A stretch of 64,000 nt of DNA from Sphingomonas sp. LaA6.9 (GTDB lineage Bacteria > Pseudomonadota > Alphaproteobacteria > Sphingomonadales > Sphingomonadaceae): contig NZ_JAKVIO010000020.1 of assembly GCF_022601895.1 (NCBI RefSeq), positions 1-64,000 of the forward strand, given 5' to 3'. The notes under the pieces were generated by a model that had not been told where the DNA came from, made no database searches, and saw only the letters and a list, made by a program, of their open reading frames with translations. The position numbers were made by a program, and so were the translations under genes. Positions 1-64,000 of this stretch are shown piece after piece; positions within the stretch are counted from its first letter, which is position 1, and each line of letters starts with the position of its first letter.

Positions 1-192
1 CGCCGCTTTGCGACGGGCGTCTATCTCGACTCGATGCTCTGGGGTTCGGGCTACTGGCTTGATGATCCCTGGTATTACCGCCTGCCGCCTGCCTATGGGC
101 CGTATCGCTGGACGCGATACTATAACGATGTGCTGCTCGTCGACACGCGCACAGGCTATGTCGTCGACGTCATCTACAGCTTCTTCTGGTGA
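1..192 (+). CDS. RcnB-family protein, C-terminal part only
   Basis: The open frame runs in from the left edge and stops at TGA 190-192, so only the last 63 residues are present. They are rich in Tyr and Trp and end in a Leu-Val-Asp-Thr-Arg-Thr-Gly-Tyr-Val-Val-Asp-Val-Ile-Tyr stretch before a terminal Phe-Phe-Trp. This resembles the C-terminal region of the RcnB family of small periplasmic proteins (nickel/cobalt homeostasis in E. coli; mostly unstudied in sphingomonads). The N-terminal signal peptide, if any, lies outside the window. The family call rests on the C-terminal pattern alone. Confidence 0.6.
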   Translation, partial: RRFATGVYLDSMLWGSGYWLDDPWYYRLPPAYGPYRWTRYYNDVLLVDTRTGYVVDVIYSFFW

Positions 193-231
193 GGGCGAAG
201 GGCGCCCGGTCATGTGCCGGGCGCCCTTTGT

Positions 232-639
232 TCAGGCGCCGGCGGCGACTCCCAGCACGGTAAGCACATGATCCTGTCCGTCGCGCCCCGTCCAGCGAAA
301 GGACTGGCCGACGCTCAGCCCGATCAGCGCTGCGCCAACGGGAGTCGCAACCGAAATCCGGCCCGCTTCGATATCGGCCTCTCCGGGATAAACGAGCGTG
401 ATCGTGCGCTCCTGCCCGTCCTCGTCGCGAAAACGGACCAGCGAGCCCATCGCGATGACCGAATGTGAAATTGCATCGGTCTCGCGGATTTCGGCGCGCC
501 CCATTTCCTGCAGGAGCACTTTGGCGACCTCAGGTGCGGTCCGCTGGATGGCATAAGCGAGATCGTAGAGCCGATCCTGATCGGCCTCGCTGACGACGAT
601 TGTTGGAAGCGGCGCGTCGCCGCTCGCGATGTGACGCAT
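232..639 (-). CDS. rnk: Nucleoside diphosphate kinase regulator (Rnk/GreA-GreB C-terminal family)
   Basis: 135 residues. The C-terminal half has the GreA/GreB-like fold signature: DAISHSVIAMGSLVRF, then TLVYPGEADIEAGRISVATP and VGAALIGLSVGQSF. These match Rnk proteins, which bind RNA polymerase like Gre factors but lack the long coiled coil. The short N-terminal helical part (about residues 14-50) fits Rnk. I start at ATG 639, which has an AGGAC sequence a few bases upstream; an upstream in-frame ATG at 723 would add 28 Arg/Pro-rich residues with no family resemblance. It stands alone, convergent with the RcnB-like gene. Confidence 0.85.
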   Translation of the reverse strand: MRHIASGDAPLPTIVVSEADQDRLYDLAYAIQRTAPEVAKVLLQEMGRAEIRETDAISHSVIAMGSLVRFRDEDGQERTITLVYPGEADIEAGRISVATPVGAALIGLSVGQSFRWTGRDGQDHVLTVLGVAAGA

Positions 640-883
640 GATGGCAGGTCCTGTGCATGGGCGCGCGTGCCGGCACGGCCGCGACGCCAAGAATTCATCG
701 GATTGTGGAAAGAGACGCCCCAAGCCGGGGCGCAGGCGCGCCCTCAGACCTGGGGCACACCCAGCTCGAGCGGGTTCTCCCGACGCGAAAGCGCGCAGTA
801 ATGGGCAGGAGCGAAAGCCATGCGCGCAACATCGTGCCTCACCCGCCGGGATTCAAGCGCAAACTGGGCGCACGGCGTGACGG

Positions 884-1333
884 TCATGCTCCGCGCGCGG
901 CCATGACACTGCGCATCGCAATGCTCGAATTGATCCGCACGACCCCCGGCAGCCGCGACAATATCTCTTTGTGGAGCCGCTCATAGGCGGCCGCGCTCGA
1001 TGCGCGTGCGCGAAGGATATAATCGACGTCGCCCGTCATCAGGAAACATTCCTCTATCTCGGGGTGCCGGCGCACCGCGCTCTCGAAGCGGTTGAGATAT
1101 TCCTCGGTCTGCCGTTCGAGCGTGATCCGGACGATGGCGACGATGCCCTCATCCTCGACCCCGCCGATGATCGCGGCATAGCCTTTTATCACCCCCGCCT
1201 TCTCGAGCAGCCCGACACGACGCAGACAGGCCGAGGCCGATAGCCCGACCTCGGTCGCGAGCTTGCTGTTGGGCATCCGCGCATTCTGGCGCAGCAGCCT
1301 GATGATGGTCCTGTCGATCGAATCGAGATGCAC
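884..1333 (-). CDS. Lrp/AsnC-family transcriptional regulator
   Basis: 149 residues, the usual length. The N-terminal winged-helix HTH spans about residues 1-60 (LDSIDRTIIRLLRQNAR, KLATEVGLSASACLRRV). The C-terminal RAM ligand-binding domain follows from about residue 65 (IEECFLMTGDVDYILRA). The start is GTG 1333, with GGAG seven bases upstream. It is transcribed divergently from the alr-dadA pair across a 125-bp gap that contains inverted repeats. In many proteobacteria an Lrp-type protein controls alanine catabolism in this arrangement, so it is probably the local regulator of alr-dadA. The effector (L- or D-alanine) is an inference. Confidence 0.93.
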   Translation of the reverse strand: MHLDSIDRTIIRLLRQNARMPNSKLATEVGLSASACLRRVGLLEKAGVIKGYAAIIGGVEDEGIVAIVRITLERQTEEYLNRFESAVRRHPEIEECFLMTGDVDYILRARASSAAAYERLHKEILSRLPGVVRINSSIAMRSVMAARGA

Positions 1334-1391
1334 AACAATTCTCCGCGTTCGCGAACTTATAAGCGAATTTCGTACTTAGTTTCGTCGAGTC

Positions 1392-1417
1392 TTCGAATAA
1401 TAGAAATGATATTCGAA
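1392..1417. promoter_or_regulatory. Inverted repeat in the lrp/alr divergent promoter region
   Basis: TTCGAAT (1392-1398) and ATTCGAA (1411-1417) form perfect 7-bp arms separated by 12 AT-rich bases. A second palindrome, GTTCGCGAAC, lies at 1347-1356. The whole gap is AT-rich compared with its surroundings. Lrp-family proteins bind imperfect palindromes, often several in phase, so these are candidate sites for the adjacent regulator. Binding is inferred from position only. Confidence 0.45.
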
Positions 1418-1458
1418 CGATCCACCTCCATCCTGCATGTCACGACAGGAGGAGCGCG

Positions 1459-2592
1459 ATGACCCCGGACCCGGCGATCACAGGTGCCACGGGCAGGCTG
1501 ACAATCGATCTGGACGCGCTGGCCGCCAATCATGCGCGGCTGGCGGCACATGTCGCACCGGCCGAATGTGCCGCAGTCGTCAAGGCGGATGCCTATGGCC
1601 TCGGCATCGCACCGACGCTCCGGACGCTCGTTGCCGCGGGCTGCCGCAGCTTCTTCGTCGCGCATCTGGCCGAAGCGCACGAGGCAAAGCCGCTGCTCCC
1701 CGACGATGCCGATCTCTATGTGCTCAACGGACTTGTCGCGGGCACCGAAGCACTGTGCGCTTCGGCAGGAATCATTCCGGTGCTCAATACCATAGCGCAG
1801 GCCGTGCGCTGGCAGGCGCTGGCGCAGCAATCGGGCCGGCCGCTCGACGCCGCGCTGCAGTTCGACAGCGGCATGTCGCGCCTCGGCGTAGCGCCCGAGG
1901 AAGCCCGATCGCTCGCGCAGGATCCCGATTTCCGCAAATGGGTGCGGCTGCGCCTCGTCATGAGCCATCTCGCCTGCGCCGATGACAGCGCCGCGCCCGC
2001 CAATGGGGCGCAGGCCGACGCTTTTGATGCCATGGCCGCGCTCTTTCCGGGCGTCCCCCGGTCGCTGGCCAATTCGGGCGGGATCTTCCTTCCCGCGCGC
2101 TTTCGCCATGATCTCGTGCGACCCGGCATCGCGCTGTACGGCGGCACGCCGAGCGACATCACGGCCCCGTCTATGCGGCCTGTGGTGCGCCTCGAAGCGC
2201 GGATCGTTCAGCTCCGCACGATCTCGGCGGGCACAGGTGTGGGTTATGGGCTGACTTTCCGGCCCGATGGACCCCGACGCATCGCGACACTCGGCGTGGG
2301 CTATGCCGATGGCTGGCCGCGATCGCTGTCCAACAGGGGCGCGGCCTGGCGCGGCGGGAAACGACTGCCGATCGTCGGGCGCGTGTCGATGGACAGCATG
2401 GCGATCGATGTCTCCGCGCTTCCCGAGGCCTCGATCGCCGAAGGCGACTGGGTCGACCTGATCGGCGCAGACCAGACGATCGACCCGGTTGCCGCCGATG
2501 CGGGGACGATTTCCTATGAGATATTGACGAGCCTCGGCCGTCGCTACGCGCGGCGCTATGTCGGGGGCTTCGGCGCACAGGGAGCTGAATGA
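1459..2592 (+). CDS. alr: Alanine racemase
   Basis: 377 residues; a fold-type III PLP enzyme interconverting L- and D-alanine. The PLP lysine is in [10 protein letters not shown] (Lys42). Other family signatures are [26 protein letters not shown], and GVGYGLTF carrying the catalytic Tyr, followed by the [14 protein letters not shown] stretch. The start ATG has a strong AGGAGG eight bases upstream. The stop overlaps the start of dadA by four bases (ATGA), so the two are translationally coupled. The pairing with D-amino-acid dehydrogenase and an Lrp regulator points to the catabolic (DadX-like) role rather than, or as well as, cell-wall D-alanine supply. No second racemase gene lies in the window. 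Confidence 0.95.
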
Positions 2593-3845
2593 TGCGGATT
2601 GCGGTTCTGGGCGGCGGCGTGATCGGCGTTACATCGGCCTGGTACCTGGCCGAAGCGGGGCATGACGTCACGGTGATCGACCGCCAGCCGGGCCCTGCGC
2701 TCGAGACGAGCTTTGCCAATGCCGGCGAGATATCGCCGGGTTACGCCTCGCCATGGGCGGGACCGGGAATCCCGCAAAAGGCGATCAAATGGCTCCTGAT
2801 GGACCACCCGCCGCTGATCCTGCGCCCCGCGATCGACCGCGAGATGCTCGGCTGGCTCTTCGCTATGCTGCGCAACTGCACCTCGGCGCGCTATGCGATC
2901 AACAAGGAACGCATGGTCCGTCTTGCCGAATTCAGCCGCGACCGGCTGATCGACCTGCGCGCGGACACGGGCATCGCCTATGACGAGCGCATGCAGGGGA
3001 CGCTGCAGCTGTTCCGCACCGAAAAGCAGCTCGCCGACGCCGCCAAGGACGTGGCGGTGCTCAAGGCCAGCGGTGTTCCCCACGAGGTGCTCGACCCCGC
3101 CGGCTGCATCGCCGCCGAGCCCGCGCTGGCCGCGGTCAGCCACAAATTCGTCGGCGGCCTGCGCCTGCCCAATGACGAGACCGGCGACTGCTTCAAATTC
3201 ACAGGTGCGCTGGCCGATATGGCCGCGCGCAAAGGCGTGACGTTCCGTTACGGAGAATCGATCGAGGCGATCGACGTCATGGGCGGAGAGGTCCGCGGCG
3301 TACGCACCGATCGCGGCGAGATCGTCGCGGACCGCTATCTGGTGGCGCTCGGCAGTCATTCGGCGCGCATGCTGCGGCCGCACGGCATCCGCCTGCCCGT
3401 CTATCCGGTGAAGGGCTATTCGATCACCGTGCCCATCGTCGATCCCGAACGTGCGCCCGTTTCGACACTGATGGACGAAAGCTACAAGATCGCGATCACG
3501 CGGCTGGGCGATCGCATCCGCGTCGGCGGCATGGCCGAGATTTCGGGCTACAACAACGCGCTTCCGCCGCGGCGCAAGGATACGCTGGCCTTCTCGGTCG
3601 GCGACCTGTTCCCCGGTGCGGGCGATCTAGGCGCGGCGAGCTTCTGGTCGGGACTGCGACCGATGACCCCCGACGGCACCCCCGTGATCGGCGCGACGCA
3701 AATTTCCAACCTGTTCCTCAACACCGGGCATGGAACACTGGGCTGGACCATGGCATGCGGTTCGGGTCACATGATCGCCGATCTGATGAGCGATCGCCGG
3801 GCGGCGATCGATACCAGCGACCTTTCGATCCGCCGCTACGCCTGA
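2589..3845 (+). CDS. dadA: D-amino-acid dehydrogenase small subunit
   Basis: 418 residues, full length for DadA. The N-terminal FAD-binding Rossmann motif is [19 protein letters not shown] (residues 6-24), followed by the DadA-type [18 protein letters not shown] stretch. The C-terminal FAD-contact region ends in the family's [15 protein letters not shown]. The enzyme oxidises D-alanine to pyruvate and ammonia and passes electrons to the respiratory chain at the inner membrane. The ATG lies inside the alr stop codon overlap. With alr it forms a complete L-alanine to D-alanine to pyruvate route. Confidence 0.95.
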
Positions 3846-3860
3846 GCCTCGCCCGAAGCG

Positions 3861-4064
3861 TCAGGCATTCTCCACAGGCGCCTTGGCGCGCCGGGGCGCC
3901 TCATGGATTCGCTCGCGCAGCAGCGCGCTTTGCGCGCGTCGCGCATATTCGTCGGCGAGTCGCGTATGGACCTTGCGCGCGCAATTCTCGGCCGCCTTGT
4001 CGGCAAGCCTGCGCTCCTCACGCTCGCGCCGCGTATAATAGGAAAGGTCGTCCTGCTCGATCAT
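3861..4064 (-). CDS. Small hypothetical protein
   Basis: 67 residues, charged and probably all helical: an acidic start MIEQDDLSYYTRREREER, then RLADKAAENCARKVHTRLADEYARRA. Short proteins of this composition are common in sphingomonads and have no assigned function. I choose ATG 4064 because GAGGG sits six bases upstream; an in-frame GTG two codons earlier (4070) is the alternative. It lies tail to tail with dadA, 15 bases apart. No domain is recognised. Confidence 0.65.
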   Translation of the reverse strand: MIEQDDLSYYTRREREERRLADKAAENCARKVHTRLADEYARRAQSALLRERIHEAPRRAKAPVENA

Positions 4065-4294
4065 CGTCACCCTCTGACTGCTGGAACCAGCCGGATGGAC
4101 GCGCCCGACCGGTGCGCTGTGCCCACCCCATCATGCGAAGCGTGAGCATAAGCCAAAGCCGCGTGAGTCGCACCCCGGTATGTGGCCAGTGAGACCCACG
4201 TTTCGGATGAAGTGTTCGGCCGCAAACGAAACGAGCGGACCCATGGCGTTTGCGACCCGTTACCTTTTCATCCCAGTAAAAAAGGAGAGGGATA

Positions 4295-4660
4295 ATGACT
4301 GACATCGCAACCGATGAAACCGCCACGCTGATTGCATCCGACAAGGTGGAAGGCACGGCCGTCTATAACCGCCAGGGCGAGCGACTGGGCTCTGTGTCGA
4401 ACTTCATGGTCGACAAGATATCGGGCAACGTCGAATACGCCGTACTGTCGTTCGGCGGCTTCCTTGGCATGGGCAAGGATCATTACCCGCTGCCCTGGAG
4501 CATGCTGAACTACGATACCACCCAGGGCGGCTATGTCGTCGATCTCGACAAGTCGCTGCTCGACAACGCGCCGCGCTATGGCGTGGATGAGGAACCTGTC
4601 TATGACCGTGATTATGGCAGGCGGGTCTACGACCATTACGGCGTCACCTACCCGTACTGA
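4295..4660 (+). CDS. PRC-barrel domain protein
   Basis: 121 residues. Residues 10-85 form a PRC-barrel: LIASDKVEGTAVYNRQGERL, GSVSNFMVDKISGNVEYAVL, FGGFLGMGKDHYPLPWSML. The tail is acidic and Tyr-rich. Cytosolic; no signal peptide. GGAGAGG lies directly upstream of the ATG. Stand-alone PRC-barrel proteins like this are frequent in alphaproteobacteria and often belong to stress or desiccation regulons, but no recognisable sigma-factor site could be assigned here. It is monocistronic, with inverted repeats downstream. Confidence 0.85.
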   Translation: MTDIATDETATLIASDKVEGTAVYNRQGERLGSVSNFMVDKISGNVEYAVLSFGGFLGMGKDHYPLPWSMLNYDTTQGGYVVDLDKSLLDNAPRYGVDEEPVYDRDYGRRVYDHYGVTYPY

Positions 4661-4675
4661 TCGGCTAATATTTTT

Positions 4676-4705
4676 CGCAAGCTGTGCGCTGGCGCACAGC
4701 TTGCG
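4676..4705 (+). terminator. Perfect inverted repeat after the PRC-barrel gene
   Basis: Perfect 14-bp arms (4676-4689 and 4692-4705, CGCAAGCTGTGCGC and its complement) are separated by two bases and lie 16 bp after the stop codon. The downstream bases are only weakly T-rich (ATAGTTAAAGATGTTTT), so it is a probable but not classical rho-independent terminator. Confidence 0.5.
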
Positions 4706-4773
4706 ATAGTTAAAGATGTTTTAAGGCTCCTGCGACCCAAGGGCCACTTCTCTTGGAGCGGGGGCCCGCCCTG

Positions 4774-4804
4774 ATGGCCTGGCAGGAATTTCCTGCCAGG
4801 CCAT
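4774..4804 (+). terminator. Second perfect palindrome, 15-bp arms, followed by CTTGTTTT
   Basis: Arms 4774-4788 and 4790-4804 are perfectly complementary around one base, so the RNA would fold into a long stem with a small loop. CTTGTTTT follows immediately, like a short U-tract. It sits 114 bp after the PRC-barrel stop and 95 bp before the next start, so it could be a second terminator or a protein-binding palindrome for the FMN reductase promoter. Confidence 0.45.
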
Positions 4805-4898
4805 CTTGTTTTGGGCGCATGCGAAAAAACCGCTTGATCTCAACTTCACTTGAACTTCTATCGAAGGCGCTCCGAGACACAGCAAGGAGCCACTCCGC

Positions 4899-5444
4899 AT
4901 GCATTCCATGCTCAATATCGCACTTATCTATGGCAGCACGCGCGAGCTCAGGTTGTGCGACACCGTCGCGCGCTGGGCGATTGCCGAAATCGCAGTGCGC
5001 CGCGACATCGCGCTGGACATCATCGATCCACGCGATGAGGAAACAGGCAGCGACGTGCTCGGAACCCGGATCGAAGCCGCAGACGGCTATATACTCGTGA
5101 CGCCCGAATATAATCACGGCTACCCTGCGGCACTCAAGGCACTGCTCGATTCCGCGGACGACGCATGGAGCGCCAAACCCGTCGCCTTCATCTCCTATGG
5201 GGGTATCTCGGGCGGGCTGCGCGCCGTGGAACAGCTGAGGCTGGTCTGTGCCGAGCTCGACATGGTGACGGTGCGCGAACAGCTCAGTTTCGCGAATGTC
5301 TGGGAGCAGTTCGGCGCGAATGGCGCGTTGTACGAGCCCGAGCGCGCCCGACGCGCGCTCTCGACGATGCTCGATCGGCTGGTCTGGTGGGGGAGCGTGT
5401 TGCGCGACGCGCGCGCGAACCTCCCCCGCGCCCAGGCTGCCTGA
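4899..5444 (+). CDS. NADPH-dependent FMN reductase family protein
   Basis: 181 residues, typical for the flavodoxin-like NADPH-dependent FMN reductase/quinone reductase family. The phosphate-binding loop is ALIYGSTRELRLCD near the N-terminus, and VTPEYNHGYPAALKALLD (about residues 66-83) is the family hallmark for FMN binding. FISYGGISGGLRAVEQLR follows. AAGGAG lies nine bases before the ATG. It probably reduces flavins, quinones or azo compounds using NADPH; the substrate cannot be read from the sequence. It ends one base before the dapD stop on the other strand. Confidence 0.88.
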   Translation: MHSMLNIALIYGSTRELRLCDTVARWAIAEIAVRRDIALDIIDPRDEETGSDVLGTRIEAADGYILVTPEYNHGYPAALKALLDSADDAWSAKPVAFISYGGISGGLRAVEQLRLVCAELDMVTVREQLSFANVWEQFGANGALYEPERARRALSTMLDRLVWWGSVLRDARANLPRAQAA

Positions 5445-6287
5445 TCAGTCGCGCAGCAGTTCGTTGATGCCCGTCTTGGCGCGCGTCTGCGCGTCGACGC
5501 GCTTTACGATCACCGCGCAATAGAGCCCCGCACCCGGCGTGCCGTCGGCCAGCGGCTTGCCGGGCAGCGATCCGGGGACGACCACGGCATAGGACGGCAC
5601 GCGTCCCACGAAGACTTCGCCGGTCGCGCGGTCGACGATCTTGGTCGAGGCGCCGAGATAGACGCCCATCGAGAGCACCGCGCCCTCCTCGACGATCACG
5701 CCCTCGGCCACTTCCGATCGTGCGCCGATAAAGCAATTATCCTCGATGATGACGGGATTGGCCTGAAGCGGCTCGAGCACGCCGCCAATGCCGACACCCC
5801 CCGACAGGTGGACGTTCTTGCCGATCTGCGCGCAGCTTCCGACCGTGGTCCAGGTGTCGACCATCGTGCCTTCGTCAACGAAGGCGCCAATATTGACGAA
5901 GCTCGGCATCAGCACCGCGCCCTTTGCGACGTGCGCGCCCGCGCGGACGATCGAGCCCGGCACCGCTCGGAAGCCCGCGGTACGGAAAGCGGCTTCGTCC
6001 CAGCCCGAGAATTTCGACGGAACCTTGTCCCACCAGTGCGCCGCACCCGGACCGTGCGAGATCAGCGCGTTGTCGTTGAGGCGAAAGGACAGAAGCACCG
6101 CCTTTTTGAGCCACTGGTTGACGACCCATTCGCCGTTTCCGGTCTTTTCGGCGACACGCGCACGGCCCGAATCAAGTTCGGCGAGCGCATGGCCCACCGC
6201 GTCGCGCACCTCGCCTTTGGTATCGAGTCCCAGCGTCTCGCGCGCGTCCCACGCCTGTTCGATCACCGCCCGGAGATTGTCGCTCAT
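5445..6287 (-). CDS. dapD: 2,3,4,5-tetrahydropyridine-2,6-dicarboxylate N-succinyltransferase
   Basis: 280 residues. Catalyses the succinyl-CoA-dependent step of the lysine/meso-diaminopimelate pathway. An N-terminal helical domain ([17 protein letters not shown]) is followed by the left-handed beta-helix of hexapeptide repeats (about residues 110-240): [57 protein letters not shown], with [14 protein letters not shown]. All are DapD signatures. I start at ATG 6287 (MSDNLRAV); a more upstream ATG at 6320 would overlap the preceding gene. The gene begins two bases after the HAD hydrolase stop, so the two are coupled. Confidence 0.96.
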
Positions 6288-6289
6288 CG

Positions 6290-6958
6290 TCACTCGCTTT
6301 CGGTTATGTGTTTCAGCCATTCGCCAAGATCGGCGACCTCATAGTCGATCATCCCGGCCTGAACACCCTCATTGCCGAGTTCCGAGCCATTGTTGATCCA
6401 GACGGTCGTCATGCCGAGCGCCTTGGCGGGGACGAGGTTGCGCGCCATGTCCTCGACGAACAGCGACTGGTACGGATCGATGTCGAGCGCGGTACACATC
6501 CGTGCATAGCCTTCGGCCTGCGGCTTGGGCCGATAATCGAGCTGGTGGATGTCGTAGACGGTCTCGAACACGCCCCCCAGTCCCAGCTTGTCGAGTACGC
6601 GTGCCGCATAGAGCGCGTCGCCATTGGTGAACACGATGCGCCGCCCCGGCAGCGCTGCCAGCGTCTCCGCGACATGCGCGTCGTGCGACAGCCGATCGAG
6701 CGGAATGTCGTGGACGAAATCGAGGAAATGGTGCGGGTCGACGCCATGATCGGCCATCAGCCCCGCCAGAGTCGTGCCGTGCGCCCGGAAATAGCCCTTC
6801 TGGACGCGCCGTGCCTCGACAAGATCGACCGAAAGCAGTTCGGCGATATAGGCGCCCATACGTCCGTCGATCAGCGAGAACAGCTCGGCTCCGGGCGGAT
6901 AGAGCGTGTTGTCGAGGTCGAAAATCCAGTTGCGGATATGGGTGAGCGCGCCGATCAT
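6290..6958 (-). CDS. HAD-family pyrimidine 5'-nucleotidase
   Basis: 222 residues. HAD motif I is [12 protein letters not shown] (nucleophile Asp14 in DLD), motif II IVFTNGD with its Thr, the motif III Lys in [11 protein letters not shown], and motif [10 protein letters not shown]. The DLDNTLYP form is characteristic of the SDT1/PPM1-like pyrimidine 5'-nucleotidase group, which dephosphorylates UMP/CMP. It is coupled to dapD two bases downstream, an arrangement seen in other alphaproteobacteria although the pathways are not obviously linked. No clear ribosome-binding site precedes the ATG. Confidence 0.85.
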
Positions 6959-7049
6959 TCGGGACAGGCGTTTAGCCGAGCCTCTATATTAAGTTCAAGG
7001 CAAGCCGCGATGCGGTAGCCTTTCGATGATTCGGGGGCTGGGGCTTGGA

Positions 7050-9308
7050 ATGATGACCGCAAGACACATCCTGTTGCTGGGCACCGCGATTCCGCTCGCG
7101 GTATCGCTGGCGGCATGCGGCGGGGGAGGCGGCGTCAATTCGACTCCGACGCCAGCGCCGCTCGCGCCGCCGCCACCGCCACCGCCGCCTCCGCCTCCCA
7201 GCACCAATTTCGATACCGCCGAATATCGCCAGTCCAACGCCGCCGTCAGTTCGAAGGCGATCAGCGCCTATCAGGCCGGCGCCACGGGCACCGGAATCAC
7301 CGCAGCTGTGGTCGATAGCGGGATCAATCCGGCGCTGTCCGAGTTCGCGGGCAAGATCAGCACCGCCTCGGCCGATCTTGCGGGCACGCGTCCCATGGCC
7401 GACGAGGACGGCCATGGGACCGCGGTCGCGGCCATCATCGGAGCCGTGAAGAACGACAGCGGGATGCACGGCGTCGCGTTCAATTCGACGCTGCTGATCG
7501 CCAAGACCGACGAACCCGGGAGCTGCACCAACACCAGCGGTCCCGTCGATCAGCAGGGTTGCCAGCATCCCGACAGCGCGATCGCGCGGGGGGTCGATCT
7601 GGCGCGAACCAATCAGGCGCGCGTGATCAATATCTCGCTCGGCGGCTCGGCTGCGGGCGGCGTGCTGCGCGCCGCTATCGACCGCGCAACGGCGCAGGGG
7701 ATCGTCATCGTCATCTCGGCGGGCAATGACGCCGCCGCCACGCCCGATCCGCTGGCGCAGATCGCACTCGATCCGGTTGCGCGCGGACTCGTCATCATCG
7801 CGGGGGCGCTCGACGCCAATGATGCGCTCGCCAGCTTCAGCAATCAGGCCGGCGGAGCGCAGGCCCAGTATCTGACCGCGCTGGGCAGCCGGGTGGTCAC
7901 CGTCAACGAGAATGGTGCGCTGATCCAGTTCAGCGGCACTTCGGCATCCGCCCCGGTGATCTCGGGCGCGGTGGCGTTGCTCGCGCAGGCCTTTCCCAAT
8001 CTCACCGGCCGCCAGATCGTCGACCTGTTGTTCAATTCGGCGCGCGATCTGGGAACTGCAGGCGACGACGCGACCTATGGCCAGGGCGCGCTCGATCTCG
8101 CGCGCGCCTTCCAGCCGCAGGGGCAGACGTCGCTCGCGGGCTCGATGACCCCCGTGTCGATCGCAAGCAATGCGACCATGTCCCCCGCAATGGGCGACGC
8201 GGCGAAGGCCGGCACTGCGCAGTCGATCATGCTCGACGGCTATGGCCGCGCCTATGTGCTCGATCTTGCACGGACGCTCAGCCCAGGCGCACGTCCGCGC
8301 GCGCTGGCCCCTGCACTGGCGCAGGGCGGCCGCCAGCTTGCCGCAGCGGGGCGCGCGCTCGCCTTTTCGGTCTCGGTCACGGATGGTGGTCGCGGCACGC
8401 GCATGCTGCTGACGCGCGAGGAGGCCGAACTGGCGCGCGCGACCGCAGGCTTCGTCGCGAGCCGGATCGCCCCGCGCACCGAGTTTGCACTGGGCTTCCA
8501 TACCAGCGCGGGAACGATTGCCGCCGCATTGAAGGGCAAGCGCGAACCCGCCTTCCTCGTCGCTGAAGCGCCGACGCGTGGCCTCGGGTTCGAACGTCAG
8601 ACCAGATCTGCGGTCGCGGTGCGACACCAGCTTGCCGATCTGGGCATCATGGTCACCGCCGAAACCGGATCCGCGCTGCTCTATGACCCCGCCGAGGCGG
8701 TGCGACTGCGCGGCGATTATGGCCGTCATGGCTATGACCGGATTTCGCTCGGACTCGACGGCCGACTGGGCAAGCTCGCGCTGGGTGTGGAGGCAAGCCG
8801 GCTAGGCGAGAAGGAAACCGTGCTGGGCGCGCGCTTCGGCCCAGCACTCGGCGGCAATGGCGCGACGAGCTGGTTCCTCGACGTAGATGCCGCGTTCGAT
8901 CTGGGCCGCGGCTGGCAGCTGGGCGGGACGCTGCGACAGGGCATCACACGGGCACCGCTCGGCACGCTCAGGAGCAACGCCTTCGGCTTCGATGCCATCA
9001 AAATTGGCGTGTTCGACGGCAACGACCGCGTCGCGTTGCGGATGGCGCAACCGCTCAGGATCGTCAGCGGCGGCCTCCGGCTGACATTGCCCGAAAACTA
9101 CGATTATCGCACTGGCATAACGACCTATGCCGTCCGCCGTCTGGGGCTCTCCCCCGTGGGCCAGCAGATAGACCTCGAGGCCAGCTATGCGCGGCCATTG
9201 GGTCCGGGCTGGCTTACCACCAACCTGTTCTACCGTCAGGATCCGGGAAATCTGTGGTACGCGCCCGATGATATCGGGGTCGCGCTCCGCTTCGGCATGG
9301 ACTTCTAG
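7050..9308 (+). CDS. S8 subtilisin-like serine protease, lipoprotein with C-terminal barrel-like region
   Basis: 752 residues. An N-terminal signal ends in a lipobox (VSLAACGGGGG), followed by a Pro-rich linker with about a dozen consecutive prolines (roughly residues 41-59). The S8 peptidase domain follows. The catalytic triad is Asp in AAVVDSGINP, His in DEDGHGTAVAAI and Ser in FSGTSASAPVISGA. The C-terminal 350 residues are rich in alternating aromatic and Gly residues (LDVDAAFDLGRGWQLGGTLR, ending RFGMDF) and end in Phe, like an outer-membrane barrel. It is therefore a candidate subtilase autotransporter or surface protease. Of the possible starts, ATG 7050/7053 gives the best signal peptide; 7026 is an upstream alternative. 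Confidence 0.85.
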   Translation: MMTARHILLLGTAIPLAVSLAACGGGGGVNSTPTPAPLAPPPPPPPPPPPSTNFDTAEYRQSNAAVSSKAISAYQAGATGTGITAAVVDSGINPALSEFAGKISTASADLAGTRPMADEDGHGTAVAAIIGAVKNDSGMHGVAFNSTLLIAKTDEPGSCTNTSGPVDQQGCQHPDSAIARGVDLARTNQARVINISLGGSAAGGVLRAAIDRATAQGIVIVISAGNDAAATPDPLAQIALDPVARGLVIIAGALDANDALASFSNQAGGAQAQYLTALGSRVVTVNENGALIQFSGTSASAPVISGAVALLAQAFPNLTGRQIVDLLFNSARDLGTAGDDATYGQGALDLARAFQPQGQTSLAGSMTPVSIASNATMSPAMGDAAKAGTAQSIMLDGYGRAYVLDLARTLSPGARPRALAPALAQGGRQLAAAGRALAFSVSVTDGGRGTRMLLTREEAELARATAGFVASRIAPRTEFALGFHTSAGTIAAALKGKREPAFLVAEAPTRGLGFERQTRSAVAVRHQLADLGIMVTAETGSALLYDPAEAVRLRGDYGRHGYDRISLGLDGRLGKLALGVEASRLGEKETVLGARFGPALGGNGATSWFLDVDAAFDLGRGWQLGGTLRQGITRAPLGTLRSNAFGFDAIKIGVFDGNDRVALRMAQPLRIVSGGLRLTLPENYDYRTGITTYAVRRLGLSPVGQQIDLEASYARPLGPGWLTTNLFYRQDPGNLWYAPDDIGVALRFGMDF

Positions 9309-9661
9309 ACGGTAAAGCTCTCGCCGCAGCCGCACGCGCCCTTGGCGTTGGGATTGTTGAAGACGAAGCCCGCGGTGAAATCGTCCTCGACCCAGTCCAT
9401 CGTCGAGCCGATCAGGTAGAGGACCGAGGCAGCATCGATGAAGAAGGGCCCGGCGGGCGTCTCGATGCGCTCGTCGAAGCTCGCCGCCTCGCTCACATAA
9501 TCGACCGAATAGGCGAGCCCCGAACAGCCGCGCCGCGGGGTCGAGAGCTTGAGGCCGAGCGTGCCCTCCGGCGCGCTCGCCATCAGCGTCGCGATCCGCG
9601 CCTCCGCCGAGGGGGTCAGGATCACCGCGGCGGGACGCGCGCGTGTTGTAGTGGCCGTCAT
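9305..9661 (-). CDS. sufA: A-type iron-sulfur carrier protein (SufA/ErpA/IscA family)
   Basis: 118 residues. The three conserved cysteines are present: RRGCSGLAYSVDYV and the C-terminal GACGCGESF (Cys-Gly-Cys). It accepts Fe-S clusters from the SufBCD scaffold and delivers them to apoproteins. I start at ATG 9661 (MTATTTRAR), which has GGAG upstream; an in-frame ATG at 9685 would begin inside the repeat element. It is the last gene of the suf cluster, separated from the sufT-like gene by a palindromic repeat. Its stop overlaps the protease gene's stop region by four bases, tail to tail. Confidence 0.93.
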   Translation of the reverse strand: MTATTTRARPAAVILTPSAEARIATLMASAPEGTLGLKLSTPRRGCSGLAYSVDYVSEAASFDERIETPAGPFFIDAASVLYLIGSTMDWVEDDFTAGFVFNNPNAKGACGCGESFTV

Positions 9662-9680
9662 CAACTCAACTCCAAACCCG

Positions 9681-9778
9681 CTCACCCTGAGGAGGCACTG
9701 AGCCTGGCGAAGTCCCGTCTCGAAGGACTGCCCTTCGAGACGCAGCTTCGTCTTTGCTCAGCTGCTCCTCAGGGTGAG
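9681..9778. repeat. Palindromic intergenic repeat (REP/BIME-like)
   Basis: The outer arms CTCACCCTGAGGAG (9681-9694) and CTCCTCAGGGTGAG (9765-9778) are perfectly complementary. A second nested stem is at 9717-9726/9732-9741 (GTCTCGAAGG and its complement), and the parts between also pair imperfectly (CTGAGC...GCTCAG, CGAAG...CTTCG). The CCCTGAGGAG/CTTCGAGAC type of sequence is the kind of dispersed intergenic repeat found in many copies in sphingomonad genomes. Here it interrupts the suf operon before sufA and could act as a processing or attenuation site. Confidence 0.75.
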
Positions 9779-9792
9779 CGGCCAAATTCATG

Positions 9793-10272
9793 TCAGAGCA
9801 TTCCCAGTTCGAGCTTGGCCTCATCCGACATTTTCTGCGGGTCCCATGGCGGATCCCAGACGAGATTGACCTCGGCCGATCCGATCCCCGCCACCGCGCC
9901 CACGCGAAGCTCGACCTCGGCGGGCATCGACTCGGCGACCGGACAATGCGGCGTAGTCAGCGTCATCGTGACGACGGCATGGCCGTCCTCGGTGATGTCG
10001 ACGCCATAGATCAGCCCGAGATCGTAGATGTTCACGGGAATCTCGGGATCGAAGATCTCCTTCAGCGAGGCGATCACCGCCTCGTAGAGGTCGCCGCCCG
10101 GCGCGCCCGCCGGGTCGGCCGCTGGCTTCTGCGATAGGAACCCCTCGAGATAGTCGCGCTTGCGCTCCATCGTCTCGCGCGGCGTTTCGGCCGCCACGTC
10201 CTCGACGCGCGCCTTGGGGGGCTTTACCGCCTCGCCGACTTCCTCGACCAATATCTTGCGTTCCTCGTTCAC
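9793..10272 (-). CDS. sufT: SUF-system Fe-S assembly protein, DUF59/MIP18 family (SufT-like)
   Basis: 159 residues. An acidic/charged N-terminal extension (about 1-60) precedes the DUF59 domain: LKEIFDPEIPVNIYDLGLIY and the conserved TTPHCPVAESMPAEVE with the functional Cys, then the WDPPWDP motif. DUF59 proteins help mature Fe-S proteins. The start is GTG 10272, overlapping the sufS stop by four bases (GTGA), with GAGG eight bases upstream inside sufS. The symbol is used in the broad sense of the suf-linked DUF59 protein. Confidence 0.9.
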   Translation of the reverse strand: MNEERKILVEEVGEAVKPPKARVEDVAAETPRETMERKRDYLEGFLSQKPAADPAGAPGGDLYEAVIASLKEIFDPEIPVNIYDLGLIYGVDITEDGHAVVTMTLTTPHCPVAESMPAEVELRVGAVAGIGSAEVNLVWDPPWDPQKMSDEAKLELGML

Positions 10273-11483
10273 CCGAAGATCCTCGTTACCCGTTCTATAC
10301 CCTTGGCGAGCGCCTCGACATCGGCCTCGCTCGAATAGACGCCGAAGCTCGCACGCGCGGTGGCGTCGACTCCCAGATGCGCCATCAGCGGCTGCGCGCA
10401 GTGATGTCCTGCGCGGATCGCCACATGGCTTTCGTCCAATATGGTGCCGATATCGTGGGGATGAACCCCCTCGATGCCAAAGCTGACGATTCCCGCCGAA
10501 TCCTCGGGCCCGAACAGGCGCACGCTGTTGATCGCGCCAAGCGCCTCGCGCGCGGCCTTCACCAGCGCTGCTTCATGCGCGTGGATCGCGTTCAGCCCGA
10601 TCGCGTCGACATAGTCCACTGCGGCGTGGAGACCGATCACGCCCACCACATGCGGCGTCCCCGCCTCGAAGCGCGCGGGGGGCGGGGCATAGGTGGTCTT
10701 CTCGAAAGTGACCTTGTCGATCATCGCACCGCCGCCGTGCCAGGGCGGCATCGATTCGAGGATCTCGCCCCGCGCCCAGAGCACGCCGATGCCAGTCGGG
10801 CCATAAAGCTTGTGCCCCGAAAAGGCATAGAAATCGGCGCCGATCTCGGCGACGTTCACGGGCAGGCGCGGCACCGCCTGGCAGCCGTCGAGCAGCAGCT
10901 TCGCGCCAACGACATGCGCCAGTTCGGCCGCACGCTTTGCATCGAGCACCGATCCGAGCACGTTCGAGACATGCGCCAGCGCGACGAGCTTGTGCGCAGG
11001 GGTCAGCATCGCCGCAACCGCGTCGAGGTCGATCCTGCCGTCCCCGGTCAGCGGCGCGACGTCGATCCCGATCCCCGTGCGGTCGCGCAGCAGCTGCCAG
11101 GGCACGATGTTCGAATGATGCTCGAGCATCGAGAGCAGCACGCGGTCCCCCGCCTTCAGATGCGTATTGCCCCAGCTATGCGCGACGAGATTGATGCTCT
11201 CGGTCGCGCCGCGCGTGAAGACGATCTCCTCGGCCGCGCCCGCACCGATGAAGCGCGCGATCCGCTGCCGTGCCGCCTCGAACGCCACGGTCATCTCGGC
11301 CGAGCGCTGATAGACGCCGCGGTGTACGGTGGCATAGGTCTCGCCATAGCCGCGCGCGATCGCGTCGATCACGGCGCGCGGCTTCTGGGCAGTCGCCGCG
11401 CTGTCGAGATAGCGCCAGCCCTCGGGGATCGCGGGAAAGTCCGCGAGATGGTCGAGAGGGCGGGTATCCGCGAGCACGCTCAC
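10269..11483 (-). CDS. sufS: Cysteine desulfurase SufS
   Basis: 404 residues. A PLP-dependent group II desulfurase. It shows the N-terminal YLDSAATAQKPRAVIDAI, the PLP lysine in AFSGHKLYGPTG, SMLEHHSNIVPWQLL and the catalytic cysteine in IRAGHHCAQPLM. It removes sulfur from cysteine for cluster assembly on SufBCD. The start is GTG 11483, which overlaps the sufD stop as GTGA and has GGAGG seven bases upstream. A longer in-frame opening to 11678 is Arg-rich antisense-like sequence of sufD and is rejected. No sufE gene is seen nearby, so the sulfur acceptor must be elsewhere or direct. Confidence 0.96.
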   Translation of the reverse strand: MSVLADTRPLDHLADFPAIPEGWRYLDSAATAQKPRAVIDAIARGYGETYATVHRGVYQRSAEMTVAFEAARQRIARFIGAGAAEEIVFTRGATESINLVAHSWGNTHLKAGDRVLLSMLEHHSNIVPWQLLRDRTGIGIDVAPLTGDGRIDLDAVAAMLTPAHKLVALAHVSNVLGSVLDAKRAAELAHVVGAKLLLDGCQAVPRLPVNVAEIGADFYAFSGHKLYGPTGIGVLWARGEILESMPPWHGGGAMIDKVTFEKTTYAPPPARFEAGTPHVVGVIGLHAAVDYVDAIGLNAIHAHEAALVKAAREALGAINSVRLFGPEDSAGIVSFGIEGVHPHDIGTILDESHVAIRAGHHCAQPLMAHLGVDATARASFGVYSSEADVEALAKGIERVTRIFG

Positions 11484-12555
11484 AGCGCCGCCTCCAGCCA
11501 CGCATCGGCATCCGCAGTGAATGCCTCGCGCACCGCGTCCTCGCCGATCCGCTCGAGCGCGTCGGCGACGAAGGCGCGCGTCAGCAGCGCCTCGGCCTGA
11601 GCCGGGGGAATCCCGCGCGATTCGAGGTAGAACAATGCGCGCTTGTCGAGTTCGCCGACGGTCGCGCCGTGCGCGCATTTGACGTCATCGGCAAAGATTT
11701 CGAGCTCGGGCTTGAGGTTCACAGTCGCGGTGCGCTGAAGCAGCAGTCCGCGCAGCGACTGTTCGCCATCGGTCTTCTGCGCGCCGCGCGCAACCTCGAC
11801 GCGCGCGGCAAGACTGGCGGCCGATTTGTCCGCGGCCACCGCGCGCCAGGTCTGGCGGCTGACGCCATTTTCGGCGTCATGACGCAATACGATCGCGGCC
11901 TCCTGCCGCTGGTCGCCACGGCAGAGCAGCGTACCGCCAATCTCAGCAAAACCCGCATCACCGGTCAGCGCCACCGCGCCGTCGATCCGGCTGTCTGCGC
12001 CACCCGCGCCAAGGAAGATGCTGACAAGGCTGGCGCCCTGCCCGACCGTCGCCTCGTCGCGCAGCGAGACGAAGCCGCTCGACTGGAGCAGGCGTACCGA
12101 GCGCATCAGCCGCGCAGTCGGCGCAAGCGTGATTTCGGTGAGGCGATTGGACCAGCCATCACCGATAAAGGTTTCGACAATGCTTGCCTGCGCGTCTTCG
12201 TCGAGCGCGATGCGCCCCGCGACGTGATTGGCGCCGCCCGTGGCGACATGGACGATTTCGACCGGCCCCGAACTCGCCGCATCGCGACCAAGCGCGAGCG
12301 TCCAGCCCTTGGCCGTGGCGAGACTCCCGAGTGGGTGCGTGCTGGTTGCGGCGACGTCGCCGACCAGCATTTCACCCGGCGCGCTCTGCGAAGCATCGAA
12401 CAGGCCATCGACGAAGAGGAGGCGCGGACCGCCGAGATCGAGCCAGGGCAGCTTGGCAAGCGGACGTTCGGCGTGCGGCGCCTCCGCAAGCGTGGACAGC
12501 GCCGAAAGATCCGACCAGCGCCACGCTTCCTCGCGCGTCGAGGGGAGCGCCAATG

Positions 12556-12559
<4 letters not shown>
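11480..12559 (-). CDS. sufD: Fe-S cluster assembly protein SufD
   Basis: 359 residues. The diverged N-terminal half starts with TREEAWRWSDLSAL, the typical SufD/SufB R-x-E-x-W-R-x-(T/S) pattern. The C-terminal half has the beta-helix core ending in DDVKCAHGATVGELDKRALF, containing the conserved CxHGAT, then YLESRGIP. Partner of SufB and SufC in the scaffold complex. The start is GTG 12559, in a GTGA overlap with the sufC stop. Confidence 0.95.
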
Positions 12560-13285
<726 letters not shown>

Positions 13286-13299
<14 letters not shown>

Positions 13300-13537
13300 T
13301 AACGGCTTCTTTCAAATCTTTAAGCTGCTCCAGATCGCCGCCATATCGGCGGTATACCGCCCTCAGCTCGCGAATATCCTCGGCTGTCAGTCGGCCAAGG
13401 TTCAAGTCGAGATAGAGCTTCCGCAGCTCACCATAGACTCTGCTCACTCCGTTGATCTGATCGAGCCATGCGAAATGCGCTCGCTCATCGCCGTCTGACC
13501 AGTAGGTCGTGCTCTCAAAGAAAAAGAGGCTAGCCAA
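13286..13537 (-). CDS. Small protein of unknown function between sufB and sufC
   Basis: 83 residues from a TTG start at 13537, with a strong GGAGGGG five to six bases upstream inside the end of sufB. It contains no internal Met, so TTG is the only likely start. Composition: hydrophobic N-terminus ([12 protein letters not shown]), then a helical charged part ([40 protein letters not shown]). It overlaps the sufB end by 8 bp and the sufC start by 14 bp. It is AT-richer than its neighbours. I do not recognise a family; it could be an accessory factor of the SUF complex or a coupling leader. It may also be a fortuitous frame. Confidence 0.5.
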
Positions 13538-14999
13538 CGGACCCCTCCAGGCTGATCCCGAGCAGCTTCTGCGCCTCGACCGCGAACTCCATCGGGAGCT
13601 GCTGGAGCACCTCCTTGGCGAACCCGTTCACGATCAGCGCCACCGCGCTTTCCTGATCGAGCCCGCGCTGCATCGCGTAGAAGAGCTGGTCGTCGCTGAT
13701 CTTCGAGGTGGTCGCCTCATGCTCGATCTGCGCCGAGGGATTGCGCACCTCGATATAGGGCACGGTGTGTGCGCCGCATTTGTCGCCGAGCAACAGGCTG
13801 TCGCACTGGGTGAAGTTGCGGACATTCTCGGCGGTCGGGCCGACGCGGACGAGGCCGCGATAGGTGTTGCTCGACACCCCCGCGCTGATCCCCTTCGACA
13901 CGATCGTCGAGCGGCTGTTCTTGCCCAAGTGGATCATCTTGGTGCCGGTATCGGCCTGCTGGTGGTTGTTGGTGACCGCCACCGAATAGAATTCGCCGAC
14001 GCTGTTCTCGCCCGCGAGCACGCAGCTCGGATATTTCCATGTGATCGCCGAACCCGTCTCGACCTGCGTCCAGCTGACCTTGGAGTTCTTGCCCTGGCAC
14101 AGTGCGCGCTTGGTGACGAAATTATAGATGCCGCCGCGCCCTTCCGCATCGCCCGGATACCAGTTCTGTACCGTCGAGTATTTAATTTCGGCATCGTCCA
14201 GTGCGACCAGCTCGACCACCGCGGCGTGGAGCTGGTTCTCATCGCGCATCGGCGCGGTGCAGCCTTCGAGGTATGAGACGTAAGCGCCCTTGTCCGCGAC
14301 GATCAGCGTGCGCTCGAACTGCCCCGTATTCTCGGCATTGATCCGGAAATAGGTGCTGAGTTCCATCGGGCAGCGCACGCCCTCGGGGATGTAGACGAAG
14401 GTGCCGTCCGAAAAGACCGCGCAGTTCAAGGCCGCGAAATAATTGTCGTGCTGCGGCACGACCTTGCCGAGCCACTTCCTCACGAGCTCGGGATATTCGC
14501 GGATCGCCTCGCTGATCGAGCGGAAGATCACCCCCGCCTCCTCAAGCTCCTTGCGGAAGGTCGTGGCGACCGAAACCGAGTCGAACACCGCATCGACCGC
14601 GACCTTGCGCGCGCCCTTGACCCCTGCGAGCACTTCCTGCTCGGCGATCGGGATGCCCAGCTTGCGATAGGTTTCGAGGATTTCGGGATCGAGTTCGTCG
14701 AGCGAGTTCAGCTCGGCCTTTTTTTTCGGCTCCGCATAATAATAGGCGTCCTGATAATCGATCGGCGGGATCGAGAGCTTGGCCCAGTCGGGACTCTCCA
14801 TCGTCAGCCAGTGGCGATAGGCCTTCAATCGCCATTCGAGCATCCATTCGGGCTCGCGCTTCTTGGCCGAAATGAAGCGGACGGTGTCCTCGTTCAGCCC
14901 CTTGGGCGCGAAATCCTGTTCGACATCGCTGGTGAAGCCCCATTCATACTGGCTGAGCTTCTCGGCGGCAGCGAGCGCTTCGGCGTTCTTGGTGGCCAT
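13530..14999 (-). CDS. sufB: Fe-S cluster scaffold protein SufB
   Basis: 489 residues, full length. Signatures include [52 protein letters not shown], and ASYLEGC-type [18 protein letters not shown], then [20 protein letters not shown] and the C-terminal [19 protein letters not shown] with conserved Cys residues and the EHEATTSKI segment. The start ATG 14999 shares one base with the Rrf2 stop (TGATG) and has GGGAGGG upstream. The open frame extends further upstream into the regulator gene, but that part is not SufB-like. Confidence 0.97.
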
Positions 15000-15409
15000 C
15001 AGTGCGCCCTCCCCGAAAGCGATGCCAGTGTCACGCCAGCGAGCGCGCCGCGTACCGCGCCGCTGACCGCATTCATGTGCGGCTTCACGCGGCAATCGGC
15101 TTCGAGCGCGCAGTCATGGGCGCCATGTTCGGCACAGGGGGTCATTGCAATGGGTCCTTCGACGGCCTCGATCACATCGGCGAGGCTGATGGCGGCGGGC
15201 GGGCGCGCGAGGCGGATCCCGCCCCCCGTACCGCGGCTGGATTCGATAAGCCCCGCAGCGGACAGCCGGCTGACCAGCTTCTGCGCGGTGGGCAGCGGAA
15301 TGCCCGTCTCGGCGGAGAGCGTCGTCGCGTTCATCTTCGTCGCGCCGCAATGGCGCGCCGCGGCCGACATCATCACGACGGCATAATCGGCAAGGCTCGA
15401 AAGACGCAT
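14999..15409 (-). CDS. Rrf2-family regulator of the suf operon (SufR/IscR-like)
   Basis: 136 residues. The N-terminal winged helix ([52 protein letters not shown]) is followed by a Cys-containing loop with Cys92, Cys100 and Cys106 ([18 protein letters not shown]). This is the three-cysteine pattern that binds an Fe-S cluster in IscR-type sensors. It is the first gene of the suf operon, so it probably represses the operon when Fe-S status is adequate. A palindrome lies 19 bp upstream of its start. Confidence 0.93.
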
Positions 15410-15427
15410 CTTTGCGAATGACTCTCA

Positions 15428-15450
15428 AATCGGACTGATTCGTTCCGATT
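15428..15450. promoter_or_regulatory. Candidate Rrf2 operator upstream of the suf operon
   Basis: AATCGGA (15428-15434) and TCCGATT (15444-15450) form perfect 7-bp arms around a 9-bp centre (CTGATTCGT). The element lies 19-41 bp before the regulator's start codon on its coding strand, where an autoregulatory operator would be expected. Rrf2 proteins bind palindromes of about this size. The assignment is positional. Confidence 0.5.
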
Positions 15451-15492
15451 GCCATATGGCGAGGCTCCGCCGCGGGATCAACCCCGGAGGGC

Positions 15493-16338
15493 TCAGCTTC
15501 CCTGAAAGAGCGGATCCGTCGGCCCGGCGATATCGACGCGACCGCGCTTCAACTGCGCAAGCACGGGCAGCGCATCCTCGAAGCGCTTGGGCGTGATCCC
15601 CGTAAATTGCTTGATTTCCTTGATGAAGTGCGACTGGTCGTAGAAGTTTTCCGCCATAAGCCCGCTTGTCTCGCCGTCGCCGAGCGCCAGCGATGCCGCC
15701 ACGCGAAGCGCGCGATATTTGCGCGCGAGCAGCTTGGGCGGCGCGCCATAATATCGCTTGCACAGCCTTTCGACCTGCCGCCGCGACAGTTCCAGCGTCG
15801 CCACGAGATCGTCGACCATGGGCGAAGGGGACGCAGCGAGCCACGCGTCGACCCGGCCCGTAAAGGCGAGCGCCACCTGCCGGTCGCGCTGGATGAGCTC
15901 GCGGAACAGCGCGCTGGCGATCACCGCCTTGTCCTCCACCGTCGGCGCGGCGTGCAGGCGCTCCATGATTCCCGCCAGCGCCGCGCCGAAAAAGTCCGTG
16001 GCATCGACCGCGCGATTGACGAGCATTGATGCCTCGAACCCCAACAGCGCGCCCCAGCCCGCAGGCAGCAGTCCCGCGCCGAACAGGTGAATCGGCCCCT
16101 CGGCGCGGATATTGGTGTTGCCCGTGGTCGGGCCGATGATGCTGATGATCGGGATCTGCTGGATATGGCCATCGGCGAAACGGCATGTGCCGCTGCCCGA
16201 AAAGCCGAAGCGGATCTGCGCATAGTCGGCGCACTCGCCCGCCTCGAAGTGCGGCACATCCGCGCGGAACTCGTAAAAAGCGGTGATATAGGCGCTCAGA
16301 TCCGCGTCAGGCGCGGCATAGGTCAGCGACATATCCAT
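15493..16338 (-). CDS. AraC-family transcriptional regulator (tandem copy 1)
   Basis: 281 residues. The N-terminal part (1-150) is of the DUF6597/AraC type (YAQIRFGFSGSGTCRFADGH, IIGPTTGNTNIRAEGPIH, FGAGLLPAGWGALLGFEAS). The C-terminal AraC HTH pair is at about 170-265 (LSRRQVERLCKRYYGAPPKL, FYDQSHFIKEIKQFTGITPK). It is a clear paralogue of the next gene, equal in length and similar throughout. The target is unknown; the nearest genes give no pathway hint. Confidence 0.9.
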   Translation of the reverse strand: MDMSLTYAAPDADLSAYITAFYEFRADVPHFEAGECADYAQIRFGFSGSGTCRFADGHIQQIPIISIIGPTTGNTNIRAEGPIHLFGAGLLPAGWGALLGFEASMLVNRAVDATDFFGAALAGIMERLHAAPTVEDKAVIASALFRELIQRDRQVALAFTGRVDAWLAASPSPMVDDLVATLELSRRQVERLCKRYYGAPPKLLARKYRALRVAASLALGDGETSGLMAENFYDQSHFIKEIKQFTGITPKRFEDALPVLAQLKRGRVDIAGPTDPLFQGS

Positions 16339-16418
16339 CGGATACCCCCTCGCATCGACCCGGCGCGAGACTAGCGCACGCCATGGCGGGCATCAAATCT
16401 CCCGATCAATCAGGGGAT

Positions 16419-17264
16419 TCAGGTCTGGAAGACGATCGGGTCGACCTTGCCGGCAAGCTCGGCGGGCTTGACGGTCAGCTTGGCGAGAACGGGCAGATCC
16501 TCGCTGAAGCGCTTGGGGGTAAGCCCGGTAAACTGCTTGATCTCGCGGATGAAATGCGACTGGTCGTAGAAACTTTCGCCGATCAGCTCGCCGACCTCGG
16601 CCTCGCCGCGCGCGAGCGTGGTGGCGGCGCGTATTGCGCGATATTTGCGCGAAAGCAGCTTGGGCGGCACGCCATAGAGGCGCTTGCACTGGCGTTCGAC
16701 CTGCCGGCGCGAAAGCCCGATCCGGTCGACGAGATCCTGCACGTCGGGAGAAAGCGCGCTTTCCAGCCATTCGTCGACGACGCGCGTGAACCAGACCGGG
16801 GTTTCCTCGATCCGCTTGGCGAGCTCACGCGTCACGCGGCTGCCGATCGCGACCTTGGCCTCCAGGCTGTCGACGGCGCGCAGCTCCTCGATCACGTCGA
16901 ACAGCCCCGGGCCGAAAAGGTGCGTCGCGTCGATCGCGCGGTTGACCAGCGTCGAAGCCTCGAACCCCATCAGCGCGCCCCAGCCCGCGGGCAGCAGCCC
17001 CGCGCCGAAGATGTGGATCGGCCCCTCGACACGCACTTTGGTATTGCCCGTGGTGGGCCCAACGATGGTGACGGGCGACGACGCCTGCTCATGCCCGTCC
17101 GCGAAATGATAGGTGCCCTGCCCCGACAGCATGAAGCGGATCTGCGCGAAATCGGCGCGTTCGACATCCTCGAACACTGGGATGGGCGCACGGAATTCAT
17201 AGAAAACCGAAAGTAACTCGCGCAGATCGCCTTCGGGCGCCGCGTAATCGAGCGTGATGTCCAT
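16419..17264 (-). CDS. AraC-family transcriptional regulator (tandem copy 2)
   Basis: 281 residues, colinear with the neighbouring AraC protein (shared IVGPTTGNTKVRVEGPIHIF, FGAGLLPAGWGALMGFEAST, LSRRQVERQCKRLYGVPPKL, FYDQSHFIREIKQFTGLTPK). The second HTH is well conserved; the N-terminal ligand part has diverged more. Spacing to copy 1 is 80 bp, and both are on the minus strand. The tandem pair probably arose by local duplication. Confidence 0.9.
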   Translation of the reverse strand: MDITLDYAAPEGDLRELLSVFYEFRAPIPVFEDVERADFAQIRFMLSGQGTYHFADGHEQASSPVTIVGPTTGNTKVRVEGPIHIFGAGLLPAGWGALMGFEASTLVNRAIDATHLFGPGLFDVIEELRAVDSLEAKVAIGSRVTRELAKRIEETPVWFTRVVDEWLESALSPDVQDLVDRIGLSRRQVERQCKRLYGVPPKLLSRKYRAIRAATTLARGEAEVGELIGESFYDQSHFIREIKQFTGLTPKRFSEDLPVLAKLTVKPAELAGKVDPIVFQT

Positions 17265-17389
17265 GCCCCGTTCGACCCGATTTTATTGTTGCGGAGGGCA
17301 ATATACCGCAACAGCGAAGGCATGAAAAGCGACCCGGCCGGCAGAACGCCAGCCAGGTCGTAAGTTCAAGAACCCCTAAAGAATTTCAA

Positions 17390-17422
17390 GGGCCCTTCGG
17401 GTCGCATGACCCTTTAGGGCCC
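17390..17422 (-). terminator. Stem-loop between the AraC pair and the DUF885 gene
   Basis: GGGCCC (17390-17395) and GGGCCC (17417-17422) flank an inner stem GGGTC-GCAT-GACCC (17399-17412). Read on the minus strand, the structure is followed by TTGAAATTCTTT. It is about 65 bp past the DUF885 stop and could terminate that transcript or be part of the leader of the downstream AraC gene. The U-tract is weak. Confidence 0.4.
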
Positions 17423-17487
17423 CGGTCGACGATTCGTATTGTATGGAATCGACATGCAGCGGGATTTCTTGGTTAATTCACAATACG

Positions 17488-19317
17488 TCACGCGGCCTTG
17501 CCGCCCGCCGCGATCCAGGCGTCGACGCGCTCCTCCATCACGTCGAGCGGTACGGGCCCGCTCTTGAGGATGACATCATGAAAGCCGCGCACGTCGAACC
17601 GCGCGCCCAGCGCCTTTTGCGCCCTGTCGCGCAGCTCGCTGATCTTCAGCCGCCCGACCAGATAGGCAGTCGCCTGTCCGGGATAGACGATATAGCGTTC
17701 GATCGCCTTGACGATCCCGCCGGGCGCGTCGGCTGAATTGTCCTCGACATATTTGATCGCCTGTTCGCGCGTCCATTTCTTGTGGTGGAGCCCTGAATCG
17801 ACGACCAGCCGGATCGCGCGGTGGAGTTCGAGCTGGAGCCGCCCGAAATCGCGATAGGGATCGGTGTAGAGCCCCATGTCCTTGGCGAGCTTCTCCGAAT
17901 AGAGCCCCCAGCCTTCCGCATAGGCGGTCACGCCGCCAAACTGGCGAAAGGCGGGCACGTCCTTCAATTCGGTCTGGATCGCGAGCTGGAGGTGATGCCC
18001 CGGAATCCCCTCATGATAGAACAGCGCCTCGACCTCGGTCAGCGGCATGTCCGCCATGTTGTAGAGATTGGCGTAATAGGTGCCCGGGCGCGTCCCGTCG
18101 GGCGAGGGGCGCTGGTAGAACGCCTTGCCCGCCGATTTCTCGCGGAATGCCTCGACGGGCTTCACCACCAGCGGCGCCTGCGGCAGCGTCGCGAACCAGT
18201 CGGGCAGCTTCGCAGTCACCCATTGCTTGGCCTTCTCGGTTTCGGAGAGATAGAGCGCGCGGCCCGCCTCGTCATTCGACGCATAGAAGCGCTTGTCCTC
18301 GCGCATGAACTTGAAGAAGCCCTGCAGGTCCCCGGAAAAGCCCGTCTTCTTCATGATCTCGCGCATCTCGCCATGGATGCGCGCGACATTGTCGAGCCCG
18401 ACCTGATGGATCTGGTCGGGGGTCATTGCGGTGGTGGTGTAGTTGGCGAGCCGCTCGGCATAATAGGCGGCCCCCTCCTTGAAGCGCCACACGCCGTCAT
18501 CGATGCCCGCGATCGCCTGCTGGCGCTCCATCTCGGTGATCAGGCGGCCATAAGCGGGCTTGACCGACTTCATCAGCGCATCCGATGCAGCCGCGAGCAG
18601 CGCGTCCTTCTCACCCTGCGCGATATCGAGCTTCGCCACCTTGACCTTGAAATCGGCATAAAGCGGCGCCTCGGTCGCCATCCGCGTGAAGGGGAAGCCC
18701 GAGATCACGTTCTTCGAATCCGAGATCACATAAGGGTACACCCATTTGGGCGGCATCACCCCAGCGGCGGCGCGCGCCTTCGATTCAGCGATCAGCTGGT
18801 CGATCGCGGGGCCAAGACCGTTGAGGCGGCTGACATAGGCTTCGGCATCGGCCTTCGTGTCGATGCGGTGAATATTGATCAGGAAGGCAGGCAGCTGGCT
18901 GTGCGGTCCGTTCATCTGGTCGAAGACATAGCCATAATCGCGATACTGGTACGCCCGCGTGCCCCGCTCGATCATCTTCTCGAACAGGCGGAAGGACAGC
19001 GCGTTCTCGGCGTTGAGCTGCGCGGGGTCGAATTTCGCGCGCATCGCCTTCAGCGCCGCCTGATCGGCGTCATATTCGCGCTCCTCGGCGGCGTCGGTGA
19101 ACTCGTCCCATTTGCCATAGTCGGCATCCTTGATCCCGCGATAGGACTTGGACAGCGGCGAGCGCGCGAGCTGCGCGGCGTCATAATCGGCGAAGAATTT
19201 GAGGATCGCCGCATTCTGGTCGGCCTGCGCCTGCGCGGGCGCGGCGACGGGCAGAATGAGCAGTGGGGCAGCGGCGGCCAGGGCCAGCGCCGACAGGGCG
19301 GGGCGGATTACGCGCAT
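17488..19317 (-). CDS. DUF885 family (M1-like zinc) peptidase, exported
   Basis: 609 residues. A signal peptide is present (residues 1 to about 30, ending APAQAQA). Zinc-binding HExxxGHH-type motif: FYHEGIPGHHLQLAI. VTAYAEGWGLYSEKL supplies the downstream Glu/Tyr region, both hallmarks of DUF885. Family members are periplasmic peptidases/carboxypeptidases of poorly known specificity. I start at ATG 19317, which has GGGAG nine bases upstream; ATG 19338 is in frame but gives a worse signal peptide. Divergent from pyrD. Confidence 0.9.
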   Translation of the reverse strand: MRVIRPALSALALAAAAPLLILPVAAPAQAQADQNAAILKFFADYDAAQLARSPLSKSYRGIKDADYGKWDEFTDAAEEREYDADQAALKAMRAKFDPAQLNAENALSFRLFEKMIERGTRAYQYRDYGYVFDQMNGPHSQLPAFLINIHRIDTKADAEAYVSRLNGLGPAIDQLIAESKARAAAGVMPPKWVYPYVISDSKNVISGFPFTRMATEAPLYADFKVKVAKLDIAQGEKDALLAAASDALMKSVKPAYGRLITEMERQQAIAGIDDGVWRFKEGAAYYAERLANYTTTAMTPDQIHQVGLDNVARIHGEMREIMKKTGFSGDLQGFFKFMREDKRFYASNDEAGRALYLSETEKAKQWVTAKLPDWFATLPQAPLVVKPVEAFREKSAGKAFYQRPSPDGTRPGTYYANLYNMADMPLTEVEALFYHEGIPGHHLQLAIQTELKDVPAFRQFGGVTAYAEGWGLYSEKLAKDMGLYTDPYRDFGRLQLELHRAIRLVVDSGLHHKKWTREQAIKYVEDNSADAPGGIVKAIERYIVYPGQATAYLVGRLKISELRDRAQKALGARFDVRGFHDVILKSGPVPLDVMEERVDAWIAAGGKAA

Positions 19318-19485
19318 CTTGTGGAATCTCCCAGACAAAGTTCTGCGCGGGACCCTAGAGGAAAGAACGCACTGTTGTGAACTCTCCCCATAGACTCGTC
19401 GAAGCGGATATGGCGTTCGTCGAAAGCGTGTGCATCCCGGCTATGTTTTGACCCGTCCCGCCGCTGCTGCCATAGGCTTGGCGCC

Positions 19486-20523
19486 ATGCTTTACTCGCTG
19501 CTCCGCCCGCTCGTCTTCACGCTCGATGCCGAGCGCGCGCATCGCCTCAGCATCGCCGCGCTGAAGCTGCTGCCCGTCGCCGCGCCGCCCGCGCCCGATC
19601 CGCTGCTGTCGACGCGCTTCGCGGGGATCACCTTTCCCAATCCGGTGGGGCTCGCCGCGGGCTATGACAAGGATGGCGAGGTGCCGCACGCCATGCTCGG
19701 CCTCGGTTTCGGCTTTACCGAACTCGGCACGCTCACGCCGCTGCCGCAGGCGGGCAATCCGAAACCCCGCCTCTTCCGTCTTGTCGAGGACGAGGCGGTC
19801 ATCAACCGCATGGGCTTCAACAATGGCGGGCAGGAAGCGGCGCGCGAACGGCTGAAGCGCGTGGCGCACCGTCCCGGCATCGTCGGGGTCAATATCGGCG
19901 CGAACAAGGACAGCACCGACCGCATCGCCGACTATGCGAAGGGGGTCGCGGCGATGAAGGAGGTCGCGACCTACCTCGCCATCAACATCTCCTCGCCCAA
20001 CACGCCCGGACTGCGCGCGCTGCAGGATGCGGGGGCGCTCGAGGCGCTGCTCGACGCGGTGACGGCCGCGCGGGGAAGCGACGGCCCGCCGATATTCCTG
20101 AAGGTCGCCCCCGATCTCGAGCCCGCCGATATCGACGACATCGCGCGCATCGCCGCGGACAAGGCACTGGACGCGCTGATCGTCTCCAACACCACCATCA
20201 CCCGCCCCGCTCTCGCGAGCCGCCACGCCGGCGAAACCGGCGGCCTGTCAGGCGCACCCTTGCGCGACCTGGCCCAGCAACGCCTCGCCGATTTCCGCAA
20301 GGCAACGGGTGGCACGATCCCGCTCATCGGCACGGGCGGCATCGCCACCGCCGAGGACGCCTATGCCCGCATCCGCGCCGGCGCGAGCCTGATCCAGATC
20401 TATTCGGCGATGGTCTATGAAGGGCCGGGCCTCGCGCGGAGGATCAGCAAGGGGTTGAAGGCGCTGCTCAGGCGCGACGGTTTCGCCAATGTCGCGGACG
20501 CGGTGGGAACCGATACACGCTGA
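19486..20523 (+). CDS. pyrD: Dihydroorotate dehydrogenase (quinone), class 2
   Basis: 345 residues. The N-terminal membrane-association helices (YSLLRPLVFTLDAERAHRLS) mark class 2. FMN/substrate motifs: NPVGLAAGYDKDGE, ELGTLTPLPQAGNPKPRLFR, RMGFNNGG, GVNIGANKDS, LAINISSPNTPGLRALQ (with the catalytic-loop Ser), FLKVAPDL, SNTTITRP, GGLSGAPL and IGTGGI. Oxidises dihydroorotate to orotate and passes electrons to quinone at the inner membrane (pyrimidine synthesis). The ATG lies in the gap of about 170 bp from the divergent DUF885 gene. Confidence 0.97.
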   Translation: MLYSLLRPLVFTLDAERAHRLSIAALKLLPVAAPPAPDPLLSTRFAGITFPNPVGLAAGYDKDGEVPHAMLGLGFGFTELGTLTPLPQAGNPKPRLFRLVEDEAVINRMGFNNGGQEAARERLKRVAHRPGIVGVNIGANKDSTDRIADYAKGVAAMKEVATYLAINISSPNTPGLRALQDAGALEALLDAVTAARGSDGPPIFLKVAPDLEPADIDDIARIAADKALDALIVSNTTITRPALASRHAGETGGLSGAPLRDLAQQRLADFRKATGGTIPLIGTGGIATAEDAYARIRAGASLIQIYSAMVYEGPGLARRISKGLKALLRRDGFANVADAVGTDTR

Positions 20524-20624
20524 AGCCGGACCGTCCCGCGATACCGGCTGTGCGGGTGAATATCGTTGTGGCCCCGCGCCGGGGGCGGCAAAAAATCCCA
20601 CCTCGGGATGACGGGAGCGATCGG

Positions 20625-20948
20625 ATGAGGCCGCGCTCGGTGCTCCTTGCAGCAATCATGATATCGACGGCTGGGACCGGCCTTGCGCAGGAGCGCCTAC
20701 TGTCATCGCCGGCGTATGTGGCGCCGATCCGCACGCCGCGCGAGATTGCCAACCGCCAGTTCGCCGCGCGCATGGAAGCGCTGCGGCAGGAGGCGGTCCG
20801 CCAGCAACAGGCCGACGGCGGCACCCTCACACCCGAACACCGCGCCCAGCTACAGGCAAAGCTCGATCGCCTTCATGAGACCCATCGACGACTGGTGGCG
20901 CGTAACGACGCCTTGAGCGTCAACGCCGACGGCTCGCGCCGGGATTGA
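20625..20948 (+). CDS. Small exported protein of unknown function
   Basis: 107 residues with a signal peptide (MRPRSVLLAAIMISTAGTGLAQ). The mature part is hydrophilic and helical, Gln/Arg-rich (IANRQFAARMEALRQEAVRQ, LTPEHRAQLQAKLDRLHETH), suggesting a short coiled coil. The start ATG 20625 has GGGAG eight bases upstream. The frame also opens further upstream (20550), but that part encodes Arg-rich noise. No known domain. It lies about 100 bp after pyrD on the same strand. Confidence 0.75.
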   Translation: MRPRSVLLAAIMISTAGTGLAQERLLSSPAYVAPIRTPREIANRQFAARMEALRQEAVRQQQADGGTLTPEHRAQLQAKLDRLHETHRRLVARNDALSVNADGSRRD

Positions 20949-21248
20949 ATTGCGGGAGGCGCGGGCGACGCGCTGACGCCTGTTTTGTGCTCATTGTCGT
21001 GGATTGCGGATGAGGTCGTCTAATCGCGCGCTATAACGCAAGTCCTTTCTGGTTGATCGTTTGCCGGGTGCATGGTCGTCTTCGGGGTCGGCATCGGCCG
21101 CCACATGATGGGGCTTCGCGGGTTGAGGCTTCCAATGTGGATGACGCACTGTGCTGGTATACAGCTGTGCACCTCATCTGACGGAATGGCTCTGCCCACG
21201 TCCCGGCAGGGACGTATCGGCGCGTTCGGGCCGGACGCTAACCGATTT
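20949..21248. other. Intergenic segment left of the IS110 gene
   Basis: 300 bp with no convincing gene or RNA. It holds the 3' non-coding side of the IS110 element, whose exact end cannot be fixed because this family lacks plain terminal repeats. Short palindromic pieces exist (for example GTCCCGGCAGGGAC around 21199-21212). Confidence 0.5.
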
Positions 21249-22271
21249 CTAAGTTGCGGCGGCAGATCGGTTGAACATCTCGCCGGACTTCAGCATCGCA
21301 TGCATTAGGACGGCGAGCTTCCGAGCGACGGCAACAGCTGCGCGCTTGAAGCCGACGCGCTCCCTGAGCTTGAGACCCCACGTCCGCAGATCGCTATCTG
21401 CCGAGGAACGGGTGAGGACAACTGTCGCTGCTTCGTAAAGGAGACCGCGCAGGTGACGGTCTCCTCGTCGTGATATGTGGCCATCATAGTCTACTTCTCC
21501 GGATTGGTAGCGCCGGGTCGTCAGCCCGAGCCATGCGCCCACGGAGCTGGATTTCTTGAAGTTATTGGGATCTTCGATCGCAGTCGCGAAAGATGTCGCG
21601 GTGATCGCGCCTATTCCTGGGATCGACATGAGGATTTGGCACGCTTCGCTCTCGCGTGCGTCGGCAACAAGCTGCCGCCCGAGTTCGGCTGCTCTGATGC
21701 GTATGCTACGCCAAGCCTCCAGGACCGGCAGCACGATAGCGGCGAGTCCCAGTTGGTCGACGAGGAGGTTCCGAACATGCTCCTCGAACTTGCTTCCCTT
21801 GCCTGCGGGTACGAGCAGGCCGAATGTCTTCATTAGCCCCCGGATTTGGTTCGAGAGCTCTGTCGCAATCCTGACCAACCGGGTTCGTGCCGCCACCAGC
21901 GTGCGGGCCAGCATGCTGTCGAACCCCTTTACCCGCACTTCCCGGAAGAAGCCGACCTCCGCCAGATGCGCCAGACCATCCGCGTCATTCGCGTCCGTCT
22001 TGTTCGCCGCCATATCGAGCGCCGCCTTGGCATGGCGCGCATCGATGCAGATCGCCGGTAGCCCTTCTGCGGAGAGCGTATGGTAGAACCACACCGACAG
22101 GGGTCCGGTCTCGAAGATAACCCGTCTCGCTGATGGCGCGCGCTTGCGTATCAGCTCCGCAATGAGCTTCGGCTCCGACGCACACTTCCCACGCCAGATG
22201 CGCGTGCCATCACGCCGCACAGAGACGGCCGTCTCTTTCATCGACACGTCGAGTCCGATATACTCTTCCAT
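21249..22271 (-). mobile_element. IS110-family insertion sequence, transposase gene
   Basis: 340 residues, intact. The N-terminal RuvC-like DEDD domain has Asp8 in YIGLDVSMKETAV, Glu in VIFETGPLS, and the Asp pair in KTDANDADGLAHLAEVGFF. The C-terminal Transposase_20 domain has MSIPGIGAITATSFATAIED and the GLTTRRYQSGE stretch carrying the conserved Ser. IS110 enzymes move a circular intermediate without terminal inverted repeats and are guided by a bridge RNA encoded in the non-coding end. GGAG lies seven bases before the ATG. The reading frame has no lesion, so the element may be active. Confidence 0.93.
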
Positions 22272-22477
22272 GGCTGTTCTCCGTTAGATGCTTGGGCCCG
22301 GCGCCAGTCGTGAGCCCGTATTTCCATCTTATCGGGGAACAGCCACCCGCTTCCATGCTGCGACTGCTTTGGGGCGACTCGCTCCCGCGATTACCCCATG
22401 TGGATGGCTCCCGCTCACGGCAGCTGAGTGCCAGGATGGGTTGCTGTCATGCAAACCCGAGCAAAGGAGCCACCGCC
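22272..22477. other. Non-coding segment between the IS110 gene and the IS110 remnant
   Basis: About 200 bp without a gene. It should contain the 5' non-coding end of the intact IS110 (minus strand) and the 5' non-coding end of the second, truncated IS110 (plus strand), head to head. In IS110-subgroup elements this 5' end encodes the bridge RNA. The border between the two elements and any target core cannot be placed by eye. Confidence 0.45.
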
Positions 22478-22582
22478 ATGGAGATTAGCACGATCGGCCT
22501 GGATTTGGGCAGTGATCAGGCAGATCGACAAATCCGATCACTTCACTTCGCAGGGAACCGATTTTTCTTTCCGCATGCCTGA
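22478..22582 (+). pseudogene. Truncated 5' end of a second IS110-family transposase
   Basis: An AAAGGAG site is followed at 22478 by ATG and a frame starting MEISTIGLDLG. This is the standard start of many IS110/IS1111 transposases (M-x-I-S-T-I-G-L-D-L-(G/A)). The likeness stops after residue 11 (about base 22511). The frame then continues through unrelated sequence to a stop at 22582. I read it as a remnant left by deletion or by insertion of another sequence. It differs from the intact neighbour, which starts MEEYIGLDVS. Confidence 0.65.
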
Positions 22583-22693
22583 CCTTTCTAACCTTCGGGC
22601 CGGACTTATCGCCCTGATCGATCACAGAAAGCCAGATAATCGACTGGATATTATTGCGAGCGATTCGCATATTGTGCGTGGAAGGAACACGCC

Positions 22694-22906
22694 ATGTCCG
22701 CCGACTATCTGAAGACGCTCACCTATCTCGCGATCCACCTCACCATCGGGTTCAGCGTCGCCTATGCGCTCACCGGATCGGCGTCGGTCGCGGGCGGGAT
22801 CGCGCTCGTTGAGCCGTGCATCAACGCGGTCGCTTTCTTCTTCCATGAAAAGGCATGGCGCGGTGATTTCGCCTTTGCCCGGCTGCGGAGCATGATTTCG
22901 GCATGA
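22694..22906 (+). CDS. DUF2061 small membrane protein
   Basis: 70 residues. LKTLTYLAIHLTIGFSVAYA and the GGIALVEPCINAVAFFFHE segment are the DUF2061 core: two membrane helices joined by a short loop, ending before a charged tail. AAGGAA lies seven bases before the ATG. Inner membrane; function unknown for the family. It lies 40 bp before the gamma-glutamyltransferase gene. Confidence 0.88.
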   Translation: MSADYLKTLTYLAIHLTIGFSVAYALTGSASVAGGIALVEPCINAVAFFFHEKAWRGDFAFARLRSMISA

Positions 22907-22946
22907 GCGCTTGCCGCAAGAACAAAGGCGGCTAGTATCGCGCCCC

Positions 22947-24617
22947 ATGTTCAAGCGCATCTTTCTGATCTTCGCCCTTTTCCTGATTCCCACCGCCGCC
23001 ACTGCCCAGGGCGGTGTCGTGTCCTCGGCCGATCCGCGCGCCACCGAGGCGGGGCGCGAGATACTCCGCGCGGGCGGCAGCGCCGCCGATGCCGCGATGG
23101 CGATGATGCTCGCGCTGACCGTGGTCGAGCCGCAAAGCTCGGGCATCGGCGGCGGCGGCTTCCTCGTCCATCACGACGGCAAGACGCAGAAGATCGGGAC
23201 GATCGACGGGCGCGAGATGGCGCCGAAATCGGCCTCGCCCGATCTGTTCCTCGATGATTCGGGCCAGCCGATCGGCTATCGGGACGCTTTTCAGGGCGGG
23301 CATTCGGTGGGCGTGCCCGGCAATATCCGACTGATGGCGGACGCGCACAAGCGCTGGGGCAAGCTCGCCTGGCCGCGCCTTTTCGAGCCCGCGATCCGGC
23401 TTGCCGACAAGGGCTATACGGTCAATGCGACGCTCGCGAACCGGCTCGCGATGATCGCGCCGCTCTGGTCGCGCTTTCCCGATGCGCAGGCTATCTATTG
23501 GGAGAATGGCAAGCCCAAGGCGCAGGGCGCGACGGTGAAGAACCCTGCGCTCGCCGCGCTGCTCAGGCGCATCGCAGCCGAGGGGCCCGACGCCTTCTAC
23601 ACGGGTCCCGCGGGTCAGGCGCTGGTCGCCGCGGTCAGCAAGGCGCACGTGAGTGCGGTGCCGATGACGCTGGCCGACCTGGCCGCCTACAGGGCGAAGG
23701 ATCGCGACCCGGTCTGCGCGCCCTATCGCCGCTTCAGGGTGTGCGGCATGGGCCCGCCCTCCTCGGGTGCGACGACCGTGCTCCAGATCCTCGGTATGCT
23801 CGAGCGCTTCGACCTGAAGGCAATGGGCAAGGACGATCCGAAAGCCTGGCACCTGATCGCCGAGGCCATGATGCTCGCCTATGCCGATCGCGAAATGTAT
23901 CTGGGCGATCCCGATTTCGTGAAGGTGCCCGTCGCGGGGCTGATCGACAGGCAATATCTCGCCGGTCGCTCGAAGCTGATCGCGCCCGAGACCTCGCTTG
24001 CCGCCTATGAGCCGGGCACGCCTCCGGGGGCCGAGCCGCGCACCTATGCGGTATCGAAGGAAGTCGCGGGCACGACGCATTTCGTCGCGGTCGACCGACA
24101 GGGCAATGTCGCCAACATGACCTCGACGATCGAGGGTCCCTTCGGCAGCCAGCTCGTCGCGAACGGCATGTTCCTCAACAATGAACTGACCGACTTCACC
24201 TTCGCGCCGATGCAGGACGGCGCGCCCGTCGCCAACCGCGTCGAAGCGGGCAAGCGGCCCTTGTCCTCGATGTCGCCGACGATCGTCTATGACCAAAGCG
24301 GCAAGGTCGTTCTCGCGCTGGGTTCTGCGGGCGGCAAGCGGATCATCATGCACGTCGCCAAGACGCTGATCGGTTACATGGATTTCGGGCTTCCGGCGGC
24401 CGACGCGATCGCCCTGCCCAATATCTATTTCGGCGGCGACGCGGTGATGATCGAAAAGGACACGCCGCTCGTCGCAAAACTGCCCGAAATGTCGAAACTT
24501 GGCCGTACCGTGGTCGCGTCGGATCTGGGGTCGAAGGTCAATGCCGTGGAATGGACAGCACAGGGCTGGCGGGGCGCGGCCGATCCGCGCAGCGAGGGCA
24601 CCACGCTCGCGGAATGA
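22947..24617 (+). CDS. ggt: Gamma-glutamyltransferase, periplasmic
   Basis: 556 residues with a signal peptide (MFKRIFLIFALFLIPTAATAQ). The large-subunit part starts VVSSADPRATEAGREIL and includes SSGIGGGGFLVHHDG. The autocatalytic Thr that begins the small subunit is in GTTHFVAVDRQGNVANMTST, and the later oxyanion part is RPLSSMSPTIVYD. Splits glutathione or transfers its gamma-glutamyl group in the periplasm. I start at ATG 22947, since the 12 upstream codons (from 22911) would spoil the signal peptide. Followed by the acyl-CoA ligase on the same strand after 78 bp. Confidence 0.93.
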   Translation: MFKRIFLIFALFLIPTAATAQGGVVSSADPRATEAGREILRAGGSAADAAMAMMLALTVVEPQSSGIGGGGFLVHHDGKTQKIGTIDGREMAPKSASPDLFLDDSGQPIGYRDAFQGGHSVGVPGNIRLMADAHKRWGKLAWPRLFEPAIRLADKGYTVNATLANRLAMIAPLWSRFPDAQAIYWENGKPKAQGATVKNPALAALLRRIAAEGPDAFYTGPAGQALVAAVSKAHVSAVPMTLADLAAYRAKDRDPVCAPYRRFRVCGMGPPSSGATTVLQILGMLERFDLKAMGKDDPKAWHLIAEAMMLAYADREMYLGDPDFVKVPVAGLIDRQYLAGRSKLIAPETSLAAYEPGTPPGAEPRTYAVSKEVAGTTHFVAVDRQGNVANMTSTIEGPFGSQLVANGMFLNNELTDFTFAPMQDGAPVANRVEAGKRPLSSMSPTIVYDQSGKVVLALGSAGGKRIIMHVAKTLIGYMDFGLPAADAIALPNIYFGGDAVMIEKDTPLVAKLPEMSKLGRTVVASDLGSKVNAVEWTAQGWRGAADPRSEGTTLAE

Positions 24618-24695
24618 ATGGGCGCCGTTCGGGGGGACGGTCAGGGTTTATAGGGATTGGCGATGCGGCAAAGCCGTGCGTCTAATGGAGGGGTC

Positions 24696-26486
24696 ATGCG
24701 CGAACTCGAACATTTTCCGAATCTCGTCACCATGTTCTTCAAGCGGGCCGGCGAGGAGGGCGACAAGCCCTTTCTCTGGCACAAGGCGGGGGGAAGCTGG
24801 CACTCGCTGAGCTGGCGCGAGGCTGCGGAGAAGGTGGCAAGCCTTTCGGCGGGGCTCAGGCGCATCGGCCTCAAGCCAGGCGACCGCGTCATGCTGGTGA
24901 GCGAGAACCGCCCCGAATGGTGCCTGTCGGACCTCGCGATCATGGCCGCGGGCTGCGTGACGGTGCCGACCTACACCACCAACACCGAGCGCGACCACCA
25001 GCACATCCTCGAGAATAGCGGCTCCGCGGCGGTGATCGTCTCGAATGACAAGCTCGCGCGCAGCGTGATGCCCGGCGTCGTGCGCTCATCGCAGGTCCGC
25101 GCGGTGATCGGGATCGAGCCGCTGCGCGTCGCGCAGACCGGCCATGTCGACTATCACGACTGGAACTCGCTGATCGCCGCCGAGATGCCCGACATATCAG
25201 GAGCCGCGGCAGCCGCCACCTTCGGACGCGGCGATCTGGCGTGCATCATCTACACCAGCGGCACCGGCGGCGCCCCGCGCGGCGTCATGCAGCATCACGG
25301 CGCAATCCTCCACAATGTCGAGGGCTGCTGCATCATCATCACGGAGGACTTCGGCTGGGACGACGAGGTCTTCCTGTCCTTCCTGCCACTCAGCCACGCC
25401 TATGAGCATACTGGCGGCCAGTTCCTGCCGATCGCATTGGGCGGCCAGATCTATTACTCCGAAGGCCTCGACAAGCTCGCCAGCAATATCGAGGAGGTGC
25501 GCCCGACAATCATGGTCGTGGTGCCGCGCCTTTTCGAGGTGCTGCGCCAGCGGATGGTGAAGGCGGTCGAGAAGCAGGGCAAGGTGCCGCAGGCATTGCT
25601 CAAGCGCGCATTGGGGCTTGGCGCGAAGGAACTGGGCGGCAAGCTGCCCTTCTGGGACAAGCCGATGGATGCGCTGCTCGACAGGATCTTCCGCCCCAAG
25701 ATCCAGGCGCGCTTCGGCGGCCGGATGAAGGCGCTCGTCTCGGGCGGCGCGCCGCTCAATCCCGATATCGGCGTCTTCTTCCACTCATTGGGGCTGACGC
25801 TGCTTCAGGGCTATGGGCAGACCGAGGCTGCGCCCGTCATCTCGTGCAACCGCCCCAAGGCGGGGATCAAGATGGACACCGTCGGCCCGCCCATGCCGCG
25901 CACCGAGGTCAGGATCGCCGAGGATGGCGAGATCCTCGTCCAGGGCGAACTGGTGATGAAGGGCTATTGGCGCAACGAGGCCGAGACCGAACGCGTGCTG
26001 ATCGATGGCTGGCTGCATACCGGCGACATCGGCCATATCGACGACAAGGGCCGGATCGTCATCACCGATCGCAAGAAGGACCTGATCGTTCTCGACAAGG
26101 GCGACAATGTCGCCCCGCAAAAGGTCGAGGGGATGCTGACGCTCCAGGCCGAAATCTCGCAGGCCATGGTGACGGGCGATCGTCGACCCTATCTCGTCGG
26201 CCTGATCGTGCCCGACGCCGAATGGGCCAGGGACTTCGCGGAGGCCAAGGGCCTTCCCGCCGACATCAGGCTGCTGCGCGAGCATGAACCCTTCCGCGCC
26301 GCGATCTCGGCGGCGGTCGACCGCGTCAACCGCGACCTCTCGGTGACCGAAAAGGTCCGCCGGTGGATCTTCGCCGACGAACCCTTCACGATCGACAACA
26401 AGCAGATGACGCCTTCGCTCAAGATCAGGCGCCATGTGCTGCGTGAAGTCTATGGCGAGCGGACCGATGCGCTCTACAAGGGCTGA
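24696..26486 (+). CDS. Long-chain acyl-CoA synthetase (AMP-forming)
   Basis: 596 residues. The AMP-binding P-loop variant is CIIYTSGTGGAPRGVMQHH, then FLPLSHAYEHTGGQF, the A5 motif LLQGYGQTEAAPVIS, A7 WLHTGDIGHIDDKGRI and A8 ITDRKKDLIVLDKGDNVAPQ. This is the eukaryote-like long FACS/bubblegum group. Activates fatty acids to acyl-CoA. GGAGG lies five bases before ATG 24696; the upstream ATG at 24657 is less likely. Distinct from the second ligase at about 50.1-51.8 kb. Confidence 0.9.
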   Translation: MRELEHFPNLVTMFFKRAGEEGDKPFLWHKAGGSWHSLSWREAAEKVASLSAGLRRIGLKPGDRVMLVSENRPEWCLSDLAIMAAGCVTVPTYTTNTERDHQHILENSGSAAVIVSNDKLARSVMPGVVRSSQVRAVIGIEPLRVAQTGHVDYHDWNSLIAAEMPDISGAAAAATFGRGDLACIIYTSGTGGAPRGVMQHHGAILHNVEGCCIIITEDFGWDDEVFLSFLPLSHAYEHTGGQFLPIALGGQIYYSEGLDKLASNIEEVRPTIMVVVPRLFEVLRQRMVKAVEKQGKVPQALLKRALGLGAKELGGKLPFWDKPMDALLDRIFRPKIQARFGGRMKALVSGGAPLNPDIGVFFHSLGLTLLQGYGQTEAAPVISCNRPKAGIKMDTVGPPMPRTEVRIAEDGEILVQGELVMKGYWRNEAETERVLIDGWLHTGDIGHIDDKGRIVITDRKKDLIVLDKGDNVAPQKVEGMLTLQAEISQAMVTGDRRPYLVGLIVPDAEWARDFAEAKGLPADIRLLREHEPFRAAISAAVDRVNRDLSVTEKVRRWIFADEPFTIDNKQMTPSLKIRRHVLREVYGERTDALYKG

Positions 26487-26497
26487 CGGCGCAGCGG

Positions 26498-26899
26498 TTA
26501 CTGCGCCCGGGTATAGGGGGTGAACTGCCCCAGCCTGCATTTGCCGATCGGTATCGATCCTCCGCCGCGTTCAACCACTGAAACCAGGTCGTTGCGGCAC
26601 AGATTGCTGCCCCAGAGTTCGACGATCAGGATCTGGTTGGGGCGCATGAACGGGCAGTTATCTGGCAGGTCGTTGCGCCAGAGCCGGTTACCCTGGCGGT
26701 ACAGGATGGTCTTGCTGTCGATGATGTCGGGACCACCGCCCTCGCTGGCCGGAATGCAGTTCACGGGCTCGCCTGCGATCCGGCCTTCGAGCGCCTCGGC
26801 AAGTCGTTGCTGCGCGCGCTCAGAAGATGCGGCGGTATGCGTGGCGCACGAGGCAGCGAGCACCAGCACAGGAGTTAAAAGCAACGCGCGCATGATCAT
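26498..26899 (-). CDS. Small lipoprotein, paralogue of the adjacent upstream gene
   Basis: 133 residues. The lipoprotein signal ends LVLAASCATHTA. The mature part has a short helical region (QQRLAEALEGRIAGEPVNCI) and a beta-rich part with Cys residues (LPDNCPFM, SNLCRNDLVSVVE, IGKCRLGQFTPYTR). The same order of motifs (GEP...CI, N..CPFM/GGCAGL, LCR.D, G.C.(F/L)G.F.PY) occurs in the preceding gene, so they are tandem duplicates. The start ATG 26899 forms an ATGA overlap with that gene's stop. Function unknown; probably at the outer or inner membrane. Confidence 0.85.
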   Translation of the reverse strand: MIMRALLLTPVLVLAASCATHTAASSERAQQRLAEALEGRIAGEPVNCIPASEGGGPDIIDSKTILYRQGNRLWRNDLPDNCPFMRPNQILIVELWGSNLCRNDLVSVVERGGGSIPIGKCRLGQFTPYTRAQ

Positions 26900-27318
26900 C
26901 GCGGCTTCCGGTAAGGGACGAAATCGCCAAAGATGCATGAGCCCGTCGAAAAGCCCGCCACGAGATCGGTGACAGTGGCGATGTCGCCGCGGCAGAGCTG
27001 GCTCGTCGTGCTCCGCGTGATGATCGCTTTGGTGTCGTTGAGCCCGGCGCAACCGCCCTGGAAGTTGTTCACATAGACCATGTCGCCGGCCATTTCATAA
27101 ACCACGGCGCGATCACGGATGGTAGTGCTCGAGCGCGCCTGGTGAAGCGTGATACAATCGGTGGGTTCTCCCGACTGCACCCTGCCCTTCAGCGCCTTGG
27201 TGAGCTCTGCATCAGCACGTGCGTCGCGTTCGGCGCGCGCCGCTTCAAGCTGCGCCGTATCGGCAGTCGCGCAGCCGGCGAGGCCGGCAAGGCCCAATAT
27301 CGGTATAAGGAGACGCAT
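26896..27318 (-). CDS. Small lipoprotein of unknown function
   Basis: 140 residues. The lipobox is in ILGLAGLAGCATADTAQ. Next come a charged helix (LEAARAERDARADAELTKAL) and a beta-rich domain with the conserved Cys pairs GEPTDCITLHQ, GGCAGLNDTK, SQLCRGDIATV, GSCIFGDFVPY. AAGGAG precedes the ATG. It is first of a two-gene unit with its paralogue. Paralogous pairs of this kind are seen in sphingomonads as uncharacterised lipoproteins. Confidence 0.85.
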   Translation of the reverse strand: MRLLIPILGLAGLAGCATADTAQLEAARAERDARADAELTKALKGRVQSGEPTDCITLHQARSSTTIRDRAVVYEMAGDMVYVNNFQGGCAGLNDTKAIITRSTTSQLCRGDIATVTDLVAGFSTGSCIFGDFVPYRKPR

Positions 27319-27372
27319 GGGGATACCTTTCGTGAAAGCGATTGTCCCCTGATGCCACTGATCCTACACCCT

Positions 27373-28101
27373 TTATCCGCGAAATGCATCCTTTTCGGCG
27401 CGGCGCTGCGCAAGCTCTTCGACGGTCGCCGCGCGCATGAAGGGATTGGTCTCGCGTTCGAGCGCGATCGTCGTCGGCACCGTCGCCTCGCCGGCCGCGC
27501 GCGCGACGTCGACCGCCTCCATCCGCGCGGCAATCGCCGCATTATCGGGCTCAGCCACGCGCGCATAGCGGCCATTGGACTGGGTATATTCATGCGCGCA
27601 ATAGACGCGCGTCTCGCCCGGCAGCGCCTTCAGTCTTTGCATATTGCCAAACATCTGCGCAGCCGTCCCCTCGAACAGCCGTCCGCAGCCCATGGCGAAG
27701 AGCGTATCGCCGACAAAGATGATGTCCTCGTCGGCGAAATGATAGGCGATATGCCCCGCAGTATGCGCCGGAACCTCGAGCACCCGTGCGACAGCACCGC
27801 CCAGCGCCACCTCGTCGCCTTCGCCCACCTCGCGATCGAGCGTCGGGATCCGCGCAGCCTCGGCTGCAGGGCCCGTGATCGTGCAACCCGTCGCGGCCTT
27901 GATCTCGGCATTGCCGCCGGTGTGATCGGGATGCCAGTGGGTGTTCCAGATCTGCGTGATCGTCCAGCCGCGTCGTGCGGCTTCGGCCAGCACGGGTTCG
28001 GCGACGGCCGGATCGACGACCATCGTCTCGCCCGAGACCGATTCGTGCGCCAGCCAGACATAATTGTCGCTGAGCACGGCTATGCGGACGATCTCGATCA
28101 T
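27373..28101 (-). CDS. gloB: Hydroxyacylglutathione hydrolase (glyoxalase II)
   Basis: 242 residues. Metallo-beta-lactamase fold with THWHPDHTGGN (the HxHxDH metal motif), VPAHTAGHIAYHF, FVGDTLFAMGCGRLFEGT and YCAHEYTQSN, followed by the C-terminal substrate-binding ERETNPFMRA typical of GloB. Hydrolyses S-lactoylglutathione to lactate. It follows gloA on the same strand after 13 bp, so both glyoxalase steps are cotranscribed. Confidence 0.96.
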   Translation of the reverse strand: MIEIVRIAVLSDNYVWLAHESVSGETMVVDPAVAEPVLAEAARRGWTITQIWNTHWHPDHTGGNAEIKAATGCTITGPAAEAARIPTLDREVGEGDEVALGGAVARVLEVPAHTAGHIAYHFADEDIIFVGDTLFAMGCGRLFEGTAAQMFGNMQRLKALPGETRVYCAHEYTQSNGRYARVAEPDNAAIAARMEAVDVARAAGEATVPTTIALERETNPFMRAATVEELAQRRAEKDAFRG

Positions 28102-28114
28102 CGCGGCGGTCCTT

Positions 28115-28525
28115 TTACCAGCTGCCCGTATTGGGCATCGAGGCCCAGGGCTCGGCGGGCTCCAGCCGTCCGGCCTGAAGCAGTTCGACCGAAATATTAT
28201 CGGGAGTTCTTACGAACGCCATATGCCCATCGCGCGGCGGCCGGTTGATCGTCACGCCATGGTCCATCAGCCGCTGGCAGGTCTCGTAGATATTGTCGAC
28301 GCGGTAGGCGAGGTGCCCGAAATTGCGCCCGCCCGAATATTCCTCGGGATCCCAGTTGTGCGTCAGTTCGACCTCGGCCTCATCGCCGGGCGCTGCGAGA
28401 TAGATCAGCGTGAAGCGCCCCTGCTCGCTCTCCATCCGCCGCGTCTCCTTCAGGCCGAGCAGCTCGAAGAAGCGGATCGTGGCGTCGGGATCGGTGACGC
28501 GGATCATGGTGTGAAGGTATTTCAT
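28115..28525 (-). CDS. gloA: Lactoylglutathione lyase (glyoxalase I)
   Basis: 136 residues. One VOC unit pair: MKYLHTMIRVTDPDATIRFF with the first metal His, FTLIYLAAPGDEAEVELTHN with Glu, NFGHLAYRVDNIYETCQRL with the third ligand His, and TPDNISVELLQ with the last Glu. Isomerises the methylglyoxal-glutathione hemithioacetal. The start is ATG 28525; an open frame continuing to 28825 belongs to the antisense of the next gene. Adjacent to gloB. Confidence 0.95.
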   Translation of the reverse strand: MKYLHTMIRVTDPDATIRFFELLGLKETRRMESEQGRFTLIYLAAPGDEAEVELTHNWDPEEYSGGRNFGHLAYRVDNIYETCQRLMDHGVTINRPPRDGHMAFVRTPDNISVELLQAGRLEPAEPWASMPNTGSW

Positions 28526-28592
28526 CGACACATCCTGTTCAGGCGGAAAGGGATGAGCGCGATATAGGCGACCACGCCGGGCTTTGCAGCCC

Positions 28593-29375
28593 CTATTGCC
28601 TGGGTTGCGGCTCGGTCTTGGGCGCATCCATCGCCTCGAGCGCGGCGGCAGCGGCCTTGCCGGCTGGGCTGCCGGGCTGGTTATTGACCGCCCCCTGCCA
28701 TGCCACGCGCGCGGCCTCGGGAGAGCCCGCGAGGATCGCGATATTGCCAGCCTCGAGCGCCACCGACGCATCGTCAGGGGATCGCTTCGCGGCCTCTGCG
28801 ATATCGGTCTGAGCGCGCTCGACATCCTCCATCCGCCGCGCGAGCGTTGCCGAGAGCAGCCAGGCGAGCGGGTCGTCGGGCACCAGTTTCAGGGCCTGAT
28901 CGAGATCGCGGCGCGCAGCGGCAGGATCGTTCATGCCCACGGAGGCGCGCGCGCGGTCGAGATGCGCCTCGCCCGCCATTTGGGCCTTGAGCGCGCCCGA
29001 GGCCAGCGCGGTGTCCAAGGCAGCGCGCGCAGCCGGATATTCGCCTGCCGCAAGCCGGGCGTTGCCCGCCTGCACCCACAGATTGGCCGCCCGGCCATCT
29101 TGAGCCATCTCCGATTCGCGCGCCGCCTGTTCGAACGCCACTGCAGCCGAAGGCCAACGCTGCTGCCGCGCATAGGCAAGCGCGAGACAATGCCGCGCGG
29201 GAACCCCTCCCCCTTCGATCCGCCACTGATTGGCCTGCTCGATCGCCTTGTCCGGCTCCTGTGCCGCCAGCAGCGCGCACGCGTCGAAGCGCGACTCCGC
29301 CGTCGGAACGGGCGTGGCCACGACCGAAGGATCAACCGCGATGGTTTGCAGGAGCAGGGCAAGGGGTAACGTCAT
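28593..29375 (-). CDS. Tetratricopeptide-repeat protein, probably exported
   Basis: 260 residues. Short hydrophobic N-terminus (MTLPLALLLQTIAV), possibly a signal. The rest is made of TPR-like helical pairs: LALAYARQQRWPSAAVAFEQ, LWVQAGNARLAAGEYPAARA, LDRARASVGMNDPAAARRDL, ALKLVPDDPLAWLLSATLAR and VALEAGNIAILAGSPEAARV. Likely a scaffold or partner-binding protein; no enzyme motif. It is coupled to the alpha/beta hydrolase gene (shared TGATG). Confidence 0.85.
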   Translation of the reverse strand: MTLPLALLLQTIAVDPSVVATPVPTAESRFDACALLAAQEPDKAIEQANQWRIEGGGVPARHCLALAYARQQRWPSAAVAFEQAARESEMAQDGRAANLWVQAGNARLAAGEYPAARAALDTALASGALKAQMAGEAHLDRARASVGMNDPAAARRDLDQALKLVPDDPLAWLLSATLARRMEDVERAQTDIAEAAKRSPDDASVALEAGNIAILAGSPEAARVAWQGAVNNQPGSPAGKAAAAALEAMDAPKTEPQPRQ

Positions 29376-30112
29376 CAGATCTCCAGCAAGCGCTCGACCG
29401 TGGCGATGAGGAGCGCGATATCGGCATCGCGCGACAGGCGATGATCGCCATCCTTGACCAGCGTCACCTGCACATCGGCTGAACGCAGCCGCTCGGCGAG
29501 ACGGAGCGAGATATTCCAGGGCACGTCATCATCCATCTGGCCGTGGAGCAGTCGCACCGGACAGTCGAGCGCGATTTCGGCATCGAGCAACCGGTTTGCC
29601 TCACCCGACTCCCAAAAGCCGCGAGTCGTGACATAGGGCTCATCACTATATTCCGATGTCTCCTCGATCCTGCCGTCCGCAACAATCGCGGCCTTGTCGG
29701 CATCGCTAAAGCCCCAGTGCGTGAAATCGGGTGCCGCGGCGATACCGAGCAGCGCGCCGACGCGATCGGGCCGCGCGAGTGCGACCAGCAGCATCAACCA
29801 GCCGCCCATCGACGACCCGACAAGGATCAATGGCCCATCGGTGCGCGCATCGATCAGGTGCAGCACATCGTCGCGCCAGCTTTCCAGCGTGCCATCTGTG
29901 AAAGCACCCTCGCTCGCCCCGCAGCCCGAATAGTCGAGCCGGAGCATCGCGTGCCCCTTGCGCGCCGCCCAGCCGTCGAGCGCGATCGCCTTCGAACCCT
30001 CCATGTCGGACATGTAGCCGGGCAGGAAGACGATGGTCGGCCCGGCGCCGCTGCGATGCGCATATGCCAGGCGCAGCCCGTCGGCGCGGGGGAGATAGGC
30101 GATATCGGTCAT
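29375..30112 (-). CDS. Alpha/beta hydrolase
   Basis: 245 residues. Oxyanion-side FLPGYMSDMEGSKA, nucleophile elbow LILVGSSMGGWLMLL (Ser in GSSMGG), Asp in LLHGQMDDDVPWN and His in VKDGDHRLSRDAD. Similar to the ABHD10-like thioesterase/esterase group of alphaproteobacteria. Cytosolic. Substrate unknown. It overlaps the TPR gene and starts 10 bp after the M48 protease gene end, so the three may form one transcript. Confidence 0.88.
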   Translation of the reverse strand: MTDIAYLPRADGLRLAYAHRSGAGPTIVFLPGYMSDMEGSKAIALDGWAARKGHAMLRLDYSGCGASEGAFTDGTLESWRDDVLHLIDARTDGPLILVGSSMGGWLMLLVALARPDRVGALLGIAAAPDFTHWGFSDADKAAIVADGRIEETSEYSDEPYVTTRGFWESGEANRLLDAEIALDCPVRLLHGQMDDDVPWNISLRLAERLRSADVQVTLVKDGDHRLSRDADIALLIATVERLLEI

Positions 30113-30122
30113 GCCGCGCTTC

Positions 30123-31205
30123 TTAGCGCCCGAACCAGCCCATGTCCCCCTTCACATCGGGATCATTGCTGCAGATGTCGACCAGCGCTTCCCATTGGTC
30201 GCGCGTGAGCGCCGGGCGGTACGCGATGTCCTTCGCCGCATTCGACGCGAACAGCCGCTCGCGGTCGCCCGAGAGCGGGTGGCTCGACAAATAATTGAGC
30301 GCAATGCTCGCCTTGCCCAGTTCCTTCTCCATCTTGCCCAGCCGCGCGAAGAAACCGGCGGTTGCGACGGGCGAAATCCGCGCGCGCTTCATCGCGGCGA
30401 TCGAAGCGTCGTCGGCGGCACGCTCGGCGTCGCGCGAATAGGTGGCAGCGAGCAGCGCATTGAAATAGCCGCCAACATCGCCGCTCATCCCGCCAAGAAT
30501 GACGCTGAGCCCCGCCTGACGGAGCAGCGCCTGCATCACGTCGCGATTCTGGACATGACCGATCTCGTGACCGAGCACGCCGGCAACCTCGTCGGCCGAA
30601 TTGGCTTCCTTGAGCAGCTGGTCGAAGATGACGATCTTGCCGCCGGGCAGCGCGACCGCGTTGACCATCGGCACCCTGGCGACGCGGACCTCGAGCGGCA
30701 GGGCTTTCGGATTGAGTTCACGCGTCAGCGCGTCGAGCGCCGCCTGCCCACCCGGGCCGTCGCAGAAGCGCCCACCGAAATCGCCGACGATCGCATCGCC
30801 GAGCTTCCTTTCAAAGCTGGGCGGCACATGCGGCGCGATCCAGCGCGGCGCGCTCATGACGACGAAGACGACGCCTGTGGCAACGACCGCGCAAGCCGCT
30901 GCCGCCCGCCACAGCCCGATCCGGTCGATGAAGCCGCCATAGCGCTCGGGCCGCGGAAGGCGTGCCGCGATTTCCTCGGGTATCGCGCCACCAAGGCCCA
31001 GCCGCCAGCCGGGACGGTCCTTCAGGCCATACACCGTGTCGCCGCCCGAAGGCCCGCGTGCGACCAGCGCATTCCAGCCGATGGGGCCGTCGCTGCCCTG
31101 ATCGTCGACGAGCGTGAAGCCCGCATCGTCCGCGACCAACCGGGGCAGGCGACGGATTCCCGTTTCGCCGTCATAGTGCCAGACCGTGAAGGACGGGTGC
31201 TCCAC
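30123..31205 (-). CDS. M48-family zinc metalloprotease, membrane-anchored
   Basis: 360 residues. An N-terminal cytosolic domain (about 1-95) is followed by one membrane helix (AAAACAVVATGVVFVVM). The M48 domain has GVLGHEIGHVQNRD (HExxH, zinc) and the later third ligand in YSRDAERAADDASIAAMKRA, with SSHPLSGDRERLF near the end. The active site therefore lies outside the cytosol. The start is GTG 31205, four bases after the DUF898 stop; the two families are commonly linked (YjgN plus M48). Confidence 0.9.
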   Translation of the reverse strand: MEHPSFTVWHYDGETGIRRLPRLVADDAGFTLVDDQGSDGPIGWNALVARGPSGGDTVYGLKDRPGWRLGLGGAIPEEIAARLPRPERYGGFIDRIGLWRAAAACAVVATGVVFVVMSAPRWIAPHVPPSFERKLGDAIVGDFGGRFCDGPGGQAALDALTRELNPKALPLEVRVARVPMVNAVALPGGKIVIFDQLLKEANSADEVAGVLGHEIGHVQNRDVMQALLRQAGLSVILGGMSGDVGGYFNALLAATYSRDAERAADDASIAAMKRARISPVATAGFFARLGKMEKELGKASIALNYLSSHPLSGDRERLFASNAAKDIAYRPALTRDQWEALVDICSNDPDVKGDMGWFGR

Positions 31206-31208
31206 CCC

Positions 31209-32276
31209 TCAGATCGCTCCGACATCGAGCGCGTCGAGCAGCCCCTCACCCTGTGCCGGCATGCGCGTGGTCGATTGAGTCAGCGCCGCGACATCGATTT
31301 CCCCGCTGGCTTCCATATGACGGATGAAGAAGCTCCAGTTGCGATAACCCAGAAAGGCGACGCCGATGCCGAGCGTAACGATGACGAGGCCGATATTGCC
31401 GAGAAAGAGCTTGATCCAGTCCTTCGTTCGCGCGGTGAATTCGAAATCGAGCGCGGTCAGGCGCAACGAGCCGACAGCCTCGCGCATGAAGGCCGCGTAA
31501 TAGGCGAGGATGATCAGCGGGAAGATCAGATAGATCGCAGCGATGAAGGCAAAGGCGGTCACCATAGCGCCCGCGCCCGGCTCACCACCGCCCGCGCCCA
31601 TGGTCATGATCACGGGGATCATCGCGATCAGCCCGCCGAAGATCACGATGAACGGCGCGGCATAGCACAGGATATAGCGCCACATGATCTTGCCGAAATC
31701 GGCATCCGCCGAGAATTCATAGCCGCCAAAGCTCATCTTGCCCCAGCGTTCGTTCCACAGGCTGCACATGGCCCAGGGAATCATCAGCCCTGCCGCGAGG
31801 AAACCGACAGCCTGCTTCCACACGGCCGACCAGCCATAGCCGAAACCCTGATCGTCGCTCCCGCCGCGAATGCCGCGCCACCAGCTGCGGCTGAGGCGGT
31901 AGCGCAGCGCGCGGAAGCGCGCGAGGCCGAAAAGATAGAGGAAGAAGACGTAGATGCCGAGTATGAGGATGATCGCGGCAATCTCATGGCCGCGCAGCAT
32001 CATCGCCTGCAGGCCGAACTGGATGAACAGCAGCGGCACGATCAAAAGGCCCACGACGACCACGAAGCCGACGAACAGCTCCTTGCCTGTGCCCGTCCAT
32101 TCCAGCCGCTCGTCGATGAAGCGCGTCTGGCTCCACAGATAGCGACGTTCGCGCGTCGTCGCCCAGAATCGGTAGAATCCGAGCGTCACGATCGTGAGCA
32201 GCAGGTTGGTGAGCGCGATCGGCGCAAACTCGCGCCAATTGCCCTCGAACGCGAATGCGCTGTCCTGTTCGTGCAT
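31209..32276 (-). CDS. DUF898 (YjgN-family) membrane protein
   Basis: 355 residues with about six hydrophobic segments. The N-terminal FEGNWREFAPIALTNLLLTI and LGFYRFWATTRERRYLWSQT are the DUF898 signature and recur in the C-terminal half (IKLFLGNIGLVIVTLGIGVA). I choose ATG 32276 (MHEQDSAFAF), since a G-rich run precedes it and family members start here; an ATG at 32306 would add 10 residues. Function unknown. Partner gene: the M48 protease. Confidence 0.88.
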   Translation of the reverse strand: MHEQDSAFAFEGNWREFAPIALTNLLLTIVTLGFYRFWATTRERRYLWSQTRFIDERLEWTGTGKELFVGFVVVVGLLIVPLLFIQFGLQAMMLRGHEIAAIILILGIYVFFLYLFGLARFRALRYRLSRSWWRGIRGGSDDQGFGYGWSAVWKQAVGFLAAGLMIPWAMCSLWNERWGKMSFGGYEFSADADFGKIMWRYILCYAAPFIVIFGGLIAMIPVIMTMGAGGGEPGAGAMVTAFAFIAAIYLIFPLIILAYYAAFMREAVGSLRLTALDFEFTARTKDWIKLFLGNIGLVIVTLGIGVAFLGYRNWSFFIRHMEASGEIDVAALTQSTTRMPAQGEGLLDALDVGAI

Positions 32277-32356
32277 CAAGCCCCCCAGCTTTGCCTTGTC
32301 ATTCACAGGGTTGGCATTGTTGGGGGGAGCCGGTCAATGTCTTTGCGGGCGGGCGC

Positions 32357-32611
32357 TCAGATCACCCATTCGATCGAGCGCATCTCGATATTCGCCTCGC
32401 GCTTCGCCGCGCGCTTGGCGACCATCAGTTCGTAGAGCCGCTTGATCGTACCGCTGCCCGTGGTGACGAACATCCGCGGCACGAACGCGTGGAGGACACA
32501 TGCTACGCCGCCCACGATCATCGCGATGCCAAATCCGCCAGCCGCGCGGAAATGCTCGGCATAGCTTTCACCGACTTCTTCGGGATGCTCGAGAAAGAGT
32601 TTACGCAGCAC
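32357..32611 (-). CDS. DUF6356-type small membrane protein
   Basis: 84 residues from GTG 32611, with AAGGAC eight bases upstream. The sequence begins LRKLFLEHPEEVGESYAEHF and continues with a membrane segment (GIAMIVGGVACVLHAFVPRMF) and a charged tail. The pattern of LFLEHP...GESY.EH followed by one or two hydrophobic stretches is common to small sphingomonad inner-membrane proteins. A further upstream in-frame ATG (32674) would add non-conserved residues. Divergent from thrS. Confidence 0.8.
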   Translation of the reverse strand: MLRKLFLEHPEEVGESYAEHFRAAGGFGIAMIVGGVACVLHAFVPRMFVTTGSGTIKRLYELMVAKRAAKREANIEMRSIEWVI

Positions 32612-32757
32612 GCTTCGCGGTCCTTGTCTTATGGGGCTGGCGCACCGAATATCATCAATTGCGCGGCTTTGCATCCACCGCTTGCCCTTGAAGCGGCGTT
32701 GCGGGCATAAGCCGCGCGCAATCCTGCCACTTGTCCTACGAAGAGAACGCCAGAACC

Positions 32758-34761
32758 ATGTCCGAGATGTTCAAGATCACGCTGCCCGACGGATCCGTCC
32801 GAGAGGTTGCGCCCGGGACTACCCCGGCGGACATCGCGGCTGCAATCGGCCCGGGCCTTGCCAAGGCGGCGCTCGCGGCCAGGGTCGATGGCGAGGTGCG
32901 CGATCTCAATCGCCCGCTCGAAGGCGACACCCGGCTCGCGCTGGTCACCGCGCGGGACGAGGCCGACGCGCTAGAACTCGCACGCCACGATTTCGCGCAT
33001 GTTCTCGCCGAAGCGGTGCAGGCGCTGTTTCCGGGCACGCAAATCACCTTCGGTCCTGCGACCGAGGACGGTTTCTATTACGATTTCGCGCCGAAGGATC
33101 GTCCCTTCACCGAGGAGGATCTGCCCGCGATCGAGGAAAAGATGCGCGAGATCATCCGCGCCGACAAGCCGCTCGTCCGCGAAGTCTGGTCGCGCGACGA
33201 CCTGATCGCGCGCTGGAAGGCCGAAGGCGAAACCTTCAAGGCCGAATGGGCCGCCGAACTGCCCGAGGGAGAGGAACTGTCGGTCTACTGGTCGGGCAAG
33301 GACTGGCTCGACATGTGCCGCGGCCCGCATTTGCCCTCCACGGGCAAGCTCGATCCGCAGGCCTTCAGGCTGACGCGCGTCTCGGGCGCCTATTGGCGCG
33401 GCGACCAGAAGAACGCGATGCTCTCGCGCATCTATGGCACGGGCTGGCTCAACAAGAAGCAGCTCGACGCGCATCTCCACCGCCTCGAGGAAGCCGGCAA
33501 GCGCGACCATCGCAAGATCGGTGCGGAGATGGACCTGTTCCATCTCCAGTCCGAGGCGCAGGGTTCGGTATTCTGGCACGCCAAGGGCTTCATCCTCTGG
33601 CGCCAGCTCGAGGCCTATATGCGCCGCCGCCTTGACGCGTCGGGCTATCGCGAGGTCAAGACCCCGCAGCTGATGGACGCCAAGCAGTGGGAACAGTCGG
33701 GCCACTGGGGCAAGTATCGCGAAAACATGTTCGTCGTCCCCGACGAGATTCCCTCGACCGAGGACGAAGGCCCGGTGCTGTCGGGCGATGCCGACCTGAT
33801 GGCGCTGAAGCCGATGAACTGCCCCGCGCACATCCTGATCTTCAAGCAGGGCATCAAGAGCTATCGCGACCTGCCGATACGCATGGCCGAATTCGGCTGC
33901 TGCCATCGCAACGAGCCGCATGGTGCGCTGCACGGCATCATGCGCGTGCGCCAGTTCACGCAGGATGACGCGCACATCTTCGTCCGCGAGGACCAGCTGA
34001 TCGACGAGATCCGCGACTTCTGCGACCTGCTCGACAGCGTCTATCGCGACCTCGGCTTCGAAAGCTATGCGATCAAGCTGGCGCTGCGTCCCGAGCAGCG
34101 CTTCGGCTCGGACGAGATGTGGGACAAGGCCGAGCAGACGCTGCGCGACGCGGTTGCCGCTTCGGGCCGCGCCACGGAAGAGTTCGGCTGGGAGGAACTC
34201 CCCGGTGAAGGCGCCTTCTATGCGCCCAAGCTCGAATTCCACCTGACCGACGCGATCGGACGGACCTGGCAGGTCGGCACGATCCAGGCCGATACCGTGC
34301 TGCCCGAGCGCCTCGACGCCAGCTATGTCGGCGAGGATGGCGAGCGCCACCGCCCCGTCATGCTCCACCGCGCGATCCTCGGCACCTTCGAACGCTTCAT
34401 CGGCATATTGATCGAGCATCATGCCGGGCGCTTCCCGCTCTGGCTCGCGCCGGTGCAGGCGGTGGTGGCGACGATCGTCTCGGACGCCGACGACTATGCG
34501 CGCGAGGCGACCGCAAGGCTCGCGGCGGCAGGGCTGCGCGTCGAATCCGACCTTCGCAACGAAAAGATCAACTACAAGGTGCGTGAACACTCGCTGGCGA
34601 AGGTCCCGCACCTGCTCGTCGTCGGCAAGCGCGAGGCCGAGGAGGGCACCGTCGCGATCCGTACGCTCGGCAGCGAAGGCCAGAAGATCATGACGCTGGA
34701 CGAGGCGATCGCGTGGCTGAAGGACGAAGCGACTCCGCCCGATCTGAAGGCGCACGGCTGA
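32758..34761 (+). CDS. thrS: Threonyl-tRNA synthetase
   Basis: 667 residues, full length. The TGS domain ([20 protein letters not shown]) is followed by the editing domain (about 65-235, [20 protein letters not shown] and the GPHLPSTG metal region) and the class II core: motif 2 [19 protein letters not shown] with FTQDDAHIF and motif 3 [20 protein letters not shown]. The C-terminal anticodon-binding domain ends the protein. Zinc ligands include Cys in MNCPAHI. ATG 32758 was chosen ([10 protein letters not shown]); the frame opens at 32731. Charges tRNA-Thr in the cytosol. Confidence 0.97.
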
Positions 34762-35041
34762 ACAGGCAGAGCATGGCGGCGGCGTCGCCGCCAACGCTGC
34801 GTATCAAGTCCGCCAATCGCGACGATCTCATGGCTCAAGTCGTTAACCTGTTAAATTATGCCAAAGATGTCGCCCGACCCGCAGCCAAGGGGCAATTTCT
34901 CAATTCGCCTGATATTTGAGCTCGGACGTCGGAGCTGACCGTGTTCCGGCAACGCGATTTGCTCCGGGAAGCGAGGGCGATGGATTTTGGCCGCTCGGGT
35001 CTCATATCGATTTATTAACCATTTTCTATCAAGCAATTGAC

Positions 35042-35995
35042 ATGCTTGACGAAATTTCAACGTGGCAGCAACGGTCTCCGGTACTTTGGATACTGATATT
35101 TGCGTTTGGCCTTCTAACCCTATGCATGTTGATGGTCGCGAACCTGACCGTCACAAACTGGATTGGCCTGCTTCCAATCATCGCGTTACTTGGCGCAACT
35201 GCAGCAGTTTACAGGCGCATCAGGCCAGTTCCGGCAATTTCTGCCTTGGCAGAAGCGGTTCTAATGCTGTCGATTATTATGACCTTTGGCATAATCCTCA
35301 CCTATGCGATGGGCACATCCGACATGCCCTGGAGCGACTCAGTGCTTGCACGGTGGGATGTATATTTAGGATTCGACTGGATAGCCTATGCGCGTTTTCT
35401 TGATACTCAACCGGCCATAGTCTTATCCGCTCTGCGGTGGAGCTATTGGTTATTCGTTGCACAACTTCTGCTTATCACCATCATACTGGCGGTCATGCAA
35501 CGCTACGAACGCCTATCGGCCTTTCTGGCCGCCCTCGTGACGAGCCTGACTGTAACTTGTTTCATTTTTGCATTGATGCCAGCCAAATCAGCATATGCCT
35601 TCTACGATGCATCGGACCTGAACTTCGATCATCTCGCCGCCCTTAGCACAACTCAGCATATCCCGGTTCTCGAAGGCCTGCGCGACGGATCGCTCGTGTC
35701 GATTGATCTGTCAAAGCTGCATGGCATCGTGACCTTTCCGAGTTTTCATGCATGTGGCGCCGCTTTGCTCATTTGGTGTTTTTGGGCGACACGGTGGCTC
35801 CGCTATCCAGGTATTGCGCTTAACATGTCGATGCTTGCTGCAACGCCCGCACACGGGGCGCATTATCTGATCGATATCGTTGCCGGTGTATTGCTGGCCG
35901 CGTTGTCGGTATTGCTCTCGAGATATATTTTTAGACGAGCCGAAGCATTTCTTTATCAACTCCCACCCGTGGCGAGCGCGCCGGAAGCCGCCTGA
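35042..35995 (+). CDS. PAP2-superfamily integral membrane protein
   Basis: 317 residues with about six membrane segments. The C-terminal half carries PAP2-like motifs: FPSFHACGAALLIWCFWATR (His) and ATPAHGAHYLIDIVAGVLLA (His, Asp), as in the PAP2_3 group of inositol-phosphorylceramide-synthase-like and related lipid phosphatases. A phospholipid or sphingolipid phosphatase/transferase role at the membrane is plausible (inference). The start is uncertain: ATG 35042 begins just before the first segments and has no clear ribosome site; a TTG at 34916 would extend it by 42 residues. Codon use and GC content are visibly AT-richer than neighbours. Confidence 0.75.
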   Translation: MLDEISTWQQRSPVLWILIFAFGLLTLCMLMVANLTVTNWIGLLPIIALLGATAAVYRRIRPVPAISALAEAVLMLSIIMTFGIILTYAMGTSDMPWSDSVLARWDVYLGFDWIAYARFLDTQPAIVLSALRWSYWLFVAQLLLITIILAVMQRYERLSAFLAALVTSLTVTCFIFALMPAKSAYAFYDASDLNFDHLAALSTTQHIPVLEGLRDGSLVSIDLSKLHGIVTFPSFHACGAALLIWCFWATRWLRYPGIALNMSMLAATPAHGAHYLIDIVAGVLLAALSVLLSRYIFRRAEAFLYQLPPVASAPEAA

Positions 35996-36162
35996 GTAAA
36001 GGCCCGCGCCTTGCCCACCCAAAATAAGGCTTAACCAACAGCGCCCAACCGCCTGTCATGGTGCAGCCGATCGGCAACGGTGCGGCCCGATTCATACGCC
36101 GGATGTCGCACGCCCCTTTTCTTGTGGCCGCTAAATCGCTAAATGGCGCGCGAAGCCACGAC

Positions 36163-36178
36163 AGGAGACACTGCTATA
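36163..36178 (+). promoter_or_regulatory. infC ribosome-binding site and AUA start
   Basis: AGGAG (36163-36167) is followed after eight bases by ATA (36176-36178) in the infC frame. The next ATG (36188) lies 20 bases from AGGAG, too far. IF-3 is known for non-AUG starts (AUU in E. coli), used for autoregulation. The spacing makes AUA the probable start here. Confidence 0.65.
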
Positions 36179-36724
36179 CGTCCGCCCATGACCAGGCGCC
36201 CGCTCGCGCCGCAGATGCCGAACAACGGCCCCCGCTATAACGAATTCATCAACTCGCCCAAGGTTCGCGTGATCGACGAGAATGGCGAGAATCTGGGCGT
36301 GATGTATACGAAGGAGGCCATGGAGCAGGCCGCCGAAGTCGGGCTCGACCTGGTCGAGGTGTCCCCCAACGCCGATCCGCCGGTCGCCAAGTTCCTCGAT
36401 GTGGGCAAGTACAAGTACGAAGCCCAGAAAAAGGCGAACGCCGCGCGCAAGACGCAGAAGACGCAGGAGATCAAGGAGATCAAGATGCGTCCGAACATCG
36501 ATGACCATGATTACGAGGTCAAGATGAAGGCGATACACAAATTCATCGGCGAGGGCGACAAGGTGAAGGTCACCCTGCGCTTCCGTGGCCGCGAACTCTC
36601 GCACGGCCAGCTCGGCATGGCACTGCTCCAGCGCGTCCAGGAGGACACCGCCGAGGACGCGAAAGTGGAGGCCTATCCGCGCATGGAAGGCCGCCAGATG
36701 CTGATGGTGCTGTCGCCCAAATAA
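36176..36724 (+). CDS. infC: Translation initiation factor IF-3
   Basis: 182 residues from ATA 36176. The N-domain is [40 protein letters not shown] and [20 protein letters not shown]. The linker is [20 protein letters not shown]. The C-domain is [40 protein letters not shown] and the ending [12 protein letters not shown]. Prevents 50S joining and proofreads initiator tRNA on the 30S subunit. Start alternatives are ATG 36188 and ATG 36143; 36143 precedes the ribosome site. rpmI and rplT do not follow. An intrinsic terminator lies about 40 bp downstream. Confidence 0.95.
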
Positions 36725-36762
36725 GCGCGCGCGAGTCCAACGATACCAGCAACCCGAATCGA

Positions 36763-36802
36763 ACGCGCCCGCGGCTATATGCTGCGGGCGCGTCGTCGTT
36801 TT
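36763..36802 (+). terminator. Intrinsic terminator after infC
   Basis: ACGCGCCCGC (36763-36772) and GCGGGCGCGT (36784-36793) form a perfect GC-rich 10-bp stem with an 11-base loop, followed by CGTCGTTTT. It lies 39 bp after the infC stop. Confidence 0.75.
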
Positions 36803-37057
36803 GGGACAATACCCGATCTTCAAAAAGGCTAATCCGCCTGTCAGGGCGCCGCACCGGCCGACCCGGGCGTTTTGAAGCCTCCGCATTCCGTAGCGTAAGT
36901 TGCAGTTCGCCACGCAACACTGTGGCAAAAAGGCCGCAAAGCCGCAGAAAACTGCGGCTCATCGCCGACGCGATATAGCTAGATGACGCGGCAACCGTTA
37001 CAAACGCAAAAAAATATCAAAGACGGTAAAATTCGTCAGATCAGAGAGGAGAGCCTA

Positions 37058-39781
37058 ATGCCCAAGACCCCTTGGATGCTGTCGGTGGCATGTCTTGCGA
37101 TCGCAACACCCGCCTTTGCGCAGGACGCCACACAAGAAACCGCCGATCAGTCAGCGCCCGCCTCCGCCGATGCCGGCGAGATCATCGTGACGGCGCAGGG
37201 ACGTGCACAGGCGCTCTCGGACGTGCCGCTGGCAGTCTCCGCGGTCACCGCCGAGTCGCTCGCCAATACGGGCGCCAATGACATCCGCCAGCTCAACCAG
37301 ATCGCACCTTCGCTGCTGGTGTCTTCGACAGGCAGCGAAGCCAATGGTTCGGCGCGCATTCGCGGCATCGGCACCGTTGGAGATAATCCGGGCCTCGAAA
37401 GCTCGGTCGCGGTGTTCATCGACGGCGTCTATCGGTCGCGCTCGGGCATCGGCCTCAACGAGCTGGGCGAGATCGAACGCGTCGAGGTCCTGCGCGGGCC
37501 GCAGGGGACGCTGTTCGGCCGCAACGCCTCGGCGGGCCTGATCAACATCGTCTCGAAGAGCCCGAGCTTCGACTTCGGCGCCAATGCGGAAGCGACCTAT
37601 GGCAATTATGACTATTGGCGCCTCGCAGGCGGCATCACGGGCCCGATAACCGATACGCTCGCCGCGCGGATCGACGGGGTCTGGGCCAAGCGCGATGGCT
37701 TCTACGACGACGTCAACAACGATACCGACGTCAACGATCGCGACCGCTATTTCGTCCGCGGCCAGTTGCTGTTCGAACCGTCGTCGGACCTGAGCTTCCG
37801 CCTGATCGGCGACTATACCAGTCGCGACGAGAAATGTTGCGCCGCGACCTATGTCGGCCCGACGGTGAACCCCTATATCGGCCGGCTCAACGATCCGGCG
37901 CAGAACAACATCATCCGCGTGCTGACAGCGCTGGGCCAGGATCCCGCCGCCTTCAATCAGGGTTACAGCCGCGACATTTCGGTGACACCGGGACGCAGCT
38001 ATGGCGGCAAGACAACCGATTGGGGTGTCTCGCTGGAAGCCAACTGGGATTTCGGCGGCGCGAACCTGACCTCGATCACGGGCTATCGCGAGTATAAGAG
38101 CTCGCAGGGCTCCGACACCGACTACAGCACGGTCGACATCCTCTACCGCGCCGATGACGGCAATTCATCGCGCCGGTTCAAGACCTTCAGCCAGGAACTG
38201 CGCCTGCAGGGCTCGGCGTTCGACGACAAGCTCGACTGGCTCGTCGGCGCCTATTTCGCGGATGAGGATCTTCAGGTCACCGACAATCTGCGCTTCGGCG
38301 CCCAATATGGCCGCTTCGCGACCTGCCGCCTCGTGACGGGCAGCGCGCTTTCGCCGCTCTTCTCGCCGACATCGGCGGGCTGTCTTGCCGTGCGCCCACC
38401 CGCTTTCGGCGCTGCCTCGCCGATCATCTATGCGGCGATCGACCGCCTCGACGGGATTCGCGACCGCGGCAGCACGCTCGACGTCTACAAGCAGAACAGC
38501 CGCAACTACGCGTTCTTTACGCACAATATCATTCACATCACCGACCGGTTCGACCTGACGCTGGGCCTGCGCTACACCAACGAGCGCAAGAAGTTCGACG
38601 CCACCTTCGGCAACGACAACACCGCCTGCGTCGCCAACCAGCAGGCGCTGCTGCCCTTCCTGAGCAACCCTGCGCTGGCTGCGGTGGCCGGCGGCATCAT
38701 CGGCCTGTCCTGCCAGGGCAATTCGACCGCCGAACTCAACGGCGTATCGATCGAAGACCGCCGCACCGAGGACGAATTCACCGGAACCGCGGTGCTGTCG
38801 TACAAGCCCACCGACGATCTCATGATCTATGGAAGCTATTCGCGCGGCTATAAGGCGGGCGGATTCAACCTGGATCGATCGGCGCTCAAATCGCCTGTCC
38901 TGCCCTTCGCGGCCACGCCGGGCGGCGCACAGGGGCTTGTCGCAAACCTGCAATTCGACCCCGAGATCGTCGACGCCTTCGAGATCGGCGCCAAATATTC
39001 GACGGGTCCGCTCAGCATCAACCTGGCGGCGTTCCGCCAGGAGTTCAGCAATTTCCAGCTCAACACCTTCAACGGCACGGTCTTCCTCGTCCAGAACATC
39101 AATGCGTGCGGCACCGACCTCGCCGGGGCGGACCGCGATTCACCACGCGCCGGTGCGCCGAACTTCAATGCCAATGCGGCGGCAACCGGAGCGTGCTCCG
39201 CCGATGAAGTCGGCTATGGCGTCAAGGCACAGGGCGTGGAATTCGAAGCTTCGCTGGTGCCCGCGGACGATGTCCGCGTCAGCCTGGGCCTGACCTGGGC
39301 CGAGACCAAGTATCGCAACAACCTGGTCGGCAATGATCAGGGCGCGCCGCTCGATCCCGCACTTCGCAAACTGCCCGGCGACAATCTCTCAAATGCGCCC
39401 GAGCTTGTCGCGACCAGCTCGCTCGCATGGACGCCGCCGCTCGGCGATTCGGGTCTGTCGGGGCTGTTCTATGTCGATGCGCGCATGACCGGCGACTACA
39501 ACACCGGCTCCGATCTGTTCCCGCAAAAGGAACAGGACGGCTATGCGATCGTCAATGCGCGCGTGGGCTTGCGCGGTGAGGACGAGCGCTGGGCGGTTGA
39601 ACTCTGGGCGCAGAACCTGTTCGACAAGAACTATGCGCAGGTCGCGTTCAACTCGCCCTTCCAGGAGGGCGCGGCGGGCGCGCCCTTTGTCGACCCGCAA
39701 TATCCGGGCGGTCGCCAGATCTTCTCGCAGTTCCTCGCCGAACCGCGGACCTACGGGATCACGCTGCGCGGCAGGTTCTGA
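37058..39781 (+). CDS. TonB-dependent outer-membrane receptor
   Basis: 907 residues. Signal peptide: MLSVACLAIATPAFAQ. A TonB box-like GEIIVTAQGR precedes the plug (DVPLAVSAVTAESLANTGAN, RIRGIGTVGDNPGLESSVAV, EVLRGPQGTLFGRNASAGLI with NIVSKSP). The C-terminal 22-strand barrel ends in TLRGRF with the terminal Phe. Two loop regions contain extra cysteines (EKCCAATY, TCRLVTGS/SAGCLAV). This is a sphingomonad-type receptor for an unknown large substrate. GAGAGGAG precedes ATG 37058. No regulator or transporter is linked, and the following gene (glnD) is antisense. Confidence 0.94.
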   Translation: MPKTPWMLSVACLAIATPAFAQDATQETADQSAPASADAGEIIVTAQGRAQALSDVPLAVSAVTAESLANTGANDIRQLNQIAPSLLVSSTGSEANGSARIRGIGTVGDNPGLESSVAVFIDGVYRSRSGIGLNELGEIERVEVLRGPQGTLFGRNASAGLINIVSKSPSFDFGANAEATYGNYDYWRLAGGITGPITDTLAARIDGVWAKRDGFYDDVNNDTDVNDRDRYFVRGQLLFEPSSDLSFRLIGDYTSRDEKCCAATYVGPTVNPYIGRLNDPAQNNIIRVLTALGQDPAAFNQGYSRDISVTPGRSYGGKTTDWGVSLEANWDFGGANLTSITGYREYKSSQGSDTDYSTVDILYRADDGNSSRRFKTFSQELRLQGSAFDDKLDWLVGAYFADEDLQVTDNLRFGAQYGRFATCRLVTGSALSPLFSPTSAGCLAVRPPAFGAASPIIYAAIDRLDGIRDRGSTLDVYKQNSRNYAFFTHNIIHITDRFDLTLGLRYTNERKKFDATFGNDNTACVANQQALLPFLSNPALAAVAGGIIGLSCQGNSTAELNGVSIEDRRTEDEFTGTAVLSYKPTDDLMIYGSYSRGYKAGGFNLDRSALKSPVLPFAATPGGAQGLVANLQFDPEIVDAFEIGAKYSTGPLSINLAAFRQEFSNFQLNTFNGTVFLVQNINACGTDLAGADRDSPRAGAPNFNANAAATGACSADEVGYGVKAQGVEFEASLVPADDVRVSLGLTWAETKYRNNLVGNDQGAPLDPALRKLPGDNLSNAPELVATSSLAWTPPLGDSGLSGLFYVDARMTGDYNTGSDLFPQKEQDGYAIVNARVGLRGEDERWAVELWAQNLFDKNYAQVAFNSPFQEGAAGAPFVDPQYPGGRQIFSQFLAEPRTYGITLRGRF

Positions 39782-39801
39782 CGCGTAGCCGAGCCTGAAC
39801 G

Positions 39802-39836
39802 CCGGCCCGTCCCGACAAGGGGCGGGCCGGTTTGGT
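39802..39836 (+). terminator. Intrinsic terminator after the TonB receptor gene
   Basis: CCGGCCCG (39802-39809) pairs with CGGGCCGG (39823-39830), and the pairing extends inward. TTTGGTTT follows. It lies about 20 bp past the stop. Confidence 0.7.
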
Positions 39837-39938
39837 TTGAACCGTCGCACCGCGCCTGGCCTGGTCAGCGCCATGCTGCCCGAGGGCGCTCGTCAGCCTG
39901 ATTTTTCGCCGCGCTGCGCCGCCCGACTGCTGATCTGA

Positions 39939-42698
39939 TCACGCGGCCTTGCGGCCCTCCTGTTCGCCGCGTGCCGCCTCGAGCATCCTCCGCTCGAGCG
40001 CCTTGGTCCGCGTGGTGCCCTCGATCTTGTCGCCGATGAGGTCGGTTATGTAGAAGGTGTCGACCGCGCGTTCGCCATAGGTGGCGATATGCGCCGAATG
40101 GATCGTCACCTTCGACTGGAAAAGCGCATAGGCAAGCGCATTGAGCAGCGCGGGCCGATCGCGGGCATTCACCTCGATCACCGTATAGCGGTTCGACGCC
40201 TTGTTATCGATCAGCACCGCCGGCTCGATCTCGAACGCCTCCGCGCGCGTGCGCGCCAGCGGCTTCTGCGCCAGCCGGTCGGCGAGCTTGTGGCGATTGG
40301 CGAGCGCATCCTCGATCGCGGTTTCGAGGCGCTTCAGGCGCTGGGGTTCGTCGAGCGGCTGACCGAAGGGATCCTGGACAAGGAAATTGTCGAGCGCCAT
40401 GCCGTCGCGCGTCGTGTGGATGCGCGCGTCGATGATGCTGCCACCGGCGAGATGGATCGCGCCCGCGACGCGGTAGAACAGGCCCGGATGATCGCTGGCA
40501 TAGACGGTGACGAGCGTCGCGCCGCGCTCGGGATAGACCTGCGCCTCGATCGAGAGCGGATTCTCGCTGGCGGCCGCGACCAGCCGCGCATTGCGTTCGA
40601 GAACGTCCAGGGGCTCGGCGATCCAGTAGGCGTCGGTGAGTTTCTTGCGGAGCCTGGCCATTTCGGCGTCGCTCCAGCCGAGCACCTCCTGCAGCGCCGC
40701 CTGCTTGGCCGCGATGCGTTCGGCGCGGCCCTTCTGCTTGTGGCCGAGGCGCAGCATCTCTTCGCCGGCCTCGAACAGGTCGGTGAGCAGCTGGCGCTTC
40801 CAGCCATTCCAGACGCCCGGCCCGACCGCACGGATATCGACCACGGTCAGCACGAGCAGCAGGCGAAGGCGCTCGAGGCTCTGCACCTGCTCGACAAAGT
40901 CGAGGATCGTCTTGAAATCGGCCAGGTCGCGCTTGAAGGCGGTGGCAGACATCAGCAGGTGCCAGCGTACGAGCCATGCGACGGCTTCGGTCTCGGCCGC
41001 GGTCAGCCCGAAGCGCGGGCACAGCTTCTTGGCGACCTCGGCGCCGAGCACCGAATGGTCACCGCCGCGCCCCTTGGCGATGTCGTGGAGCAGCACCGCG
41101 ACATAGAGAACCCTTCGGGAAACGAGCTGGTTGGCGATCACCGTCGAGAGCGGATGCTCGTCGGTGAGCGTCCCCTTCTCGATCTGCGAGAGCAGCCCGA
41201 TCGCGCGGATCGAATGCTCGTCCACGGTATAATGATGGTACATGTCGAACTGCATTTGGGCCACGACACGGCCGAAATCGGGAACGAAGCGCCCGAAGAC
41301 CGTCGCCTCGTTCATCCATCGCAGCACCGTCTCAGGATCGCGCGGAGAGGTGAGCACGTCGAGGAACAGCGCATTGGCGCGCGGGTCGTTGCGCACCGAC
41401 GCATCGATCAGCTTTGCATCGCGCGCGGCGGCGCGGATCGCGAGCGGATGGATTTCGAGCCCGTGTTTATCGGCCAGCGCGAACATCTCGATCAGCCTGA
41501 TGGGATCCCTGGCGAAGAAATCCTCGGCGGGCAGCGCGAGGCGACCGCGTTCGAGCACGAAGCCGTTGAGCTTTTTGGGGCTGCGGCGGATCATCGGCAG
41601 TCCGAAGCGGCGCCCGCGGGCGGCGTGGCTTTCGTCGAGATGCGCGAGGAACACGCCCGTCAGGTCGCCGACCTGTTTCGCGATCAGGAAATAATGCTGC
41701 ATGAAGCGCTCGACCGCAGACTTTCCGGGGCGGTCGGCATAGCGCATGCGGCGCGCGATTTCGGGCTGGAAGTCGAAGGTCAGCCGTTCCTCGGCACGCC
41801 CCGCGATGCTGTGCAGATGGCAGCGCACCGCCCAGAGGAAATTCTCCGCCTTCTGGAACTGGCGCAACTCGTTCTTCGTCAGCAGCCCCTTGTCGACCAG
41901 CTCGGCGACGGTCGGCACGCGGTAGACATATTTACCGATCCAGAAGAGCGTGTGGAGATCGCGCAAGCCGCCCTTGCCCTCCTTCAGATTGGGTTCGACG
42001 ACATAGCGGCTGTCGCCCATGCGCTTGTGGCGCACGTCGCGCTCGGTGAGCTTCTCGGCGATGAAGGTGCGGCCCGTCCCCGCCATCACCTCATTGGCGA
42101 AGCGGAGGCTCGCCTCGTCATAGAGCGCCTGATCGCCCCAGACATAGCGGCCCTCGAGCAAGCCGGTGCGGATCGTGATGTCGGACTTGGCCATCCGTAC
42201 CATCTCGTCGAGCGACCGGCTCGACTGACCCACCTTCAGCCCCAGATCCCAGAGCGTGTAGAGCATCGCTTCGATGACCTGCTCGGTCCAGCCCGTCTGC
42301 TTCCAGGGGGTGAGGAAGCCGATATCGACGTCCGAAAAGGGCGCCATCTCGCCGCGCCCATAGCCGCCGACCGCGATCAGCGCGATCCGTTCCGAAGCGG
42401 TCGGATTATTGATGGGATAGAGCCGTTTGGTCGTGAAATCATAGACCAGCCGCAGGAGCTGATCGACGAGAAAGGCCTGGGCGGCGGCGGCCTCGCTGCC
42501 GCGCGAGGGATATTCGAGCAACCGCCGCGCGATCTCGGCGCGCCCCGCGTCGAGCGCTTCCTTCAGCAACGCCACCGCGCCCTGGCGCAGCGCGGTCGTA
42601 TCGCTGCTATCGGGCATGAGCTCGGCAAGCGCGTCGGACAAGGCGCGCCGATCGACGATGGCGCGGCGCTGCGGGATGCTTTCGAAACGGACGGACAT
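39939..42698 (-). CDS. glnD: [Protein-PII] uridylyltransferase / uridylyl-removing enzyme
   Basis: 919 residues. Nucleotidyltransferase core IAVGGYGRGEMAPFSDVDIG (Gly-Gly and Asp-x-Asp), then the GlnD helical domain (LKEGKGGLRDLHTLFWIGKY), the HD hydrolase domain (LLHDIAKGRGGDHSVLG) and two C-terminal ACT domains (ATLVTVYASDHPGLFYRVAG, YTVIEVNARDRPALLNALAY). Controls PII in response to glutamine and so nitrogen assimilation. Cytosolic. It is downstream of mutS on the same strand, 211 bp apart. Confidence 0.97.
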   Translation of the reverse strand: MSVRFESIPQRRAIVDRRALSDALAELMPDSSDTTALRQGAVALLKEALDAGRAEIARRLLEYPSRGSEAAAAQAFLVDQLLRLVYDFTTKRLYPINNPTASERIALIAVGGYGRGEMAPFSDVDIGFLTPWKQTGWTEQVIEAMLYTLWDLGLKVGQSSRSLDEMVRMAKSDITIRTGLLEGRYVWGDQALYDEASLRFANEVMAGTGRTFIAEKLTERDVRHKRMGDSRYVVEPNLKEGKGGLRDLHTLFWIGKYVYRVPTVAELVDKGLLTKNELRQFQKAENFLWAVRCHLHSIAGRAEERLTFDFQPEIARRMRYADRPGKSAVERFMQHYFLIAKQVGDLTGVFLAHLDESHAARGRRFGLPMIRRSPKKLNGFVLERGRLALPAEDFFARDPIRLIEMFALADKHGLEIHPLAIRAAARDAKLIDASVRNDPRANALFLDVLTSPRDPETVLRWMNEATVFGRFVPDFGRVVAQMQFDMYHHYTVDEHSIRAIGLLSQIEKGTLTDEHPLSTVIANQLVSRRVLYVAVLLHDIAKGRGGDHSVLGAEVAKKLCPRFGLTAAETEAVAWLVRWHLLMSATAFKRDLADFKTILDFVEQVQSLERLRLLLVLTVVDIRAVGPGVWNGWKRQLLTDLFEAGEEMLRLGHKQKGRAERIAAKQAALQEVLGWSDAEMARLRKKLTDAYWIAEPLDVLERNARLVAAASENPLSIEAQVYPERGATLVTVYASDHPGLFYRVAGAIHLAGGSIIDARIHTTRDGMALDNFLVQDPFGQPLDEPQRLKRLETAIEDALANRHKLADRLAQKPLARTRAEAFEIEPAVLIDNKASNRYTVIEVNARDRPALLNALAYALFQSKVTIHSAHIATYGERAVDTFYITDLIGDKIEGTTRTKALERRMLEAARGEQEGRKAA

Positions 42699-42909
42699 CG
42701 GGCTAGTCTAGAGCAGTTGGCGCTGGAGCGGGAACCGCTTTTTCGGCGCGCGGGCCAAGCTTAGCTTCACTTAGCTTCACAGATTTCTCACAAAACGCCA
42801 TCCCGCATAGCCCCCGCCCATCCCGGCACGCACCAAGGTCCGCCCCGATCATGTCAGGAAGATCGCGTGTAGGACAGTGGCTCTGGACGCACGCTCGCAG
42901 GCTGGCCGG

Positions 42910-45546
42910 TCAGCCCTGCCCGTCCTCCGCCGCAAGCTGCTTCAGGCGATAGAGCGCGTCGAGCGCGTCGCGCGGGGTCAGCGCGTCGGCGTCGAGCGCC
43001 GCCAGCGCGTCGCGCAGCGCGTCCCTTGCCTCTTCGGGCGGTTGCGCCATGGCGGCAAAGAGCGGAAGGTCGTCGAGCCCGGCGGCGAGCCCGCCCGTCT
43101 GCGCGCGCCCGGCCTCGAGCTTCTTGAGCACATCCGAGGCGCGGTGGAGCACCGTGGGCGGCAAGCCCGCAAGCTTGCCAACCGCAAGCCCGTAGCTGCG
43201 ATCGGCGGGGCCGTCGGCAAGTTCGTGGAGCAGGACAAGATCGCCCTTCCACTCGCGCGCACGGACATGATGGAGCGAAAGCGCGTCGAGCCGCTCGGCG
43301 AGCCGCGTCAGCTCATGATAGTGCGTCGCGAACAGGCAGCGGCTGCGGTTGATGTCATGCACCGCCTCGACGACGGCCCACGCAATCGCAAGGCCGTCAT
43401 AGGTCGAGGTGCCGCGGCCGACCTCGTCCAATATGACGAAGCTGTGCTCGGTCGCCTGCGCGAGAATGGCGGCGGTCTCGACCATCTCAACCATGAAGGT
43501 CGAACGCCCGCGCGCGAGATTGTCCGACGCGCCGACGCGGCTGAACAGCCGGTCGACCAGCCCCAGCGTGGCACGCGTGGCGGGCACGAAGCTGCCCGCC
43601 TGCGCAAGTACCGCGATCAGCGCATTCTGGCGCAGGAAGGTCGACTTGCCGCCCATATTGGGTCCGGTGACCAGCCAGAGGCGTTGGTTCTCCGCGAGCC
43701 TGCAATCATTGGCGACGAAGCGCTCGCCCGCCTTTTCGATCGCGCGTTCGACGACCGGATGGCGCCCCCCCTCGACCTCGAAGCGCGGATCCTCGACGAG
43801 TTGGGGCCGCGTCCATCCACCCTCGGCGGCGCGTTCGGCCAGCGCCGCTGCGACGTCGAGCCGCGCGAGCGCATCGGCGGTGCGCGCGATCGCATCGCGC
43901 CGCGCCAGCGCTTCCTCGGTCAGGGCTTCGAGATGCGCGGCCTCGGCGGCTAGCGCATGCGCGCCCGCCTGCGTGACGCGCAGCGCCTGTTCATGGAGTT
44001 CGGGCGCGTTGAAGCGGACGACACCCGCCAGCGTCTGGCGGTGCGTGAAGCCCGATTCGGGACGCATCAGCGCATCGCCCGCCTTTGCGGGCACCTCGAC
44101 ATGATAGCCGAGTACGCCATTATGCCGGATCTTGAGCGCCGAAATCCCCGTCTGCTCGCGGTAGCGCGCTTCGAGCGCGGCGATCGCGCGGCGTCCGTCA
44201 CCGCCCACGCCGCGCAGTTCGTCGAGCGCGGCGTCATAGCCTTCGGCGATATAGCCGCCCTGCGCCGCATCGATCGGCGGCGTGGCGACGAGCGCGCGCG
44301 ACAGATGATCGACGAGCGCGCCATGCCCGTCGAGCATCGGCAACAGCCGGCCGAGCAGCACGGGCGGATCGGCAAGCCTGCCCAGACGCTCGCGCAGCAG
44401 CCGCGCCTCGCCCAGCCCGTCGCGAAGCTGGCCTAGATCGCGCGGGCCGCCGCGACCGGCAACGAGACGACCGAGCGCACGCCCGATATCGGGGAGCGCC
44501 TTGAGCGCAGTGCGTACCTGATCGCGCAATCCCGAATCGTTGGAGTAATGCTGGACCAGATCGAGCCGCTCCTCGATCGCGAGCCGGTCGGCGAGCGGCG
44601 CACCAATATCGGCGGCGAGCAGCCGCGCGCCCGCGCCGGTCACGGTGCGGTCGACCACGTCGAGCAGGCTGCCCGCGCGCGCGCCACCGCTCGATTGCGT
44701 CAGTTCGAGGCTCTCGCGCGTTGCCGCGTCGATCATCATGTGCCCGTCGACCGCGCGCCGCACGGGCGGCTGGAGGAAGGGAAGCGTCCCCTTGCCCGCA
44801 TGATCGAGATAGGCGACGAGCCCGCCCGCCGCCGCAAGCTCGGCACGATCGAATCCGCCAAAGCCGTCGAGCGTCGCGACGCCGAACAGCGTCTTCAGCC
44901 GGGTTTCGCCGCCGGCGCTGTCGAAATCGGCGCGCGGGCGCGCAAAGGCCGCGTCGGGCCAGTGCCCGGCATTTTCCGCGACGACGATCTCGGCCGGGTT
45001 CAGCCGCGCGAGTTCGGCGCCAAGCGCATTGGGTTCGATCCGCGTCACTTCGAAGCGCCCCGTCGAGATGTCCGCTGCCGCCAGCCCGAGCGCGCCGCCC
45101 GCCTCGCCAAGCGCCACGAGCCAGTTGGCGGCGCGCGCGTCGAGCAGCGTTTCCTCGGTCAGCGTGCCCGCGGTGACCACGCGGACGATCGCGCGGCCGA
45201 CAAGCGCCTTTGAGCCGCGCGCCTTTGCCTGTTCCGGGGTCTCGATCTGGTCGGCGATCGCGACGCGGTGCCCCGCCTTGATGAGCCTGGCGAGATAGGC
45301 CTCGGCCGAATGCGCGGGGACGCCGCACATCGGGATCGGCCGCCCGTCATGCTCGCCGCGCGCGGTGAGCGCGATATCCAGCGCCGCGGACGCGATCTTC
45401 GCATCGTCGAAGAACAGCTCGAAGAAATCGCCCATCCGGTAGAAGAGCAGGCAATCCTGCGCATCGGCCTTGAGCGCAAGATATTGCGCCATCATCGGCG
45501 TGGGTGCGGACGGAGGGGCGGAGGGCGGGCGCGATTGCTTGTTCAT
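42910..45546 (-). CDS. mutS: DNA mismatch repair protein MutS
   Basis: 878 residues. The mismatch-reading domain has LLFYRMGDFFELFFDD (Phe and Glu of the FxE-type contact nearby). Connector, lever and clamp regions follow. The ATPase domain has LVTGPNMGGKSTFLRQNALI (Walker A), the SFVILDEVGRGTSTYDGLAI signature/Walker B and the LFATHYHELTRL switch. The C-terminal tail is short, as in alphaproteobacteria. Works with MutL. It lies divergent from the malic enzyme gene across 153 bp. Confidence 0.97.
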   Translation of the reverse strand: MNKQSRPPSAPPSAPTPMMAQYLALKADAQDCLLFYRMGDFFELFFDDAKIASAALDIALTARGEHDGRPIPMCGVPAHSAEAYLARLIKAGHRVAIADQIETPEQAKARGSKALVGRAIVRVVTAGTLTEETLLDARAANWLVALGEAGGALGLAAADISTGRFEVTRIEPNALGAELARLNPAEIVVAENAGHWPDAAFARPRADFDSAGGETRLKTLFGVATLDGFGGFDRAELAAAGGLVAYLDHAGKGTLPFLQPPVRRAVDGHMMIDAATRESLELTQSSGGARAGSLLDVVDRTVTGAGARLLAADIGAPLADRLAIEERLDLVQHYSNDSGLRDQVRTALKALPDIGRALGRLVAGRGGPRDLGQLRDGLGEARLLRERLGRLADPPVLLGRLLPMLDGHGALVDHLSRALVATPPIDAAQGGYIAEGYDAALDELRGVGGDGRRAIAALEARYREQTGISALKIRHNGVLGYHVEVPAKAGDALMRPESGFTHRQTLAGVVRFNAPELHEQALRVTQAGAHALAAEAAHLEALTEEALARRDAIARTADALARLDVAAALAERAAEGGWTRPQLVEDPRFEVEGGRHPVVERAIEKAGERFVANDCRLAENQRLWLVTGPNMGGKSTFLRQNALIAVLAQAGSFVPATRATLGLVDRLFSRVGASDNLARGRSTFMVEMVETAAILAQATEHSFVILDEVGRGTSTYDGLAIAWAVVEAVHDINRSRCLFATHYHELTRLAERLDALSLHHVRAREWKGDLVLLHELADGPADRSYGLAVGKLAGLPPTVLHRASDVLKKLEAGRAQTGGLAAGLDDLPLFAAMAQPPEEARDALRDALAALDADALTPRDALDALYRLKQLAAEDGQG

Positions 45547-45699
45547 GGGCTCGCCGTGCTGATACCGGCTAATTTCAGCTTTGCCAAAGGTAGCATTGAC
45601 CGATTTTTGTGCTTAGAGCGAAGGCGACTCTCAGCAATATCCACCGGCCGCTTGCCGTAACGGCAACGCCTGCCCGGACAACAGCAAAAGGATCCTCGA

Positions 45700-47964
<2,265 letters not shown>

Positions 47965-47972
47965 CCATAAGA

Positions 47973-48006
47973 AAAAGGGATTTCGGCGCGGGCCGAAATC
48001 CCTTTT
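47973..48006. terminator. Bidirectional intrinsic terminator between maeB and bamE
   Basis: A perfect 15-bp stem: AAAAGGGATTTCGGC (47973-47987) with GCCGAAATCCCTTTT (47992-48006) and a four-base loop. The A-run on one side and T-run on the other serve both convergent genes. Confidence 0.88.
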
Positions 48007-48035
48007 CTGTCAGATTCGATAAGGCCTGTAGCTGG

Positions 48036-48512
48036 TTACTGCGGCCCCTGACCGCCGCCGCCCATGCCCGGCGCGCCGACCGCGCCGATATTGCCGAACA
48101 GCTCCTGGAAGAAGCCGCGTTCGCGGCCGAGCGTCGGCGTCTTGTTGCCATCGGGATGGATCGAAACGATTTTTTCGAGCCCCTGCCGGTCGACCGCGGC
48201 GACATTGCCCGCCGCGTCGAAACGGACGTGAAGGATCGTCTGCTCGGCAGGCTTGGGGTTCGCGAAGGCAAGCTGCTTGGTCGAACGCGAGACATAATAC
48301 CAGTCGGCCGCGTCGAACTGACCGACAAAGGTGGGCCGGCCCAGCGTCCCCTCCACCGATTCGCGATTGTCGACGCCAGGCTTGATCCCCTCGATCAGCT
48401 GATTGTCGACGATATAGCCCTGGTGTGCACGTATGCGGGTGCAGCCGCCCGTCGCGATCAGCGCCACCACGGCCGCCGCGATCACCGGCATCGCCCTTTT
48501 CGTCATCACCAT
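48036..48512 (-). CDS. bamE: Outer membrane assembly factor BamE (SmpA/OmlA family)
   Basis: 158 residues. Lipoprotein signal VVALIATGGCTRIRAHQGY. The BamE fold follows: IEGIKPGVDNRESVEGTLGR, PTFVGQFDAADWYYVSRSTK and AEQTILHVRFDAAGNVAAVD. A Gly/Pro-rich tail (GAVGAPGMGGGGQGPQ) is added, as in related sphingomonads. Part of the BAM complex. The start ATG 48512 has GAGGAG ten bases upstream; upstream in-frame codons to 48608 are rejected. Divergent from the bc1 chaperone gene. Confidence 0.93.
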   Translation of the reverse strand: MVMTKRAMPVIAAAVVALIATGGCTRIRAHQGYIVDNQLIEGIKPGVDNRESVEGTLGRPTFVGQFDAADWYYVSRSTKQLAFANPKPAEQTILHVRFDAAGNVAAVDRQGLEKIVSIHPDGNKTPTLGRERGFFQELFGNIGAVGAPGMGGGGQGPQ

Positions 48513-48638
48513 TTTGCGGCTACTCCTCGAATCTTGCGCAATTGCTTGGCGCTGCCCATTGCAAGGCGCGCGTGCTGCCTCAATATGCGCTGGATTGCCG
48601 CCCGACAAGGGCAGGCCTTACCGGGAGCAGACTGAACC

Positions 48639-49163
48639 GTGTCGATTTTGAGCCGCCTTTTCGCGAGGCAAAGCGGGCGCGATGCGCTGGTGCCGCTGTA
48701 CAGCAGCATCGTCGAGGCCGCGCGCGCCCCCGCCTGGTATCTGGACGGGGGCGTTGCCGACACGGTCGATGGTCGCTTCGACATGGTGGCCGCACTGGTT
48801 TCACTGACGCTCGTCCGGCTCGAGCGCGAGGGCAAGAGCGGCGCCGACCTGTCGGTACTGCTGACCGAGATCTTCATCGACGACATGGACGGACAGCTGC
48901 GCCAGATCGGTGTCGGCGACGTCGTCGTCGGCAAGCATATCGGCAAGATGATGAGCGCGCTGGGCGGGCGTCTCAGCACCTATCGCGGCGCGATCGCGGG
49001 CAATGAGAGCTGGGAGGACGCGCTGGCGCGCAATCTTTATCGCGGCAACCCGCCCGCCCCCCCGGCGCTGGCATTCAGCACCGCGCGCATGCGCGCGCTG
49101 GTCAGCGAACTTGATGCCCTCGACGCAGCCGTGCTGGTCGCCGACGGATTCCCGAAGCCATGA
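48639..49163 (+). CDS. Ubiquinol-cytochrome c chaperone family protein
   Basis: 174 residues. Matches the Ubiq_cyt_C_chap/CBP3-like family: ALVPLYSSIVEAARAPAWYL, FDMVAALVSLTLVRLEREGK, LLTEIFIDDMDGQLRQIGVG and VVVGKHIGKMMSALGGRLST. Helps assemble the cytochrome bc1 complex. The start is GTG 48639 with GGGAG upstream. Its stop overlaps the DUF177 start (ATGA). The order bamE (divergent), this chaperone, DUF177 is a known alphaproteobacterial arrangement. Confidence 0.92.
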   Translation: MSILSRLFARQSGRDALVPLYSSIVEAARAPAWYLDGGVADTVDGRFDMVAALVSLTLVRLEREGKSGADLSVLLTEIFIDDMDGQLRQIGVGDVVVGKHIGKMMSALGGRLSTYRGAIAGNESWEDALARNLYRGNPPAPPALAFSTARMRALVSELDALDAAVLVADGFPKP

Positions 49164-49702
49164 GCGCGCCCGTACCCGAGTTCAGCCGGATCGTCCGGGT
49201 CGACACGATCGGCGAGCGCCCGCGAACGATCGCGATCGCAGCGGACGAGGCAGAGCGTGCGGCGCTGGCCAAGCGTTTCGGGCTGATATCGATTGCCAGG
49301 CTCGAGGGCAGCGCCGCGGTGGCCAGCGTCGCGGGCGGGATCAGCGCCATGGGCCGCATCGCCGCGCAGGTTGAGCAGAGCTGCGTCGCGACGGGTGAGA
49401 GCGTCCCCGCCGCGATCGACGAAGCCTTTGCGCTCAAATTCGTCGCCGAAGCCGGCGAGGACGCTGGCGAGGAAATGGAGCTGAGCGAGGACGAACTCGA
49501 CATCATGGAGTTCGACGGACAGGCTATCGACCTGGGCGAGGCGCTGGCCCAGACGCTGGCGCTGGCGCTCGACCCGTTTCCGCGCAGCCCCAATGCCGAA
49601 GCCGCGCTGAAGGCGGCGGGCGTGCTGAGCGAGGACGAGGCGGGGCCCTTCGGCGCGCTCGCCGCGCTCAAACAGACGCTGGAGAAGAAGTCGCCGCAAT
49701 AG
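49160..49702 (+). CDS. DUF177 (YceD-family) protein
   Basis: 180 residues. EFSRIVRVDTIGERPRTIAI starts the domain; the QSCVATGESVPAAIDEAFAL segment with its single Cys and the acidic MELSEDELDIMEFDGQAIDL are the DUF177 core, then DPFPRSPNAEAA near the end. Members act in 23S rRNA/50S biogenesis and usually sit beside rpmF or plsX. Here neither follows. It overlaps the bc1 chaperone gene by four bases. Confidence 0.92.
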   Translation: MSAPVPEFSRIVRVDTIGERPRTIAIAADEAERAALAKRFGLISIARLEGSAAVASVAGGISAMGRIAAQVEQSCVATGESVPAAIDEAFALKFVAEAGEDAGEEMELSEDELDIMEFDGQAIDLGEALAQTLALALDPFPRSPNAEAALKAAGVLSEDEAGPFGALAALKQTLEKKSPQ

Positions 49703-49879
49703 CCGGCGGCCGGTGACTGGCGCCCCGCGCTCCCAAATCCGGTTTTTCATATGAAATCACTATGAAGCGCGGCGCGCAGGCGTCTCGAATCCCTATGCCG
49801 CGCCCGTTAGATCGATGACGGTTCGCGCTTGGCGGTGCGGTTGTGCGCCAAAGCCGATGGTTTCCACAGGAGTGGTTTC

Positions 49880-50113
49880 GTGGGCATTATCTTGAGGATC
49901 AGCGGATTGATCGCGATCGGCCTGTACATTCTGGCGGGGCTCGGACTTGAACATCTGGCCGCCGCGGGCGGCCGGCACGATCCGAGCGCGCTGGAGTTTC
50001 TGCTGGCGGCGCTGAGCTTCGCGTGCGCCAGCGCAGGTGCGGCGCTGCTGCTGTGCGGCCCGAAGCTGCTGGAGCGCCAGCCGGTATCGTTCAGATGGCG
50101 GCGCAATCAGTGA
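49880..50113 (+). CDS. Small two-helix membrane protein
   Basis: 77 residues from GTG 49880, with AGGAG upstream. Two hydrophobic segments, IILRISGLIAIGLYILAGLG and FLLAALSFACASAGAALLLC, are joined by a short loop (LEHLAAAGGRHDPSA), ending in a basic tail. No known family recognised. It overlaps the end of the antisense acyl-CoA ligase gene by seven bases, tail to tail. Confidence 0.65.
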   Translation: MGIILRISGLIAIGLYILAGLGLEHLAAAGGRHDPSALEFLLAALSFACASAGAALLLCGPKLLERQPVSFRWRRNQ

Positions 50114-51843
50114 TCGAACAGCGCCTTCAGCTCCTTCTTCAGGATCTTGCCGCTGGCGTTGCGCGGCAATGTCCCGGCGCAGAAGTGGACGCGCACGGGC
50201 GCCTTGAACGCCGCCAGCCGCGCGCGCACCCAATCCTGCAGCTCGGCTTCGCTTGCCGACATGCCCGGCGCCAGATGCACGACCGCGGCGGGCTCCTCCC
50301 CCAGCGTGCGGTGCGGCAGCCCGATCAGCGCCGCATCGGTCACGGCCGGATGGTCATAGAGGACGTTCTCGACCTCGCTCGAATAGATATTCTCGCCCCC
50401 GCGGATGATGATGTCCTTGGCGCGATCGACGATGTAGCAGAAACCCTCCTCGTCGAGCCGCCCCAGATCGCCGGTGCGGACCCAGCCATCGACGAAGGTG
50501 GCCGCGCTCGCCTCGGGCTTGTTCCAGTATCCCGCAACGACCTGCGGCCCTTTGACCCAGATCTCGCCGACCGCTCCCGCAGGAAGCGCGGTGACGCCGT
50601 CTTCGGCGGTGACCTTCAGTTCGGCCACGGGCACCGCGGGGCCGCAGCTTTCGGGACGGTGCTGATAATCCTCGGCGACATGGCTCGTGACCGTCGCAGA
50701 CGTCTCGGTCATGCCCCAGCCATTGCCCGGCATGCAGCCGAACTCGGCGTGGATGCGACGCACGAGTTCGGGCGCCGAGGGCGCGCCGCCATAGCTGATC
50801 GTTTCGAGGCTTGAGAGGTCGTAATTGCCGCGTTCGGGATGTTCGAGCAGCTGCCACGCGATCGTCGGGACGCCGCCCGTCGCGTTCACGCGCTCGCGCT
50901 GGATCAGCTCGAAGGCCTGCACCGTATCCCATTTGCGCATGAACACGAGCGTGGACCCGCCGAACACCGCCCCCATCAGCGCGGCGTTACACGCGGTGAC
51001 ATGGAACAACGGAATGACGAGCAGCATCGTTTTGGGGCTGGAAGGCGCGGGCAGCTCGCCCCGGCGCAGCGCAGCGCGCGCGGTCGAATAGGCGCTCGAC
51101 AGGATATTGGTGAGGATGTTGCGATGCGTGCCAAGCGCCCCCTTGGGGTGCCCGGTCGTGCCCGATGTGTAGAAGATCGTCGCGAAATCGTCGGGGTCGA
51201 TCGCGATTTCGGGCAGATCGGAATCGGGCAATGACGACCAGTCGTTGGGCAGTCCCAGCAGGCTTTCGAGCAGTTCCACACCCTCGATCGGCTGCGCCGA
51301 GCGGCTGACGATCACATGGCCGAGATCGGGAAGTGCCGCGAGGTGCGGCGCGATCCGCGCGTGACGCTCGGCATCGCACAGCAGCAGCCGCGTTCCCGAA
51401 TCGCCGAGCGCATATTCGAGTTCGGGGCCCGTCCACCACGCATTGAGCGGAACCACGATCGCGCCGATCGCGGCGGCCGCGAAAAAGGCGACGGGCCATT
51501 CAGGCAGGTTGCGCATCGCGATCGCGACACGGTCGCCCTTGCCGATTCCGCGCGCGACGAGAATCTGCGCCAGCGTCGCGGTCGCGCGGAAGAAGGCGTC
51601 ATAGCTGACGCGCTCATCCTCATGGACCGTAAAGGTGCGCGCGCCGTGCGATCCGGCGATACGGGCAAGCGCCGCGAGCGTCGGAGGGACATTCTTCCAG
51701 GTCCGCGTCGGAACCCCGCGGATCACGACCTCTTCCATTTCGAAGGGTGCGCCTGCTGCGCACAGCATCGACTCGATCTGCGCGAGCGAATAGGCTGGCC
51801 AGCTGTTCTGCACAGCGTCGACCGACTTTTGCAACTCGCCCAT
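50107..51843 (-). CDS. Class I acyl-CoA ligase (AMP-forming)
   Basis: 578 residues. AMP-binding core TIFYTSGTTGHPKGALGTHR, then the A4-type region LVIPLFHVTACNAALMGAVF, A5 NGWGMTETSATVTSHVAE, A7 WVRTGDLGRLDEEGFCYIVD with DRAKDIIIRGGENIYSSEVE, and A10 LPRNASGKILKKELKAL. Substrate unknown (fatty or aromatic acid). It lies divergent from the TesB thioesterase gene, so both may handle the same acyl-CoA pool. A long frame without lesion. Confidence 0.9.
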   Translation of the reverse strand: MGELQKSVDAVQNSWPAYSLAQIESMLCAAGAPFEMEEVVIRGVPTRTWKNVPPTLAALARIAGSHGARTFTVHEDERVSYDAFFRATATLAQILVARGIGKGDRVAIAMRNLPEWPVAFFAAAAIGAIVVPLNAWWTGPELEYALGDSGTRLLLCDAERHARIAPHLAALPDLGHVIVSRSAQPIEGVELLESLLGLPNDWSSLPDSDLPEIAIDPDDFATIFYTSGTTGHPKGALGTHRNILTNILSSAYSTARAALRRGELPAPSSPKTMLLVIPLFHVTACNAALMGAVFGGSTLVFMRKWDTVQAFELIQRERVNATGGVPTIAWQLLEHPERGNYDLSSLETISYGGAPSAPELVRRIHAEFGCMPGNGWGMTETSATVTSHVAEDYQHRPESCGPAVPVAELKVTAEDGVTALPAGAVGEIWVKGPQVVAGYWNKPEASAATFVDGWVRTGDLGRLDEEGFCYIVDRAKDIIIRGGENIYSSEVENVLYDHPAVTDAALIGLPHRTLGEEPAAVVHLAPGMSASEAELQDWVRARLAAFKAPVRVHFCAGTLPRNASGKILKKELKALFDH

Positions 51844-51990
51844 TGCGCTCTCCGTTCATGATTCGGGTTTTTTCAAAATCCCTTGATCAGAGGGAGGATA
51901 TGCGGGATTTGCGATACCCTCAAGCCACGCCGAGCGCAGAGCCTTGTTTTTTTGAATTTACGGTATGGCCGAGGGCCATGGGAGAATGCG

Positions 51991-52869
51991 ATGATCCACG
52001 ACGGCACCCCCGAGGAACTGATCGAGCGCCTCAAGAGCCTGCTCAACGTCGAGGAACTCGATCGCGACCTTTATCGGGGGGCACGGGTCACCGAGGGGCG
52101 CGGCAGGGTATTCGGCGGGCAGGTGATCGCGCAGGCGCTGGCGGCCGCGAGCCGCTCGGTCGACGATGGTCGGCCGCCGCATTCGCTCCACGCCTATTTC
52201 ATGCGACCCGGCGACGATGCGCTGCCGATCATCTACCGCGTCGAGCGCGACTTTGACGGGCGCAGCTTCGCCACACGCCGCGTCATCGCGCTTCAGCGCG
52301 GCGTGCCGATCCTCAACATGGCGGCGTCGTTCCAGACCCCCGAAACGGGCCTCACGCACCAGAGCGCGATGCCCGTCGTCCCGCCGCCCGAAGAGCTGAA
52401 GCCCGAGCAGGAGATCGTTCGCCGCCACGCCGACACGGTGCCCGAAGAACTGCTCAAATGGATGAACTCGCCGCGGCCGATCGAGATCCGGCCGGTCGTG
52501 TCGCGATGGGAACGCGCGGACCACATCCTGCCCCCGGTACAGAATATCTGGGTACGCGCGGTGGCCCCGCTGGGCGACGATCCATCGGTGCACCGCGCGG
52601 TGCTTGCCTATCTGTCGGACTTCATGCTGCTCGCCACGTCGACGCTGCCGCACGGCGTCCACTGGGCGCTCGCCAATGTCCAGTCGGCGAGCCTCGACCA
52701 TGCGCTGTGGATCCATGAGGATTTCCGTGCCGACGAATGGCTTCTCTACAGCATGGACAGTCCATGGGCGGGCCATGCGCGAGGTTTCAATCGCGGCTGC
52801 CTGTTCAGCCGTGACGGGCGCCTCGTCGCGAGCGTCACGCAGGAAGGCCTGATCCGGATCCGCGGCTAG
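51991..52869 (+). CDS. tesB: Acyl-CoA thioesterase II (TesB family)
   Basis: 292 residues. Double hot-dog protein: RGRVFGGQVIAQALAAASRS, LHAYFMRPGDDALPIIYRVE, DGRSFATRRVIALQRGVPIL, and the second unit SLDHALWIHEDFRADEWLLY with the catalytic-type Asp, ending FNRGCLFSRDGRLVASVTQE. Hydrolyses acyl-CoA esters. ATG 51991 has GGGAGA upstream; the open frame from 51883 is not family-like. Divergent from the ligase. Confidence 0.93.
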   Translation: MIHDGTPEELIERLKSLLNVEELDRDLYRGARVTEGRGRVFGGQVIAQALAAASRSVDDGRPPHSLHAYFMRPGDDALPIIYRVERDFDGRSFATRRVIALQRGVPILNMAASFQTPETGLTHQSAMPVVPPPEELKPEQEIVRRHADTVPEELLKWMNSPRPIEIRPVVSRWERADHILPPVQNIWVRAVAPLGDDPSVHRAVLAYLSDFMLLATSTLPHGVHWALANVQSASLDHALWIHEDFRADEWLLYSMDSPWAGHARGFNRGCLFSRDGRLVASVTQEGLIRIRG

Positions 52870-52884
52870 AGGGCGCTTACTCCG

Positions 52885-53535
52885 TCACTTCACCTTGAAG
52901 TGGTCGATGAAGATCGCGAGGCGCCAGTCCATCCGCTCGGTAATGCTCTCACCGCTGCGGCGCATGGCGTCGCCGATCAGCGCCTCCAGCTCGAAATCGC
53001 CCACCACCATGTCGAGATAGAGCTCGGCGGCCGCCTCGGGATCATCGAACCGGGCGCGGCCATCGGCGTTCCACCTACGGAATATCTGCGCGAGGTGCTC
53101 GACGCGACCGAGATGGATCTCGCGGTAGAAGCTGCGTGCAAATTCGGGATCGCTGATGCTTTCCGAAATGACGATCCTGAGCATCGCCGCCTGGCGCGGC
53201 TGCAGCACGATTTCGAGGATGCGTCGTGTGAGGCCGCGCAGAATCTCGGCCGCCGATTCGGTGTGCTCGACCAGTTCGTCGAACTCCGCCTGCCGCTCGC
53301 ATTTGTCGCGCTCGATCACCGCGCGAAGCAATCCGTGCTTGTTGCCGAAGAGCTCATAGGCGGTTGCCAGCGACCCGCCCGAGCGGCGGATGATCGTTGC
53401 CAGGCTGACCCTGGCGACGCCCTGCTCGAGAAACAGCGCTTCCGCAGCATCAAGTATCGCGCGACGCCGCTCTTCCCTGCGCACATCCTGCGTCGCCGCC
53501 GATGTTCCGCCTCTGTCTATGGTCTTGATCTCCAA
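52885..53535 (-). CDS. TetR/AcrR-family repressor of the adjacent efflux operon
   Basis: 216 residues. The N-terminal HTH (about 20-65) is RRAILDAAEALFLEQGVARV and SLATIIRRSGGSLATAYELF with NKHGLL. A C-terminal AefR-like helical ligand domain follows. The likely start is TTG 53535, with GAGAGGGG eight bases upstream; a GTG at 53484 would shorten it. Divergent from the RND operon, with a 19-bp palindrome in the 118-bp gap. Expected to repress the pump in the absence of a drug or toxic ligand. Confidence 0.9.
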   Translation of the reverse strand: MEIKTIDRGGTSAATQDVRREERRRAILDAAEALFLEQGVARVSLATIIRRSGGSLATAYELFGNKHGLLRAVIERDKCERQAEFDELVEHTESAAEILRGLTRRILEIVLQPRQAAMLRIVISESISDPEFARSFYREIHLGRVEHLAQIFRRWNADGRARFDDPEAAAELYLDMVVGDFELEALIGDAMRRSGESITERMDWRLAIFIDHFKVK

Positions 53536-53567
53536 CGGACGGGCCCCTCTCCCTTTGTCGTTGACGT

Positions 53568-53586
53568 GTAATGTACGTTACATTAC
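53568..53586. promoter_or_regulatory. TetR operator in the efflux promoter
   Basis: GTAATGTA (53568-53575), CGT, TACATTAC (53579-53586) form a perfect palindrome. TTGACG (53561-53566) directly upstream looks like a -35 box of the pump promoter, so the site would block RNA polymerase binding. It lies between the repressor and the pump genes. Confidence 0.75.
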
Positions 53587-53653
53587 TGGCGCTCGCAAGC
53601 CGAATGCGATATGCGTTACGGCAAGAATCGAGATATTCAGGGAAAGCAAAGCG

Positions 53654-54823
53654 ATGCGCCGCACCACGACCCTTCGAAACGCGGCATCCGGCGCACTCGC
53701 GGCCACGCTGCTCGCGCTGGCGGGATGCTCGGGTGGCGAGCAGCCTGCACCCCCGCCGCCCGCCGTCGACATCATCACCATCCGTCCGCAGGCGATCGAT
53801 AACGTCATCGAACTGCCCGGCCGTATCCAGGCGGTGCGCACCGCCGAGGTGCGCGCGCGCGTCAACGGCATTGTCGAGCGACGCCTGTACGAAGAAGGCA
53901 CCGACGTCCGCGCGGGCCAGCCGCTGTTCCAGATCGACCCGCGCGAATTGCGCGCCAGCCTCAATGCGGCGCTGGCAACGCTGTCACGCAACCAGGCGAC
54001 CGCTGCCAACGCGCAACAGGACGTCCAGCGCTATCAGGGACTGATCACCGATCAGGCGATCTCGAAGCAGGAATATGACGCAGCGGTCGCGCGGCTGCGG
54101 ACGGCGCAGGCAGACGTCGCGCTCGCCAGGGCACAGGTCGAAAGCGCGCGCCTGAACCTCGGCTACAGCACGGTGACCGCGCCGATTTCGGGTCGCGCCG
54201 GGCGTGGCCAGGTGACCGAGGGCGCGCTGGTGAGCGCAGCAGGCGGCACGCTCTTCACGACGATCGAGCAGCTCGGCACCGTCTATGTGAACTTCTCGCA
54301 ATCGAGCTCGGACGTGCTCGCAGTGCGCCGCGATGTGAGCGCGGGCCGGCTCAAAATGCCCAGTAACGGCCGCCTGCCCGTCGAGCTCATCCTCGAGGAC
54401 GGCAGCGCCTATGGCCTAGGCGGCCATATCGACTTCCTCGACCTTGCGATCGACGAGGCGACGGGCACCGCCGCGATCCGCGCGGAATTCCCCAACCCTT
54501 CGCGCCTGCTCCTCCCCGGCCAGTTCGTCCGCGCGCGCGCCAAGGCGGGCGTCCGTTCCGACGGGCTACTCGTCCCGCAGCGCGCGGTGAAGCTTACCGC
54601 ACAGGGCGCGACCGTCATGGTCGTGGGCGACAAGAACATCGCGACGGTGCGCAACATCAAGCTGGGCAACCTTCAGGGTTCAAGCTGGGTGATCCGCGAC
54701 GGCTTGAAGGCGGGGGACCGCGTGATCGTCAACGGCCTGCAAAAGGTGCAGCCGGGCTCGCCCGTCAGCATCTCGACGCCCGGCGCGAAGCCTGCGCCCG
54801 CCAAGCCCGCCGCGACGCGCTGA
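53654..54823 (+). CDS. RND efflux periplasmic adaptor (membrane fusion protein)
   Basis: 389 residues. The lipoprotein signal is TLLALAGCSGGEQ. Domains: N-terminal beta part (VDIITIRPQAIDNVIELPGR), biotinyl-lipoyl-like (RTAEVRARVNGIVERRLYEE, GTDVRAGQPLFQIDPRELRA), a coiled-coil hairpin, and GYSTVTAPISGRAGRGQVTE, typical of AcrA/MexA adaptors. Links the inner-membrane pump to the outer-membrane channel. Starts at ATG 53654 and is followed by the pump gene after 10 bp. Confidence 0.94.
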   Translation: MRRTTTLRNAASGALAATLLALAGCSGGEQPAPPPPAVDIITIRPQAIDNVIELPGRIQAVRTAEVRARVNGIVERRLYEEGTDVRAGQPLFQIDPRELRASLNAALATLSRNQATAANAQQDVQRYQGLITDQAISKQEYDAAVARLRTAQADVALARAQVESARLNLGYSTVTAPISGRAGRGQVTEGALVSAAGGTLFTTIEQLGTVYVNFSQSSSDVLAVRRDVSAGRLKMPSNGRLPVELILEDGSAYGLGGHIDFLDLAIDEATGTAAIRAEFPNPSRLLLPGQFVRARAKAGVRSDGLLVPQRAVKLTAQGATVMVVGDKNIATVRNIKLGNLQGSSWVIRDGLKAGDRVIVNGLQKVQPGSPVSISTPGAKPAPAKPAATR

Positions 54824-54833
54824 GAGAGCCCCG

Positions 54834-57800
54834 ATGAGCCTCCGCTTCTTCATCGACCGCCCGGTCTTCGCCTGGGTCGTGGCGCTGTGCATCACGCTGG
54901 CAGGAATGATCGCGCTGCGCGCGCTGCCCATCGAGCAATATCCGACCGTGGCGCCGCCCTCGCTCACGATCAACGTCACCTATCCCGGCGCCGACGCCTC
55001 GGTGCTCGAGCAGAACGTCACGCAGATCATCGAGCAGGAACTCAACGGCGTCGACGGCTTCCTCTACATGTCGTCGACCAGCCGGTCGAACGGCACCGCG
55101 GCGATCACGGTCACCTTCGAATCGGGCACCGACATCGATATCGCGCAGATGGACGTCCAGAACCGGTTGCGCCGCGTCGAGGCGCGGCTGCCCGAAGAGG
55201 TGAGGCGTCAGGGGATCCAGGTTGAGGAAGCCAATAGCGGCTTCCTCATGATCCTCGCGCTCACCTCGAAGAGCGGCAACACGCCGACGCTCGAACTCGG
55301 CCATTTCGCGGTGACGCGCGTGATCGACGAGCTGCGCCGCGTGCCCGGGGTCGGCAACATCCAGTCGTTCAGCTCCGAATATGCGATGCGGATCTGGTTC
55401 GACCCCGACAAGCTCGCGACCTACAACCTCTCGCCCGCCGACGCGCTCGCCGCGGTGCAGGAGCAGAACAGCCAGTCGCCCGGCGGCCAGCTCGGCGATC
55501 GTCCGCTCGCCCGGGGCATGGAGCTCAACGCCACCATCCTGACGCAGAACCGCTTCACCACGCCCGAACAGTTCGCGGGGATCATCCTGCGCGCCAATCC
55601 CGACGGTTCGGCGGTGACGCTCGGCGACGTCGCGCGTGTCGAGCTGGGTGCGCAGAGCTACGTCTTCGACACCGAGCTCAACGGCAAGCCATCGGCAGGC
55701 ATCGCGATCCAGCTCAAGCCCGGCGCCAATGCGCTGGCGACCGCCTCAGGCATCCGCACGCGCATGGCCGAGCTCGAAAAGGGCTTTCCCGCCGATATCA
55801 GCTGGTCGGTGCCCTTCGACACCACGCCCTTCATCCAGACTTCGGTCGAGGAGGTGGTCAAGACGCTGGTCGAGGCGATGGCGCTCGTCTTCCTCGTCAT
55901 GTTCCTGTTCCTCCAGAACTGGCGCGCGACGATCATCCCGACGATTGTCGTGCCGATCGCGCTGGCGGGCGCGTGCCTCGGGCTGTGGCTGTTCGGCTTT
56001 TCGATCAATGTGCTGTCGCTGTTCGGCATGGTGCTCGCGATCGGTATCCTCGTCGACGACGCGATCGTCGTGATCGAGAATGTCGAGCGCATCATGGCCG
56101 AGGAACATCTGTCCCCCTATGACGCGACGGTGAAGGCGATGGACCAGATCACGCCCGCGATCATCGGCATCACGCTCGTGCTGATCGCGGTATTCATCCC
56201 GATGGCCTTCTTCCCGGGCTCGACCGGCGGCATCTACCGCCAGTTCTCGGTCACGCTCGCCATTTCGATCGCCTTCTCCGCGCTGCTCGCGCTCACGCTG
56301 ACGCCCGCGCTGTGCGCGACCTTCCTGCGCCCGCACGAGGCGCTGGCCGAAGAGCCCACCAACCCCGTGCTGCGCGCGCTCCACCGCTTCTTCGTGCGCT
56401 TCAATGGCTGGTTCGGCCGCGTCACCGATCGGTATCAGGGTCGGGTCGGCGGTATTCTCGCGCGTCCCTTGCGCTTCCTCGGCATTTTCGTCGGGCTTGT
56501 CGCCATCACCATCTTCCTGTTCGGCCGTCTGCCGGGCAGCTTCCTGCCGCAGGAAGACCAGGGCTATCTGATCACGGTGGTCCAGGCGCCGCCGGGCGCG
56601 ACGACCGAGCGCGCCAATGTCGCGATCGAGCAGGTCAAGGACTTCTATCGCGCGCAGGATCAGGTCGCGAGCGTGATCTTCGTCCGCGGTTTCAGCTTCT
56701 TCGGGCAGGGCCAGGCCAATGCGATCGCCTTTGCCTCGCTCAAGCCCTGGGAGGAACGCCCCGGCAAGGAAAACCGCGCCGACACGCTCGCGGGCAAGGC
56801 GATGGGGCTGATGATGAGCATCAAGGATGCCTTCGTCTTCACGCTCAATCCGCCCTCGATCCCCGAGCTCGGCGTGGCCTCTGGCTTCACCTTCAAGCTG
56901 CAGAACCGCAGCGGCGCGGACTATGCCGCGCTGCAGGCCGCCCGCAACCAGTTGCTCGGCATGGCGTCACAGAGCCCCGTGCTCGCGGGCGTCCGCCCCG
57001 AGGGGCAGGAAGACGCGCCCCAGCTCCGCGTCCAGATCGATCGGATCAAGGCGCGCGCGCTCGGCCTGTCGATCGCCGACGTCAACGCGACGCTCGCGAT
57101 CTCCTTCGGCAGCGCCTATGCCAATGACTTCACGCGCGACGGCCGCATCCTGCGCGTGCTGCTCCAGGCCGATGCGCCCACGCGCATGACGCCCGCGAAC
57201 GTGCTCGAACTGAAGGTCCGCAGCGCGCAGGGCCAGATGGTGCCCTTCGGCGCCTTCACCACGGTCGACTGGACCGCGGGCCCGCCGCAGGTCGATCGCT
57301 ATAACGGCTATCCCGCCATGACGATCTCGGGCGAACCCGCGCCGGGCCGCTCGACGGGCGAGGCGATGGCGGAGATGGAGCGGCTGGCGTCACAGCTTCC
57401 CGAAGGCTTCGGCTTCGAGTGGACGGGCGTGTCGTACGAGGAACAGCAATCGGCGGGCCAGATCGGCTTGCTGCTCGGGCTTTCGCTGATCGTCGTCTTC
57501 CTGCTGTTGTCGGCGCTCTACGAAAGCTGGGCGATACCGGTGGCGGTTCTGCTCGTCGTGCCGCTGGGCGTGCTCGGCGCGGTGGTCTTCTCGATGGCGC
57601 GCGGGCTTTCGGCGGACGTCTATTTCAACGTCGGGCTGATCACGATCATCGGGCTCGCCGCCAAGAACGCGATCCTGATCGTCGAATTCGCGATCGAGCT
57701 GGAAGCCGAGGGCAAGACGCCGCTCGAGGCGACGATGGAGGCGGTCAAGATGCGTCTCAGGCCGATCATCATGACCTCGCTCGCCTTCATCCTCGGCATG

Positions 57801-58007
57801 GTGCCGCTGGTGATCTCGAGCGGCGCGGGTGCCGCGAGCCGCATCGCAGTGGGCAGCGGCGTCATGGGCGGCATGATCGCGGCCACCATTCTCGGCATCT
57901 TCTTCATCCCGCTCTTCTACCTCGTGGTGCGCGAGCGGCTGGCGCGCAAGCGTCCGCCCGCGCCCGCCGAGAAGAGCCATCACGATCCGGAGCCCGGCCA
58001 TGCATAA
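54834..58007 (+). CDS. RND efflux pump, HAE1 family inner-membrane transporter
   Basis: 1057 residues. AcrB-like: FFIDRPVFAWVVALCITLAG, the periplasmic TYPGADASVLEQNVTQIIEQ, TM4 with AIGILVDDAIVVIENVERI (the proton-relay Asp-Asp), GSTGGIYRQFSVTLAISIAF, and in TM10-11 the relay Lys in LAAKNAILIVEFA, then VKMRLRPIIMTSLAFILGMV. Exports hydrophobic toxic compounds using the proton gradient. Overlaps the outer-membrane channel gene by 8 bp. Confidence 0.96.
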   Translation: MSLRFFIDRPVFAWVVALCITLAGMIALRALPIEQYPTVAPPSLTINVTYPGADASVLEQNVTQIIEQELNGVDGFLYMSSTSRSNGTAAITVTFESGTDIDIAQMDVQNRLRRVEARLPEEVRRQGIQVEEANSGFLMILALTSKSGNTPTLELGHFAVTRVIDELRRVPGVGNIQSFSSEYAMRIWFDPDKLATYNLSPADALAAVQEQNSQSPGGQLGDRPLARGMELNATILTQNRFTTPEQFAGIILRANPDGSAVTLGDVARVELGAQSYVFDTELNGKPSAGIAIQLKPGANALATASGIRTRMAELEKGFPADISWSVPFDTTPFIQTSVEEVVKTLVEAMALVFLVMFLFLQNWRATIIPTIVVPIALAGACLGLWLFGFSINVLSLFGMVLAIGILVDDAIVVIENVERIMAEEHLSPYDATVKAMDQITPAIIGITLVLIAVFIPMAFFPGSTGGIYRQFSVTLAISIAFSALLALTLTPALCATFLRPHEALAEEPTNPVLRALHRFFVRFNGWFGRVTDRYQGRVGGILARPLRFLGIFVGLVAITIFLFGRLPGSFLPQEDQGYLITVVQAPPGATTERANVAIEQVKDFYRAQDQVASVIFVRGFSFFGQGQANAIAFASLKPWEERPGKENRADTLAGKAMGLMMSIKDAFVFTLNPPSIPELGVASGFTFKLQNRSGADYAALQAARNQLLGMASQSPVLAGVRPEGQEDAPQLRVQIDRIKARALGLSIADVNATLAISFGSAYANDFTRDGRILRVLLQADAPTRMTPANVLELKVRSAQGQMVPFGAFTTVDWTAGPPQVDRYNGYPAMTISGEPAPGRSTGEAMAEMERLASQLPEGFGFEWTGVSYEEQQSAGQIGLLLGLSLIVVFLLLSALYESWAIPVAVLLVVPLGVLGAVVFSMARGLSADVYFNVGLITIIGLAAKNAILIVEFAIELEAEGKTPLEATMEAVKMRLRPIIMTSLAFILGMVPLVISSGAGAASRIAVGSGVMGGMIAATILGIFFIPLFYLVVRERLARKRPPAPAEKSHHDPEPGHA

Positions 58008-59427
58008 GGCCATGATTTCCTCGATGCTGCTCGCGGCGACCGCGCTTTCGGGCTGCAACATGGCGCCCAAGCATGTACGCCCCGACATGCCGACTGCCGC
58101 TGCCTATCCGGAGCGTTATGCGGGCGATGTGACGATCGGCCAGCGCGCGACCGAGATCGGCTGGCGCGACTTTCTCGCCGATCCCCAGCTCGAACAGCTG
58201 GTGACGCTTGCGCTCGCACATAACCGCGACCTTGCGATCGCGGTGGCGCAGATCGAGGAGGCGCGTGGCCAGTACCGAATCCAGGATTCGGGCCGGTTGC
58301 CCAATGTCGACGCCACCGGCTCGGTGCTGCGCAGCCGGACGCCGCTCGCGGCCTCGGGCGTGCCCGGCCAGCAGGGCGCGGTGACGTTCGACCGCTACAC
58401 GGTTGGCGTTGGCGTCTCTTCGTTCGAACTCGATTTCTGGGGGCGCGTCCGCAACCTCTCCGATGCGGCGCGCGCCGAGTATCTCGCGACGATCGAGGCC
58501 GAGCGCGCATTCCGTCTGGCGCTCACCCGCGACGTCGCCTCGGCCTATTTTGCGGGCCGCGAGGCGGCCGAGCGCATCGCGCTTGCGGAGGCGACGGTGC
58601 ATTCGCGGCAGGAGGGTTTGCGGATCGCGAAGCGTCGCCTCGATGCAGGGGTGACCTCGGCGCTCGATTTCCGCCAGTCGGAATCGCTGCTGACCCAGGC
58701 CGAGACCGAGCTTGCCGGGCTGAAGCTCGCCAAGGCCCAGAGCGACAATTTCCTGAATGTGCTGACGGGTGGCCCTGTGCCCGACGACCTGCCCGAAGCC
58801 TTGCCGCTGGCGCGTCAGGCAAGTCCGGCCGAGCTCGTCGCCGGCCTTCCTTCGGACCTGCTGGTGGCGCGCCCGGACATCATCGCCGCCGAGGAACGCC
58901 TGCGTTCCGCGCGCGCCAATGTGGGCGCGGCGCGCGCCGCCTTCTTCCCGACAATCTCGCTGACGGGCAATATCGGCTTTTCATCGGACTCGCTGGGCAA
59001 GCTGGTGGGCGAGAATGGCTTTGCGTGGAGCTTTGGCCCGTCGATCAGTCTGCCGATCTTCGATTTCGGCCGCACCAAAGGCAATCTGACCGTGGCCGAA
59101 GCGCGCGAGAACATCGCGATCGCGAGCTACGAGAAGACGATCCAGACGGCGTTTCAGGAGGTTGCCAACGCGCTGGCGGGACGACGCTATCTCGCCGAGC
59201 AGGTTGCCGCGCAGGAGCGTAATACCGAAGCGCAGCGGCGCATCGCGCGGCTCGCCCAGACGCGCTATCGCGAAGGTGTCGCCAATTATCTCGAGGTGCT
59301 CGACGCCGAACGCAACCTGTTCTCCGCCGAGCAGGCGCTGCTGCAGCTGCGGCGTGCGCAGGCCGACAATCTGGTTGCACTCTATGTCGCGCTCGGCGGC
59401 GGGCCGATCGATCGGGCTCAGCCTTAA
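58000..59427 (+). CDS. RND efflux outer-membrane channel (NodT/OprM family)
   Basis: 475 residues. The lipoprotein signal is MLLAATALSGCNMAPKHVRP. Two repeats of the TolC fold follow: LALAHNRDLAIAVAQIEEAR, SSFELDFWGRVRNLSDAARA, PSDLLVARPDIIAAEERLRS, FFPTISLTGNIGFSSDSLGK and GVANYLEVLDAERNLFSAEQ. Outer-membrane exit duct of the pump. Starts inside the pump gene end with CCGGAG eight bases upstream. Last gene of the operon. Confidence 0.95.
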   Translation: MHKAMISSMLLAATALSGCNMAPKHVRPDMPTAAAYPERYAGDVTIGQRATEIGWRDFLADPQLEQLVTLALAHNRDLAIAVAQIEEARGQYRIQDSGRLPNVDATGSVLRSRTPLAASGVPGQQGAVTFDRYTVGVGVSSFELDFWGRVRNLSDAARAEYLATIEAERAFRLALTRDVASAYFAGREAAERIALAEATVHSRQEGLRIAKRRLDAGVTSALDFRQSESLLTQAETELAGLKLAKAQSDNFLNVLTGGPVPDDLPEALPLARQASPAELVAGLPSDLLVARPDIIAAEERLRSARANVGAARAAFFPTISLTGNIGFSSDSLGKLVGENGFAWSFGPSISLPIFDFGRTKGNLTVAEARENIAIASYEKTIQTAFQEVANALAGRRYLAEQVAAQERNTEAQRRIARLAQTRYREGVANYLEVLDAERNLFSAEQALLQLRRAQADNLVALYVALGGGPIDRAQP

Positions 59428-59585
59428 CCCGGGACGATATCTCCGCCGGGCCAGCGCATCGCGCAGGCTTTTCGCCTTGCCGACGAAACGCCACCAATCG
59501 CGGCGTCGTCAGCATTTGATACGGTCGCGGCGTCCCCTCCCGGCGCCGCGGACCGGTCATCGCATAGGGTCAGAAAGACCGCGGA

Positions 59586-59948
59586 TCAGTGCCACCGATT
59601 GCCGTTGGCGACGAGATCGTTCGCGGGATAGGAGGTTACGGTGGGATAGCCGAACAGATCGCGCTCCACCTCGCGCCCGATATGGACCACCAGCGGATCA
59701 CGCGCGGCAGGCTTCACCTTCTCGCCCGTGGGCGTGAGGAGATTGGCCGCGATCGCCTTGGCTACCATATGCGTGCGGTTGCGCGCCTGCAGTTTCAGGC
59801 GGACATTGTCGATATGCCGCTCGACAGTTCGCGGCGCTATATCAATGCGCTGCGCTACTTCCTTGGCCGAATATCCCTGCGCCACGAGTTCAAGTATCTG
59901 GTACTCGCGACAGGTCAGGCCCGACGCACCATCGTACTGGTCATTCAT
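59586..59948 (-). CDS. Small GerE/LuxR-type DNA-binding regulator
   Basis: 120 residues from ATG 59948, with AGGGG upstream. The LuxR HTH is at about residues 8-70 (LTCREYQILELVAQGYSAKE, VAQRIDIAPRTVERHIDNVR, LKLQARNRTHMVAKAIAANL). No receiver or ligand-binding domain precedes it. The C-terminal tail (RDPLVVHIGREVERDLFGYP) is unlike the usual end. It lies divergent from the C39 peptidase/repeat-protein cluster across a long AT-rich gap, so it may control that cluster or sense through a partner. Confidence 0.85.
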   Translation of the reverse strand: MNDQYDGASGLTCREYQILELVAQGYSAKEVAQRIDIAPRTVERHIDNVRLKLQARNRTHMVAKAIAANLLTPTGEKVKPAARDPLVVHIGREVERDLFGYPTVTSYPANDLVANGNRWH

Positions 59949-60520
59949 ATCGCTTCCCCTTTTCTGAGATGGGGGCGCTCGTGATGTGACCTCTATTCTT
60001 ATATCCTGCGAGTCGCTCTGTTTCGCAAAGTCATGCACGCGAAATATTACAGTAATTGTCGGAGCTGGGAAAAACCGATCGGTAGAAATACCGGCGACCC
60101 CCGGAACATTTCCCTGAATCCCACTAACCCCTTGTCAATACAAGATGGTAACCAGGAATGCAAGGTTCAATCCAAGGTTCTACGTAGAAATACGCAGAGT
60201 AATATACCGCAAGATATTATCCTTTGTATTGAAAAGCTTAAAAAATTCGCTGAATCGTGCTTCGTGGAGCCGGTCTGCCCGGCGTCCGTCAATTGTCATT
60301 GGCAATCAAACATTTTTGCCGCGATCTTCACTTTGGTCGCGCTGATCGGGGCGTATCCGAGACCGCCGCACCTCGGGCTTTCATGATAAATCGCAAGTCC
60401 CGGCCGAGCCGCCGGGAGTAAATGAAAGCAGTTCGTACAAAACGAACATCGAAGCGGCGGTCCCAGCCTCGCCGGTCCGGCGAGCGGTTACGCCTTCGAC
60501 AATCTGACAGGAGAGATACA
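59949..60520. other. AT-rich regulatory gap before the surface-protein cluster
   Basis: About 570 bp without a believable gene. The part 60030-60260 is much AT-richer than the rest of the window. A small hairpin CGGTA-GAAA-TACCG lies at 60080-60093. Short open frames here have no family features. It probably holds the promoters of the regulator (minus) and of the repeat-protein gene (plus). AGGAGAG at 60509-60515 is the ribosome site of the latter. Confidence 0.55.
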
Positions 60521-61315
60521 ATGCACATGAGGCATCTTCTCACAGCATCGGTCCTCGCGGTTGGCATGGCGATCACCGCGCCGGCATTCGCGCAGGACGG
60601 CGGCGGATCCAGCAGCAACAATGATGGCAACACCGCCACCGACAGCGTCGTGGGCAGCGAAGGCGTCATCAACGACAGCTTCCAGGACAGCTCGACGAAC
60701 ACGTCGACGAAGACCTATTCCAGCGCGGACCAAGACAACGACACCTATACCAAGACATATAACAGCGCGGACCAGGACAACGACACCAAGACATATTCCA
60801 GCGCCGATCAGGACAACGACACCTACAGCAAGACCATAACCAAGACCGATACCGAGACGGTCACGGTTACCAAGGACAACAACAATCAAGACAATGACGT
60901 CAAGGACAGCTACAACCAGGACAACGACAACAAGAACAGCTTCAATCAGGACAACGACACCAAGACCTACACCAGCGCCGACCAGGACAACGACACATGG
61001 ACCTATTCGGGCAACGTCGAGATCGTTGCAGAACAGGACATGAAGGCCGTCGTCTATAATGGCGGTGATCTGAACTTCGACAGCGCCTTCGTGGCGGGCA
61101 GCAATTCGGTCTCCGACAATGCATTTGCCGCCTATGCGGGCATTCTGAACCAGTCGTGGAACACCGGCGTCAACGCCAATGTCCAGTCGGCGACCAACGT
61201 CGCCGCGCAGGGCAGCATCACCTTCACCTCGGGTTCCTCCTCCAACGCTCAGGCCAATCCCGTCACCACGACGTTTACTGTCACGCCCCCCGCCGGCGGC
61301 GGCGGCGGCGAATAA
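60521..61315 (+). CDS. Exported QDND-repeat protein, candidate fibre subunit
   Basis: 264 residues. Signal peptide MHMRHLLTASVLAVGMAITA to about residue 24 (AFAQ). A low-complexity Ser/Asn/Thr/Asp region (25-160) holds seven QDND units at residues 71, 85, 97, 123, 133, 143 and 155, often as SADQDNDT-K/Y-T. A C-terminal domain (about 164-228, NVEIVAEQDMKAV and SVSDNAFAAYAGILNQSWNT) resembles the mature part of the next protein. The tail ends PPAGGGGGE. No cysteine. Composition is like that of functional amyloid or adhesive matrix subunits, but no named family is recognised. AGGAGAG precedes the ATG. A strong terminator follows. Confidence 0.85.
   Translation: MHMRHLLTASVLAVGMAITAPAFAQDGGGSSSNNDGNTATDSVVGSEGVINDSFQDSSTNTSTKTYSSADQDNDTYTKTYNSADQDNDTKTYSSADQDNDTYSKTITKTDTETVTVTKDNNNQDNDVKDSYNQDNDNKNSFNQDNDTKTYTSADQDNDTWTYSGNVEIVAEQDMKAVVYNGGDLNFDSAFVAGSNSVSDNAFAAYAGILNQSWNTGVNANVQSATNVAAQGSITFTSGSSSNAQANPVTTTFTVTPPAGGGGGE
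60731..60994 (+). repeat. Seven QDND repeat units within the exported protein gene
   Basis: Coding repeats whose core is CARGACAACGAC-like. Unit spacing is 14, 12, 26, 10, 10 and 12 residues: a first block of three SADQDNDT units, a Thr/Lys-rich spacer (residues 101-120), then NQDND units and a last SADQDNDT. The DNA copies are similar enough to allow recombination, so copy number may vary between strains. Confidence 0.85.
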
Positions 61316-61324
61316 TGCGGTATC

Positions 61325-61358
61325 GACCGGGCCGGTACGACCGGCCCGGTCATTTTTT
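61325..61358 (+). terminator. Strong intrinsic terminator inside the cluster
   Basis: GACCGGGCCGG (61325-61335) pairs perfectly with CCGGCCCGGTC (61341-61351) around TACGA, followed by ATTTTTTCC. It lies 10 bp after the repeat-protein stop and 27 bp before the next start, so it separates the first gene from the rest. Confidence 0.85.
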
Positions 61359-61384
61359 CCGCATAACCGTTGGAGAAGGGTGTC

Positions 61385-61798
61385 ATGGATAGAAGCGTCC
61401 TGTGGATATGCGCGGTGTGCACATCGGTGGCGCTTGCGCCGTCGGCCGGGGCACAGACGCCCGCCCCCGCAGCACCGAGCGACGTCGCGGCATCGGTCGA
61501 AATGACGGCCGAGACGATGCTGCCCGTCGCCCCGCGCGAAATCGGCGAGGCGGAGGATATGCTTGCCGATGAGGCGCTGGCCGAACTTCGCGGTGGCGCG
61601 CAGATCGTCGTGGCCAATCAGTCGTTGAGCGCAATCACTGCGGGCAACGTCATCAATGGCGACTATCTTGCCGGCACCGTCAGCCTGTCCGACAATGCGC
61701 TCAGCAATTTTACCGGCATCGGCAACCTGCTGATCAATACGGGCGCGCAGGTGAGCCTGCAGACCGGCGTCAATATCACGCTGAACATCAACCAATAG
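61385..61798 (+). CDS. Small exported protein with internal RGG, candidate C39 substrate/minor subunit
   Basis: 137 residues. A signal peptide (MDRSVLWICAVCTSVALAPS to AGAQ) is followed by an acidic Ala/Pro/Glu-rich pro-region (25-60) and ADEALAELRGG (61-71). With cleavage after Gly71, Leu60, Leu65 and Leu68 fall at -12, -7 and -4, the hydrophobic pattern of double-glycine leaders. The 66-residue mature part (AQIVVANQSLSAITAGNVIN, VSLSDNALSNFTGIGNLLIN) resembles the C-terminal domain of the QDND-repeat protein. It is followed after 8 bp by the C39 peptidase gene. Confidence 0.82.
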   Translation: MDRSVLWICAVCTSVALAPSAGAQTPAPAAPSDVAASVEMTAETMLPVAPREIGEAEDMLADEALAELRGGAQIVVANQSLSAITAGNVINGDYLAGTVSLSDNALSNFTGIGNLLINTGAQVSLQTGVNITLNINQ

Positions 61799-61806
61799 CG
61801 ACCGCG

Positions 61807-62589
61807 ATGACCACAGCGTGCGCGCCATATCGGGCGTCAAGCCCTCTGCGCCACTGGCGACAATGCGCGCTTGCCGCGCTCGCGGCGGTGCTGGCGATGA
61901 CGCCCGGGACGGTCACAGCGCAGGTGCGGCTGGGTGGCGGATCCGAAGGCTATTTCACCGTACCGGTGATGAGCTGGTGGGACATCCCCTTTCGCACGGT
62001 GGTGCGCCAGCAATTCGACTTCAGCTGCGGATCGGCCGCGGTCGCCACGATGCTGACCTATCACTACGACCGCAAGACCGGCGAACGCGAGGCGTTCATG
62101 GCGATGTGGTCGCGCGGCGACAAGGCCACCATCAGGAAAAGCGGCTTCTCGATGCTCGACATGAAGGTCTTTCTGACGCAGATCGGCTATCAGGCAGAGG
62201 GCTTCCGCATTTCGCTCGACCAGCTCAAATCGACGCGACGACCGACGATCGTGCTGCTCGATACGAGAGGCTACAAGCATTTCGTCGTGGTCAAGGGCTT
62301 CCGTGGCGACCATGTGCTCGTGGGAGATCCGGCGCTTGGGCTGACCGAGTACCCGCTCGCGGAATTCGAGAAGCACTGGAACGGGATCGCACTTGCGGTA
62401 CTGAAGACCCCGGACAGCAAGCGCGCGAGCTTCAATCTCGCGAGCGACTGGGGCCCCTGGGCGAAGGCGCCGCTCGACGACGACAATGACCTGCGCGTGC
62501 CGACCAGCGAACTGACCAGCTTCCTTCCCCCCGCCTATCAGATCACGCCGCTGTTGCTACTCGAAGTGCGCGTGGGAACGGTGCAGTGA
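61807..62589 (+). CDS. Periplasmic C39-family cysteine peptidase
   Basis: 260 residues. A long signal peptide (to about residue 38, GTVTAQ), then the peptidase domain: Gln68/69 and the nucleophile Cys74 in VVRQQFDFSCGSAAVATML, His158 in GYKHFVVVKGFRG and Asp174 in VLVGDPALGLTEYP. The Gln-Cys-His-Asp set is complete, so it should be active. There is no ABC-transporter part, unlike bacteriocin exporters; stand-alone exported C39 proteins include FapD. Likely matures the neighbouring GG-containing proteins in the periplasm. Confidence 0.9.
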   Translation: MTTACAPYRASSPLRHWRQCALAALAAVLAMTPGTVTAQVRLGGGSEGYFTVPVMSWWDIPFRTVVRQQFDFSCGSAAVATMLTYHYDRKTGEREAFMAMWSRGDKATIRKSGFSMLDMKVFLTQIGYQAEGFRISLDQLKSTRRPTIVLLDTRGYKHFVVVKGFRGDHVLVGDPALGLTEYPLAEFEKHWNGIALAVLKTPDSKRASFNLASDWGPWAKAPLDDDNDLRVPTSELTSFLPPAYQITPLLLLEVRVGTVQ

Positions 62590-62596
62590 GGCACCC

Positions 62597-63223
62597 ATGA
62601 CCCCGCTTCGCCTGCTCACCGCAATCGGCGCCTCGCTGGTGACGGTGGCGCCGGCGGCCGCGCAGATCGCGCCGGGCCAGGACGACGACGCCTTGCAAAG
62701 CCCCGAATTCGACGATGATGCGCTGTTTGCCGGAGCCGCCGCACAGGTCGCGAACAATGCCGAGCTTGAACAGCAGCGCGGCGGCTTTGCGCTGGCGGGC
62801 ATGGATATCCGCTTCGGCGCCGAGGTGCAGACCTATGTCAACGGCGAGCTGGCGCTGATGACGAGCATCAGCTGGGTCGACGATATCGCGGTCAAGACGC
62901 AATATGTCTCGGATCAGCTGAGCGCTGCCACATCGGCGCAGCTGCAGAATGGCGTGCTGATGACGGGGCCGATCACGATGCGCATCGGCGACATGCAGGT
63001 CTTTCTCGCCAATGCCGGGCAGACCGCGCTCTCGCACAATCTCGACGACAGCCTGCAGACCGTTCTCGTGAATACTGCCAGCAATGTGCAGTTCCGCACC
63101 GAACTCAACGCCACGCTCGACCTTGCCGGCTATCAGGCGTTCAACGCGAGCGTCCAGCAGATCCGGCTGGCCGACGCGCTCGGGTCGATCATCGCCGAGC
63201 AGACGATCGGCGCGGTGCATTGA
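62597..63223 (+). CDS. Exported protein with internal RGG, unknown family
   Basis: 208 residues. Signal peptide ending PAAAQ (about residue 23), an Asp-rich pro-region (PGQDDDALQSPEFDDDALF), then NAELEQQRGGFALAG with Gly62-Gly63; Glu56-Leu57 sit at -8 and -7 of a GG cut. The mature part is soluble-looking, with alternating polar/apolar beta-like stretches (MDIRFGAEVQTYVNGELALM, ITMRIGDMQVFLANAGQTAL, NVQFRTELNATLDLAGYQAF). GAGG precedes the ATG, 8 bp after the C39 stop. It could be a second C39 substrate, a chaperone or a fibre component. Confidence 0.82.
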   Translation: MTPLRLLTAIGASLVTVAPAAAQIAPGQDDDALQSPEFDDDALFAGAAAQVANNAELEQQRGGFALAGMDIRFGAEVQTYVNGELALMTSISWVDDIAVKTQYVSDQLSAATSAQLQNGVLMTGPITMRIGDMQVFLANAGQTALSHNLDDSLQTVLVNTASNVQFRTELNATLDLAGYQAFNASVQQIRLADALGSIIAEQTIGAVH

Positions 63224-63247
63224 CTTCGCGCCCGCGCCGGAGCGCCG

Positions 63248-64000
63248 CTAGAAGGAGAACGGGAAGCGGATCGTCACCCGCATGTCGGGCGCATCCGAGG
63301 TCACCCCGAAATCGAACTGGAAATTGACCGTCTGAACCTCGCTCAGCCGATAGGACATGCCGAAGTTGAGCACGCCGACCTGGAGCTCGTTCGAGCGCTG
63401 GTCGGTGCCGCCGATCTCCTGCTCGGTGGGGAAGATGTAATTGTGGCGATAGCCCAGCGAGAAGGAGAAGCGCGGGTTCAGCGCGAAACCGAAGCCAAGG
63501 CTCGCGCTGATCGCGTCGCCCGGATCGACATGACCGATAAAGGCGCCACCGACCACGCGGTTCACATCCTCGGGAACATGGTAGAGATAGCTTGCCGCGG
63601 CGTAGATGACCACGGGCGCGGAGGGCAGCAGGAAGTTGATTCCGGGCTCCACGCCCCAGAAGCCCGATCCGGTCGCCAGCCCGGTCGCGACGCCGAATTC
63701 GTCGAATCCGACATCGAACGGCCCCTTGCCCGAGGGCGTCTTGACGCGAAGGCTTGCGACATAGATCGGGTCCTGCGGCCCCTTGGGCGAGTTGAGCTGG
63801 TAGCGCAGCGAGAATTCGATATCGCCGATATTGCGTTCCTGAAGCTCGATCGAGCGCACGATGCCTTCGTCGCGCTGCTGGACGACCTCGATCCGGTCCG
63901 ACCGGTACATCAGGGGTATGCGCCCCTCGATCTCGAGCCGGCTGGTCAGCCCATAGCGCAGCGAAAACGTCTCCATCAGCGTGTCGCGGTCGGCGTCGGT
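63248..64000 (-). CDS. Outer-membrane beta-barrel transporter-like protein, N-terminus outside window
   Basis: At least 250 residues, open to the right edge, ending RVTIRFPFSF with a terminal Phe. Repeated amphipathic strands occur (FSLRYGLTSRLEIEGRIPLM, IGDIEFSLRYQLNSP, ASLRVKTPSGKGPFD, GFGFALNPRFSFSLGYRHNY, LNFGMSYRLSEVQTVNFQFD). The pattern fits the Phenol_MetA_deg/transporter-type barrels. It runs tail to tail with the C39 cluster, 24 bp apart. Its link to the cluster, for example as exporter, is inferred from position. Confidence 0.75.
   Translation of the reverse strand, partial: TDADRDTLMETFSLRYGLTSRLEIEGRIPLMYRSDRIEVVQQRDEGIVRSIELQERNIGDIEFSLRYQLNSPKGPQDPIYVASLRVKTPSGKGPFDVGFDEFGVATGLATGSGFWGVEPGINFLLPSAPVVIYAAASYLYHVPEDVNRVVGGAFIGHVDPGDAISASLGFGFALNPRFSFSLGYRHNYIFPTEQEIGGTDQRSNELQVGVLNFGMSYRLSEVQTVNFQFDFGVTSDAPDMRVTIRFPFSF

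Follow-up and report, generated by a model that had tools for sequence, protein, structure and literature searches.

The window, a stretch of 64,000 nucleotides from a Sphingomonas genome, contains an alphaproteobacterial Fap-like system in which two secreted proteins, ORF2 and ORF4, carry double-glycine-type leaders on either side of a FapD-like C39 peptidase, ORF3. It is likely that ORF3 cuts both leaders in the periplasm after R-G-G and that the products are exported via a FapF-type pore. The leader is conserved in related loci, is shared by proteins with unrelated mature parts, and is found together with a peptidase whose active site is intact and with a FapF-type gene. Judged from sequence comparison, the original prediction of periplasmic C39 processing of both proteins is supported as the best reading. 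The Sec-type signals agree with its view that the peptidase would be used in the periplasm, though this idea was not new, having already been proposed for FapD in the accessible text of PMC5557850; what is new is the leader itself and its spread over several proteins.

We infer that the leaders are cut, that the products pass through FapF and that ORF1 and ORF2 have roles in a fibre. ORF2, ORF3 and ORF4 would enter the periplasm by Sec. After removal of the signal peptide, ORF2 and ORF4 would retain a pro-region ending in a double-glycine-type leader helix of 13 residues; ORF3 would bind this leader and cut after R-G-G, yielding a small subunit from ORF2 and a FapE-position protein from ORF4. 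The FapF-type pore would then export the freed products, to be added to a fibre consisting mainly of ORF1.

Layout of the locus and its relatives

Four plus-strand ORFs occupy positions 60521-63223, each with a Sec-type signal that by eye ends in A-x-A (Table 1). Such signals had been predicted for the peptidase and both presumed substrates, and were read by eye in all three, so that cutting would be periplasmic. The gaps between ORF2, ORF3 and ORF4 measure only 8 and 7 bases, making a single transcript likely. The C39 assignment of ORF3 also held, with PF03412 scoring 75.2 bits against a cut-off of 22. The FapF-type gene faces ORF4, and its full ORF is L002:3248-4570.

Table 1. Features of the Fap-like locus, in window coordinates
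Feature	Position	Strand	Description
LuxR-like regulator (by eye)	59586..60038	-	divergent from operon
ORF1, QDND-repeat protein, 264 aa	60521..61315	+	ORF with Sec-type signal by eye
Terminator-like hairpin	61325..61351	+	between ORF1 and ORF2; 12 pairs, 10 of them G-C, T tail
ORF2, small protein, 137 aa	61385..61798	+	Sec-type signal, then a pro-region (about 48 residues by eye) and the leader
ORF2 double-glycine-type leader	61559..61597	+	MLADEALAELRGG; cut predicted after 61597, giving AQIVV as mature N-terminus
ORF3, C39 cysteine peptidase, 260 aa	61807..62589	+	Sec-type signal; FapD/FilB relative
ORF4, FapE-position protein, 208 aa	62597..63223	+	Sec-type signal, then a pro-region (about 41 residues by eye), the leader helix and a beta domain
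ORF4 double-glycine-type leader	62747..62785	+	VANNAELEQQRGG; cut predicted after 62785, giving FALAG as mature N-terminus
FapF-type outer-membrane pore gene, C-terminal part	63248..64000	-	440-aa ORF continuing beyond the window end

ORF1, in which no RGG leader was found by eye and which matched no Pfam or NCBIfam family above any cut-off, is possibly the major fibre subunit. Several relatives of the window subclade have homologues of it ahead of the ORF2-type gene, and the C-terminal half of ORF2, with an N/G/Q-rich pattern, resembles the ORF1 C-terminus (E 3e-4). The hairpin between the two genes could be an attenuator giving more ORF1 than downstream products; it has the most pairs of the 6 terminator-like sites detected, against a chance expectation of 3.3 (sd 2.0). 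ORFs similar to the LuxR-like regulator lie near the locus in several relatives.

The only match to ORF3 in the genome at E 0.001 or better was ORF3 itself, and its relatives were collected from other genomes. At family level 47 of 199 genomes matched; 34 matches in 33 genomes were stand-alone proteins by open-frame length, and the remaining matches belonged to frames of some 700 aa or longer, like those of ABC exporters. All 34 stand-alone loci were taken, together with the best 80 of 84 relatives from species genomes and 33 hand-chosen stretches carrying 35 FapD genes from the phylum level, where the FapD model matched 93 of 398 genomes (8 above cut-off). Thinning the resulting 149 loci at 70% FapD identity left 82 representatives, 78 of which contain a FapF-type ORF within the stretch, on the opposite strand in 28 of the 78. 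On the FapD tree the nearest named rows to ORF3 are from Novosphingobium, Sphingomonas and Sphingobium (L080, L081, L083). Two stretches, L196 and L204, each hold two FapD-type clusters side by side.

The leader in the window and in ORF4-type proteins

Both RGG junctions are in frame at the positions where they had been predicted, flanking the C39 gene. Double-glycine leaders are characterised by a -12/-7/-4 spacing. Read from the translation, the ORF2 leader has the claimed Leu at -12, -7 and -4 and shows the full double-glycine pattern, hydrophobic at these positions with G-G at the end. The ORF4 leader likewise has the claimed Glu at -8 and Leu at -7; its Gln at -4 and Ala at -12 weaken the match, which agrees with the classical pattern only at -7 and the GG.

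To set these matches against chance, three leader profiles were scored against the 362 window ORFs of at least 60 aa. A profile from 41 GG-type ORF4-like proteins outside the window subclade ranked ORF2 first and ORF4 second. One built from 20 ORF2-type leaders, the window's own excluded, ranked ORF2 first and ORF4 third, behind an ORF at 15607-16029 that is antisense to a longer ORF (15493-16338), has no signal by eye and was taken as a chance match. With 21 K/R-type leaders ORF2 again came first and ORF4 fell outside the top 6. The leader profile score of ORF2 was 22.1, compared to 12.5 for the best of 1204 minus-strand control ORFs. A strict DNA pattern, E-(L/F)-x3-R-G-G, matched the genome 32 times, and the backwards pattern 11 times. 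Among the 30 of 32 matches that could be placed as loci, 8 fell inside an ORF of at least 50 aa, and we take ORF4 to be the only one of these 8 that is a real secreted protein; another match, L233, has a hydrophobic start and was rejected for Pro at -4 and overlap with a longer opposite-strand ORF. No other convincing leader-bearing secreted protein emerged from the 30 placed matches to this strict pattern, which also misses ORF2 because ORF2 has A-L in place of E-L, so that looser substrates may be missed as well. Chance does not account for the leaders; this is clearer for ORF2 than for ORF4 on its own, and holds for both when their relatives are considered.

An HMM of the sequence that follows the junction, built from 112 seeds picked by motif, found an ORF4-like protein in 135 of 149 loci, 134 of them with the leader in register; the exception, L215, reads by eye LSSYRGG followed by F. 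Among representatives, 72 of 82 have an ORF4-like protein, and the leader is in register in 72/72. The HMM missed ten: L206, L217, L220 and L221 (distant), L211, L098, L079, L095, L101 and L214. By eye, RGG is present in L079, L095 and L214, RGA in L101 and, as part of a fusion, in L098; L206 and L220 match FilB, and no ORF4-type protein was seen in L211.

In the 72 representatives the register search required a loose pattern at -7, -2 and -1, favoured -4, -3 and +1 in its score and left -12, -10 and -8 free; the free positions were L28 V22 I12 A6 M3 C1 at -12 (L/V/I/M in 65/72), D50 E11 at -10 (D/E in 61/72) and E43 at -8. At the favoured positions we counted M31 Q14 L14 I7 and 6 others at -4, R66 at -3, and F44 Y15 at +1, and at the imposed ones L66 M6 at -7, G71 A1 at -2, and G51 K13 R8 at -1. 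Picking the downstream ORF without the motif recovered the strict form in 50 of 71 representatives, compared to a shuffled mean of 0.685 of 71. It also occurred in 29 of 969 further ORFs in these loci that have a hydrophobic stretch, at least 16 of which were counted as upstream subunits or FapF.

Conservation is concentrated in the leader. Across 68 proteins, mean pairwise identity reached 0.41 within the leader; the two preceding 13-residue blocks had 0.115 and 0.105, and the following blocks 0.19, 0.15 and 0.10. In an alignment of 38 GG-type proteins (A2), the only columns at 90% or above were L-7, R-3, G-2, G-1 and one later Gly. The check suggested by the original prediction, that orthologues should keep the junction and the -12/-7/-4 pattern while the pro-region varies, thus came out as expected. 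Its claim of a cut after Gly-Gly stands in part: G at -2 is nearly constant, but GG is not strict, with RAG, RGA, RGK or RGR at the same place.

Leaders on other proteins and the residue at -1

Plus-strand ORFs upstream of the peptidase gene reached a leader profile score of at least 10 in 32 of 82 loci (282 ORFs). In a minus-strand control with four times as many ORFs (1204) this score was reached in 3 of 82, two being FapF genes. Alignment A4 comprises 30 of the 32 scorers, the window included, and two lower scorers, L050 and L204; L095 and L152 were excluded, the latter for a different mature part. The aligned ORF2-type proteins belong to a single family whose C-terminus resembles NTGNNVxIQ. 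A profile from 20 ORF2-type leaders found its best match at the leader place in 72/72 ORF4-type proteins, and the FapE model weakly touches residues 1-42 (signal and leader) of the ORF2-type subunit of L222 (E 0.013). Neither ORF1 nor ORF2 matched NCBIfam FapB or FapC. Homology of ORF2 to FapB is unproven, with a probability of 6.3% in the comparison of the ORF2 family with FapB, and we call it FapB-like by position only.

In A4 the -2 residue is G in 31 of 32 proteins, and -1 is G in 16, R in 9, K in 4, M in 2 and A in 1; their ORF4-type partners have G at -1 in 30/30 counted. ORF4-type rows divide between two supported FapD clades (98/93 and 99/98), 51 with G in one and 21 with K or R in the other, which is one event at most. 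Five FapD columns (86, 97, 171, 214 and 215 in ORF3 numbering) are perfectly split by G versus K/R at the ORF4-type -1, along the one division between clades. A switch of protease specificity from GG to G(K/R) is unsupported: in the GG clade 16 of 32 ORF2-type proteins have a residue other than G at -1, and this mixture disfavours a simple change of specificity. C39 signals are described as cut after the second residue of GG or GA in the accessible text of PMC10233263. K or R in 21 of 72 ORF4-type proteins and non-G residues in 16 of 32 ORF2-type proteins suggest that -1 is tolerant, or that some proteins are cut elsewhere; where -1 is K, R, M or A, the predicted bond would be uncertain by about one residue.

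Such variation at -1 (G, K, R, M, A) is odd for a strict double-glycine protease, and the leader might instead be a docking or targeting signal that is bound and not cut, with the peptidase as a chaperone. The C39-like domain of HlyB acts as a chaperone, and a C39-like domain, 3zua, is among the fold matches of the FapD model (pLDDT 85.7), whose best PDB match is 6mpz (E 3e-9), a double-glycine protease together with its leader peptide. Docking alone is nevertheless unlikely, as ORF3 has catalytic residues Q68, C74, H158 and D174 and this Gln/Cys/His/Asp set is kept in 82/82 representatives. Experiments in Pseudomonas argue the same way: according to the accessible text of PMC5557850, FapD acts in the periplasm, its active-site Cys is needed for secretion (C38A abolishes it), and FapE alone is without N-terminal peptides, over its first ~70 residues, in mass spectra.

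FapF carries a degenerate leader-like site at the end of its coiled coil, scoring at least 8 in 20 of 78 proteins compared to 1 of 78 reversed sequences; the window's own site, VSEDEALVTLRGR followed by GYAQ, lies beyond the window end. Its degeneracy led us to reject FapF as a general substrate and to keep it as a possible one. The RGG could be a recognition or export mark for FapF, with FapD acting chiefly on the coiled-coil/linker joint of FapF or on another Fap protein, and the presence of a FapF-type ORF in nearly all stretches fits this. The accessible literature offers candidates, since FapF cleavage was suggested in PMC5557850 and FapD is reported to modify FapC in PMC10638192, contrary to the 2017 finding of intact FapC (PMC5557850). 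We consider this reading very unlikely, given that only a minority of FapF proteins reach that score at the site while the ORF4-type site is present in nearly all, and that ORF1, also presumed to be exported, has no leader.

In the ORF4 model (AlphaFold, pLDDT 80.0), confidence is low and secondary structure absent up to residue 50; then come a helix of modest confidence at 54-61, corresponding to the leader, and strands of a beta domain from residue 64, right after RGG63; a fold search gave no PDB match at E 0.001 or better. In two natural fusions, L098 and L127, a long coiled coil that by eye has a membrane stretch precedes the FapE-type domain, which lies 313 and 287 residues in; the joint reads RGA or RGG. 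The model sets the motif as a helix beside the first strand, yet a conserved structural helix that starts the FapE-type fold and is unrelated to the protease is scarcely plausible, since the pattern recurs on the ORF2-type family with its different mature part and degenerately in FapF, and stands 28 to 287 residues from the ORF start in ORF4-type proteins and at fusion joints.

Relation to Fap, double-glycine exporters and Fil

Among the closest known systems is the Fap system of Pseudomonas. As there, the window's C39 peptidase has a Sec-type signal and is encoded next to a FapE-position protein and a FapF-type pore. The two systems differ in several respects. ORF3 scored 151.6 bits with NCBIfam FapD (E 1.9e-44) and the in-window part of the pore 102.4 bits with FapF NF058560 (E 2.4e-29), below the curated cut-offs of 330 and 700. 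ORF1 and ORF2 are not recognisable as FapB and FapC, the window has a small subunit with its own leader, the FapF gene is on the opposite strand, and the window has GG where FapE leaders have GR or GK. ORF4 itself had no NCBIfam match, and in a profile comparison ORF4-type and FapE-type proteins matched with 95.6% probability over 37 columns, covering the leader and about 20 residues of the mature start only. At L193 a protein over the FapE cut-off (337 bits against 250) reads LKDAEMADLRGR followed by YVMPG, with the leader ending at residue 40. Across the six collected loci with FapD over its curated cut-off (L190-L195), which we take to be Pseudomonas genomes, the leader ends in RGR (5) or RGK (1), 6/6. 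By homology, FapE would be the FapD target in the reference Fap system, as it bears the same leader.

FapD activity is essential for the secretion of biofilm amyloid, and according to the accessible text of PMC5557850 its target was left "unclear" in 2017, with FapE and FapF suggested and no canonical C39 site in the Fap proteins. In the accessible part of a December 2025 review, FapD is thought to act on FapE and on the part of FapF that lies in the periplasm. The leader was not noted in the accessible parts of PMC5557850, PMC6173800, PMC6173795, PMC11787515, PMC12822426, PMC10233263, PMC3792158, PMC10638192, PMC12392863 or PMC7764130, nor in any title or abstract found by our search, which covered few subscription journals and no preprints. 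Because a cut after LRGR would resemble a tryptic one, trypsin-based mapping cannot separate it from digestion. The conserved leader permits a residue-level prediction of where FapD cuts, and offers a reason for the presence of a bacteriocin-type protease in an amyloid operon.

We cautiously favour a wider reading, in which the N-terminal code common to Gram-negative surface-fibre systems would have two steps. A Sec signal would be followed by a double-glycine-type leader, and in the periplasm a stand-alone C39 peptidase would recognise this leader, requiring G at -2 and accepting several residues at -1. This code would mark at least FapE-type proteins, ORF2-like small subunits and FilA/DUF6160 proteins and, degenerately, FapF, and the FapD site of the reference system would lie between LRG(R/K) and the Y of FapE. 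One processing rule would then apply to Fap, Fil and many unannotated Fap-like systems. FapD and FapF are described as parts of larger families (PMC3792158), and fapD-fapF pairs in five further phyla (PMC6173800), in the accessible text of these papers.

Double-glycine ABC exporters, as of class II microcins and bacteriocins, share with the window the C39 fold, the catalytic residues and a cut after GG or GA. In these exporters the C39 domain is fused to an ABC transporter and the substrate has no Sec signal, whereas ORF3 is a stand-alone protein of 260 aa and Sec-type signals are present, which would place cutting in the periplasm; pro-regions are also longer here, and -1 is often K or R in the relatives.

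The Fil system (FilA/DUF6160, FilB, FilC) resembles the window in having a related C39 peptidase and pore and a leader-like spacing on FilA-like proteins, and differs in its mature protein and in TGQ versus RGG. ORF3 scores higher with FapD than with FilB (114.5 bits, E 5.6e-33, below the cut-off of 475), and the pore fragment gave 62.3 bits with FilC (cut-off 630). Three scanned FilA-like proteins are DUF6160 in Pfam, and four match FilA below its cut-off. Upstream of FilB-type genes, FilA-like proteins carry a leader-like ...L...TGQ right after a Sec-type signal in 6 of 7 loci (L206, L207, L208, L218, L219 and L220, the last with Ala at -4). One example reads MDDAALSGITGQ followed by DGISI, and the -12/-10/-7/-4/-2 spacing in these proteins equals that of Fap-type leaders.
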